A program made the position numbers and the translations under genes. Under the pieces are notes generated by a model, which saw nothing but the letters and a program-made list of their open reading frames with translations, did no database searches and was not told the DNA's origin. This document shows, in pieces, positions 1-39,982 of a DNA stretch of 39,982 nucleotides. The stretch comes from a virus: IMG/VR virus record IMGVR_UViG_3300032163_000619, positions 1 through 39,982 of that record. One strand, written 5' to 3'. How positions within the stretch are numbered: position 1 is the first letter of the stretch; each line of letters begins with the position of its first letter.

Positions 1-162
1 CACCGCATAAGGTCGCAAGGGGTCATTTCAGCAAGATTTATTAACAATGGGGACACCTTAGGACTTTCAGCCACGGGTACGCTTACAGGCCTAAGTTCTT
101 TTAATATGACAGTGGTCATGAGACCATTAACGACAGTTTTAGGAAGATCAGATACGCCTTAA
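1..162 (+). CDS. C-terminal end of a virion-type protein (5' truncated)
   Basis: An open frame enters from the left edge in phase with base 1 and stops at TAA 160-162, giving 53 residues. The visible end has the pattern NNGDTLGLSATGTLTGLSSF followed by a short hydrophobic strand (NMTVVM). This resembles the last beta strands of small phage surface or structural proteins in which a 'GDrlgl..tGtlT' strand pair precedes a hydrophobic end; that is family recollection, not a search result. It is followed after 13 bases by the next virion gene with a GGGGAGAA ribosome binding site. The CDS cut by the right edge (39684 onward) looks like the N-terminal part of the same kind of protein. No function can be assigned beyond a probable structural role. 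Confidence 0.6.
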   Translation, partial: HRIRSQGVISARFINNGDTLGLSATGTLTGLSSFNMTVVMRPLTTVLGRSDTP

Positions 163-175
163 GGGGAGAATTTAA

Positions 176-1879
176 ATGGCACTCGTATATAATCCTCAGA
201 CAGGACTACTACAAGAAAGCACAACTTCGGGGACTACAAGCACAGGAGGTTCTAATCTAAGCTTTTTGGGAAGTTTGCTTAATGGCGGGAGTACAATCTC
301 CAATCCCAATAATTATAATTTTGGCAGTATCTCGCCCTCAACTTACGGAGCTGTCAGCCAAGGACAATATCTAAATCCACAACAAAGTTCTTTGCTCAGC
401 CCAATTTTAAATACTGGCGCGGGAGCTAACACTTCTGGAAATAACCTTTCGCAAAGCGGTCAATATTATAAAATCGGCACAGATGTTTATGGCCCGCAGG
501 GCCACATTGATTTACCGACCTTTCAAAAATTAGGCCTTAATTTTGCCCTTCTTCCCTCCCGCACCCAATCCCCTACTCAAAATGCCGATATAACTGGGGG
601 GAATCAAGCAAATGGCGGTACAGACCAAAGCGGGGGAGTGGATTATTCCGCTCTCATAAACAGTATGACTGGAAACCAACAGGCACAGTCTAATCTTAAT
701 AACGCCCCAATGGATATGCTTCAGAAAATCTTTGACATGATGGGGCAAAGTGGCCAAAGTCAAACGCCGGATATTTTGGGATATCTCACACAAGCCCGCC
801 AAGATGCCGGACTACCGCAACTTCAAAACCAGTATTTGGATGTAACAGGAAAACTAAATGCTCTCAACCAAAGTCTCTATGACGCTGAGGGAAAAATAAA
901 TACCACACCAGATTTGACCCAGTTCCAGATGGGCGCGAGGGAAAATGCTTTGACTCGCGCATCCAATCCTTTAATCGGACAACTGCAAGCCCAACAACAA
1001 ACACTCGGAGCGCAAATGGGCGTTGGCCAGCAAAATGTCGCCCAAGGACTTGGAGCGGCCACAAGCCAAGCGGGTCTAGGATTCCAACAGCAACAACTGC
1101 AACAGCAACGCCAATTAGGTTTGGCGGGACTCGGTTTGCAGGCGGTTCAACTTCCAGCCCAGAATCAACTGCTTACCGCTCAAGCCCAGCAAGCTCAAGC
1201 CCAAGCTGGGTTCTATAAGAATATCTACGGAGGATTAGACCAAACTGGCGGAAATAGTGGTACTAGAACTGGAGTCGGGGCATTGCCGCAGTTTTTACAG
1301 GGAGCAGTTACTCAAGATATTAATGGCCAAGGGTACATTGTTGAAAGCCGTGTTCCATCTCTTGGAGGACTTGGCACTGATGCCGCTAAAAGCTATGCAG
1401 GTAGACTTGGTGTGCCTATCCTCACTGATGCTCAAGCCCAATCTATCGCGGGATTGGACACAACCCAAAATAATCTAGCCAGTCTGCAGCAATTAATTAA
1501 CCCCACATCTCAGGGGGGGCAAGGACTGTTAGGCAGTGGGTTAGGCGGAAAATTACAGGGGGTAACTCTTAATAATCTTGAGAAAGCATTAGGTATCGGC
1601 AATGGGCCACTGCTTACTCAGATTGATTCCTTTAGGGAATCAGCCATCAAACAAATTCAAGGTTTAGCTTCCGGCGGAACGGGACTTAGAATAAACCAAG
1701 CAGAAATAAATTCAGCAATTCAAAACTTGCCAACTACTTCTGACAATATTGAAACCGCCAATGCTAAAATGCAACAGTTATCAGTATTTTTTGCCAACCA
1801 AAGGTCAGCTATCTTTGCCCTAGGCGGACTTAAGTCTTCATTCCATGCCTTGACCAATCAGGGAGCTTATTCATGGTAG
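176..1879 (+). CDS. Gln/Gly-rich virion protein, probably internal or ejection protein
   Basis: The product is 567 aa with no recognisable enzymatic domain. The N-terminal ~200 residues are rich in Gly, Ser, Asn and Thr. A central segment (about 200-370) is very rich in Gln, Ala and Leu and predicted helical, with runs such as QQQQLQQQRQLGLAGLGLQ. The C-terminal ~130 residues look helical and more ordinary. Composition and position (directly before a protein with a transglycosylase domain, after tail-type genes) fit internal virion or ejection proteins of podoviruses; this is inference. The start has a good GGGGAGAA ribosome binding site. The stop overlaps the start of the next gene (ATGGTAG), which implies translational coupling. 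Confidence 0.7.
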   Translation: MALVYNPQTGLLQESTTSGTTSTGGSNLSFLGSLLNGGSTISNPNNYNFGSISPSTYGAVSQGQYLNPQQSSLLSPILNTGAGANTSGNNLSQSGQYYKIGTDVYGPQGHIDLPTFQKLGLNFALLPSRTQSPTQNADITGGNQANGGTDQSGGVDYSALINSMTGNQQAQSNLNNAPMDMLQKIFDMMGQSGQSQTPDILGYLTQARQDAGLPQLQNQYLDVTGKLNALNQSLYDAEGKINTTPDLTQFQMGARENALTRASNPLIGQLQAQQQTLGAQMGVGQQNVAQGLGAATSQAGLGFQQQQLQQQRQLGLAGLGLQAVQLPAQNQLLTAQAQQAQAQAGFYKNIYGGLDQTGGNSGTRTGVGALPQFLQGAVTQDINGQGYIVESRVPSLGGLGTDAAKSYAGRLGVPILTDAQAQSIAGLDTTQNNLASLQQLINPTSQGGQGLLGSGLGGKLQGVTLNNLEKALGIGNGPLLTQIDSFRESAIKQIQGLASGGTGLRINQAEINSAIQNLPTTSDNIETANAKMQQLSVFFANQRSAIFALGGLKSSFHALTNQGAYSW

Positions 1880-3528
1880 ACCCAAACTCTTTACCGCCAC
1901 CGACCGATTTAGGTGCGGTCAATCTTGCTAAATCCATTAGAACCGTAGAATCAAACGGAAACTTTCAGGCACAAGGAAAATCCGGAGAGTCCGGAGCTTA
2001 TCAGTTTATGCCTAAAACTTGGCAGTCTTATGCCGGGAAATATCTTGGCGACCCGAATGCCGAGATGACCAAAGAGAATCAAAACTTTGTGGCCTATTCC
2101 AAAATTAAAGAACTCAAAGACCAAGGATTTTCTCCCGACCAAGTAGCTTCTATATGGAATTCAGGCAAACCTGATTATCAAGGCAATGTAGGCGTCAATT
2201 CCCAAGGAGTCGGTTTTAATACGCCCAAATATGTTATTTCGGTAATGAATAAATATCAGCAGTTTAGACAAGGCGTGGAAAATGGAACGACACTTCCTAA
2301 CCCTTCGCAAGTTACAGACCAAACTCAACAGCAAAAATCTCTGGGAGGATTTGTGGGGAATATCTTTTCCAGTGGGGCAAATCTAGTAGGCGGGTTGGCC
2401 AACATATTCCTCCACCCAATACAGACAGTCCAAGGAATCGGCCAAGCTATCGCCCACCCGATTCAGAATGTTGTTAATCCCTTAAAGGAACGCTATGGCG
2501 GACTTTCAAATATCGCTAACACTCTATATAACGACCCAGTCGGGGCGGCTTTAGATGTCTCCACTGTTTTAGGCGGGGTAGGTGCTTTAGGAAAAATTGG
2601 GGCAGAGGGTTCTAATCTGGCAAGATTGGGAGAGATGGCAGCAAAGGGTTCTGAAATTATTGACCCAATCCAAGGAGCATTGAAATTAAGTCAAGGAGCT
2701 TTGACTAAAACACTTGGTAAGGCCGGGACAACCGCTGAAAACATTTATCAAAATACTTTAAAACCTAGTATGGCATTGCAAGAAAAATTCCCCAATCTAA
2801 TCCAGTCTGGTCTCCAAAGAGGAATCCCAATTACTGAAAAAGGATTATCTGGTATTGAACAGACTCTTACTGATTTAAGAAAAGGGGTTAAAGAATTAAC
2901 TGCAAATTCTAGCGGTACGATTGATAATCAAGCTATTATAAATTACCTACAACGTTCAAAACAATTATGGAAAGGCACATCAGTTGAAACTGAGGCTAGT
3001 CAAAAGATAGACCAAATTGCACAAGATTTCTTAAAACAACAAGGAGAAACAAGCACGGTAGCTCAAGCTCAAACTGTAAAAGAAGCCCGTCAATTTGAAA
3101 ACCGTAAAAGATATGGAGATATAGGAGCGATAGGTTCAGAGGCTAATAAGGACATTGCTTATGGAATTCGCAAAGAAATAGAAAAACAAATTCCTGAAGT
3201 GGGAAAACTTAATCAAAAGAGCATTGAATTTCAAGGACTGAATAAAGCAATAACAAAAGCACTGCAACGGATTGGAAATAAAAATACGATAGGGCTAACT
3301 GATATTGGGGCAGGTATTTTAGGTGCGACCGCTACTGGGCCTATGGGAGCTTTAGCGGGTGTGGCAACACACATCTTTAGAGACCCGGGGGTACAATCAC
3401 GGTTAGCGATTGCTCTTTACAAACTTTCAAAAACACAACCCTATATTCTAGGGTTGTACAAACCGGGGCTAGGAGGAATACTTAATCAACTAAACACAAT
3501 AGTTAAGCAAAACCAAACAACACCTTAA
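1873..3528 (+). CDS. Internal virion protein with N-terminal lytic transglycosylase domain
   Basis: The product is 551 aa. Residues ~15-130 match a lysozyme-like transglycosylase fold: RTVESNGNF carries the presumed catalytic Glu (residue 26), followed by SGAYQFMPKTW, which corresponds to the 'G.fQ.mp.T' motif, and later VASIWNSG. A glycine-rich hydrophobic stretch (~150-250, with FVGNIFSSGANLVGGLANIF) and a second one near the C-terminus (GAGILGATATGPMGALAGVA) suggest membrane insertion. Known ejected virion proteins such as T7 gp16 combine a transglycosylase with membrane-active regions, so a role in local cell-wall opening during DNA entry is the best inference. It overlaps the preceding gene by 7 bases. 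The domain call is strong; the ejection role is moderate. Confidence 0.8.
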   Translation: MVDPNSLPPPTDLGAVNLAKSIRTVESNGNFQAQGKSGESGAYQFMPKTWQSYAGKYLGDPNAEMTKENQNFVAYSKIKELKDQGFSPDQVASIWNSGKPDYQGNVGVNSQGVGFNTPKYVISVMNKYQQFRQGVENGTTLPNPSQVTDQTQQQKSLGGFVGNIFSSGANLVGGLANIFLHPIQTVQGIGQAIAHPIQNVVNPLKERYGGLSNIANTLYNDPVGAALDVSTVLGGVGALGKIGAEGSNLARLGEMAAKGSEIIDPIQGALKLSQGALTKTLGKAGTTAENIYQNTLKPSMALQEKFPNLIQSGLQRGIPITEKGLSGIEQTLTDLRKGVKELTANSSGTIDNQAIINYLQRSKQLWKGTSVETEASQKIDQIAQDFLKQQGETSTVAQAQTVKEARQFENRKRYGDIGAIGSEANKDIAYGIRKEIEKQIPEVGKLNQKSIEFQGLNKAITKALQRIGNKNTIGLTDIGAGILGATATGPMGALAGVATHIFRDPGVQSRLAIALYKLSKTQPYILGLYKPGLGGILNQLNTIVKQNQTTP

Positions 3529-3651
3529 TAAGATAAGGAATGAGTAAAATAATAAACCAAGGAGAAACAAAAATAGCTAAAAGAATCGAACATAGTAAAA
3601 AGAATGCATAGCCTAATTTCATAATTAAACCATACCACAAACTTACCCACA

Positions 3652-3861
3652 ATGCCAAAAAACGGACAATATAAAATATCCATAGAAAACAGAATAACCA
3701 CACTGGAAGCCAACTATATAGAACTAAAGGATAAGATTGAAGAAGTCGTGAATAACCATCTAAAACATCTTGCCGATAATGTTGATAAGATACAATGGCT
3801 GTTAATCACAAACTTAATCGCAGTGATTTTCCTTTTGCTTCAGAAGTATATCGCGAGATAG
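3652..3861 (+). CDS. XhlA-like holin accessory protein
   Basis: The product is 69 aa. The N-terminal ~45 residues form a coiled coil (ENRITTLEANYIELKDKIEE), followed by one transmembrane helix (WLLITNLIAVIFLLLQ) and a short basic tail. This is the layout of XhlA/hemolysin-like small phage proteins that act with a holin in lysis. It opens the lysis region, ahead of an M23 endopeptidase and a second small membrane protein. No clear Shine-Dalgarno sequence precedes the ATG. A spanin-like or unrelated membrane-anchor function cannot be excluded. Confidence 0.65.
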   Translation: MPKNGQYKISIENRITTLEANYIELKDKIEEVVNNHLKHLADNVDKIQWLLITNLIAVIFLLLQKYIAR

Positions 3862-3900
3862 GCAACTCGTTAAAAGGCCAGTTCTTTAAGGAGGGGAACT

Positions 3901-4041
3901 ATGCTTTGTCCTAAATGCTGTTCTCAGGTGGATTGCGAGGAATGTCGCAAGTTGGACAACTTCCTCAAGTGGTCGGTCAGAATTGCTTCCTTGGCCGTCC
4001 TGGGGCTGATGGTGGCCTATTGGGTGTCAGGAGGTGAGTAA
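3901..4041 (+). CDS. Small Cys-rich membrane protein
   Basis: The product is 46 aa. A short N-terminal zinc-binding-like knuckle (CPKCCSQVDCEEC, six cysteines) is followed by one transmembrane helix (IASLAVLGLMVAYWV). The start has the strongest ribosome binding site of this region (AAGGAGG, 6 bases before ATG), which supports it as a real gene despite its size. It ends one base before the next start (TAA then ATG at 4042). Its local base composition is visibly more GC-rich than its neighbours. Function is unknown; placement suggests a lysis or envelope accessory. Confidence 0.6.
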   Translation: MLCPKCCSQVDCEECRKLDNFLKWSVRIASLAVLGLMVAYWVSGGE

Positions 4042-4215
4042 ATGGAGAACATCTACTGCCGTGAATGCAATCTCCGCATTGCTCAGGCCGAACCGCAGGT
4101 TGCTTTCAAGAAGCCGGGTCAGACGGAGTATTGGTATTTTCACAATTCGGTCTCGTCTCCGTGCTGGCAGAAGTGGCAAGAGGCCGACCTTAAACGGAAA
4201 GCCAAAGTTCAATAG
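4042..4215 (+). CDS. Small conserved-looking Cys-containing protein
   Basis: The product is 57 aa and starts immediately after the stop of the preceding gene. It contains CREC near the N-terminus and a later SSPCWQKW segment, which could form a single zinc site with the nearby His (FHNS). The remainder is basic. GAGGTGAG upstream, inside the preceding gene, can serve as its ribosome binding site. Like its neighbour it is relatively GC-rich. No family was recognised and no function is proposed. Confidence 0.5.
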   Translation: MENIYCRECNLRIAQAEPQVAFKKPGQTEYWYFHNSVSSPCWQKWQEADLKRKAKVQ

Positions 4216-4267
4216 AGGGGGTGATCCTTTCTAGGTTCGGCAGTTTCCCTTAAAGCTGCCAATTTTT

Positions 4268-4453
4268 ATGCGCGAAGCCAGAAATACAAGATGTGAAGTT
4301 ATATGCGTTAAATGCGGTGATGTTTTAGTGCGAAGTTGGAATATTAAAAATGCCGTTTGTTTTGACTGTACAACTAAGCGTAAAAATGAATATAATGCCA
4401 AGAGAAAAGCAGAGGGTTATAAACAGAGATATAAACCTGTTGTCCACAGTTAA
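4268..4453 (+). CDS. Small zinc-ribbon protein
   Basis: The product is 61 aa. It has a CxxC pair (CVKCGDVLV) and a second CxxC pair (CFDC) about 18 residues later, which is a classic four-Cys zinc ribbon, followed by a basic tail (TKRKNEYNAKRKAEGYKQRY). Such proteins are common in phage genomes as nucleic-acid-binding or regulatory adaptors. The base composition returns to the AT-rich genome norm. There is no strong ribosome binding site. The start is the first ATG of the frame. Confidence 0.55.
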   Translation: MREARNTRCEVICVKCGDVLVRSWNIKNAVCFDCTTKRKNEYNAKRKAEGYKQRYKPVVHS

Positions 4454-4511
4454 TAAGTGATAATTACATAGGATTTTCCTATATAATCTGATACTTATCC
4501 ACATATCCACA
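4440..4511. other. Cluster of three DnaA-box-like 9-mers
   Basis: TTGTCCACA (4440-4448), TTATCCACA (4495-4503) and ATATCCACA (4503-4511) all lie in one orientation. TTATCCACA is the consensus bacterial DnaA box; the other two differ from it by one base each. They flank an AT-rich spacer with a TATAAT hexamer at 4482-4487, which has no convincing -35 partner. The segment lies between the zinc-ribbon gene and the endopeptidase gene. It could be a replication-initiator binding site or a coincidence in AT-rich DNA. Whether this is an origin is inference. Confidence 0.35.
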
Positions 4512-4568
4512 GCCTTTAATTATAATTATCTTATCTTCTCTTGGGGGATTATAAGGGGGGATTAAAAA

Positions 4569-5489
4569 ATGAAAAAACCATTAGACAATTTAATAGTTAC
4601 GCAAGCATTTGGAGTCAATCCCCAAAATTATTCCCAGTTTGGATACAAAGGGCATGAGGGCGTGGATTTTAAGACGCGCTGGCTAAGTCCTTCGGTCAGT
4701 CTTTGGAACGACTTTAAGGGTTGGCGACCGGTCTATGCGGTCCGTGATGGCAGGGTGGAAGTATTTTATGACCAAGGATTCTATGGCACGCATATTTATC
4801 TAACCGATAACCAAGGGAATAACTATCTCTACGCTCATTTGAAAAATGCTCGGTGCGCGACTGGCCAACTGGTATTTGCAGGGCAGATAATCGCCGTCAG
4901 CGATTCCACAGGCAATGCCAATGGCCCTCACTTGCATTTCGGGTATAAACCCAAGGGATATGACCCGAACAATGGCTATGGCGGATTTGTTGACCCAATG
5001 CCCTTATTTAACCCTATACAGATTGCTCAAAACCCTATGCAACTGCCCCTCCAAGTCGCCAGGATAGGCCTAAACTTGCCCCCAGGCGATAGTTTCCTGC
5101 AGAGTGTAGCTAATTTCTCAAGCGGTAAGATTCCGTGCGTCCTGAAGGATTATCCGCTAAATATCCCAGTGGGCAAATTAAGTCAAGACCAGGCCTATAT
5201 GATAGCCGACCAAGTGAACCCCAGCGAGAAGTTTATTTTTATATTTTACCAAGGCGCAGTGGATAGCGTGTTTTTTTCAACCTTTTATTATCCAGCTAGA
5301 AATTGCGTTATTACTGCTTGTCCTGGCAACGATTCCCGATTGTTGACATTTGAATTTGCGCATCAAATAACCGTGGCGTACAATAATCATAGAGGCAGTA
5401 ACCCTTATATTGAGGATACCGATTCACTTTATCCGTCGGATGATTTCATCAGGCAGAAATACGATTTGGTATCAAAATTTTATCAATGA
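4569..5489 (+). CDS. M23-family peptidoglycan endopeptidase (endolysin)
   Basis: The product is 306 aa. Residues ~1-150 form a LytM/M23 zinc metallopeptidase: GHEGVDF supplies the first His and Asp ligands (HxxxD), YLYAHL contains the conserved catalytic His region and GPHLHFGY gives the HxH motif. All three conserved motifs are present, so it should cleave peptidoglycan cross-bridges or stem peptides. The C-terminal half (~160-306) is unrecognised, with aromatic and Cys residues, and may bind the cell wall. It has no signal peptide, so export would need a holin. The upstream run AAGGGGGG can serve as ribosome binding site. The stop overlaps the next start (ATGA). Confidence 0.88.
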   Translation: MKKPLDNLIVTQAFGVNPQNYSQFGYKGHEGVDFKTRWLSPSVSLWNDFKGWRPVYAVRDGRVEVFYDQGFYGTHIYLTDNQGNNYLYAHLKNARCATGQLVFAGQIIAVSDSTGNANGPHLHFGYKPKGYDPNNGYGGFVDPMPLFNPIQIAQNPMQLPLQVARIGLNLPPGDSFLQSVANFSSGKIPCVLKDYPLNIPVGKLSQDQAYMIADQVNPSEKFIFIFYQGAVDSVFFSTFYYPARNCVITACPGNDSRLLTFEFAHQITVAYNNHRGSNPYIEDTDSLYPSDDFIRQKYDLVSKFYQ

Positions 5490-5611
5490 GTGAAATTTTA
5501 CCAGAAGAATTAGTCGGAGAAGTAACTAATGAACCAGTGGTAGAAACTCCAACTGCGGAAGAAGAGTCCGCTCCTGAAGTTTCAACACCGGAAACAGTTG
5601 ATGAACAGTAA
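5486..5611 (+). CDS. Small acidic protein
   Basis: The product is 41 aa, starts at the ATGA overlap with the endopeptidase stop, and is almost entirely Glu, Pro, Thr, Val and Ser with no hydrophobic helix. The 4-base overlap upstream and the 11-base overlap downstream (ATGAACAGTAA) suggest translational coupling from the endolysin to the holin-like gene. It may be a real acidic protein, or it may mainly serve as a coupling ORF. No family was recognised. Confidence 0.4.
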   Translation: MSEILPEELVGEVTNEPVVETPTAEEESAPEVSTPETVDEQ

Positions 5612-5771
5612 ATTAGTTTTGTTCTTTCACCTGGCGGGTCAGATACTCGCCCAGACCGCAGTCGCCGGACTGCCATTGTTTAAGACCCACGAACCGATTT
5701 ATTCGGCAGTCGTGGCTATCGTCGGTGTATTTATCGCCTTCTTTGACCAGACCCAAAGTAAAACTCAATAA
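5601..5771 (+). CDS. Holin-like small membrane protein
   Basis: The product is 56 aa. It has two hydrophobic stretches, LVLFFHLAGQILAQTAVAGL and AVVAIVGVFIAFF, separated by a short polar loop, with a charged C-terminus (DQTQSKTQ). Size, two membrane helices and position between an endopeptidase and a secreted transglycosylase fit a small phage holin; holins share little sequence, so this is a context-based call. The stop codon (TAA 5769-5771) is in the same frame as the downstream transglycosylase ORF, which opens directly after it. Confidence 0.5.
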   Translation: MNSKLVLFFHLAGQILAQTAVAGLPLFKTHEPIYSAVVAIVGVFIAFFDQTQSKTQ

Positions 5772-5774
5772 CCT

Positions 5775-6263
5775 ATTAGGACTCTTTGGAAGTACATAGT
5801 AGCGGTTAGTCTCCTCTGGCTACTGGCGCTCCTGATATTCACCCACAAGGCACACGCTAAGACTTACGGCAACTTTAATTCTCAATTCTTGTTGCCGACC
5901 AGTGTAACGTCCAAGATTCTATCCGCTTCATATAGTTTCAGTCCCCCAGTCCTCTATCCGCAAGAAGTTTCCCCTCAAGAATACCTAAGACAGCTCGCTG
6001 GCTCGGATTTTGAGTTGTTAAACTGTCTTGCCACCAAAGAATCTGGCTGGGTAATGAAATGGAACTATATGAATCCCACTAGTGATCCTAATTCTAAATA
6101 TAGTGCCTATGGATACTTCCAAATCGTAAAAAGCACGGCTGAAAGAATAGACCCAACATTAGACCGAATGGATCCTTATGATAATATAAAGTTGGCTGTT
6201 AAGATTTACGATAAATTAGGAGTTAATCAATGGTTGGTTGCCCCACTTTGTAAAACCTTATAG
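5775..6263 (+). CDS. Secreted lytic transglycosylase (goose-lysozyme/SLT-like), unusual start
   Basis: The canonical-start version begins at TTG 5889. The frame stays open back to 5772, and the extra residues form a textbook Sec signal peptide: KYIVAVSLLWLLALLIF, then THKAHA before KTYGNF (an AxA-type cleavage site). No ATG, GTG or TTG exists in that extension. Translation would have to start at ATT 5775, or arise by read-through of the in-frame TAA of the preceding holin-like gene. The enzyme part has ATKESGW (presumed catalytic Glu), SAYGYFQI and a DNIKLAVKIY helix, as in lytic transglycosylases. The C-terminus QWLVAPLC resembles the usual end of the fold. Its 3' end overlaps the convergent HNH gene by 41 bases. 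Confidence 0.7.
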   Translation: MRTLWKYIVAVSLLWLLALLIFTHKAHAKTYGNFNSQFLLPTSVTSKILSASYSFSPPVLYPQEVSPQEYLRQLAGSDFELLNCLATKESGWVMKWNYMNPTSDPNSKYSAYGYFQIVKSTAERIDPTLDRMDPYDNIKLAVKIYDKLGVNQWLVAPLCKTL

Positions 6264-7029
6264 CTTTTGCTCCATAACTATCCGTTTTTTTGTGACAAGA
6301 TTTACAAAGTGTAATTCCATTAGTCAAATCGAATCTTAATTTAGGATATGGCTTATAGGGTTTAATGTGATGAGCTTCGATATAACCACCCTTTGTACCA
6401 CAATGTTGACAAGTAAAGTCATCCCTAGCAAAAACCGATTTACGCCATCGGATTCCTTCAAAAGATTTTCGTCTATCTTTATCTTTTTTAATTCCACCTT
6501 TCCAACTAGGGCTTTTTTCCCTTACCTTATAAGACCCAGAACATTTTGTAGAACAAAATATCCCTTTGCCATTGTAAGATAATCTTATTTTGAATGATTT
6601 TTTACAAGCAATACAGATACACTCTTTAGAATGACTTAATGACAGATATTTACCAGCACAAAACCTAGAGCAAAATTTTTGTCTAGTCTTATACCAAAAT
6701 AGCTTTTTACAATTTGAACAGAATCTACCCGAACCTCTATTATTGGTAGAATATATTTTTAATCTTTTAGTTAAAGATTTTAATCCTTTGTTCCAAGGAA
6801 TAAAACCTTTTTTGAAAATACCTTTTGTGATTATCCCAGTTTTCTTTCCTTTATTCCAAGGTATAAGTCCCTGTTTAAATTGAGTTCCAAATGACAAACT
6901 TATACCTCTAAACCCGATACCCTTACATTTTAGAGAACAAAATCTAGTATTTTTATTTCTAAAATCGCGAGGGTACCTATAAACACTTTTATGGCAAATA
7001 ATACAAGAAATAACTTTACCCTTCTTCAT
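6223..7029 (-). CDS. HNH endonuclease with NUMOD-like repeats (free-standing homing endonuclease)
   Basis: The product is 268 aa and is the only convincing minus-strand gene. The C-terminal ~60 residues form an HNH nuclease: FTCQHCG, YIEAHHIKPY and NGITLCKSCHKK, with the two CxxC pairs and the central His pair. The N-terminal and middle parts contain several Cys4 knuckles (CIICHKS, FCSLKC, FCSNCKKLF, CIACKKSF, FCSTKC) and two GxxPWNKG repeats typical of the NUMOD3 DNA-binding module. It lies convergent to the transglycosylase gene and overlaps its end. Its orientation and lower GC content suggest a mobile insertion. Such enzymes nick DNA at specific sites and spread by recombination. Confidence 0.9.
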   Translation of the reverse strand: MKKGKVISCIICHKSVYRYPRDFRNKNTRFCSLKCKGIGFRGISLSFGTQFKQGLIPWNKGKKTGIITKGIFKKGFIPWNKGLKSLTKRLKIYSTNNRGSGRFCSNCKKLFWYKTRQKFCSRFCAGKYLSLSHSKECICIACKKSFKIRLSYNGKGIFCSTKCSGSYKVREKSPSWKGGIKKDKDRRKSFEGIRWRKSVFARDDFTCQHCGTKGGYIEAHHIKPYKPYPKLRFDLTNGITLCKSCHKKTDSYGAKAIRFYKVGQPTID

Positions 7030-7068
7030 ACTTTAACCTTAACACAGCAACGGGCTAATTTCAATTGG

Positions 7069-7124
7069 TCTAACTAGATTTTATAAGACGCCTTTATACT
7101 GGGTGTCTTTAGAGTCTGGTTAGA
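7069..7124 (+). other. Two-tier hairpin between HNH gene and terminators
   Basis: An outer stem pairs TCTAACTAGA (7069-7078) with TCTGGTTAGA (7115-7124): 10 bp with one G-U. An inner stem pairs AGACGCC (7086-7092) with GGTGTCT (7102-7108): 7 bp with one G-U. No poly-T follows. On the minus strand it lies 40 bases upstream of the HNH start, so it could be the 5' leader of that gene. On the plus strand it precedes two terminators. Function is unknown. Confidence 0.45.
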
Positions 7125-7140
7125 CTCAATTAAATCCCCG

Positions 7141-7171
7141 AAAGACCGTAACTGCAACTTGCGGTCTTTTT
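7141..7171 (+). terminator. Rho-independent terminator (first of pair)
   Basis: AAAGACCG (7141-7148) pairs perfectly with CGGTCTTT (7162-7169), with a 13-base loop and a run of five T ending at 7171. It would end transcripts arriving from the lysis region on the + strand. Confidence 0.75.
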
Positions 7172-7225
7172 GGTTTAGTGCTATAGTATGACTAAAGTTT
7201 GATTTCAAACCGCCGTAAGGCCAAG

Positions 7226-7265
7226 AAGCCCAGCGTGAATCCAATTAAGGACGCGGGGCTTTTTG
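7226..7265 (+). terminator. Rho-independent terminator (second of pair)
   Basis: AAGCCCAGCGT (7226-7236) pairs with ACGCGGGGCTT (7251-7261) with one mismatch over 11 positions, a 14-base loop, and a five-T run at 7260-7264. It is a second + strand terminator 55 bases after the first. Together they insulate the lysis module from the early region. Confidence 0.75.
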
Positions 7266-7310
7266 TTAACTAGGCGTTTGAAGGTTAACAAAAGTTATCC
7301 ACTTTTGGAT

Positions 7311-7340
7311 TTGACCTATCTGGCAAGCGTATGCTAGGAT
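7311..7340 (+). promoter_or_regulatory. Sigma70-like promoter for the early region
   Basis: TTGACC (7311-7316) is followed after 18 bases by TAGGAT (7335-7340). The -35 matches the consensus at 5 of 6 positions and the -10 at 4 of 6. It sits just after the tandem terminators and about 150 bases before the first early gene, which is where an early promoter is expected. The leader would carry the 11-bp repeats. Confidence 0.5.
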
Positions 7341-7463
7341 AGTAAATGAAGTGTGGGTATCTGGGTAGAACTCGCTAGTATCCGGAGAGTAAGATAACCA
7401 AAAGGTTATGTCACTTCGGCGAAAATGGCTACTTGGAAAACAACACTTGTGTCGAAAACATTT

Positions 7464-7496
7464 AAACAACCAATAAACAACCAATAAACAACCAAG
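7464..7496 (+). repeat. Three tandem 11-bp repeats before the first early gene
   Basis: AAACAACCAAT occurs at 7464-7474 and 7475-7485, then AAACAACCAAG at 7486-7496. The last base of the third copy is the G of the GTG start codon at 7496. The array is G-free and so likely unstructured in RNA. It could act as a translation enhancer-like leader or as protein-binding iterons. Confidence 0.7.
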
Positions 7497-7708
7497 TGGA
7501 TATAAATCAAGCCGCTAAAATTATGGGTAAAAAAGGCGGAAACAAAAACAAAAAAAAAGGCAAGGGCTATTTTCAGAACCTGCAAAGATTAAGCAGCCAA
7601 GCCAAACGAAATAAGATTTTAGAATCGTTTAAGGTCGAGGATTTAGATAATTCGGTTACGGCCAAAAGTCTGACCGAGAAACTGGAACAAATAGACGAAA
7701 ACAAATAA
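7496..7708 (+). CDS. Small Lys-rich protein
   Basis: The product is 70 aa from a GTG start, very basic in its first half (GKKGGNKNKKKGKGYF) and helical and acidic in its second half. It is the first gene after the early promoter. No Shine-Dalgarno sequence is visible; the start abuts three tandem repeats. The basic N-terminus suggests nucleic-acid binding, but no family was recognised. Confidence 0.55.
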   Translation: MDINQAAKIMGKKGGNKNKKKGKGYFQNLQRLSSQAKRNKILESFKVEDLDNSVTAKSLTEKLEQIDENK

Positions 7709-7719
7709 CATAACTAAAT

Positions 7720-8070
7720 ATGCACATAAAAATAGAAAAAAGATATTCAGCCGAGACTAAACTAGAAGGAGAAGCAAATTCTTTCAAAGAGTTTATTATT
7801 GCTAATCGTAGCAATTTAAGCGGTAGCGATTTACGCGGTAGCGATTTAAGCGATAGCTATTTACGCGATAGCAATTTAAGCGATAGCGATTTACGCGGTA
7901 GCAATTTAAGCGATAGCAATTTACGCGATAGCAATTTAAGCGATAGCGATTTACGCGATAGCAATTTACGCGGTAGCGATTTACGCGATAGCAATTTACG
8001 CGGATGTAGGATTAAAGTTATCCAAAAAGAAGACCTACTGAGAAGTTTAGGAGTAATAATTGAGGATTGA
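7720..8070 (+). CDS. Pentapeptide-repeat protein (Ser-type repeats)
   Basis: The product is 116 aa. After a ~30-residue N-terminal region there are 13 uninterrupted pentapeptides (7810-8004) of the form S(N/D/Y)L(S/R)(G/D), for example SNLSG, SDLRG, SDLSD and SNLRD, followed by a short helical end. Leu occupies the central position as in the pentapeptide-repeat family (A(D/N)LXX), which folds into a right-handed beta helix. Here Ser replaces the usual Ala at the i-2 position. Family members include DNA-mimic gyrase inhibitors such as MfpA and Qnr, but many have unknown roles. The array is very regular at the DNA level. Confidence 0.85.
   Translation: MHIKIEKRYSAETKLEGEANSFKEFIIANRSNLSGSDLRGSDLSDSYLRDSNLSDSDLRGSNLSDSNLRDSNLSDSDLRDSNLRGSDLRDSNLRGCRIKVIQKEDLLRSLGVIIED
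7810..8004 (+). repeat. 15-bp tandem repeat array (13 units) coding the pentapeptides
   Basis: Units alternate around GCGATTTACGCGGTA and GCAATTTAAGCGATA, differing at only a few positions in any pair. The near-identity of silent positions indicates recent expansion by slippage or unequal recombination rather than long divergence. Confidence 0.9.
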
Positions 8071-8338
8071 AACAAATAATCAAAAATCCCTCTTGCGAGA
8101 GATTTTCGAAAAAATCATTCTAATTCTACCGCAACCGAGGGAACTGTCAAGTATGATAACCGAATCACAAAGCGAAGCTAGGTCAAACTTTCGGATCGGA
8201 TTGACAAACATCCATTCCGACCTGGACTATATCGCTTTTCAATTAGCTAGTGTATTGGAGGCCGATGACCTGGACAACTTAATCGCCAGGTTGCAGGAGA
8301 AGTATAGCGAGAAGGTAAATAAGAAACTTGAACTATGA
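8060..8338 (+). CDS. Hypothetical helical protein
   Basis: The product is 92 aa from a TTG start overlapping the end of the pentapeptide-repeat gene. An internal ATG at 8153 would leave a 61-residue product beginning MITESQSEA. The sequence is helical and amphipathic with an acidic and basic mix at the C-terminus. It overlaps the following nuclease gene by 4 bases (ATGA), showing it belongs to the same operon. No family was recognised. Confidence 0.55.
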   Translation: MRIETNNQKSLLREIFEKIILILPQPRELSSMITESQSEARSNFRIGLTNIHSDLDYIAFQLASVLEADDLDNLIARLQEKYSEKVNKKLEL

Positions 8339-9225
8339 ACAAAGAATTAGTTAAAAAAATACATGACTCCGCTTTAGATATGATGTCTAAGGTAGGATTT
8401 GAGGAAGATGGGCATACTTATAAAAGATTATCAGATGGCAAACTTCTGGCTGGGGTAACGACTGTATCATCAATCATTCCTAAAGATTGGTTATCGGCTT
8501 GGGGTGCAAAAGAAGCAGTCAAAGCGTTAGGATATTCTGATTATCCTGAAGATATTGAATTAGCAAGAGAAGTGTTTAATAAAATTCAATTACTGGGAGA
8601 TATACGCGAAGTTGACGAAGGAGTAAAAGAATACATCGCCCTTCTTAAAGAAGCTAAGGGTGCGTCGGGTCGTAAATCTAAGACCGCCTTGGTGGACGGG
8701 AAAGTCGGTCATTCGTGGCTCGAAGCCTATTGTAAGGCCAAAATCAGAGGTACAAAGCTTCCCACAATGCCTCTAGACGCTTTAAAACGCCCCCTAGAGC
8801 AATTCATAGAGTGGGAGCAGGCAAATGTGGCTTATTGGATACTTTCGGAGGCCAGGGTGGCTTATCCTGAAAAGGAGTATGCCGGAACAATGGATGCTAT
8901 GGCTATGATGAAGACCGATAAACTGGCAATCGTGGATTTCAAGTTCGCCTCACATATCTCTGAAGACTATTATTTGCAGACTGCGGGGTATCAACATACT
9001 TTTGAACCTTATGGAATAAAGATTGACCAAAGAATTATTGTCCGTTTGCCCAAAACTCTTGAGATAGAAGAGTGGGATAAAGAAAATAGAAAATACAAAA
9101 AGATTCCAAACAATATAGAAGTTAAAATAGTTAAAACTCCATACGATTTTGATCGGGACACATTTTTAAATATGTTGCCCGTCAAAAAATGGATTAACTA
9201 TGTAAAAGATGCAAAAAACATTTAA
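8335..9225 (+). CDS. PD-(D/E)XK exonuclease, RecB/Cas4-like
   Basis: The product is 296 aa. The C-terminal half carries the core of the PD-(D/E)XK superfamily: YAGTMDAMA (Asp of motif II), AIVDFKFA (D-x-K motif III) and DYYLQTAGYQ (the QxxxY motif typical of RecB and Cas4 nucleases). An upstream His in VGHSWLEAY corresponds to the motif I helix. A role in phage recombination or DNA-end processing is expected, because it is directly followed by an SSB-like gene. It overlaps its neighbours by 4 and 17 bases. The nuclease call is strong; the biological role is inferred. Confidence 0.85.
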   Translation: MNKELVKKIHDSALDMMSKVGFEEDGHTYKRLSDGKLLAGVTTVSSIIPKDWLSAWGAKEAVKALGYSDYPEDIELAREVFNKIQLLGDIREVDEGVKEYIALLKEAKGASGRKSKTALVDGKVGHSWLEAYCKAKIRGTKLPTMPLDALKRPLEQFIEWEQANVAYWILSEARVAYPEKEYAGTMDAMAMMKTDKLAIVDFKFASHISEDYYLQTAGYQHTFEPYGIKIDQRIIVRLPKTLEIEEWDKENRKYKKIPNNIEVKIVKTPYDFDRDTFLNMLPVKKWINYVKDAKNI

Positions 9226-9523
9226 AATTTTAGGCAGAGAACCATATAACTTCACGGCCAGGGACGGCAAGGTCTATCCGAAGTGCCGGTATCAGACGGA
9301 CTCGGATGCTTTAGACCTATTCGCCCTCAACCTTGAGGTCGGCAAGTCGTATGACTTTGAGGAACAGGAAAAAGAAGCTAATGGCAGGGTGTATAAGAAT
9401 TGGGTGTTGGTCAAGCCCAAAAATACCCTGGAGTTAAGGATAGAAGTTTTGGAAAGCCGTGTTTCTAAACTTGAGAGTATGTCCTTTCAAGATGAACCAG
9501 ACCTTTCACAAATACCCTTTTGA
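9209..9523 (+). CDS. ssb: Single-stranded DNA-binding-like protein with acidic tip
   Basis: The product is 104 aa. The first ~70 residues read as alternating beta strands with aromatic residues (TFKILGREPYNFTARDG, RYQTDSDALDLFALNL, YKNWVLVKP), consistent with an OB fold. A short coiled segment (LELRIEVLESRVSKLE) follows. The end is DEPDLSQIPF, and the acidic stretch ending IPF closely resembles the conserved SSB C-terminal tip (DDDIPF in E. coli) that recruits repair proteins. The gene overlaps the RecB-like nuclease, a common recombination pairing. The OB-fold assignment is inference; the tip is seen directly. Confidence 0.6.
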   Translation: MQKTFKILGREPYNFTARDGKVYPKCRYQTDSDALDLFALNLEVGKSYDFEEQEKEANGRVYKNWVLVKPKNTLELRIEVLESRVSKLESMSFQDEPDLSQIPF

Positions 9524-9864
9524 TGACCATTAGAGAAATTGTCTATGAACGCCAAAATGAAATTAAAAAAGGGGTTTTCACGCCGACAAGAGCTTCAGAA
9601 ATACTTGTTGAACTCGCCTCAATTCTCGGAAATTGCAATGACCGAATCCGAGAAACTGACGTGGCATATAATAAAGAGTTGCTTCGCTGGCTGGATTCTG
9701 AAACGAAGGCAAACCGAGCAAGAATCAAGGCCGAGTGTTCCAAAGAATACTTGGACAAGCGTGAGGCAAGAGATATTAAGGAATTAGTCGTGGAAATAAT
9801 GCGTAGCTTAAAGTATTATCTCAATAACGCCGAAGAGGAATACGGTCTCGGCAAATATCAATGA
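9523..9864 (+). CDS. Hypothetical helical protein in recombination operon
   Basis: The product is 113 aa, taking ATG 9523, which overlaps the SSB-like stop as ATGA; TTG 9520 is the alternative start. It is all helical and highly charged, with a predicted coiled coil (TKANRARIKAECSKEYLDKR) and no catalytic motif. Its position between an SSB-like protein and a winged-helix protein suggests a DNA metabolism accessory. It shares 4 bases with the next gene. No family was recognised. Confidence 0.6.
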   Translation: MTIREIVYERQNEIKKGVFTPTRASEILVELASILGNCNDRIRETDVAYNKELLRWLDSETKANRARIKAECSKEYLDKREARDIKELVVEIMRSLKYYLNNAEEEYGLGKYQ

Positions 9865-10109
9865 CCATAAAAAAGACCATAATAACCCTCCTGCAAACCA
9901 ACGGCCCAATGTTTAAGGGAGTGATTGAGGATAAAGTCCGAGAATCCAATCGGGTCATGGGCGACACGACCTCCCGCCGTCTGCGAGAACTGACCAAGGC
10001 GGAAATTATTAAAAAGGAAATCGTGGACGGAAACACGGTCTATGTCTTAATTGAAAAGCATATCCCAAAGCCCGTCTACCTAAACCCCAACACGATAAGA
10101 CTGGAATAG
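9861..10109 (+). CDS. Winged-helix DNA-binding protein
   Basis: The product is 82 aa. The pattern is a helix (IITLLQTNGPMFKGVIEDKV), a recognition-like helix (GDTTSRRLRELTKAEII) and a beta wing (KKEIVDGNTVYVLI), which is the winged helix-turn-helix layout. It is the last gene of the run starting at 7496 and is followed by a regulatory gap, so it may be an operon regulator. ATGA overlap couples it to the previous gene. Confidence 0.7.
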   Translation: MTIKKTIITLLQTNGPMFKGVIEDKVRESNRVMGDTTSRRLRELTKAEIIKKEIVDGNTVYVLIEKHIPKPVYLNPNTIRLE

Positions 10110-10181
10110 TCCACTGTTTATCCACTTATTTGTTTGGCGGTTATTTTAAAAAGGAGTAGGGTAGGGTTATAAACAGAATAC

Positions 10182-10209
10182 TTGTATTAACTTGCGGGCA
10201 TGGTATTAT
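10182..10209 (+). promoter_or_regulatory. Promoter-like hexamers before a terminator
   Basis: TTGTAT (10182-10187), 16-base spacer, TATTAT (10204-10209). The expected start point (~10216) coincides with the left arm of the terminator hairpin at 10217, so a very short RNA would result. It may not be an active promoter. Confidence 0.3.
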
Positions 10210-10216
10210 GCTAAAA

Positions 10217-10252
10217 ACATCCAACCTAACCGCAAGTGGGTTGGGTGTTTTG
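10217..10252 (+). terminator. Rho-independent terminator after the early operon
   Basis: ACATCCAACC (10217-10226) pairs with GGTTGGGTGT (10239-10248), 10 bp with one G-U, 12-base loop, then TTTTGTTT. It ends the 7496-10109 operon. The loop contains CCGCAAGT (10230-10237), a perfect complement of ACTTGCGG at 10190-10197, so an upstream strand could contact the terminator loop. Confidence 0.75.
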
Positions 10253-10495
10253 TTTAGGGAGTCAGAGTTCTAAACTACTCAATCTTTTCCTCGCAAGAGG
10301 TTCGGCAATTAAAAGGTAATTCACAAGTTTAGCTACATACTTCATACCTATACCGAGTCATATCTAGCATCCTTTGAGTCAGACAAGATTCTGACTGGAT
10401 GACCTAGAACCCACGATATGAACGGGTAGGGAGAAGGGTAGAGGGTGCATTCAAACCTCTTAGGGCTTAATAAGGGGTAGGGGCATTTCGTAAAA
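10253..10495 (+). other. Gene-free region with hairpin and G-quadruplex motif
   Basis: This part of the 386-base gap (10110-10495) holds no ORF that I can support. It contains a perfect 7-bp hairpin (AGTCAGA 10377-10383 with TCTGACT 10390-10396) and a four-tract G motif at 10424-10445: GGG-TA-GGG-AGAA-GGG-TAGA-GGG. Further G-rich repeats of the AGGGTAGGG or GGGGTAGGGG kind occur at 10154-10166 and 10475-10485. In an AT-rich genome this G-strand bias stands out. It could be a leader RNA, a regulatory site or a replication or packaging element. Confidence 0.5.
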
Positions 10496-10762
10496 ATGAG
10501 AATATATAAAAATAAACCAGAACAAAGTTTTAAAGAATTGGCGAATAAAAATGGTTTTCAAGTAATGAGAAGGGGTTATCCTGACTTTATGATTTTAAAA
10601 GATAGTAAGATTATTGGTTTTGTAGAAGTTAAGCGTTCTAAATCTGTTGAATTAAAAATATCTCAAAAAATATTTGGTAACTTTTGTAGAGAATTTGATA
10701 TGCCATTCTTTAAATGGACTCCAAAAGATGAATTTCCTGTATTATTAAAGGGAGGGGATTAA
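10496..10762 (+). CDS. Small PD-(D/E)XK/VRR-NUC-like nuclease
   Basis: The product is 88 aa. RRGYPDFMIL gives the conserved Asp after a turn, followed by IIGFVEVKRSKS, the ExK element, and a helix beginning LKISQ. This is the minimal VRR-NUC or resolvase-like nuclease core found in many phages. It is free-standing, with no fused helicase. It is the first gene after the G-rich gap and starts without a strong ribosome binding site. A structure-specific endonuclease role is expected from the family but not shown. Confidence 0.75.
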   Translation: MRIYKNKPEQSFKELANKNGFQVMRRGYPDFMILKDSKIIGFVEVKRSKSVELKISQKIFGNFCREFDMPFFKWTPKDEFPVLLKGGD

Positions 10763-10847
10763 ATAAATTTTGCGAAAATGGATTTATTATATCAAAGATG
10801 TGTGGCAACGGAGTAGTAAGCAATGTGGTTATAGAAATAATCAAACT

Positions 10848-11093
10848 ATGCAACCCCTCCCCCTAAAAGACTACAAACCCAAAAAATTAACCCGCTATGA
10901 TTTGGTTAAAGAAATTGCCGATCGATTGAATGAGCGGGCGGGAAAGTGGCTGAAGCTCTTGGAGGGTTGGGAATGGAAAGATATAGACGAGGTGTATCGT
11001 TCCGCCCTCGCTCTCTCAAAAGACCGAGATATGCCATTCGCTAAAAGTTTCAACTGGCATATTAAGGAGATTAAGAAATCAATGAGTGGATAA
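10848..11093 (+). CDS. Hypothetical protein
   Basis: The product is 81 aa from ATG 10848. A TTG at 10770 would add 26 residues, but the added part is poor in family-like character. The context AATAATCAAACTATG is identical to that of the hypervariable protein gene at 12558, which supports ATG 10848. The sequence is helical with many Trp and Lys residues (GKWLKLLEGWEWKDIDEVY, SFNWHIKEIKKS). No family was recognised. Confidence 0.55.
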   Translation: MQPLPLKDYKPKKLTRYDLVKEIADRLNERAGKWLKLLEGWEWKDIDEVYRSALALSKDRDMPFAKSFNWHIKEIKKSMSG

Positions 11094-11098
11094 GTGAT

Positions 11099-11128
11099 TT
11101 GACTACATTATATACATTGTCCTATAAT
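11099..11128 (+). promoter_or_regulatory. Strong sigma70-like promoter, probably leaderless mRNA
   Basis: TTGACT (11099-11104), 18-base spacer, perfect TATAAT (11123-11128). The ATG of the following gene is at 11135, six bases after the -10 box, which places the likely transcription start at or next to the start codon. The same TATAAT-N6-ATG arrangement occurs before the small terminase gene. Confidence 0.7.
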
Positions 11129-11134
11129 GGATTT

Positions 11135-11305
11135 ATGAATAAAAGAAAACAACTCTCAATGAAACGGCTGACTCAAATGGCTTCTGACCATTTGATTGCC
11201 AAACTCGGCTCGGAAGAAAAAAACATTTCTAAAGTTAAGCAAGCCCGCAAGATTGTTTTAGAGTATCTGGATTATGTCTGGAAGAATAAAGAAAAGGATT
11301 TGTAA
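11135..11305 (+). CDS. Small basic helical protein
   Basis: The product is 56 aa from ATG 11135. The frame extends 5' to TTG 11099, but those bases are the promoter -35 and -10, so the ATG is preferred. It is basic and helical (MNKRKQLSMKRLTQMASDHL, ARKIVLEYLDYVWKNKEKDL). Expression is likely from a leaderless transcript. The TAA stop overlaps the ATG of a short remnant ORF. Small basic helical proteins at such positions are often regulators, but no motif shows this. Confidence 0.55.
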   Translation: MNKRKQLSMKRLTQMASDHLIAKLGSEEKNISKVKQARKIVLEYLDYVWKNKEKDL

Positions 11306-11352
11306 TGAAACAAAAGAGCATTAGCCAGCTAAAAATCAATGAGTCTAAATAA
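11305..11352 (+). pseudogene. Duplicated 5' end of the downstream VRR-NUC gene
   Basis: ATG 11305 opens a 15-codon frame encoding MKQKSISQLKINESK. Bases 11306-11343 match 12216-12253 at 35 of 38 positions, the latter being the start of the nuclease gene (MKQKSISQPKIKEK). The upstream copy retains the ATG coupled to the previous stop (TAATG), while the downstream functional copy starts with TTG. The fragment therefore looks like the original gene start left behind when 910 bp carrying the SPFH gene arrived. Confidence 0.7.
11306..11343 (+). repeat. 38-bp direct repeat, left copy
   Basis: Matches 12216-12253 with three mismatches. The two copies are exactly 910 bp apart and flank the SPFH gene. 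Confidence 0.85.
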
Positions 11353-11387
11353 ATTAACGGCCTCCAGTCCGTCAACTGGAAAAAATA

Positions 11388-12212
11388 ATGTACACGGATA
11401 AGGACGGGAAAGCATTAGTGGGTAAAGCATTAGTGGGTAAATTAGTTAGCCATATAGTATTTGGCTTTATTGGGCTTATAATATTATTTGGTTCTTGGGC
11501 GATTGTTGGAGCTGGTGAGCGTGGGGTAAGAGTCAGATTAGGTGCAGTTATAGATAAGTCAATTCTTCCTGGATTTACTTTCAAGATTCCTCTTATTGAA
11601 AGCATTGTAAAACTCAATGTTCAAATAAAAAAAGAATCAGCTAATTTAGATGCGGCTTCCAAAGATTTGCAGACAGTAACTTCAGTCGTGGCGTTGAATT
11701 ATCACCTAGACCCAAGTAAAGTATCAATTACTTATAGAGATATAGGGTTAGATTACAATGCTAGAATTATTGACCCCGCTCTACAAGAATCATTAAAAGC
11801 ATCTACGGCTCAATTTACTGCCGAGGATTTAATCCAAAAACGAGAAGAAGCTAGACAAATTGTTAAGGATTTATTGAGTAAAAAGCTGTTAGCTCACGGA
11901 ATTATTGTTGATGAATTTAATGTCGTTAATTTTAAATTTTCGTCTACCTTTGAACAAGCGATTGAAGCTAAAGTTACAACTGAACAAAATGCTCTAGCGG
12001 CCAAAAATAAACTTTCTCAAATCCAGTATGAAGCCCAACAAAGAGTGGCACAAGCAGATGGCGAAGCAAAAGCTATTGCCATTCAAGCTCAAGCCATACA
12101 ACAATCTGGTGGCAAAGAATATGTTAATTTGAAATGGGTAGAAAAATGGAACGGTCAACTTCCACAAACAATGTTAGGCAGTAATACACCCCTAGTTAAT
12201 ATCGGAAAATAA
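11388..12212 (+). CDS. SPFH/Band-7 (prohibitin/stomatin-like) membrane protein
   Basis: The product is 274 aa. An N-terminal membrane helix (IVFGFIGLIILFGSWAIV) is followed by the Band-7 domain: AGERGVRVRLGAV, LPGFTFKIPLIESIVKLNVQ, SKDLQTVTSVVALNYHL and the HGIIVDEFNVVNFKFSSTF strand-helix region. A long helical C-terminal part rich in Gln, Ala and Glu (AAKNKLSQIQYEAQQRVAQA) then continues, as in prohibitins. Family members form ring or cage oligomers on membranes and modulate FtsH-type proteases; the phage role is unknown. A short duplication near the N-terminus (KALVGKALVGKLVG-like) is visible. It lies between two 38-bp direct repeats, indicating late acquisition. Confidence 0.88.
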   Translation: MYTDKDGKALVGKALVGKLVSHIVFGFIGLIILFGSWAIVGAGERGVRVRLGAVIDKSILPGFTFKIPLIESIVKLNVQIKKESANLDAASKDLQTVTSVVALNYHLDPSKVSITYRDIGLDYNARIIDPALQESLKASTAQFTAEDLIQKREEARQIVKDLLSKKLLAHGIIVDEFNVVNFKFSSTFEQAIEAKVTTEQNALAAKNKLSQIQYEAQQRVAQADGEAKAIAIQAQAIQQSGGKEYVNLKWVEKWNGQLPQTMLGSNTPLVNIGK

Positions 12213-12214
12213 AT

Positions 12215-12550
12215 TTGAAACAAAAGAGCATTAGCCAACCAAAAATCAAAGAGAAGGATTTGCAAAGGGCAATCCTTGACTGGCTGAGACTGAAAAGAAT
12301 CTTTGCCTTTAAAATAAATAATGTGGGCATTAAGAAGCCAAATGGCAGTTATATCCCCAGCCAGTTGCGTGGAATCAGCGACATAGTGGGTATTTTGCCC
12401 CACACGGGGCGATTCCTGGCGATTGAGGTGAAAGGGTCGGGCGGAGTCGTATCGCCTCACCAAGAGCAGTTTATCGCTAATATCAACAAGTGGGGCGGAG
12501 TAGGAATAATTGCCTATAAGTTGGAAGACATAATAGAAGTTTTAAAATAA
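12215..12550 (+). CDS. VRR-NUC domain nuclease
   Basis: The product is 111 aa from a TTG start. The core motifs of the VRR-NUC family are present: EKDLQRAILDWL (N-terminal helix with conserved Glu and Gln), GISDIVGIL (Asp) and FLAIEVKGSGG (ExK), followed by SPHQEQFIANINKWGG. Such free-standing proteins are common in phage replication regions and are thought to act as structure-specific nucleases. The gene start is duplicated 910 bp upstream with an ATG, so the present TTG start is probably a consequence of insertion of the SPFH gene. Confidence 0.88.
   Translation: MKQKSISQPKIKEKDLQRAILDWLRLKRIFAFKINNVGIKKPNGSYIPSQLRGISDIVGILPHTGRFLAIEVKGSGGVVSPHQEQFIANINKWGGVGIIAYKLEDIIEVLK
12216..12253 (+). 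repeat. 38-bp direct repeat, right copy
   Basis: Right copy of the repeat flanking the SPFH gene; it forms the first codons of the VRR-NUC gene. Confidence 0.85.
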
Positions 12551-12557
12551 TCAAACT

Positions 12558-13079
12558 ATGGAAAATCTAATCAAAACCTTTACCGTAAATATAACCAAAC
12601 AAACTTGGAAACAGGCCGTAAGCTCTGTCGGCAACACTCCTAAAGATTATAAAGTCTGGAAAGTCGGCGACCAGTTTAAGCACCCTAAACTTGGCCAAAG
12701 AGAGTTGGTCTTGGTCAATGGTATAAAGTCTTTTAAGAAAGCCATTGAATACGCCAAAGATAATAAATTAAACCTAACTTCTCCTTATGAAGTCTTCGCC
12801 TTAAAGATTAATTTTGAGAAAGAACTTGGGGGTTATGGCCACATCGTGGCCACCACGGAGTGCGCCTTCGTGGGCTACCGGCGGGCATGCGATGTCTGGT
12901 GGCGCGGCGGGTCCCGCGAGGCCCGCCTGGGTTGGCTCGAGGGCTTCGGCAGCTCCAGTGGTTGGTTTGCCTTCTCCCGCGATTCCAGTAAATCTTCAGC
13001 TCCCGACTTGAATAATAAAGATTTAGACGGCGAAGTTGTTGAAATCAAGGGAATAGAATATAAATTAACTAAGATTTAA
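12558..13079 (+). CDS. Hypervariable protein 1, candidate DGR target
   Basis: The product is 173 aa. Residues 1-94 are closely similar to the second paralog (13597-14238). Residues 95-140 (bases 12840-12977) form a GC-rich block ending GWFAFS, with Trp, Gly and Arg-rich content (VWWRGGS) compatible with the C-type-lectin-like variable domain of DGR target proteins. The tail (residues ~141-173) is unrelated to the paralog. Within the block, codon positions 1 and 2 differ between paralogs while third positions are conserved, which is the DGR pattern. The start context AATAATCAAACTATG lacks a Shine-Dalgarno sequence. A ligand- or receptor-binding role is inferred. Confidence 0.75.
   Translation: MENLIKTFTVNITKQTWKQAVSSVGNTPKDYKVWKVGDQFKHPKLGQRELVLVNGIKSFKKAIEYAKDNKLNLTSPYEVFALKINFEKELGGYGHIVATTECAFVGYRRACDVWWRGGSREARLGWLEGFGSSSGWFAFSRDSSKSSAPDLNNKDLDGEVVEIKGIEYKLTKI
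12840..12977 (+). other. Candidate DGR variable region 1
   Basis: A 46-codon block aligned without gaps to 13879-14016. It is far more GC-rich than either flank. Conserved residues use A-free codons (GCC, TCC, CGC, GGC, CTG, CTC, TGG), which is expected if adenines in a template are the mutable positions. There are 14 amino-acid replacements against only two silent changes between copies. Confidence 0.7.
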
Positions 13080-13105
13080 GCGATTTGAATCTATGCTTAT
13101 CCATA

Positions 13106-13303
13106 ATGGAAAACTTAACAGAAAAACAAACAAAAAAAATGATTGAAAAAGCCAAAGGTTCTTGGAAAGTTTTTAATGAGTGGATGGCGGGTCAAACTTG
13201 CCCGTTGATAGATGGAAAGTGTGGATATTACGAATATGATGTAGCCAGATTTATTAGATATAAGTGCAACCCCAAAAATGAGCCATACGAAGAATGGGAT
13301 TAA
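13106..13303 (+). CDS. Small hypothetical protein
   Basis: The product is 65 aa from ATG 13106; a TTG at 13085 would add seven residues. It is charged and helical at the N-terminus, followed by a segment with two Cys (TCPLIDGKCGYYEYD) and a third (RYKCNPKN). It lies between the two hypervariable-protein genes. No family was recognised. Confidence 0.5.
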   Translation: MENLTEKQTKKMIEKAKGSWKVFNEWMAGQTCPLIDGKCGYYEYDVARFIRYKCNPKNEPYEEWD

Positions 13304-13312
13304 CTCCCCCCT

Positions 13313-13498
13313 ATGTCATTAAAACAAATTAAACGATATATGAAATTAAATAATCCTTCTAAACTTTGGCCTTTTCTCCTAGTATTCTTTATCCTATTTA
13401 CGATTGAAAACTTTGGATTAAAAAGATATCTTTGGGCTTCATTTGATGCGATTTTTTCAGTTATTTCATTTTTTGCGGTATTAAATAATATAAAATGA
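13313..13498 (+). CDS. Small two-helix membrane protein
   Basis: The product is 61 aa. There are two hydrophobic helices, LWPFLLVFFILFTI and SFDAIFSVISFFAVL, separated by a short basic loop. The stop overlaps the start of the second hypervariable-protein ORF (ATGA at 13495), suggesting coupled translation. Its relation to the variable proteins is unknown; a membrane anchor or envelope protein is possible. Confidence 0.5.
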   Translation: MSLKQIKRYMKLNNPSKLWPFLLVFFILFTIENFGLKRYLWASFDAIFSVISFFAVLNNIK

Positions 13499-14238
13499 CT
13501 AAACAAAACTGTTGTATGGGCGGATGCGGAGATATTAACTGTGAGCATTGTGGCGACATTCACTCTAAATCAAAACAAAAAGAATATAAACTAACTATGG
13601 AAAATCTAATCAAAACCTTTACCGTAAATATAACCAAACAAACTTGGGAACAAGCCGTAAGTTCTGTCGGCGACACTCCTAAAAATTATGATGTCTGGAA
13701 AGTCGGCGACCAATACAAACTTCCCAAACTCGGTGAAAGAGAATTAGTATTGGTCAATGGTATAAAGTCTTTTGAGGAAGCCATTAAATACGCTAAAGAC
13801 AATCAATTAAATTTAACCTCTCCTTACGAAGTCTTCGCCTTAAAGATTAATTTTGAGAAAGAATTTGGAAATCATAACCACATCGTGGCCACCCAGGAGT
13901 GCACCTTCGGGGGCTACCGGCAGGCGTGCTATGTCTGGTGGCACGGCGAGTCCCGCGGGGCCTACCTGGCTTGGCTCGGGTTCTTCGGCCACTCCTTTGG
14001 TTGGTTTGCCTTCTCAAAAGAAGATAATAAAGTTAATGGAAACGGTGAATCTAATGAAAAAGATTTAGACGGCGAAGTTAATGAGTTGCTGGAGTTGGTT
14101 AGCCAAAAAATAAAAAACATTAGAACTTTTGGGAATAAAGAGGATTATTTTTTCAAGGGATGGCAAAGTGCCTTAGATACTGTAAAACTTGACCTCTCCG
14201 ACCTTGAATCCCTTATAAAAGATAAGTTAAGGAAGTAA
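13495..14238 (+). CDS. Hypervariable protein 2, candidate DGR target with Cys-rich N-terminus
   Basis: The product is 247 aa from ATG 13495, coupled to the previous stop. An internal ATG at 13597 aligns exactly with the start of the paralog at 12558, and the first 17 codons from there are identical, so two products are possible. The 34-residue extension carries CCMGGCG and CEHCGDIH, a possible zinc knuckle. The variable block is 13879-14016. The tail (~75 residues, ELLELVSQKIKNIRTFG onward) is helical and distinct from paralog 1. The same first-and-second-position variation supports DGR diversification. Function as a binding protein is inferred. Confidence 0.75.
   Translation: MTKQNCCMGGCGDINCEHCGDIHSKSKQKEYKLTMENLIKTFTVNITKQTWEQAVSSVGDTPKNYDVWKVGDQYKLPKLGERELVLVNGIKSFEEAIKYAKDNQLNLTSPYEVFALKINFEKEFGNHNHIVATQECTFGGYRQACYVWWHGESRGAYLAWLGFFGHSFGWFAFSKEDNKVNGNGESNEKDLDGEVNELLELVSQKIKNIRTFGNKEDYFFKGWQSALDTVKLDLSDLESLIKDKLRK
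13879..14016 (+). other. Candidate DGR variable region 2
   Basis: Counterpart of 12840-12977. Codon pairs such as CGC/TAC, GGC/TTC, AGC/CAC, AGT/TTT and GAT/TAT point to AAC or AAT codons in an unseen template. Of the 21 differing bases, 14 have A in one copy. Confidence 0.7.
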
Positions 14239-14240
14239 AT

Positions 14241-14396
14241 ATGAAAAAAGAAACTAAAACTTGTAAATGCGAGTGCCACAATCCAATGTCAAAATTTGAT
14301 AAATGTTCAATGTGCGAATCACATCATACGGAAGAAGAATGTCCCGAATGTGGTCGTTTTGACGGACATAGTGCAAGTTGCGTAATGATTGAATAA
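14241..14396 (+). CDS. Small Cys-rich zinc-binding-like protein
   Basis: The product is 51 aa, starting two bases after the stop of hypervariable protein 2. It has many Cys and His residues: CKCECHNP, CSMCESHH and CPECGRFDGHSASC, enough for two zinc sites. Such proteins are usually small adaptors or nucleic-acid binders. No family was recognised. Confidence 0.5.
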   Translation: MKKETKTCKCECHNPMSKFDKCSMCESHHTEEECPECGRFDGHSASCVMIE

Positions 14397-14425
14397 GTCT
14401 TTAGAAATAAGAGAAGATTAACAAA

Positions 14426-14515
14426 GATGGTTGGTTGAATAGAGGGGTACAGAATGTGTCGTGTAGGGCTGATGCCTTAAGGTGTAGCTACCGCCCCTCT
14501 CTTTAGCCAATCATC
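14426..14515 (+). ncRNA. Candidate structured RNA with long closing stem
   Basis: Left arm 14426-14447 pairs with right arm 14494-14515 over 22 positions with a single mismatch (U-C) and a few G-U pairs. The 46-base interior can form up to three further hairpins: TACA/TGTA (14448-14464), AGGGC/GCCTT (14464-14478) and GGT/ACC around GTAGCTAC (14481-14492). It therefore looks like a multi-branched fold. G-U pairs in the long stem argue for RNA rather than a DNA cruciform. It sits in a gap without ORFs (14397-14566), downstream of the second hypervariable gene. No tRNA or known riboswitch was recognised. Confidence 0.55.
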
Positions 14516-14566
14516 CCCCAGTTTAGCCAGAAGTAAATAATTAGAACCTAATTAAGATAAAGAGAT

Positions 14567-14776
14567 ATGAAAAAGAATAAAACATTCAAAATAAAAGATT
14601 TGGTCAAAGTCCATTATCTCGGTTTTACCGAAGATGGAATGATTGTCAGTTCGCCAAGAATGATACAAAAATCTTATAGCACATCTTTAAGATATTGTGT
14701 TGAAAAAAAGGACGGTAAAAGAGATTGGGTTATACCAAGAATAATAATTAAACGAAGGTTTCCTCTAACCCCCTAA
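14567..14776 (+). CDS. Small basic hypothetical protein
   Basis: The product is 69 aa, rich in Lys and Arg with beta-type spacing (IKDLVKVHYLGFTEDGMIV, RDWVIPRIIIKRRF). The upstream bases AAAGAGAT are only a weak ribosome binding site. It could be a small DNA- or RNA-binding protein, but no family was recognised. Confidence 0.5.
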   Translation: MKKNKTFKIKDLVKVHYLGFTEDGMIVSSPRMIQKSYSTSLRYCVEKKDGKRDWVIPRIIIKRRFPLTP

Positions 14777-14861
14777 GTAGGGATAAAGAGTATAAAATAC
14801 ATTCAATTCCGTAAATTTAGTATACAAGTTAAACTAAACTAAGGCATTGAAAAGGGAGAAT

Positions 14862-15467
14862 ATGAGTTATACGTGGCTTGAAAGATTTAGTAAAGATGCC
14901 CTAAAAGATCGTTTTAAGGAACTTTTCCTTCGAGAGATCCAGTTGGTGGAAAAAAATGAAGAGATAAATTCTAAAGAAAGACTAATTGACCGTAGAATAG
15001 AAAATATTGAGCATCTAAAAAATAATGAGAAAAATGAAGCAGTTTATTCTTTAGAAAGAAATATCAAACGACTTAGTGATGAACTCGAAGAAGCAATTAG
15101 GCGCAATAAAGAAATAGCCAGCCATCAAGAAGAGATAAATGAGAAAAATGTTGTTTTAGCCAAATTAAAAATCGAAGAAGAAAATATCCAGCATTTAATT
15201 AATGCGAAAGAAAATATTTATACCTATATTGCCAATAATTCTCAAGCTTATTTAAATCAAAAAGATGGAATAATTAACGGTCAAATATTAGCTATCGAAA
15301 CTTATAAAGACATGATTAGATACATGCAAGATGTTTTAGCGGTAGCGGTGGGTAAAATACCAGAAGTTGATTTCAAAGATTTTAAGATAAACATAACTCC
15401 AGGCCAAGCTCAACAAAACAAACCGCAACAACATGACCAACAACGAAAGCCGGACATTAAGTCATAA
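14862..15467 (+). CDS. Coiled-coil protein
   Basis: The product is 201 aa from ATG 14862, which has an AAGGGAG ribosome binding site five bases upstream; TTG 14847 is less likely. Residues ~15-130 form a long, highly charged coiled coil (Glu, Lys, Asn, Ile and Leu heptads). The C-terminus ends in a Gln, Lys and Pro-rich tail (PGQAQQNKPQQHDQQRKPD). No enzymatic motif is visible. It precedes the packaging module and overlaps the next small ORF by 35 bases. A structural or regulatory scaffold role is possible. Confidence 0.65.
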   Translation: MSYTWLERFSKDALKDRFKELFLREIQLVEKNEEINSKERLIDRRIENIEHLKNNEKNEAVYSLERNIKRLSDELEEAIRRNKEIASHQEEINEKNVVLAKLKIEEENIQHLINAKENIYTYIANNSQAYLNQKDGIINGQILAIETYKDMIRYMQDVLAVAVGKIPEVDFKDFKINITPGQAQQNKPQQHDQQRKPDIKS

Positions 15468-15639
15468 ACGTTTTCCATATTGGAACAAGCGGAAAATCCA
15501 CTATAAAAATCCTATCATATTAGCGCCACAAAAGCTTAGGACGGGATTTCTAAAATATAACCATCTGATTATTGTGGATCGTCAATTAAACTTGCGGGAA
15601 CAGTTAGACTTAAAAGCTGATTTGATTCTTAGGGGGTAA
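15433..15639 (+). CDS. Small basic hypothetical protein
   Basis: The product is 68 aa, starting inside the 3' end of the coiled-coil gene in another frame. It is basic and aromatic (HKRFPYWNKRKIHYKNPIIL) with a helical end (QLNLREQLDLKADLIL). Its stop lies just upstream of the terminase promoter. No family was recognised; the start may be elsewhere. Confidence 0.45.
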   Translation: MTNNESRTLSHKRFPYWNKRKIHYKNPIILAPQKLRTGFLKYNHLIIVDRQLNLREQLDLKADLILRG

Positions 15640-15649
15640 GTGGTATAAT
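15622..15649 (+). promoter_or_regulatory. Promoter of the packaging/structural module, probably leaderless
   Basis: TTGATT (15622-15627), 16-base spacer, perfect TATAAT (15644-15649), then six bases to the ATG at 15656. This matches the spacing at 11123-11135. The transcription start is expected at or beside the start codon. The absence of a Shine-Dalgarno sequence fits. Confidence 0.7.
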
Positions 15650-15655
15650 AGACCC

Positions 15656-16063
15656 ATGGATAAAGGCGGAAGACCTCTAAAATTCAATACCCCCCAAGAA
15701 CTCGAGCAAAAAGCTGAAGAATACCTTTCTAGTACCCCAAACAATGAATGGACGATAACCGGCCTTGCTTTGGCTCTTGACACAACTAGGCAAACTCTGG
15801 TGAACTATGAAAATAGAGATGAGTTTTTAGACACAGTAAAAAAGCTTAAGACTAAAGTAGAAAACTCTTATGAATTAGGATTAAGGAAGCGTGGCGGCGC
15901 GGGAGATATATTTGGTTTGAAAAACTTCGGCTGGAGTGATAAGATTGAAACTGAACATTCAGGGGAAATAACTCAAAAACAATACATTATCAAAGATGGA
16001 AGTGAATCATCAGATATATCAACCACACCAAGGCCAACTGAAGGTATTGAAGGACAACCATAG
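15656..16063 (+). CDS. terS: Terminase small subunit
   Basis: The product is 135 aa. It starts KGGRPLKFNTPQELEQ, the usual opening of many small terminases. A helix-turn-helix region follows (WTITGLALALDTTRQTLVNY), then a helical segment with YELGLRKRGGAGDIFGLKN, which resembles the oligomerisation and 'FaLKn.gW.dk' part of Terminase_5-like small subunits. It recognises packaging sites and delivers DNA to the large subunit. It is transcribed from a likely leaderless promoter and overlaps the large terminase gene by 68 bases in a different frame. Confidence 0.88.
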   Translation: MDKGGRPLKFNTPQELEQKAEEYLSSTPNNEWTITGLALALDTTRQTLVNYENRDEFLDTVKKLKTKVENSYELGLRKRGGAGDIFGLKNFGWSDKIETEHSGEITQKQYIIKDGSESSDISTTPRPTEGIEGQP

Positions 16064-17330
16064 GTTTAAAGTATTAAGTTGTGGCAGGAGATGGGGAAAA
16101 ACTACTTTAGCAATCAATAAACTCCTTAAAGAAGCTTTATTAAATGCAAAAACTGACTATTGGTATGTTGCCCCTACATATTCCCAGGCCAAAACTATTG
16201 CTTGGCGATACCTTGTTGAGCAGTATCGAGAACTTCCTTTTGAATTGCAACTTGGAAAGAATGAGTCAGAACTTTGGGTGGAGGTTGGTAATAGAAGTCG
16301 GATCACTCTCAAAGGGGCGGAGAATGAAGATTCATTGCGTGGAAGCAAACTTGGCGGATTAGTGATTGATGAAGTGGCCTCGATTAGGAACTTTAAATAT
16401 TTATGGGAAGAAGCGCTTGGGCCATCATTAACCGACAAAGAAGGATGGACATTGTTTATCTCTACGCCCAAGGGATATAATTATTTCTATGATATTTTCA
16501 TAGAGGAACAAAAGAACAAAGATTTTAAAAGCTTCCATTTCACTAGCTACAACAATCCTTTCTTGCCCGCGCATGAGATAGATCGTTGGAAGGAGACCTT
16601 GACAGAAGATGCTTTTGCCCAAGAGTATTTAGCAGACTTTAGAAAGTTTACGGGTTTAGTCTTTAAGGACTTCAGCAGAGACTTGCATTGTATAGATGCA
16701 ATAGACCTTCCTGGGGGAGATTCATATTTCAGAGCGATGGACTTTGGAGCTGTTAATCCCACCGTTTGTCTCTTTATTCGTGTAGATAGAGATGGTACAA
16801 TATACATATACGATGAGTATTATGAACGGGAACGGACTACTGAGGACAATGCTTATGCCATTCGCGCCAAGCACCCGACCACTAATTTTAGCGCCACATG
16901 GGGCGACCCATCAGGCAAACAGGAACGAATAGACTATGCCAAATATGGACTCCATATCACCCCAGCAAATAAGCAGATTATTGACCAAGTTACTGGGAAA
17001 CTTAAAGAAGTTCAGGAAGCTGACTGGATTAAACATCGAATTAATCTTATTGCCGAAAGGCTCAAGATTAACCCTATTACAAGAAAACCAAGAATCTTCG
17101 TCTCTAAATACTGTCTTAACACCATTAGGGAGTTTGAGTCTTACCGATGGGAAGAAAAAAAGGACAAAAGTATTAACCAAACTGACAGACCAGTTAAAGC
17201 AGATGATCACGCCATTGATGGGTTAGGATATTTTATGTGTTCTTATGTTAAAATGCCTATAAGAGCTTTCCGTCAACCGCCACCATTTATTGCCAGGAGA
17301 ATATCACCTGGGCCATTAGAGGGAGTTTAA
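15996..17330 (+). CDS. terL: Terminase large subunit (ATPase-nuclease)
   Basis: The product is 444 aa. The Walker A motif is CGRRWGKTT (~29-37). LGGLVIDEVASI provides Walker B and the catalytic Glu region, and TLFISTPKG is the coupling motif III. The C-terminal RNase-H-like nuclease domain shows RAMDFGAVNP (first Asp), WGDPSGKQ and DDHAIDGLGY (last acidic cluster). All hallmark motifs are present and the length is typical. It drives DNA translocation into the procapsid through the portal and cuts concatemers. Its start lies inside the small-subunit gene. Confidence 0.95.
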   Translation: MEVNHQIYQPHQGQLKVLKDNHRFKVLSCGRRWGKTTLAINKLLKEALLNAKTDYWYVAPTYSQAKTIAWRYLVEQYRELPFELQLGKNESELWVEVGNRSRITLKGAENEDSLRGSKLGGLVIDEVASIRNFKYLWEEALGPSLTDKEGWTLFISTPKGYNYFYDIFIEEQKNKDFKSFHFTSYNNPFLPAHEIDRWKETLTEDAFAQEYLADFRKFTGLVFKDFSRDLHCIDAIDLPGGDSYFRAMDFGAVNPTVCLFIRVDRDGTIYIYDEYYERERTTEDNAYAIRAKHPTTNFSATWGDPSGKQERIDYAKYGLHITPANKQIIDQVTGKLKEVQEADWIKHRINLIAERLKINPITRKPRIFVSKYCLNTIREFESYRWEEKKDKSINQTDRPVKADDHAIDGLGYFMCSYVKMPIRAFRQPPPFIARRISPGPLEGV

Positions 17331-17333
17331 TGA

Positions 17334-19370
17334 GTGCCTAAACAATCAACTGAGCAGCCCAATATGGGTTCAAACTATATCGGGCAGGATAAGCAATTTC
17401 CGACTAACGACGATAAACAGTTAGCGGTGGTTTTGAATGCTTATAATTATTCACGTAGTTTTTATTCCTATCGTTATCTTAAGTTTCGCCAATGGTTGCG
17501 CCTATTTCATCGCATACCTGATACCAAGCCTCCATTTCGAAGCAATCTTTTCATACCATTGGTGTATCCCCTAGTTTCCACCGTTCTTCCAAGGATGGTT
17601 GCCAATAATCCTAGTTTTAGATTTGAACCGCGTGAGGAGTCGGATGAAGAAGCAGTGGAGCAAATGTCCACGCTTATCAAGTACCAATTAGACCGGGCAG
17701 ATTTTTTTAAAAAACTTAAGATGTGGGTCAAGGACTGTCTGATGTTCGGCGTAGGGATTATGAAAGTCTATTGGTATCGCAATGACAAAGAAGGCGTGAA
17801 TGATACCGATTTGCAAGTAGTCGATTTGTTCGATTTCTTTCCCGACCCCAAAGCTACTCAAGTGGATTCAGGAGACTTTATGATTCACCGCACCATTGTC
17901 CCTTTATCGGGGCTAAGAAAAGCGGTTAGCGCTGATGGCAAAAAGATTTATAAGAACCTTGACCAAATCAAAGATAATTCAAATGAGGAAAATTCAAATA
18001 AGCTTTATCTCACAAATGACCGAGCAATGACGATTGGAGACATTGATGCGCGATTAATTCTCGGTACGCCCTATCGTCAGTCTCTTACTCGACAAGTGGA
18101 AATCCTAGAGTATTGGGGGATATTCGGAAATGATGACGAAGAATATCTAATCACGATTGCCAATCGAAATACAGTCATCCGTTTTGAAAAGAATCCCTAT
18201 GATGGATTAAGACCCTTCGTAAAGATGGAAATAGACCCGGTTAATTTCCTGTTCTATGGCACGGGTCTCATTGACCCATTGGAGAACCTTCAGAACGCCC
18301 TTAATGATACCCGCAATCAAAGGATGGACAATGTGAATCTGATACTTAACAAAATCTTCCTTGTTTTGAAGGATGCCGACGTCAATGAACAGGAACTTAT
18401 TAGTCGTCCTGGCGGAGTTATTTATCAAAGTATTCCCGGCGGAGTATCAATTTTAGAAACACCGGATATTACCCAATCGGCCTATCAGGAAGAAGCCCTG
18501 ATTAAACAGGATGCCCAAGAAGCGATTGGCGTAACCGATATTATCCAAGGAGCTTTGACCGATGCCAACGCTCCAGTCAAGGGGCAAGTAACCAATAAGA
18601 CGGCGCGAGGGGCGCAGATAGCCGTCGAGCAAGCTGGTTCGCGTTTTAAATACTATATGCAGAATATGGAGGATTCCTTAAAGAAGCTCGGGGAATTGAT
18701 GTATAAGTACAATCAGCTATTCCTCTCCGAAGAAAAGGTTATCCGAGTGGAAGCTCCCAATGATTATGAAGCGTTACAGAAAAGTTCACTCCTCTCAAAG
18801 ATTAAACAGAAGATGGGTATGCCGAGCCAACCACAGTCGCAATTCGTATGGAAAAAAATCAGGCCGGATTCAATTAAAAACTTAAATCTTGATGTTAGGG
18901 TAGAGTCCGGTTCAACCCAGCCGATTGAGGAAAGCCTCAAACAGCAAAAGATTCTAAACTTGATTGGACTCTTCGCCCAACTCCCGGTAACCACGCCTAA
19001 GACTTATCTATCTCTTGCAGAAATGATTTTGGATGCGTATAATACGCCTAAGAAAGATAAGATTTTACAGACTTTGGAAATACCCCAACAGCAAGCACCG
19101 AAAGCTTCTGTCAGTGTATCCTTGAAAGGCGACTTGAATCCTTTGGAGACCGCCGACATTGCCAAGCAAGTAGGCGCATCCCAGCAATCCACCGACCCTA
19201 AATTAATAACAGGCCTGATGGCGCAAGAACGCCATGATGGTATAATGGATAAAATGGTTGACCATGCGTCAGCCCTTGACCAAAAGTTATTCGACCATGC
19301 CGCAGGACTACAACAATCTAATGCCCAGCCTGGGGGACAAGCGAACATTCCTGGTTCAACTCCGCAATAG
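17334..19370 (+). CDS. Portal protein (large, podovirus-type)
   Basis: The product is 678 aa from a GTG start preceded by GAGGGAG. It has portal features: RSNLFIPLVYPLVSTVLPRM, helical DRADFFKKLKMWVKDCLMFG, VVDLFDFFPDPKA, and a 'GTGLIDPLENLQNALNDTRNQ' wing-to-stem region here seen as GTGLIDPLENLQ then ALNDTRNQRMDN. A Gln/Ala-rich C-terminal barrel-like extension (~570-678) follows. Length and layout resemble the P22-like and marine podovirus portals. The dodecameric ring forms the DNA entry vertex. It directly follows the large terminase and overlaps the next small gene. Confidence 0.9.
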   Translation: MPKQSTEQPNMGSNYIGQDKQFPTNDDKQLAVVLNAYNYSRSFYSYRYLKFRQWLRLFHRIPDTKPPFRSNLFIPLVYPLVSTVLPRMVANNPSFRFEPREESDEEAVEQMSTLIKYQLDRADFFKKLKMWVKDCLMFGVGIMKVYWYRNDKEGVNDTDLQVVDLFDFFPDPKATQVDSGDFMIHRTIVPLSGLRKAVSADGKKIYKNLDQIKDNSNEENSNKLYLTNDRAMTIGDIDARLILGTPYRQSLTRQVEILEYWGIFGNDDEEYLITIANRNTVIRFEKNPYDGLRPFVKMEIDPVNFLFYGTGLIDPLENLQNALNDTRNQRMDNVNLILNKIFLVLKDADVNEQELISRPGGVIYQSIPGGVSILETPDITQSAYQEEALIKQDAQEAIGVTDIIQGALTDANAPVKGQVTNKTARGAQIAVEQAGSRFKYYMQNMEDSLKKLGELMYKYNQLFLSEEKVIRVEAPNDYEALQKSSLLSKIKQKMGMPSQPQSQFVWKKIRPDSIKNLNLDVRVESGSTQPIEESLKQQKILNLIGLFAQLPVTTPKTYLSLAEMILDAYNTPKKDKILQTLEIPQQQAPKASVSVSLKGDLNPLETADIAKQVGASQQSTDPKLITGLMAQERHDGIMDKMVDHASALDQKLFDHAAGLQQSNAQPGGQANIPGSTPQ

Positions 19371-19536
19371 CCCTGGATGGAAAATACTAGAAAGGGACAT
19401 CCGGGAACAGATTAAGAACAAGGAAAGACGTTTGCGTAAATGCGCGGATTATGAATTGGATAAGATTCAAGGTTATTTAGAGGGTCTGGAGTTTCCGCTC
19501 CAGAAGGTCGAGGAAAGTTTAAAGGGAGAAAAATAG
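19321..19536 (+). CDS. Small helical protein between portal and capsid genes
   Basis: The product is 71 aa from ATG 19321 (MPSLGDKRTFL); ATG 19258 would add 21 residues but enlarge the overlap with the portal gene to 113 bases. It is helical and charged (WKILERDIREQIKNKERRLR) with a Cys. Small proteins of this kind commonly follow podoviral portals. Specific function is unknown. Confidence 0.6.
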   Translation: MPSLGDKRTFLVQLRNSPGWKILERDIREQIKNKERRLRKCADYELDKIQGYLEGLEFPLQKVEESLKGEK

Positions 19537-19767
19537 ATGCCACTTACAAGAGAAGATTCCGCCTCAGAAGGCGGAGCGGTTAAACAAGAACTGCATCAAT
19601 ATAAACAAAGAGACTTGATAAAGGTTCAATTCAGCCAAGGTAAGGTGTTAAGCCATAATCTTGGTGAAGATGTGTCATTGGACAAGATGTCTGCCGACCA
19701 AAAATCGGTTACAGGCAAATCCCAAGGATTTTTTGAAAAGTTTGGTAGTAAGGAGATAAGCAAATAA
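19537..19767 (+). CDS. Small hypothetical structural-module protein
   Basis: The product is 76 aa with an AAGGGAGAA ribosome binding site ending six bases before the ATG, directly after the previous stop. It is polar and charged with no hydrophobic core evident (LHQYKQRDLIKVQFSQGK), possibly disordered. Located in the capsid assembly region; no family was recognised. Confidence 0.55.
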   Translation: MPLTREDSASEGGAVKQELHQYKQRDLIKVQFSQGKVLSHNLGEDVSLDKMSADQKSVTGKSQGFFEKFGSKEISK

Positions 19768-19769
19768 CC

Positions 19770-19949
19770 ATGCCTAAATTCCCAGAAAACAAATTAAAAA
19801 AAGAATATGGGGCTAAGTCCAAAATCCCCTATATGGTGATGAATAAATTAGGTATGATGAAAGGCAATAAAGAGACAAAAAAGGGTCGAACCGCTGAAAA
19901 GAAGCATCAGCGGGAAAATAAAGTGCGTAAGTTAATGGGAGACAAGTAA
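19770..19949 (+). CDS. Very basic small protein
   Basis: The product is 59 aa, about one-third Lys and Arg (KGNKETKKGRTAEKKHQREN), starting two bases after the previous stop with AAGGAGATAAG upstream as ribosome binding site. It ends directly before the next start (TAAATG). Such basic proteins may bind DNA in the capsid; unproven. Confidence 0.55.
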   Translation: MPKFPENKLKKEYGAKSKIPYMVMNKLGMMKGNKETKKGRTAEKKHQRENKVRKLMGDK

Positions 19950-20201
19950 ATGCCCAAAAAAGGCAATTTTAGCGAATACCAGACAAAAGGTTTTGACCAG
20001 TCAACCGACCATGGAGTACAAGGCGGTGTTCCTTCCGACAGTTTTAACCACAAGGATATCGGCAAACCGATAACAGGGCGACATTCTGACTCAATCGCCA
20101 TGAATAAAAAGAAATATGGTATTTTTGAAGGACACGAGGTTGGCGAACATTTCGGCCGTTCGGGTAGCCCGACAGGCGGGAACAGTGAGAAAGGAGAATA
20201 G
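19950..20201 (+). CDS. Small polar protein
   Basis: The product is 83 aa, Gly, Ser and His-rich, and probably unstructured (DSFNHKDIGKPITGRHSDSI, HEVGEHFGRSGSPTGGN). TTAATGGGAG upstream gives a weak ribosome binding site. It is part of a run of tiny genes between portal and scaffold. Function is unknown. Confidence 0.55.
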   Translation: MPKKGNFSEYQTKGFDQSTDHGVQGGVPSDSFNHKDIGKPITGRHSDSIAMNKKKYGIFEGHEVGEHFGRSGSPTGGNSEKGE

Positions 20202-20232
20202 TTTGTTAATGTACATTAATTAATTTATAATA

Positions 20233-21075
20233 ATGGGAGATTCAAACGTGGATAACGTCCAAGACCCGGTTCAGGAAGCCCCGCAAGGACAAGCTGAACC
20301 CGCCGTGGAACAGACGCCCGGCGTTAAACCTGCTGAAGTTCCAGCAGAACCCACACAAGCCCCCACAGGGACAAGCTTTGAGGAGATTGCGGCTAAGAAG
20401 GGTTTCAAAAGCCCTGATGATTTGGCGAAAGCATACGCCAATCTGGAAAGCCAGAACACAAAGGTTGAGATGAAAAAAGCTGATTTGGAAAAGTTGTTCT
20501 TTTCCGAACAGCCCAGGGTTACACCCCAGCCTGAAACCAGGTTCACCCCCGATAGCGAAGCGAAGGCCCTAGATGAGTTGCGTAGGTTTGTGCAATCTGA
20601 AGCCGTAGAGCCCTTAAAAAAGGAATTACAGCAACAGTTCAAAACCGAAGTAGCCCGCTTAGAGCTGAAGTCAGTTATCAAGGAACGGCCTGATTTCGTA
20701 AAGTATGCCGGGGACATTAAGGAATTAAAGTCCAAATATCCTGATATGCCTTTTGATGAAGCGTATATCTATGCCAAAGCCCTTAAGGGAGACTTAGTTC
20801 AAGAAGCTAGGTCTGAAGGGTTAAAGCAGGGAACTTATGCGTCTCAAAGACAGGGAGCAGCCCAAGTCATTACCCAAAAGCCAGTCGTTGAAGGTCAAGT
20901 CCAACCTACCGAGGTTTTGCGAGGTGCGGGAAATAGATGGTCAGCCGCCAATCAGCGGTTCGCTAAACCTGAAACTATCGCCAAAGCTCGCGCGGAACAG
21001 GCTTATATCGAAAACGAACTGATAGCCAAGGGCGCGACAGGGTTAGAAACAAATATCAGAGACTTAAAAAGATAA
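20233..21075 (+). CDS. Probable capsid scaffolding protein
   Basis: The product is 280 aa. The N-terminal ~50 residues are Pro, Ala, Glu and Gln-rich and disordered (EVPAEPTQAPTGTSFEEIAA). A short FKSPDDLAKAYANLE motif follows, common in phage scaffold-type proteins, and then long charged helices (~100-190). The placement immediately before the major capsid gene is the classical position of a scaffold. An AT-rich stretch with TATAAT (20226-20231) lies just upstream of the start. It guides capsid assembly and leaves the procapsid, by analogy. Confidence 0.78.
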   Translation: MGDSNVDNVQDPVQEAPQGQAEPAVEQTPGVKPAEVPAEPTQAPTGTSFEEIAAKKGFKSPDDLAKAYANLESQNTKVEMKKADLEKLFFSEQPRVTPQPETRFTPDSEAKALDELRRFVQSEAVEPLKKELQQQFKTEVARLELKSVIKERPDFVKYAGDIKELKSKYPDMPFDEAYIYAKALKGDLVQEARSEGLKQGTYASQRQGAAQVITQKPVVEGQVQPTEVLRGAGNRWSAANQRFAKPETIAKARAEQAYIENELIAKGATGLETNIRDLKR

Positions 21076-21089
21076 CGGGAGTTCTTTAA

Positions 21090-22172
21090 ATGGCAGCACC
21101 AGGTACTTCAACAACCAGTACCAGTGGTTTGCAGACTGAAGTTGCGACATACTTTGATCAATTGTTGATTTCAACACTTGACCCAAGTACCCGCTTCTTA
21201 CAGTTCGGCCAAAGACGACCATTGCCTCCTAACCGTGGCAATATCGTTAATTGGAACAGGGCTTTTAGGCTCGGATTAGGTTATACCCTAAATGAAGGTA
21301 CGCCTATCTCCGCCGCTAAACAGCTTTCTTCTACCAATGTTTCAGCTACTATCTTGCAGTTTGGAGACGTTCTAAATATCTCCGATTATGTACAATTAGT
21401 CGGCACGTTCAACGCAAGGAAAGTAGCGACAGAAAGGTTGGCAGTGCAAGCCGCTGAATTATTGGATACGGTAGTTAAGATGGCAATTTTAGACCAGCCA
21501 GGAGGCACGGCTCAAAACGGAACGGTTACCCATTATATCAAGGGTTCAACCTCCGCTTACTTTGCCAATTCGGCAGATGTAGGAGCAGCCGCTTCTGATC
21601 CTCGTCTACAGGTGTCAGACATCCGTTCGATAGTCTTCAAGTTGCGACAGAAAAATGTCCCAACTTTTGACGGCACTAACTATGTGGGTGTAATCCACCC
21701 CGCAGCAGTGGAAGATGTTATTGGCGATTCAAAATGGGAAGCGTTCCACCAGTACACCACTCCAGAGAATATCTACGCTGGCGAAGTTGGCAGGTTATAT
21801 GGCGTAAGGTTTGTCGAATCAACCCTTTCCCCAATCTCTGCCGGTTCAGCCAATGGTATCGCTCTGTCGGTAGCAGGCGTTTCCACAGTGGCCTATGGTA
21901 CGGTTATCTTCGGACGTGAATTTTTTGGCGTAACCGAAATTGATGGCGGTATCAAGACCTATGTAGTGGACGGCGCGGACAAGCTTGACCCGCTCAATCA
22001 AACAACTTTGCTCGGTTGGAAAGCGAACTTTATTTCAAGAGTTCTCAATCCTTCCGCCGGTATTGTTGCTTGGGCAGCGTCAGGCGACACAATGACCGGT
22101 GTAAGCGCAACTTCAGCTCGCAATGCGACCCTGAATGTGTACTTCCCCGGCAATTTCGCCACCCAAAACTAA
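21090..22172 (+). CDS. Major capsid protein, N4-gp56 family
   Basis: The product is 360 aa. The sequence follows the N4-gp56 capsid family: VATYFDQLLISTLDPSTRFL, FGQRRPLPPNRGNIVNWNR, LNEGTPISAAK, ILQFGDVLNISDYVQL, LAVQAAELLDTVVKMAIL and the later AAVEDVIGDSKWEAF and FGREFFGVTEI segments. It forms the HK97-like capsid shell. It follows the scaffold-like gene by 14 bases with a GGGAG ribosome binding site. A stable hairpin lies directly after the stop. Confidence in the family is high by motif pattern, without a search. Confidence 0.9.
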   Translation: MAAPGTSTTSTSGLQTEVATYFDQLLISTLDPSTRFLQFGQRRPLPPNRGNIVNWNRAFRLGLGYTLNEGTPISAAKQLSSTNVSATILQFGDVLNISDYVQLVGTFNARKVATERLAVQAAELLDTVVKMAILDQPGGTAQNGTVTHYIKGSTSAYFANSADVGAAASDPRLQVSDIRSIVFKLRQKNVPTFDGTNYVGVIHPAAVEDVIGDSKWEAFHQYTTPENIYAGEVGRLYGVRFVESTLSPISAGSANGIALSVAGVSTVAYGTVIFGREFFGVTEIDGGIKTYVVDGADKLDPLNQTTLLGWKANFISRVLNPSAGIVAWAASGDTMTGVSATSARNATLNVYFPGNFATQN

Positions 22173-22179
22173 AGTTAGT

Positions 22180-22212
22180 TTTCTCTCGACTCCTTTATGG
22201 GAGTCGGAGAAA
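22180..22212 (+). other. Stable hairpin after the major capsid gene
   Basis: TTTCTC (22180-22185) plus CGACTCC (22187-22193), with one bulged T, pairs with GGAGTCG (22200-22206) plus GAGAAA (22207-22212): 13 bp, six-base loop. No T-tract follows, so it is more likely an mRNA 3'-protecting or partial attenuation hairpin than a full terminator. It may set capsid protein levels above downstream genes. Confidence 0.65.
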
Positions 22213-22235
22213 GTTAATTTAAGGGAGAAAAACAG

Positions 22236-22553
22236 ATGGCGTTCAATGATGGTTTTTCGGAGACAGCGGCAGTCAGGTCGTTGCAGGGCAATACTTATCA
22301 GAATATCGCTTTGTCGGCGCAGACATTGGTTAAATCTGGTGCGGGATGGTTACATGGAATTGCGGTCAATTCTCAAAATATCAGCGCTATGAAAATCTAC
22401 GATAATGTCGTATCCGGAGGAAATGTTATTGCGTCTTTAACCGCTTCAGCTCAGACTAGCGGTCCTTGGTATCAATTTGATGTCAACTTCAATAATGGTT
22501 TGGTCATTTCCAGCGGTTCAAGCAATACTGATATAACAATTTCGTTTCAATAA
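22236..22553 (+). CDS. Small beta-rich virion protein
   Basis: The product is 105 aa with an AAGGGAGAA ribosome binding site. It has alternating beta-strand character (TLVKSGAGWLHGIAVNSQNI, MKIYDN, PWYQFDVNFNNGLVIS) and no charge-rich helix. The pattern resembles small phage beta-sandwich proteins encoded after the capsid gene, possibly a decoration or head-fibre protein. It ends just before the glycan-gene cluster. Confidence 0.65.
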   Translation: MAFNDGFSETAAVRSLQGNTYQNIALSAQTLVKSGAGWLHGIAVNSQNISAMKIYDNVVSGGNVIASLTASAQTSGPWYQFDVNFNNGLVISSGSSNTDITISFQ

Positions 22554-22559
22554 AAATAA

Positions 22560-23501
22560 ATGAAAATCTTGGTAACGGGAGCGGCTGGTTTCATTGGAAG
22601 CCATCTTTACCAAAAGCTAAAATCAGAGGGACATGAAGTTATCGGGATTGATAATTTTAGCCATGCTAGCCAGAACCCGATAAACTCAGAGATAATAGAT
22701 TTTGACATTAGATATCCAAGGCCCGTAAGCGGTAATTACACGGCATTAGACAGTTATATTAAAAATGTTGATATCGTCTATCATCTCGCAGCCCAGATTC
22801 ATGTCGATAAATCAATCGAGAATCCCAGAGAGACATTAGATATAAATGTAAATGGAACGCTTAACATCCTAGAAGCTTGCCGCAAATACAAAAAGAAATT
22901 AGTATTTGCCAGCTCTAGCGAAGTATATGGAACAAGCCAATCAGAATACATGGATGAATCGCATCCGCTTGATGCCCAAAGTCCTTATGCATCTAGTAAA
23001 GTGGCTGGCGACCGGTTATGTAAATCCTATATTGACACCTATGGACTCGACATCTGTATCCTCCGAAATTTCAACACTTTCGGGCCGTTTCAAAATGATG
23101 GAGGAGAAGGTAAGTCTTATGGTGCTGTCATTGGCATCTTTACAAAGGCAGCTTTACGAGGAGAACCCCTTAGAATTTTTGGAACGGGAGAACAAAGTAG
23201 AGATTATATCTACATCAGCGACGCCCTCCAAGGGTATGATATCGGATCAAGATATACCGGTGTGCTAAATATCGGTTCTGGGAAAAGTATTTCAATAAAT
23301 GAATTGGCTCAAAAGATTAAAACTATTACGCAGAGTGCTTCGGAGATTATTCATGTGGAAGCGAGGCCTGGTGAAGTCCAAAGGTTATGTGCCGAGATTT
23401 CAAGGGCGAGATTGCTAGGATTCAATCCACAAACAGACTTTGACAAACACTTAGATGGGTATGTAAAATGGTATAAGGACTTCCATAAGGAGGAATTATG
23501 A
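22560..23501 (+). CDS. NAD-dependent sugar epimerase/dehydratase (extended SDR)
   Basis: The product is 313 aa, the usual length of this family. It has the Rossmann motif GAAGFIGSHL at the N-terminus, VYHLAAQIHVDKS (DVYHLAA-type), FASSSEVYG with the catalytic Ser, and PYASSK giving the YxxxK catalytic pair. FNTFGPFQN and SRDYIYISDAL are further UDP-sugar epimerase signatures. Likely reaction: C4 epimerisation or a related change of a nucleotide sugar. It opens the ~10.6-kb sugar cluster seven bases after the previous gene and ends with an ATG-overlap into the acetyltransferase. Exact substrate cannot be read from sequence. Confidence 0.9.
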   Translation: MKILVTGAAGFIGSHLYQKLKSEGHEVIGIDNFSHASQNPINSEIIDFDIRYPRPVSGNYTALDSYIKNVDIVYHLAAQIHVDKSIENPRETLDINVNGTLNILEACRKYKKKLVFASSSEVYGTSQSEYMDESHPLDAQSPYASSKVAGDRLCKSYIDTYGLDICILRNFNTFGPFQNDGGEGKSYGAVIGIFTKAALRGEPLRIFGTGEQSRDYIYISDALQGYDIGSRYTGVLNIGSGKSISINELAQKIKTITQSASEIIHVEARPGEVQRLCAEISRARLLGFNPQTDFDKHLDGYVKWYKDFHKEEL

Positions 23502-23914
23502 TAGTCGGGATAGGCACGGTAATCTACAATGAGCATCTTTCCAATATCAACGCCACAGCGACCATTGGCAAGAATTGCAAAGTCCATTCCCACGTTTGGA
23601 TTGGCAATAACGTAAAGATTGGCGATAACTGCAAGATTGAAGCCTTCTGTTTCATCCCTGATGGCGTGGAAATCGGACATAATGTTTTTTTAGGTCCACG
23701 CGTAACCTTTACCAATGACAAATATCCGCCGTCTTTCGGCAAGGGTTGGCTGGATACTTTCGTGGAAGATGGAGTTTCTATCGGTGCTGGGGCGGTGATA
23801 TTGCCTGGCATCCGCTTAGACAAAGGTTGCCGAATCGGCGCTGGTGCGGTAGTTACCAAAAATGTGCCTGCGGATGAAGTATGGGTAGGAAATCCGGCGA
23901 GAAAATTGAAATAG
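23498..23914 (+). CDS. Hexapeptide-repeat N-acetyltransferase, WlbB/WbpD-like
   Basis: The product is 138 aa, slightly short for the family (~150-190). Left-handed beta-helix hexads are obvious: ATIGKN, VWIGNN, VKIGDN, VEIGHN, VSIGAG, CRIGAG. The loop FTNDKYPPS and the end GAVVTKNVPADEVWVGNPAR match the WlbB/WbpD/FdtC subgroup, which acetylates the 3-amino group of UDP- or dTDP-linked amino sugars using acetyl-CoA. It has an AGGAGG ribosome binding site and overlaps the epimerase stop. The following 51 bases contain a possible RNA switch ahead of the cognate-type aminotransferase. Confidence 0.88.
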   Translation: MIVGIGTVIYNEHLSNINATATIGKNCKVHSHVWIGNNVKIGDNCKIEAFCFIPDGVEIGHNVFLGPRVTFTNDKYPPSFGKGWLDTFVEDGVSIGAGAVILPGIRLDKGCRIGAGAVVTKNVPADEVWVGNPARKLK

Positions 23915-23965
23915 CAGTTAGGGGGAAACTGCTGAAAATCCCCTCTTTTTTTAAGAGGTTTTTTT
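23913..23965 (+). promoter_or_regulatory. Candidate pseudoknot with competing SD-sequestering/terminator hairpin
   Basis: Stem 1 pairs AGCAGTT (23913-23919) with AACTGCT (23927-23933) around a seven-base loop AGGGGGA. That loop can pair with TCCCC (23939-23943), giving an H-type pseudoknot. A rival hairpin pairs CCTCTT (23942-23947) with AAGAGG (23953-23958) and is followed by seven T that run to the ATG at 23966. AAGAGG is also the only Shine-Dalgarno-like sequence of the next gene. The two folds share 23942-23944 and so exclude each other. It is the one real gap between overlapping cluster genes. Confidence 0.5.
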
Positions 23966-25006
23966 ATGGATATGGAAAGAATACAATTTTTTAAGACAAC
24001 TTTTGGCGAGGAAGAAAAGAAAGCCATCTGCGATACCATTGATTCCGGTTGGGTGGTTCAAGGCCCAAAGGTTCAAGAGTTTGAAGAGAAGTTTGCTGAA
24101 TATGTTGGGGCTAAATATGCGGTCTTTGTGGATTCGGGAACAAGCGCATTATTCTTGGCTTTAAAAGTTTTAAATCTAAGAAATCTAAGCCAAGAAAAAA
24201 TCAGAATCCCATCGCTTACTTTCGTTTCTGATGCAGAGATAGTAGTAAATACTGGCTACATCCCAGAATTTATAGATGTATCTAAAAATACATTTTGCAT
24301 AGAAGAAGGAGATATTCCAGTTCACTTGACAGGTAATAAAAGTTCAGCATTAGCCAGTATTTATGATTCAGCCCATCGTATAGAAAAAGACGATGTAAAA
24401 AATTCTCCTGCTTTGTGGTGTTATTCCTTTTATGCCACCAAGAATATGTCAACCATTCAAGGCGGGATGATAGCTTTAAATGATGAGGAAAAATACAAAT
24501 GGCTTAAGGTTGCTAGAGACCATGGCATCTCGAAAGGAACATTAGAACGCTATACTCAAAAGACCCCAACATATTCGGTGGATTTTGTCGGTTATCGGAT
24601 GAAAGCTGATGATATGAGGGCGGCTATAGGTTTAGAACAACTTAAAAAACTTCCAGCCATGACCGCCAGAAGAAACGAAATTGTGGATAGATATAATCGA
24701 AACCTATTTCTTAACAGGACGGGCAATCATCTTTATCCTATTCTAGTTTCCGATAGAGAAAAATTTTTTGAGGCGATGGAACAAGCCAATATCCAATGTT
24801 CAGTTCACTTCTTGCCCCTAGACTTAATGCCAGCGTTCAAACAATATAGTCCCTGTAAGCATGAGAAAAATATCTGCAAACTTCCCAATACTCACTATCT
24901 TGGGGAACGTCTAGTTTCTCTGCCTCTATTCCCTCAAATGACCAATGAACAAGTTGATTATATCAGCCAAGAGGTTATTAAAACTGAACTTTTACTCAAC
25001 GAATGA
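23966..25006 (+). CDS. DegT/DnrJ/EryC1/StrS sugar aminotransferase, WlbC/WbpE-like
   Basis: The product is 346 aa, near family length (~360-390). FVDSGTSALFLALKVL is the PLP-phosphate binding turn, YDSAHRIEKD the D-x-A-H motif, and SFYATKNMSTIQGGM carries the PLP-linked Lys. DFVGYRMKADDMRAAIGLEQL and the CSVHFLPLDLMPAF C-terminal motif are also typical. It transfers an amino group from glutamate to a 3-keto (or 4-keto) nucleotide sugar. Lying between WlbB-like and WlbA-like genes, the 3-keto uronic acid substrate is the natural inference. Its start lies directly behind a poly-T tract and a possible RNA switch. The stop overlaps the next ATG. Confidence 0.92.
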   Translation: MDMERIQFFKTTFGEEEKKAICDTIDSGWVVQGPKVQEFEEKFAEYVGAKYAVFVDSGTSALFLALKVLNLRNLSQEKIRIPSLTFVSDAEIVVNTGYIPEFIDVSKNTFCIEEGDIPVHLTGNKSSALASIYDSAHRIEKDDVKNSPALWCYSFYATKNMSTIQGGMIALNDEEKYKWLKVARDHGISKGTLERYTQKTPTYSVDFVGYRMKADDMRAAIGLEQLKKLPAMTARRNEIVDRYNRNLFLNRTGNHLYPILVSDREKFFEAMEQANIQCSVHFLPLDLMPAFKQYSPCKHEKNICKLPNTHYLGERLVSLPLFPQMTNEQVDYISQEVIKTELLLNE

Positions 25007-25818
25007 ATTACGCCATTATTGGACTTGGATTTATCTATCCCCGCCACAAAAAATCAATAGAAGAAACTGGAGGCAAAGTTTTATTGACCTGCGATATTGA
25101 CCCTGAAAAAAAGGCTGATTTTGAGGATTGGGTTAAGATGATAGACGACCCCAAATTTAAGGAGGTAGATGCAGTGGTTATCTGCACACCGAATTATCTC
25201 CACTCCAAGATGGCTAGGGAAATACTATTGAGAGGCAAAAGAGTTATTTGCGAGAAACCATTAAGCATAAATGGAGTCGTAGGGTTAGATGATGTAAATA
25301 CGGTTCTCCAACTTCGCTATGCCCCCGAAGTCCTTAAGGCAAAGGAACTTATAAATCCGACTTCCATGGTCAGGGTAGTGGCGAGAATGTTCAGGGATGA
25401 GAAGTATTGGAGCAGTTGGAAAGGGGATGAAAATAAGTCAGGTGGCCTACTTTACAATCTTGGTATCCATTATTTAGACCTTTTAATCTTTCTTTTGGGA
25501 AACGATGACCATATTTTAGAAACTGAAATAACCAGTACCCATGCCACCGGCACTATCAGGTTTGGGGCAAGCAAGACAGGATTTTTTGATATACAGATTT
25601 TACCCACCAAGGAAAATCAAGAGAGATTCGTGGAAATTTTAAATGATGACGGGATGCAGATTATCAATATCTCCAACAAAGACAATTTATCCTATGAAGA
25701 TTTACATTTGGAAGTTTATAAGCATTTTAATAAAGGAGAAGGCATCCCATTGAGCGAAGCCAAAAAATCGCTTGAATTGGTTGAGCGACTTCTAAAGCAT
25801 GGAAACGATAAACATTAA
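25003..25818 (+). CDS. Gfo/Idh/MocA oxidoreductase, WlbA/WbpB-like
   Basis: The product is 271 aa, shorter than WlbA (~310-350). The opening YAIIGLGFIYPRHKKSIEET matches the unusual 'G..GyIaPRH' start of WlbA. VVICTPNYLH and VICEKPLSI provide the conserved EKP Lys motif. YWSSWKGDENKSGGLLYNLG followed by IHYLDLL is strikingly like the WlbA substrate-binding segment with its catalytic His. WlbA/WbpB oxidises UDP-GlcNAc-uronic acid at C3. The shortfall lies mainly in the C-terminal half. The gene overlaps both neighbours, consistent with one operon. Confidence 0.9.
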   Translation: MNYAIIGLGFIYPRHKKSIEETGGKVLLTCDIDPEKKADFEDWVKMIDDPKFKEVDAVVICTPNYLHSKMAREILLRGKRVICEKPLSINGVVGLDDVNTVLQLRYAPEVLKAKELINPTSMVRVVARMFRDEKYWSSWKGDENKSGGLLYNLGIHYLDLLIFLLGNDDHILETEITSTHATGTIRFGASKTGFFDIQILPTKENQERFVEILNDDGMQIINISNKDNLSYEDLHLEVYKHFNKGEGIPLSEAKKSLELVERLLKHGNDKH

Positions 25819-27958
25819 AGACCAATTCCCGCTCATAAGTTTCATTATGCCCGTCTACAATGACGGCGATTCGGTTGAGAAAGCTATTGACTCAATCTTT
25901 GACCAAGACTGGCCAGCGATTGAAGTCATAGCGGTTGATGATGGTTCGCCCGATAATGCGGGCAAAGTTTTGGATGGCCTTAAGAAGAAACATAAGAACC
26001 TTACTGTGGTTCATTTTGAAATGAACCAAGGGGCGTGCAAAGCTAGAAATGAAGGCGCGAAACTAGCCAAAGGCAAATACTTCGCTTGGCTTCCGGCGGA
26101 TGCCAAAATCTATCCTGGCATGGTCAGGTTTTGGGTGGAAACATTGGAACGCAATCCCGATAAGGATTTCCTTTACGGTGGCTATAAGTTTATCAAGGAT
26201 GATGGCACGACCTATATGAACTATTTTAGTGAGGAGTTCTTTCCCTATATGCTGACAGTCTACAACTATATTGATGGTTCATTCCCGATTAAAGCTTCAA
26301 CTTATTGGGAAGTTTCCAAACTAATGAATCAGCCCGATGGTTTGTGGGACTCAAATATCAAATCTTTGCAAGATTGGGATTTTTGGTTGTCAGTTGTCCA
26401 TGATGGAAAGCGTGAGGGACTATATGTCAGGGATTTATTCTTTGAAACGACCCTCCCCCATCCAGGCGGGCTAAGTGATGACTCACACCGGAATTGGGTA
26501 GCCAGATGTAACGCTATTAGAATTAAACACGGCATACCTTTAAGAAAAATTTGCGTGGTTTCGCCGGGTGCGGCATTTTTTGGAAAGTATATCGCCAAGC
26601 TCTTAGATGCTGATTTTAAACATGCCGGAATGCTAATGAAGGGTCATGACTACGATATGATTTATATGATTGGATACTATACCAATCCCCCAGGTATTCT
26701 TGAGGAAACCGCCACTGCTTTTATTGATCCGAGATTTGTAACTCAGATTGCTGAGCTGGGCAAAGAAGGTAAAAGTGTTCCACTCGCTTCTGCGGTAAAG
26801 ATTGTTCACCTTGTAGGCACTGACATCCTACAAATGCAATTTATGAACCGGATAGACTTAAAAATAATAAAATATTACCTCAATGGTATATTCGACCATG
26901 TTTTTACAGAGTTTAAAGAAACTCAAAAAGAGATGAAAGAACTAGCTATTGACACAGAAGTTTTAGCATTGCCCCCTAGGAAGTTCTTTGACCCTAATCC
27001 GTTGCCAAAAGACTTCACAGTTGCCGTATATGCCCCAGGCGTGAATGAAGGCCTCTATAACATAGATTTGATGGTTCAGGTGTCAAAAGCCCTTCCTAAC
27101 GTCAAATTCAGGTTCTACGGCAATCCTGCCAAGAATGGCAAGGAAGAGAACCGAGAGTATATCGGTTATGTCTGGGATATGCAAAAATTTATAGATGAAT
27201 GCTCTTGTTTAGTTAGAATTACCACTCATGACGGCCTTCCGCAGTCGGTGCTTGAGTTCCTGTCTGCCGGACGCCGAGTCATATTCAACCGAGATTTTAA
27301 ATATGTGAACACGGCCAACAAGCAGATAGACATCAAGGCGGTTATTAGTGCCATTAAAGAGGAGATGAAAGAGAAACTGAATCTTGAAGCCAGTAAATGG
27401 GTCAGGGCTAATTTCAATCAAGAAAAATTCAAGGAAAAAATCTATTCTCTAATGTCCTATGATGCCAAGAAGTATTGGGAAAATAGAGCTATTAATTGGA
27501 TAAATGTGGCTGCTAAATTTTATGGCACAAAGGATTGGCTAGAAATAGAGCCATTTATTAAAAATGCCAAGTCAGTCATAGATATCGGTTGTGGCGATGG
27601 CCAGTGGTCTGAAAAATTTGGAGAGGATTATTTAGGAGTGGACATATCCGAAAACTTAATCAAGTATGCCCAAAAGAAATATCCTAAAAGGGAATTTAAG
27701 GTTTCGGCCTTGGAAGATTTAAAAACGGCGAAGAAATATGATGTAGCGTTCTGCTATACGGTGTTTGAACATATCCCCGAAGAGAATATGGCTAAAGCAA
27801 TTAAGGCCTTGAAATCTGTCGCCAAGCAAGTGGTTATGGTTGAACCATTGGATATTCAGACTAAGTATTATTGCCATAACCATGATTACGATAAATGGTT
27901 CAAAATAAAAAAGAAAAAACAATTAGGCAACCGAATGCTGATGGTCGCAGACCTTTAG
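25799..27958 (+). CDS. Multidomain glycosyltransferase-methyltransferase fusion
   Basis: The product is 719 aa with three parts. Residues ~10-230: family-2 glycosyltransferase (LISFIMPVYNDGDSVEKAID, VDDGSPDN, ACKARNEGAK, LPADAKIY). Residues ~250-550: a GT-B-like glycosyltransferase (KICVVSPGAA, TTHDGLPQSVLEFLSAGRRV, the nucleotide-sugar binding end). Residues ~560-719: class I SAM methyltransferase (VIDIGCGDGQWS motif I, YLGVDISENLI, FCYTVFEHIPEENM). One chain may thus add two sugars and methylate or cap the glycan. It overlaps the previous gene by 20 bases and the next by 64. Confidence 0.88.
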   Translation: METINIKDQFPLISFIMPVYNDGDSVEKAIDSIFDQDWPAIEVIAVDDGSPDNAGKVLDGLKKKHKNLTVVHFEMNQGACKARNEGAKLAKGKYFAWLPADAKIYPGMVRFWVETLERNPDKDFLYGGYKFIKDDGTTYMNYFSEEFFPYMLTVYNYIDGSFPIKASTYWEVSKLMNQPDGLWDSNIKSLQDWDFWLSVVHDGKREGLYVRDLFFETTLPHPGGLSDDSHRNWVARCNAIRIKHGIPLRKICVVSPGAAFFGKYIAKLLDADFKHAGMLMKGHDYDMIYMIGYYTNPPGILEETATAFIDPRFVTQIAELGKEGKSVPLASAVKIVHLVGTDILQMQFMNRIDLKIIKYYLNGIFDHVFTEFKETQKEMKELAIDTEVLALPPRKFFDPNPLPKDFTVAVYAPGVNEGLYNIDLMVQVSKALPNVKFRFYGNPAKNGKEENREYIGYVWDMQKFIDECSCLVRITTHDGLPQSVLEFLSAGRRVIFNRDFKYVNTANKQIDIKAVISAIKEEMKEKLNLEASKWVRANFNQEKFKEKIYSLMSYDAKKYWENRAINWINVAAKFYGTKDWLEIEPFIKNAKSVIDIGCGDGQWSEKFGEDYLGVDISENLIKYAQKKYPKREFKVSALEDLKTAKKYDVAFCYTVFEHIPEENMAKAIKALKSVAKQVVMVEPLDIQTKYYCHNHDYDKWFKIKKKKQLGNRMLMVADL

Positions 27959-28671
27959 TCTCGGTCATAATGCCCGCTTACAATGCCGAACGAACCATTG
28001 CCGGAGCAATTAATTCTATTGTTACCCAGACTTATGGAAACTGGGAGCTTATCATTGTCATTGATGGAGCAACTGATGGTACGGAAAAAATTGCAAGATT
28101 ATTTAGGGATGGACGGATACGCATATACAGTTACATTGAGAACAAGGGAGTCGCCGAAGCGAGGAATTTTGGTAATAAAAAGGCGATTGGGCGAATCGCT
28201 ATCGTTCAAGACGCTGATGATTTTTCCCTTCCTACCCGACTCGAAAAGATTGTTGAAATCTTTGCCAAAAGCAAGGCAGAGGTGGTTGTCCATGGAGCAT
28301 TTGTGAACGCCTGGAATAATCAGTACCAATGTATAGAACGCCGATATATTCCTCCCCTTTCAGGAAAGAGAAATGCCTTGGAGAATCGCATAAATGGTTA
28401 CCCCGCCTATAAGAGGGAAGTGTGGCTGAAACGGCCCTTTAGAAAAGAAACCAGATATGCCTATGATTACATGATGCATCTTGATTGGACACTATCGGGG
28501 TTTAAATACGCAACTCTTAATGAAGGACTTTACGACTATATCCGCTATCAAGGTTCAGCATCGGACAGATTTGAAAAATCAGGCCAACGGGCGGAGGCGT
28601 TTGCGAAAGTCAAAGAGATAATTTCAAAAGAATATGGAATCAGAAATAACGGTGATGATGGTGTCGTATAA
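27895..28671 (+). CDS. Family-2 glycosyltransferase
   Basis: The product is 258 aa. SVIMPAYNAERTIAGAINSI, WELIIVIDGATDGT, GVAEARNFGNK and IVQDADDFSLPTRLEK are the standard GT-A elements, with DADD as the metal/nucleotide-sugar DxD. The third motif has IDGATDG in place of the usual VDDGSTD. The start lies 64 bases inside the preceding gene because the conserved N-terminal strand begins soon after it. The stop overlaps the next gene by 38 bases. Confidence 0.88.
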   Translation: MVQNKKEKTIRQPNADGRRPLVSVIMPAYNAERTIAGAINSIVTQTYGNWELIIVIDGATDGTEKIARLFRDGRIRIYSYIENKGVAEARNFGNKKAIGRIAIVQDADDFSLPTRLEKIVEIFAKSKAEVVVHGAFVNAWNNQYQCIERRYIPPLSGKRNALENRINGYPAYKREVWLKRPFRKETRYAYDYMMHLDWTLSGFKYATLNEGLYDYIRYQGSASDRFEKSGQRAEAFAKVKEIISKEYGIRNNGDDGVV

Positions 28672-29617
28672 TCGGCCACTATTCCTTAAAGAATCAGTTC
28701 CTTCACTAATAGAGAATGCAGGCAGAGACTTCAGGTTTATACTTTGGGACAATGGGTCAAACCAAGAGACCAAAGAAGTCGCCCAAAGCCTTCAAAAAAA
28801 ATATGGATTTGAACTCCTACTCAATCATACCAATATCGGCCAACAGGCGTGGGGAAGGGTGCTTGAACTTACTACCGGAAAGTATTTTATCCTTACCGAA
28901 GAAGATATGATATGGTTTCAACCTAATTGGCTTAGTAATTTGGTGGAAGCGATGGAATCCACCCCAGAAATCACCAAGGAAGGCAAAAAAATGGGATTTC
29001 ATGATGAATGGGGGATTATCGCAACCAATGTCATGGTTGACCAAGTGAATAACGGCGGCATGTGGCCATCGAGATTTGTTAGGATGATCGAGAAGAGAAT
29101 CAACAGAATTAACTTTTGGACGAATATACGAGCTGGAGCGGGAACAATGATTTGGAGGACAGAACTTTTGAAGGGGCTTAACATAATGACCCCTAATGTT
29201 CCACCTTTCGGCAAAGCTCTAGATTGGGTAATAGATAAGTATGACCAAGAAAAGTACCCAATGGCACAACTAAGAGACACGTATATCTACCACGCCGCCA
29301 GTCCTTTCTATAACCAACTTTTTCCCGAGGTCTGGAAAGAAAAACAATCAGGGCAGACGATTAAGAGGGCATTTAAGATTTACAAAAAACTCGGAAACTT
29401 TAATTTTAATAACAGGTGGATATTAACTAAACTTAAAAATGGAACATTTAAAGAATATGCAGAAAACCTATACAAGATATTTAATAACGGGCGGGGAAGG
29501 ATTTATAGCTTCCAACTTGCGGAAAAGACTCCAAGGCGAAGTCATAACCCTCGACATAAAATCAGGTCAAGACGTTCGGGACGAAAAGCTAGTAAAAAAG
29601 ACCATAAAAGAGTTTAA
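28634..29617 (+). CDS. Family-2-like glycosyltransferase with overlapping C-terminal tail
   Basis: The product is 327 aa. TVMMVSYNRPLFLKESVPSL, FRFILWDNGSNQETKE, LNHTNIGQQAWGRVL and YFILTEEDMIWF form a GT-A domain in which EED occupies the DxD position. The last ~50 residues overlap the next gene out of frame (29439-29617) and become highly basic (RRSHNPRHKIRSRRSGRKAS), which looks like incidental translation of epimerase DNA. The catalytic domain is complete before that. Either the overlap is real or a stop was lost. Confidence 0.82.
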   Translation: MESEITVMMVSYNRPLFLKESVPSLIENAGRDFRFILWDNGSNQETKEVAQSLQKKYGFELLLNHTNIGQQAWGRVLELTTGKYFILTEEDMIWFQPNWLSNLVEAMESTPEITKEGKKMGFHDEWGIIATNVMVDQVNNGGMWPSRFVRMIEKRINRINFWTNIRAGAGTMIWRTELLKGLNIMTPNVPPFGKALDWVIDKYDQEKYPMAQLRDTYIYHAASPFYNQLFPEVWKEKQSGQTIKRAFKIYKKLGNFNFNNRWILTKLKNGTFKEYAENLYKIFNNGRGRIYSFQLAEKTPRRSHNPRHKIRSRRSGRKASKKDHKRV

Positions 29618-30332
29618 GCCGGACATAATCCTTTCTTTGGCTGCTACTGCAGGAATAGATCGGGTAGAAAAAGACCCAATAGGATGTATTGAGACAAATA
29701 TCTTAGGCGTGAGAAATCTTTTAAAATACAAGGGTAATGCCAAGTTTGTCCACTGGTCAACCTCAGAAGCTTATGGCGAACAGGCAGACAGGAATACAGA
29801 AGAAGATGTAACCCATGTCGGTTCGGCTGGTTCGCCAAGATGGACTTATCAGGCCTCCAAGGTTTGTGCCGACCACTTAATTGTCAACACCGACAAGAAC
29901 GCCTTAGTAGTTAGGCCTTTCAACATTTTCGGTTTAGAACAAAGGGGACATGGTGCGATTGCGGACTTCACAAACTGGGCTTTAAAAGGTCAAGACCTGA
30001 AGATTTATGGCGATGGCAAACAAATAAGGTCATGGTGTATAGTGGATGATTTTGTAGATGCGGTCTTTGCCTTATTAGAGAGTGATTGTTCGGGGATTTA
30101 TAATGTCGGCAGTCCTGATTTTCCTCAAACCATTACTGAAACTGCCGAAGAAATCATTAAATACTCTGGAACAGCTAGTAAGTTGTATTTTGTTCCCAAA
30201 CGGGAGGTCGATGTCTATTATCGAGTGCCGAATATCTCCAAACTAACAAGAGATACTAACTGGACGCCAAAAAGAGATTTCCATGAAGAGCTTAAAAAAA
30301 CCGTTGATTTCTGTCGTGATGCCAGTGTATAA
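29457..30332 (+). CDS. NAD-dependent sugar epimerase/dehydratase (second SDR)
   Basis: The product is 291 aa from ATG 29457 (MQKTYTRYLIT); ATG 29439 is six codons earlier. GGEGFIASNL is the Rossmann motif. ILSLAATAGIDRV, VHWSTSEAYGE (Ser) and WTYQASK (YxxxK) mark an extended SDR, and RPFNIFGLEQ plus IRSWCIVDDFVDAV resemble GDP- or UDP-sugar epimerases. Slightly short (usual ~310). It overlaps the upstream glycosyltransferase by about 160 bases, the longest gene overlap in the window, and the downstream one by 50. Substrate unknown. Confidence 0.85.
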   Translation: MQKTYTRYLITGGEGFIASNLRKRLQGEVITLDIKSGQDVRDEKLVKKTIKEFKPDIILSLAATAGIDRVEKDPIGCIETNILGVRNLLKYKGNAKFVHWSTSEAYGEQADRNTEEDVTHVGSAGSPRWTYQASKVCADHLIVNTDKNALVVRPFNIFGLEQRGHGAIADFTNWALKGQDLKIYGDGKQIRSWCIVDDFVDAVFALLESDCSGIYNVGSPDFPQTITETAEEIIKYSGTASKLYFVPKREVDVYYRVPNISKLTRDTNWTPKRDFHEELKKTVDFCRDASV

Positions 30333-31017
30333 CCGGCAGAACTATATTCACCATGCCATTCAGTCAATTCTTGACCAGACTTTTAACGACTGGGAATTGG
30401 TTATTGTTGATGATGGCTCAACCGATAATACCGAAAAAGTCATAAAGCTTTTTAAAGATGATAGGATACATTATTTTAAAAACAGTAGGAATCGTGGCAT
30501 TAGTTATTCTCGCAATCGGGGCAATAAAATGGCGAGCGGAGAGATTTTAGCGGTTCAAGACTCGGATGATATGAGTCTACCCGACAGACTAGAGGAGATT
30601 TATAAGACCTTTAATGCCTTTCCAAGAACGGATATTGTCTACCATTCTTTCTATGTGCGGGCGATGGATATTAGATATGGCGCAAGAGCGTTGCATAGAG
30701 AATTAGTAAGACCGGGGATTTATAGCAAGCAACGGGCGTTGACAGTTCCCTTTATTCCCGGGCAGTTGGCCTATCGCAAGGCAGTAGCCAAGAAGTGTCC
30801 CTACCGTAAAGAACTTGTATGTTGGGATGATTGGGGATTTATTATAGACGCCACCATGAAGAATTTAAACTTTCTTTGGCTGGAACGGCCACTTTATGAA
30901 TATGTTGTCAGTGAGGATTCAATAACCACAATCAGCGATGGAACGAGCATGAGAAAGGAAGAACAGAAACGCTTAGAGAATATCTTAAGAAAGGAATATA
31001 AACTAAAAGTAACATGA
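30283..31017 (+). CDS. Family-2 glycosyltransferase
   Basis: The product is 244 aa. ISVVMPVYNRQNYIHHAIQS, WELVIVDDGSTDNTEK, RNRGISYSRNRGNKMASGEI and AVQDSDDMSLPDRLEE are canonical GT2 motifs with DSDD as the DxD. It starts inside the epimerase gene and ends on the ATGA overlap with the 2-epimerase gene. It is similar in layout to the enzyme at 27895, possibly an old duplication. It transfers a sugar from a nucleotide donor; acceptor unknown. Confidence 0.9.
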   Translation: MKSLKKPLISVVMPVYNRQNYIHHAIQSILDQTFNDWELVIVDDGSTDNTEKVIKLFKDDRIHYFKNSRNRGISYSRNRGNKMASGEILAVQDSDDMSLPDRLEEIYKTFNAFPRTDIVYHSFYVRAMDIRYGARALHRELVRPGIYSKQRALTVPFIPGQLAYRKAVAKKCPYRKELVCWDDWGFIIDATMKNLNFLWLERPLYEYVVSEDSITTISDGTSMRKEEQKRLENILRKEYKLKVT

Positions 31018-32009
31018 AATTTTTATCAATAATCGGAACACGGCCACAATATATCAAGGTTTTAGATAATCTTGAGAACCATGTGATTGTGGATACTCGC
31101 CAACATTACGACGAAGATATGTCGGACATTTTTATCCGCCAACTTAAAATCAAGCCCAAATACAGTTTGGGAGTTACCGAATTGGGAGATATTTTTAATA
31201 AAGTTACGGCGACTATTTTATTGGAAAAACCCTCGATAGTCATAGTCTATGGAGATACTCGGACAACTTTGGGTGGAGCATTAGCGGCCAAGTTCCTAAA
31301 CATCCCCCTAGCCCATGTGGAATCAGGCATGCGGAGCGGTGATTGGTCGCAACCAGAGGAGATTATTAGGATTATTGTTGACCGAATTGCCGATTATAAA
31401 TTTTGTGCCAATTCATTTGCCAAGAATAATCTGGTAAAAGAATCTTTGGGGAACAATGCTTATGTAGTCGGCGACCCTATGTGGGATGCCCTTAAAAAGG
31501 TACTTCCAATCCCTAAAGCCAAGAACTATGAGCAGTACAATCTTCTGACCATCCACCGCCCGCAAAATACGGATAATAAAGAGGCAATGGCCAATATTCT
31601 GAATGCTTTGGCTGAATCAAAAGAAAGATTTATATTTCCCATACATCCGCGAACCAAGAGAGCCATTAAGAAATTTGGTTTAAAGATTCCCAAGAATGTG
31701 GAACTTATAAGGCCTCAAGGTTATAGGGAAATGATTAAATTGGAAACCAACGCTAAGAAGATTCTCACCGATTCCGGCGGAGTGCAAAGAGAAGCTTATT
31801 GGTTCGGCAAGCCGGTGATTATCCTCCGTACCGAAACAGAGTGGAATGAAATCATTGAAGACGGCTGGGGAGTATTGGTGGGAAGCAGGACTAATTTAAT
31901 CCTTCATGCTTTGCAGAACCATAATCCCCGATTCTCAACCAATCCCCCGCACTTTATCCCTCAATATGGGGCTAAAGAAAGGATAAAAAATATACTATGC
32001 GGAAACTAA
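31014..32009 (+). CDS. UDP-N-acetylglucosamine 2-epimerase, WecB/WbpI (WlbD)-like
   Basis: The product is 331 aa (family ~360). Signature motifs are all present: IGTRPQYIKV, VDTRQHYDEDMSDIF, VYGDTRTTLGGALAAK, HVESGMRSGDWSQPEE, LLTIHRPQNTDN, IHPRTKRA, ILTDSGGVQREAYW and ILRTETEWNE. It interconverts C2 epimers of UDP-GlcNAc-type sugars. With the WlbA-, WlbB- and WlbC-like enzymes it would complete a route to UDP-ManNAc3NAcA, as WbpI does; WecB-type activity on UDP-GlcNAc is the alternative. It overlaps both neighbours slightly. Confidence 0.92.
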   Translation: MKFLSIIGTRPQYIKVLDNLENHVIVDTRQHYDEDMSDIFIRQLKIKPKYSLGVTELGDIFNKVTATILLEKPSIVIVYGDTRTTLGGALAAKFLNIPLAHVESGMRSGDWSQPEEIIRIIVDRIADYKFCANSFAKNNLVKESLGNNAYVVGDPMWDALKKVLPIPKAKNYEQYNLLTIHRPQNTDNKEAMANILNALAESKERFIFPIHPRTKRAIKKFGLKIPKNVELIRPQGYREMIKLETNAKKILTDSGGVQREAYWFGKPVIILRTETEWNEIIEDGWGVLVGSRTNLILHALQNHNPRFSTNPPHFIPQYGAKERIKNILCGN

Positions 32010-33169
32010 AAATACTAGGAATTATAACATCTAATTCGGCTGTTGGATTTTATCGTATTTATCAACCGCTTAAAATGTTGGAAAAGTTAGGATTGGCCGA
32101 ACTTAAACTGACTCCTAATTTTAATTGGGGCAAAACAGAAGGCACTAAACCTTTTCCCGATCTTAAATGGTTTTCTACTGATGATGACACTTTCTATCCC
32201 GATATTATCGTGGCCGAACGCCATGAAGCCCCGCAGTATATCGCCCTAATTAACGGGATAGCCAAAGGATATGGTGTGCCTTTAGTAATGGATACTGATG
32301 ATGATGTTCACTTGGTGCGACCCTATAACCCTGGCTATATGTCCTATAACCCAAATTCGCCTAATTTACCCTACAACACCAAGTTAATGAGTATGCCCCA
32401 AGTGAGTGCGATTACCGTCTCCACCCCTCAACTCAAAGAACGGCACTTAGAATATGGCAAACCAATTTATGTAGTCCCCAACAGCATCGATTTAAAGACC
32501 CGTTCTTTCCCAAAAAAGAATCATAAGGGCAAAATTCGAATCGGCTGGTTGGGTTCGGCTTGCCATTACGAAAACTTGCAGATTATCCGCCAAGCGGTAG
32601 CAGATATAGTTTCCAATTTCCCGCAGGTAGAATTTATCTTTACCAATCTTCATAATGACATTTGGGCAAATCCGCCCAAAGAAGTCATAAACAGAATGAA
32701 ACCGATTTGCCAATATTTCGGCTGTAAGGAGTATCACCCCTATTGTCAGGGTTCTTATGTGGCTTTTGACAAATATGCAAAATTTATAAACCGTCTGAAT
32801 TTAGACATAGGTCTTGCTCCACTTTATGACAATGCCTTTAATAGGGCCAAGTCAAATTTGCGTATTTTAGAGTATTGGGCGGATAAGGTAGCAGTAGTGG
32901 CTTCCCCTGTCAGAGAATACCGAACCACCATCAAAAATGGTCAAAATGGCCTGCTTGCCAAGGAGCGGATAGATTGGTATAATTCCATTAAAAAGCTCAT
33001 CCTAGACAAGGATTTGCGGGGGAAACTGCAAGAGAATGGTTTTAAGTCTTTGGGAATTAATTGGAGTGCTGAAAAACAAGCGTTAAAACTCTACAAAGTC
33101 TATAAGGAAATAATTAAAAATCATGGACGAACAAGCTTATCAAGAATACAAAAAAATAGTGGAATTTAA
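31997..33169 (+). CDS. Family-4-like glycosyltransferase
   Basis: The product is 390 aa. AVGFYRIYQPLKMLEKLGLA at the N-terminus, LVMDTDDDVHLVRPYNPGY in the middle, TVSTPQLKERHLEYGKPIYV and PNSIDL, then a C-terminal GT-B half with KIRIGWLGSACHYENL and LDIGLAPLYDNAFNRAKSNL followed by RILEYW. It is clearly paralogous to the protein at 36215. The family is often found in phage glycan clusters. It overlaps the previous gene by 13 bases and the next by 47. Confidence 0.88.
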   Translation: MRKLKILGIITSNSAVGFYRIYQPLKMLEKLGLAELKLTPNFNWGKTEGTKPFPDLKWFSTDDDTFYPDIIVAERHEAPQYIALINGIAKGYGVPLVMDTDDDVHLVRPYNPGYMSYNPNSPNLPYNTKLMSMPQVSAITVSTPQLKERHLEYGKPIYVVPNSIDLKTRSFPKKNHKGKIRIGWLGSACHYENLQIIRQAVADIVSNFPQVEFIFTNLHNDIWANPPKEVINRMKPICQYFGCKEYHPYCQGSYVAFDKYAKFINRLNLDIGLAPLYDNAFNRAKSNLRILEYWADKVAVVASPVREYRTTIKNGQNGLLAKERIDWYNSIKKLILDKDLRGKLQENGFKSLGINWSAEKQALKLYKVYKEIIKNHGRTSLSRIQKNSGI

Positions 33170-33686
33170 ATCTCAAGTGGCCGAACAGGATAAGGTTGAA
33201 CAAGAAGCCAATACCAGAAAAGAACTTATCAAAAGTTTAGCTGATGACAACAAGGATAGAAGTGTTCATGCCAGGCCAATGAGAAATATGCCTGTAACTC
33301 CGGAAAGCTTGCAACAAATCATTAACAACGAGGTGCAAGACGTTCTGGTGGTCGGAGACATCAATGCTCCGCCCTCGATTTTTAACGAACTTAATAATCG
33401 AACCTATCTGACCAAGGTTTTAAAAGTCGAGGATAATACCGATACCCGCTTGATAGATAAGTTTATTCAAACTAAAATGAGGGTAGGCAAGCTTCAGGAT
33501 AATCAAGAGAACTACGAAAGAGTTTTTAATAATCTTTTGGCGAGGGCTAATCTTTCAATGAGGCAAAATAAGGGATATTTATTGCAAAGACTTGGACTTT
33601 ATTTAAGCAATAAACAGCAATATGAGGATGACGACATTGTAGTAACTTTGATTAAGGGGAGGTATCCACGTGGCAAACGACCTTAA
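33123..33686 (+). CDS. Hypothetical protein following glycan genes
   Basis: The product is 187 aa and predominantly helical. The charged N-terminal helix (~1-60) is followed by QDVLVVGDINAPPSIFNELN, a short beta-type patch, and then charged helices (TDTRLIDKFIQTKMRVGKLQ). It overlaps the glycosyltransferase by 47 bases and the next repeat protein by 17. The following virion-type genes suggest a structural or adaptor role. No family was recognised. Confidence 0.65.
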   Translation: MDEQAYQEYKKIVEFKSQVAEQDKVEQEANTRKELIKSLADDNKDRSVHARPMRNMPVTPESLQQIINNEVQDVLVVGDINAPPSIFNELNNRTYLTKVLKVEDNTDTRLIDKFIQTKMRVGKLQDNQENYERVFNNLLARANLSMRQNKGYLLQRLGLYLSNKQQYEDDDIVVTLIKGRYPRGKRP

Positions 33687-35238
33687 AAGGGCAGAAAGCT
33701 TAGGAGTTTTAGAAAATAATAATGTAGATAATTCAGTCAATCCCCCAGTAATGGTGAGGGGAACGATGGGGCGTGATGAGACCGGCGCTTGGAGATATAT
33801 TGCGGTTTCTTCGGCTAATAGCCGGTTGCTGATTTCGGGTTCTTTAACATCAACTTCCGCACCGCTCTCGGCAGATTCCAGTTCCATCTCAGCCAAACAG
33901 GGGGATGCTGGGCTTTTGCGTGTTTCCGCCATTATAGATTCAGGCAGTATCTCAGCTAAAGGAACTGTATCTGCTTTTATTAATCAAGGAACTGTATCTG
34001 CCTATTCCCCGGATGCGGCATTATTCAGGGTATCGGGCATCGGAACTTTTATAACCACTGGCTTATCAGCTAATCAACAAATTTCTGCACAACTATTAGG
34101 GGGAACGGCCAATATAGGTTTTGTATCTGCCGAGTCTGGAGATGCAGGAGTGTTCCGAGTTTCAGCCATACTTGCGGCCGGAGTCTCCTCTGTCGGGGCT
34201 GCCTCTTTTGGAGTATCTGCCGCTCAAAATGATGCGGGAGCATTACATACCTCCTCCTTTAGTGGGGATGCTAACCAATTACATACTTCTTCAGTTCAAG
34301 GAGATGCCGGTTTAATGAGAGTCTCAGCGATTGGTGGCACGGCTGGAGACAATGTGATTGTCGGAGGCAATACTCAATCTATATCCGCTGACGTGCAACG
34401 GGTATCGGGTGTAGTTTCGGCGGGTTGGAACGCTTTATTAACCTACTCCCAAAACCGTGATGATGCGGTTAATTTAAGGGTTTCAGCTATCCAAAAGGAT
34501 GGCGCATTGATGAGAGTATCTGCCGTCTCTTTGGATGCCACGACCATCAGTGTCTCAGCTGTACAACAAACAGCAAATTTACTCCATGTTTCAGCTATGT
34601 CGCTTGATGGCGGAACTCACCTAGTTTCGGCCAAACAAGGCGATGCCGGGTTGCTTCTAGTTTCAGCAAAATCTGGAACAGCCACTCAACTTGTTGCCAG
34701 TGCTACGCAAGGAGATGCGGGCTTGTTAAGGGTGTCTTCCATGGGTGGTGATGCCGGAAATGACAGGACTTCGGCATTACAAGGGAGTGCCGATTTATTA
34801 AGAACCTCGGCAATTTCAGTTGACGCAACCAATCTTGTTACTTCAGCAGTCCAAAAAGATGCGGGTTTACAACGGGTATCGGCTTCAATTTTTCCAGACA
34901 CGACAGGCGGATTGACAATGTTCTCAAATTATAATCTCTCCAGTTCGATTAATGTTAAGGCGACCGCCGCCTCGATTTATGGATGGTATGCCTGGAACAC
35001 TGATACTAAAACTAATTTCATTAATTTTTATAATGTCTCAGGGGCAATCAATGTGGGAGTTGATGCGATTAAGCTTCAATTAATGCTTCCGGCCTCAGCA
35101 GCGGCCAATATGTCTACCCCTATTGGACTTGTGGGTTTTACCGTAGGTATCAGCATCGCCTCTGTTTCGGCGGCAGTCTCTACTACTAATTCTCCCGGTG
35201 CGGCCAGTTCTGTCGGAATAAATTTGTTCTACAAATAA
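33670..35238 (+). CDS. Repeat-rich virion appendage (tail-fibre-like) protein
   Basis: The product is 522 aa from a GTG start with AGGGGAGG upstream. Residues ~70-400 are built from degenerate units of about 12-20 residues with a common core such as QGDAGLLRVSAI, AQNDAGALHTSSF, LQGSADLLRTSAI and VQKDAGLQRVSA. Every unit has the pattern (G/D)-A-x-L-x-R-x-S-A, suggesting a repetitive beta-structured shaft. The C-terminal ~120 residues are a different beta-rich domain (SIYGWYAWNTDTKTNFINFY) without repeats, possibly a receptor- or sheath-facing tip. No enzymatic motif is visible. Assignment to a tail fibre or spike is inference. Confidence 0.72.
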   Translation: MANDLKRAESLGVLENNNVDNSVNPPVMVRGTMGRDETGAWRYIAVSSANSRLLISGSLTSTSAPLSADSSSISAKQGDAGLLRVSAIIDSGSISAKGTVSAFINQGTVSAYSPDAALFRVSGIGTFITTGLSANQQISAQLLGGTANIGFVSAESGDAGVFRVSAILAAGVSSVGAASFGVSAAQNDAGALHTSSFSGDANQLHTSSVQGDAGLMRVSAIGGTAGDNVIVGGNTQSISADVQRVSGVVSAGWNALLTYSQNRDDAVNLRVSAIQKDGALMRVSAVSLDATTISVSAVQQTANLLHVSAMSLDGGTHLVSAKQGDAGLLLVSAKSGTATQLVASATQGDAGLLRVSSMGGDAGNDRTSALQGSADLLRTSAISVDATNLVTSAVQKDAGLQRVSASIFPDTTGGLTMFSNYNLSSSINVKATAASIYGWYAWNTDTKTNFINFYNVSGAINVGVDAIKLQLMLPASAAANMSTPIGLVGFTVGISIASVSAAVSTTNSPGAASSVGINLFYK

Positions 35239-36207
35239 ATGATGAGAAAATGCTACAAAGGAATACGCCATGTCAAACACCAAGGTTGTGTCCATGTTGA
35301 CGCAAGTAGCAATGGTTATTCAATTAATCGCTATCTTTTCTTTTATTCCTACACTCCCTATGATTATTGGTCGGGGAAAGCACTTAAAACCACTGGGTAT
35401 TTTAAAATCCAATGGAAAAATTTAAGAAATGATTTGAATAATTTATTTAGAAATCCGATTTTATTGCCGAGAATAGCCCTTAGTCTTACTTCATTCTTAT
35501 TTTTTTGGGATCATCACATAGCCCAGACCATTGCTTTCATGGGAGCGGTAGCTTTTGATAACAAGACTACTTATGATTCGGGAACGACAAATAACACCTC
35601 TCATTCTTGGACACATACCGTAAATTCAGCCACCAATGGAGTGCTTGTGGTCGGTGTTTCTCCCTATCAATCCAATTCTGCACCAGTTACCGCAACCTAC
35701 AATAGTGTATCCATGAATGCCTATTATACCGACGCTCTCAATGCCACGATTGATGTCTTTAATTTGACGGGGCCTTCTAGCGGTGCGAATTCAGTAGCCA
35801 TAACCTGTGCCAATAGTGTCGCAATAAGGGGAGGAAGTGTTAGTGTTACCGGTTCAAATGGTACTTTGCAAAATAATGCGGTTAGTGCTAATACCGGTGC
35901 TACCCTGACCGTTACGGTTACTTCTTCTACTAATAATTTGGTGTGTGATTTTTGGGGGACACAGTTTAACGTTAGTAAAACCTTATCGGCTGACGGTAGC
36001 CAAACTGTGGATGCCAATATCTTTACGGTTTCCAGCGGTGTTGATGAAACTGGCATCCAGATGTCGCACAAGGCGGGTGCTGCTTCTGTGGTGATGACTT
36101 GGACGACAAGCAGTGGCAATATAAATTATGATGGAATTGGGGTAGATATAGTGGCATCTACTACTTCTACTCCACATAGATTAGCCAGTATGGGGGTAGG
36201 CAGATAG
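35239..36207 (+). CDS. Beta-rich virion surface protein (start uncertain)
   Basis: The product is up to 322 aa from ATG 35239 (TAAATGATG context). The first ~65 residues are unlike the rest and overlap a small hydrophobic ORF (35270-35425) in another frame, so TTG 35435 or ATG 35539 may be the real start. A hydrophobic segment (ILLPRIALSLTSFLFFW) precedes the recognisable domain. From ~100 on, the sequence is Ser, Thr, Asn and Val-rich (SHSWTHTVNSATNGVLVVGV, VTATYNSVSMNAYYTD) and resembles a common phage beta-sandwich type. A surface or fibre role is inferred. Confidence 0.65.
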   Translation: MMRKCYKGIRHVKHQGCVHVDASSNGYSINRYLFFYSYTPYDYWSGKALKTTGYFKIQWKNLRNDLNNLFRNPILLPRIALSLTSFLFFWDHHIAQTIAFMGAVAFDNKTTYDSGTTNNTSHSWTHTVNSATNGVLVVGVSPYQSNSAPVTATYNSVSMNAYYTDALNATIDVFNLTGPSSGANSVAITCANSVAIRGGSVSVTGSNGTLQNNAVSANTGATLTVTVTSSTNNLVCDFWGTQFNVSKTLSADGSQTVDANIFTVSSGVDETGIQMSHKAGAASVVMTWTTSSGNINYDGIGVDIVASTTSTPHRLASMGVGR

Positions 36208-36214
36208 GGAGAAC

Positions 36215-37285
36215 ATGGAATTAGAAACAACAAAAAAAATCAAGGTTTTTTACTTTGCACCCGAAAATTCTGGCGTGGCTTTTTATCGTTTCTATCAGCC
36301 ATTAGAAGACTTAAAGGAAAGAGGGTTTATTGAATTAAGAAGCTGGGGCTTTGATTTCACTGAAAAGATATTTGATTTTCCAAGCATCAAGGAGTTGAAA
36401 GAAATTGCCGACTGGGGGGATATTTTCATATTCGGGCGGAGAGATGTCAAGGAATATTTTTTCGCAATCCAAGCTATTAAGGAATTTTCACAAAAGCCGG
36501 TTCTTTTAGACATAGACGACAATATTTTTGATATCAGCCCCTATTTGGCGGCACGGGTGGGATATAATCCCAATGGCGAAGCGATTAAGATTCACGAAGC
36601 GATTACCAAGTATGTTGATGGGATTGTGGTTTCTACGCCTTTTTTAGATGAACTTTATAGGAAATATAATAAAAATATCAAGATAGTTCCCAATGGAGTA
36701 AAAAATGTTTTCATCCCCAAATCCCACGAAGGAATAAATATCGGTTATTTAGTTTCAGGTTCGCACTTGGAGAACAGTAAAATCATAGAGGGGGCTATTT
36801 TAAGGATTTTAAGGAAATACAGCAATGTCAAGTTTTACTATACCAAGGCCTTTAGCGGATTTATGGACTTCATTCCCCAAGAGATTGAAAAACAAGTTAA
36901 TTTTCTTCCTTGGTTGCCTTTAAAAAATTACCTCAATTATGTCAATAATTTGGGACTAGATATAGGATTAGCGCCCTTAATGGACAACTACTTTAACAGA
37001 GCTAAATCCAATATCCGAGTGCTTGAATACTGGCAAAATAGGATGGCGGTCATAGCCACCCCTTTAGATGAATACAATAAGACCATCACCCATGGTTTTG
37101 ATGGCTATCTTTCTCAAGATGATGAGTGGGAACATTGGCTGGAAGACTTAATCCAACATCCTGATAGACGCAGATATCTTATGCAGAACAGTCTTCAAAC
37201 CCTGAAAAACTACGACATTTCCATATTTGCCGATAAGTATTATAATATAATAAGGGAGATTATTAATGGCGCGCACACTAGATGA
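36215..37285 (+). CDS. Family-4-like glycosyltransferase (paralog of 31997)
   Basis: The product is 356 aa with a GGGAGAAC ribosome binding site. It shares with the 31997 protein the opening SGVAFYRFYQPLEDLKERGF, the VLLDIDDNIFDISPYLAA segment, VVSTPFLDELYRKY and PNGVKN, and the C-terminal LGLDIGLAPLMDNYFNRAKS with NIRVLEYW. It is a GT-B glycosyltransferase. It lies apart from the main glycan cluster, between a surface-type protein and a head-tail adaptor, so it may glycosylate a virion protein; that is inference. It overlaps the next gene by 20 bases. Confidence 0.87.
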   Translation: MELETTKKIKVFYFAPENSGVAFYRFYQPLEDLKERGFIELRSWGFDFTEKIFDFPSIKELKEIADWGDIFIFGRRDVKEYFFAIQAIKEFSQKPVLLDIDDNIFDISPYLAARVGYNPNGEAIKIHEAITKYVDGIVVSTPFLDELYRKYNKNIKIVPNGVKNVFIPKSHEGINIGYLVSGSHLENSKIIEGAILRILRKYSNVKFYYTKAFSGFMDFIPQEIEKQVNFLPWLPLKNYLNYVNNLGLDIGLAPLMDNYFNRAKSNIRVLEYWQNRMAVIATPLDEYNKTITHGFDGYLSQDDEWEHWLEDLIQHPDRRRYLMQNSLQTLKNYDISIFADKYYNIIREIINGAHTR

Positions 37286-38006
37286 TTTTTATCGAGAGGT
37301 TTTATGGAGAACCAATCTGACTACTTCCGATCTGCCCTATGTTTATGCAAGCGGCGGAAATTATGGTTTCCTTCAATTATTCGGAGATATCTATAAATAT
37401 TTGGTTCAGACTATAGTCAATACCGACCAAAATTTCTTTCTTAACCGCAGTTACGATTCTTTAGTAGCCAACCAAGAAATCTATTTTTTACCCAATGACC
37501 TGCTTAGATTGAGGCATATTGAGTTTGCTTTTGATGGAGTAAGTTGGTATCCGGGTTTTGAGACTGACCCGGTGTTTTTCAAGCGTGGGGCGGAACAAAC
37601 CGTTGTCTCAGCGGCCAGCATGGCTCACCCGTTCTTTTGGCTAGGGGATTCGATTACCGCACCTTCTTCGCCCTATCACATCGCTCCCCGACCTGCCACG
37701 GGCTATACCAATAGCATCCTTTTATATTACGACCAAATGCCATCGGGCCTTTTGGCTAATCATATTTCCGCCGCCACTTCGGCGGCCTCGGCTAAGGTTA
37801 TTTTCCCCGGTGAATATGAATACTTAATTCCTCTTGGAGTATCAATCGAAATTTGGGGGAAGTATGGAGTTCGGGAACAGAAAGCCGATGAAATCCAACG
37901 TTATCAAAAAGCAATCAATGATATGAAGAATTTTATCAAACCGCGTGCTTCAGTAGGGCAGAAAAGGGTGCGGGATTCACGCGAATTAAATTTGCGAGAT
38001 ATTTAG
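37266..38006 (+). CDS. Probable head-tail adaptor/tail tube protein
   Basis: The product is 246 aa. The opening TLDDFYREVLWRTNLTTSDL, central NQEIYFLPNDLLRLRHIEFA and YPGFETDPVFF, and final helices (GKYGVREQKADEIQRYQKAI, NDMKNFIKP) resemble adaptor proteins that attach the tail to the portal, as P22 gp4-type and T7 gp11-like proteins do. The family is not certain. It is the first typical tail gene after the glycan region, coupled to the 36215 gene. Confidence 0.65.
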   Translation: MARTLDDFYREVLWRTNLTTSDLPYVYASGGNYGFLQLFGDIYKYLVQTIVNTDQNFFLNRSYDSLVANQEIYFLPNDLLRLRHIEFAFDGVSWYPGFETDPVFFKRGAEQTVVSAASMAHPFFWLGDSITAPSSPYHIAPRPATGYTNSILLYYDQMPSGLLANHISAATSAASAKVIFPGEYEYLIPLGVSIEIWGKYGVREQKADEIQRYQKAINDMKNFIKPRASVGQKRVRDSRELNLRDI

Positions 38007-38015
38007 TTTTTTGGC

Positions 38016-38067
38016 GGTGGCTCAAGGTTTTAGTGTTCTCCCAACCAAAAGCTCTTGAGCTACCACC
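38016..38067 (+). other. Hairpin directly before the 38074 start
   Basis: GGTGG-CTCAAG (38016-38026) pairs with CTTGAG (38054-38059) and CCACC (38063-38067), 11 bp with a three-base bulge. The 27-base loop includes TTTT and AAAA that can extend the stem. No T-tract follows. The start codon at 38074 lies seven bases after the stem, and no Shine-Dalgarno sequence is visible between them. Possible translational control. Confidence 0.55.
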
Positions 38068-38073
38068 TAAGTA

Positions 38074-39684
38074 ATGCCACAATACCAAGATTTAGGAGAC
38101 AATAGGATTAGAATAACTTTTAACAGTTTAGATGCTGGGATTTCACGTGCGGTGTATGGCGGAGCGGAGGGACAGATTGCCGCTTGCCGTGATGTTGACC
38201 TTTACACTTCACCGGGACAAATACGTTCAGCTAGACAAATCAGTATTACCCCCGTAGCCGGACCGGGAGGCATAACTGCCATCAGTGCTTATGCCGTCTA
38301 TCAAAGCACCAATGCTGATAATAGCAAGAATTTTTTAGTATGGAGCAATAATGTTTCCGGCAGTCCCGGCACTTATCAGACAGTCATGAAGTCGTCTAGT
38401 GGCGACCTTGGAACTACCCTTACTACGGTTGCTACAGCCGCCAGCGCTTCGGGTTTGAGTATGGCTACAAGCGCCACGCCTTTTCTCTTTATGATGAATA
38501 AACCCATTGAGTTCAGTGGCAGTCTTTATTGGCCTTCATGGATTTCAGCCAATAGTAATTATGCCCTCTCAACCATCGTTAATGATACGACTGGCTATGA
38601 CCAATTTAAATTCGCAACTGGCGGGGGATATACGAACTTTGTCGGCCCTGTGGCTTATAAAGAATATTTCTACTATGCCAATGGAAATGTGCTTTATCGA
38701 AATGACGGCACTACTGAGACCGCCACCCTTACCCTACAAACGCACCTAGACATTAAATCAATAACCATAGTCAACCTTGATGGCAATGATTGGCTGGGTT
38801 TAGCCGTGGATTACAAGAATGGTTCAGGAAATTCTTTTGTCTACATCTATGATGGCATTTCCACTTTTTTGAGGCAGATTATAGATACCAACGCAATCGG
38901 CATTCAATCGGTTCGCCAGTTAAGGAACTCACTTGTAACTATCCATGTCGACAATCCCTATGGTGGGGGCAACAATGACGCCCAAGACAACTATTTAAGA
39001 ATTAAGACATGGGATGGAGGAGGACGCTTTAATGAGGTTTACTCTCTCCTTTTAAAAGTCGGTTTTCGAAATCAGCCATTTTTTGTGCGAGATGCCGCCA
39101 CTGTGGTGGTGAATGACGGGATTATTTTCGGACTTGATGGTGCGACCAATTCACCCACCTCCGGCGATACCGCCGCCATGTACGAGTTTCGCTTGCCTAA
39201 TATCTTGAATGAAAAATATATCGTCAATACGGGTACGATCACTGACCAACTGGACTTTAAAAATATCGCCTATATCAGAAATTTCCTATATTCTTTTTTT
39301 GTGAATAACACTACCAATGCCAATAACTTCAGCACCGACCAATCGGGCAGTTATTCAGGCAACTGCATGATTCGCACATTGCCTTTCCGATTTGATATCA
39401 GACACCCGGCTGTTATAAAATTAATTGAGGGGCAGGTCAAGGCAATGCCAGTAGGGACGAACATCAGTGCCGTTCACTATCCTAATCAAGGCGTATCGGC
39501 TTTAATAGGCGTTGTTAATGCTACCAGCCAAAGAACCTTTAGATTTACCAACGAGAATACCGCCGAATTTCCCATATCCGATATAGACCAGATTGAGTTC
39601 AGAATCCCAGGCATAAACACCACAACCCGACCGGAATTGATAATGCCTTTTATAGTGGAGGCAGAAATTAGAAAATCAAACTAA
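38074..39684 (+). CDS. Tail/virion protein
   Basis: The product is 536 aa. It is beta-rich throughout, with regular aromatic and Gly turns (AVYGGAEGQIAACRDVDLYT, SIYQS-like strands, FATGGGYTNFVGPVAYKEYF, YIYDGISTFLRQII) and no repeats or catalytic motif. Blade-like repetition suggests a propeller or tail-hub fold, comparable to large podoviral tail proteins, but no family is certain. Its stop overlaps the start of the next CDS (TAATG). Confidence 0.65.
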   Translation: MPQYQDLGDNRIRITFNSLDAGISRAVYGGAEGQIAACRDVDLYTSPGQIRSARQISITPVAGPGGITAISAYAVYQSTNADNSKNFLVWSNNVSGSPGTYQTVMKSSSGDLGTTLTTVATAASASGLSMATSATPFLFMMNKPIEFSGSLYWPSWISANSNYALSTIVNDTTGYDQFKFATGGGYTNFVGPVAYKEYFYYANGNVLYRNDGTTETATLTLQTHLDIKSITIVNLDGNDWLGLAVDYKNGSGNSFVYIYDGISTFLRQIIDTNAIGIQSVRQLRNSLVTIHVDNPYGGGNNDAQDNYLRIKTWDGGGRFNEVYSLLLKVGFRNQPFFVRDAATVVVNDGIIFGLDGATNSPTSGDTAAMYEFRLPNILNEKYIVNTGTITDQLDFKNIAYIRNFLYSFFVNNTTNANNFSTDQSGSYSGNCMIRTLPFRFDIRHPAVIKLIEGQVKAMPVGTNISAVHYPNQGVSALIGVVNATSQRTFRFTNENTAEFPISDIDQIEFRIPGINTTTRPELIMPFIVEAEIRKSN

Positions 39685-39982
39685 TGGATACACTTAATCA
39701 AAACATACCAGACCCAATAGACCAAAAAGATACCCCTATATTAGGCACATCCAAACAAGGAGTTGATAGTTACCAGATTCAGTCAATAACCTTATTCGCT
39801 GGAAATGCCAATACTGCCGCAAATTATTCCCGCTTCTTTTTAACGCCTTATCCGATGGAAATTGCCGAAGCTTGGGCGACATGGGAGAATGCAGCTAGCG
39901 GAGGCGGTTCACCAAAGGTAGGACTAGTCCGAATGACTAAGAACCAAGACGCCTTGAGTGCCGGACAAAACTTGCTCTCGGC
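39684..39982 (+). CDS. N-terminal part of a structural protein (3' truncated)
   Basis: The frame starts at ATG 39684 and is cut by the window end after 99 codons. A short acidic N-terminus (NQNIPDPIDQKDTPI) is followed by beta strands (SYQIQSITLFAG) and the VGLVRMTKNQDALSAGQNLL end. This part resembles the N-terminal half of the small phage protein type whose C-terminal half is seen at 1-162. If they are one gene, the missing link must have a length of 3n+1 bases, because a direct join is out of frame. Confidence 0.65.
   Translation, partial: MDTLNQNIPDPIDQKDTPILGTSKQGVDSYQIQSITLFAGNANTAANYSRFFLTPYPMEIAEAWATWENAASGGGSPKVGLVRMTKNQDALSAGQNLLS

Follow-up and report, generated by a model that had tools for sequence, protein, structure and literature searches.

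Two paralogous genes of an uncultured phage as probable targets of one diversity-generating retroelement

The two putative target genes and their surroundings

The window analysed was the entire record IMGVR_UViG_3300032163_000619 (39,982 bases) of an uncultured phage, a linear viral record without end repeat that may be a fragment. It contained two paralogous genes on the plus strand that are putative targets of a diversity-generating retroelement (DGR), namely an ORF of 173 amino acids (target gene 1; 12558..13079) and an ORF of 247 amino acids (target gene 2; 13495..14238). Were translation of target gene 2 to begin at an internal ATG (13597), a position homologous to the target gene 1 start, the protein would have 213 amino acids. 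The two loci shared a direct repeat (12544-12843 and 13583-13882; 87%), and the two proteins were 74% identical over their shared part. Each gene carried a variable region (VR) on the plus strand (12831..12977 in target gene 1, residues ~92-140; 13870..14016 in target gene 2), consisting of a block (12840-12977 and 13879-14016, respectively) and the three codons upstream of it, which showed the same pattern. The VR ends were identical in both copies. The perfectly conserved 3' end in target gene 1 (GTTGGTTTGCCTTCTC; 12961..12976, plus strand) is a candidate place for an IMH-like initiation site. Both VRs were internal, being followed by 33 residues in target gene 1 and by 73 residues in target gene 2. 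By contrast, DGR VRs are mostly found at the C-terminus of the target, a position that is typical but not required (PMC8144416). A second feature, described for phage DGRs of the BPP-1 kind, is a GC-rich hairpin that follows the VR at a distance of 4-34 bp (PMC3240598); the 70 nt after each of the two VRs contained no GC-rich stem of at least 5 bp. In both respects, the present genes thus depart from what is usual for phage DGR targets. Downstream of the VRs, the target genes were unrelated, apart from one stretch that was perfectly common to both (AAAGATTTAGACGGCGAAGTT, encoding KDLDGEV; about 13018-13038 and 14059-14079), which may be a duplication remnant or a conserved tail motif.

Both target genes were located between DNA-metabolism genes, with an exonuclease-like gene (8335) and a VRR-NUC nuclease gene (12215) on that side, and packaging genes, with genes for a gp3-like packaging protein (15656), a terminase (15996), a portal protein (17334), and a capsid protein (21090) on the other. 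The stretch that separates target gene 2 from the packaging genes contained a strong long-stem RNA structure (14426-14515; 151-nt fold of -47.4 kcal/mol, z -4.3), for which no Rfam family matched and which is possibly a phage non-coding RNA; it does not constitute a VR template. The phage structural region further enclosed a large sugar-nucleotide and glycosyltransferase gene cluster (22560-33169 and 36215-37285), coding for epimerases, a DegT aminotransferase, a UDP-GlcNAc 2-epimerase, and family 2 and other glycosyltransferases. In the ORF 7720-8070, 15-bp tandem repeats (7778-8032) encoded a pentapeptide-like repeat protein.

Differences between the block copies and the predicted template

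The two block copies were aligned in register, at an offset of 1039 bases and without gaps, over 46 codons, 30 of which were identical. The 21 base differences were distributed as 7, 12, and 2 over codon positions 1, 2, and 3 and caused 14 replacements, so that the counts of the first-pass annotation (19 differences at the first two positions and two at the third) were correct to the base. The 94 codons before the block displayed 14, 4, and 19 differences at positions 1, 2, and 3, with 15 replacements; the third-position changes of the flank numbered 19 instead of the earlier 'about 17'. Block and flank differed in third-position versus first- and second-position changes (p=0.0016, Fisher) and in position-2 changes (p=3.6e-5, Fisher), and the probability of two or fewer third-position changes in 46 codons at the flank rate was 0.0018. 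In addition, the transition excess of the flank was gone in the block, as transitions and transversions numbered 26 and 6 in the former and 10 and 11 in the latter (p=0.016, Fisher). The only two third-position differences of the block (GCA/GCG and TCC/TCA) both involved A. The three codons directly upstream (12831-12839; GGT/AAT, TAT/CAT, and GGC/AAC) differed in a block-like pattern and fit the same rule, and the variable segment therefore probably starts near 12831 rather than at 12840, judging from these codons.

The block was also far more GC-rich than its surroundings, as had been noticed before, with a GC content of 0.70 (copy 1) and 0.65 (copy 2) versus 0.38 and 0.35 before the block. 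A comparison with 8,768 overlapping 46-codon windows from 30 other ORFs of the contig revealed that its composition is unique within the contig. Indeed, the GC3 value of both copies was 0.87 (maximum 0.67 and mean 0.40 in the other windows) and the copies contained 12 and 14 adenines (mean 43 and minimum 22 in the other windows). The scarcity of A at conserved residues, noticed earlier and seen as avoidance of A in constant codons (18 of 18), was discarded as a separate signal, since T was avoided too and A avoidance is hence inseparable from the general GC richness.

A template was predicted by taking each differing site as a template A and leaving each shared site unchanged; with two copies only, this assignment is made site by site and was not observed. 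Every difference in the block was explicable by a template A. The minimal template obtained (HIVATKECTFEGYRQACNVWWHGESREANLDWLENFGNSNGWFAFS; search-key form AATAATAACCACATCGTGGCCACCAAGGAGTGCACCTTCGAGGGCTACCGGCAGGCATGCAATGTCTGGTGGCACGGCGAGTCCCGCGAGGCCAACCTGGATTGGCTCGAGAACTTCGGCAACTCCAATGGTTGGTTTGCCTTCTC) would contain 27 adenines and no stop, and adenine changes could create a stop at one codon only (AAG). Its variable codons include AAC (three times), AAT (twice), and GAG (four times), in agreement with the AAC and AAT template codons proposed from the first inspection. With the upstream codons added, the template would begin with NNN-H and hold 33 inferred adenines, of which copy 1 keeps 13 and copy 2 keeps 19. 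DGR misincorporation spectra differ between studies. The non-A bases at the variable position 1 and 2 sites were G (14), T (7), and C (5), and the BPP-1 enzyme in E. coli predominantly misincorporates C into the cDNA, giving G in the VR (PMC12875486). As read from the two copies, the hypervariable segment would thus be explained by adenines of a predicted template, with synonymous sites otherwise constant, as is the case for a DGR target.

Comparison with known DGRs and the missing machinery

Three phages served as positive controls, namely Vibrio phage VP58.5, Pseudoalteromonas phage ACA1, and Faecalibacterium phage FP_Lagaffe, each with a reverse transcriptase (RT), Avd, and a template. Their template/VR pairs measured 115-117 nt and contained 13-17 differences, 41 of the 43 differences being at a template A and all but one, a third-position change, at codon positions 1 and 2. 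The control VRs had a GC content of 0.67-0.69 versus 0.49-0.55 in the rest of the gene, their templates contained 25-26 adenines, and the commonest VR base was G in two of the three phages. The block of the window resembles the three control DGRs in each measured respect, namely VR size, A-site changes at codon positions 1 and 2, a GC-rich VR in a less GC-rich gene, and, as far as the predicted template is concerned, the number of template adenines and the AAY-type template codons. A GC-rich VR is a regular property of the three controls and not a separate oddity of this phage. The differences concern the arrangement. Whereas target, Avd, template, and RT lie together beside the tail genes in the control phages, two paralogous targets were flanked in the present record by genes of DNA metabolism on one side and by packaging genes on the other. 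In addition, the control VRs are C-terminal in a SUMF1-like protein, whereas the VRs found here are internal, in proteins without profile similarity to those targets.

No RT was found in the 39,982-base record. The same search retrieved the RT of all three control phages (about 1e-22), indicating that this absence from the record is real. Avd (PF05635) had no match in the record either, which is a weak test, as no control genome passed the family cut-off; Avd is not used by all DGRs. Similarly, the search for an A-rich near-copy that the first-pass annotation had advised gave none: on both strands of the record, the best non-self stretch had at least 33 non-A mismatches over 138 bases, and an exact pattern of the template or VR, in which each A and each variable site was replaced by N, had no match in IMG/VR. 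The interpretation given in that annotation is thus supported in part. Its DGR-target reading is well backed by the difference pattern and by the match to three genuine phage DGRs, but not by any RT, Avd match, or template in the record; what is accepted here is a DGR footprint and not the presence of a complete DGR in the record. As the linear record may be a fragment, the absence of these components does not refute a phage DGR.

Very probably, a single DGR has both paralogous genes of this phage as its targets, which best explains the footprint. According to this mechanism, a template repeat similar to the predicted sequence and about 140-150 nt long would be reverse-transcribed with errors at adenines, and the mutagenised cDNA would replace the VR of either target gene. 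Such replacement would reset synonymous sites to the template, and amino acid replacements would be scattered over about 14-17 codons built as AAC, AAT, GAG, or CAN. The template should accordingly exist, and the process would be active now or would have been so formerly. RT and template are most likely located in that part of the phage genome which was not assembled; a DGR that operates in trans from the host or from another phage ranks second, and a DGR that has already been lost is the least likely. A trans-acting arrangement has been inferred for Thiohalocapsa PB-PSB1 (PMC10907252), in which targets without their own RT and template were likewise attributed to a DGR at another genomic locus; the template was detected elsewhere in that genome, whereas none was found here. 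The more specific possibility that the phage carries targets only and borrows RT and template in trans from its host or a co-resident element, with a family previously unseen as a DGR target, is rather unlikely; if true, this phage would borrow the hypermutation machine of another genome. RT-anchored searches miss remote DGR targets, according to Roux et al. 2021 (PMC8144416). Comparing paralogous targets with each other detects such a case, in which the target is distant from the RT and RT-first surveys would miss it: here, two targets sufficed to reveal a DGR signal and to deduce the larger part of the template, and the sequence so predicted can be used directly to look for the missing element.

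Other explanations of the block were weighed against a DGR. Its composition sharply unlike the surroundings, its conserved ends, and the lack of an RT in the record are also compatible with cassette exchange, in which no mutagenic RT takes part and both genes obtain a GC-rich domain from a set of silent, diverged cassettes through shuffling or gene conversion. This is quite improbable, as normally diverging cassettes would bring synonymous changes, whereas 30 of the 46 codons were identical here and all differences fit a template A; moreover, no third block copy or cassette occurred in the window, and genuine DGR VRs display the same GC richness. Very improbable is that ordinary duplicated genes underwent strong diversifying selection on one surface-exposed domain. 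Replacements concentrated at positions 1 and 2 are expected under selected amino acid change, and the flank too differs between the copies, but such selection would leave synonymous divergence, whereas third positions had changed in about 21% of the flank codons but in 2 of the 46 block codons (P=0.0018), and the sharp GC jump common to both copies would stay unexplained. A dual-coding segment, in which an overlapping reading frame freezes the third positions, is barely conceivable: each block copy is overlapped by an open +1 frame (12814-13011 and 13853-14068), but sequence of 70% GC is expected to contain open frames, the overlapping frames vary too (12 and 8 of 45 residues differing), and the commonest changes, those at position 2, alter the +1 frame.

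Relatives and fold of the target proteins

The target proteins lacked any Pfam or NCBIfam family at cut-off, and no PHROG family scored below E 0.01, the best match being weak (E=0.016). PADLOC returned nothing convincing, the PDB contained no significant relative, and, as far as the searches reached, the IMG/VR, phage, and plasmid collections yielded no relatives. The product of target gene 1 thus appears to represent a novel protein family, as judged from the collections searched. Among the DGR targets grouped into 24 clusters by Roux et al. 2021 (PMC8144416), most had nothing recognisable as a domain beyond the VR, and the present proteins resemble them in this respect. Several candidate relatives were rejected. 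Four matches of the pattern scan and three of a looser pattern turned out to be chance matches when read, and two further ones (398 genomes, one phylum) were at chance level. A consensus of the target family had no relatives among viral contigs, its only phage matches being at E=9, and it was not used as evidence. The 16 terminase relatives (about 21-26% identity) harboured neither an RT nor a target homologue.

The structure prediction that had been suggested to look for a C-type-lectin fold was carried out, giving two AlphaFold models, each from the two-sequence alignment, with mean pLDDT values of 31.9 and 44.9, which were too poor for a fold search. An hhalign comparison of the target proteins with DGR targets of the lectin type (SUMF1-type) yielded no similarity. 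As probable DGR targets, both proteins may recognise variable ligands, for instance structures on the host surface, and the helix pair before the VR, together with the final G-W-F motif, may recall a lectin layout.
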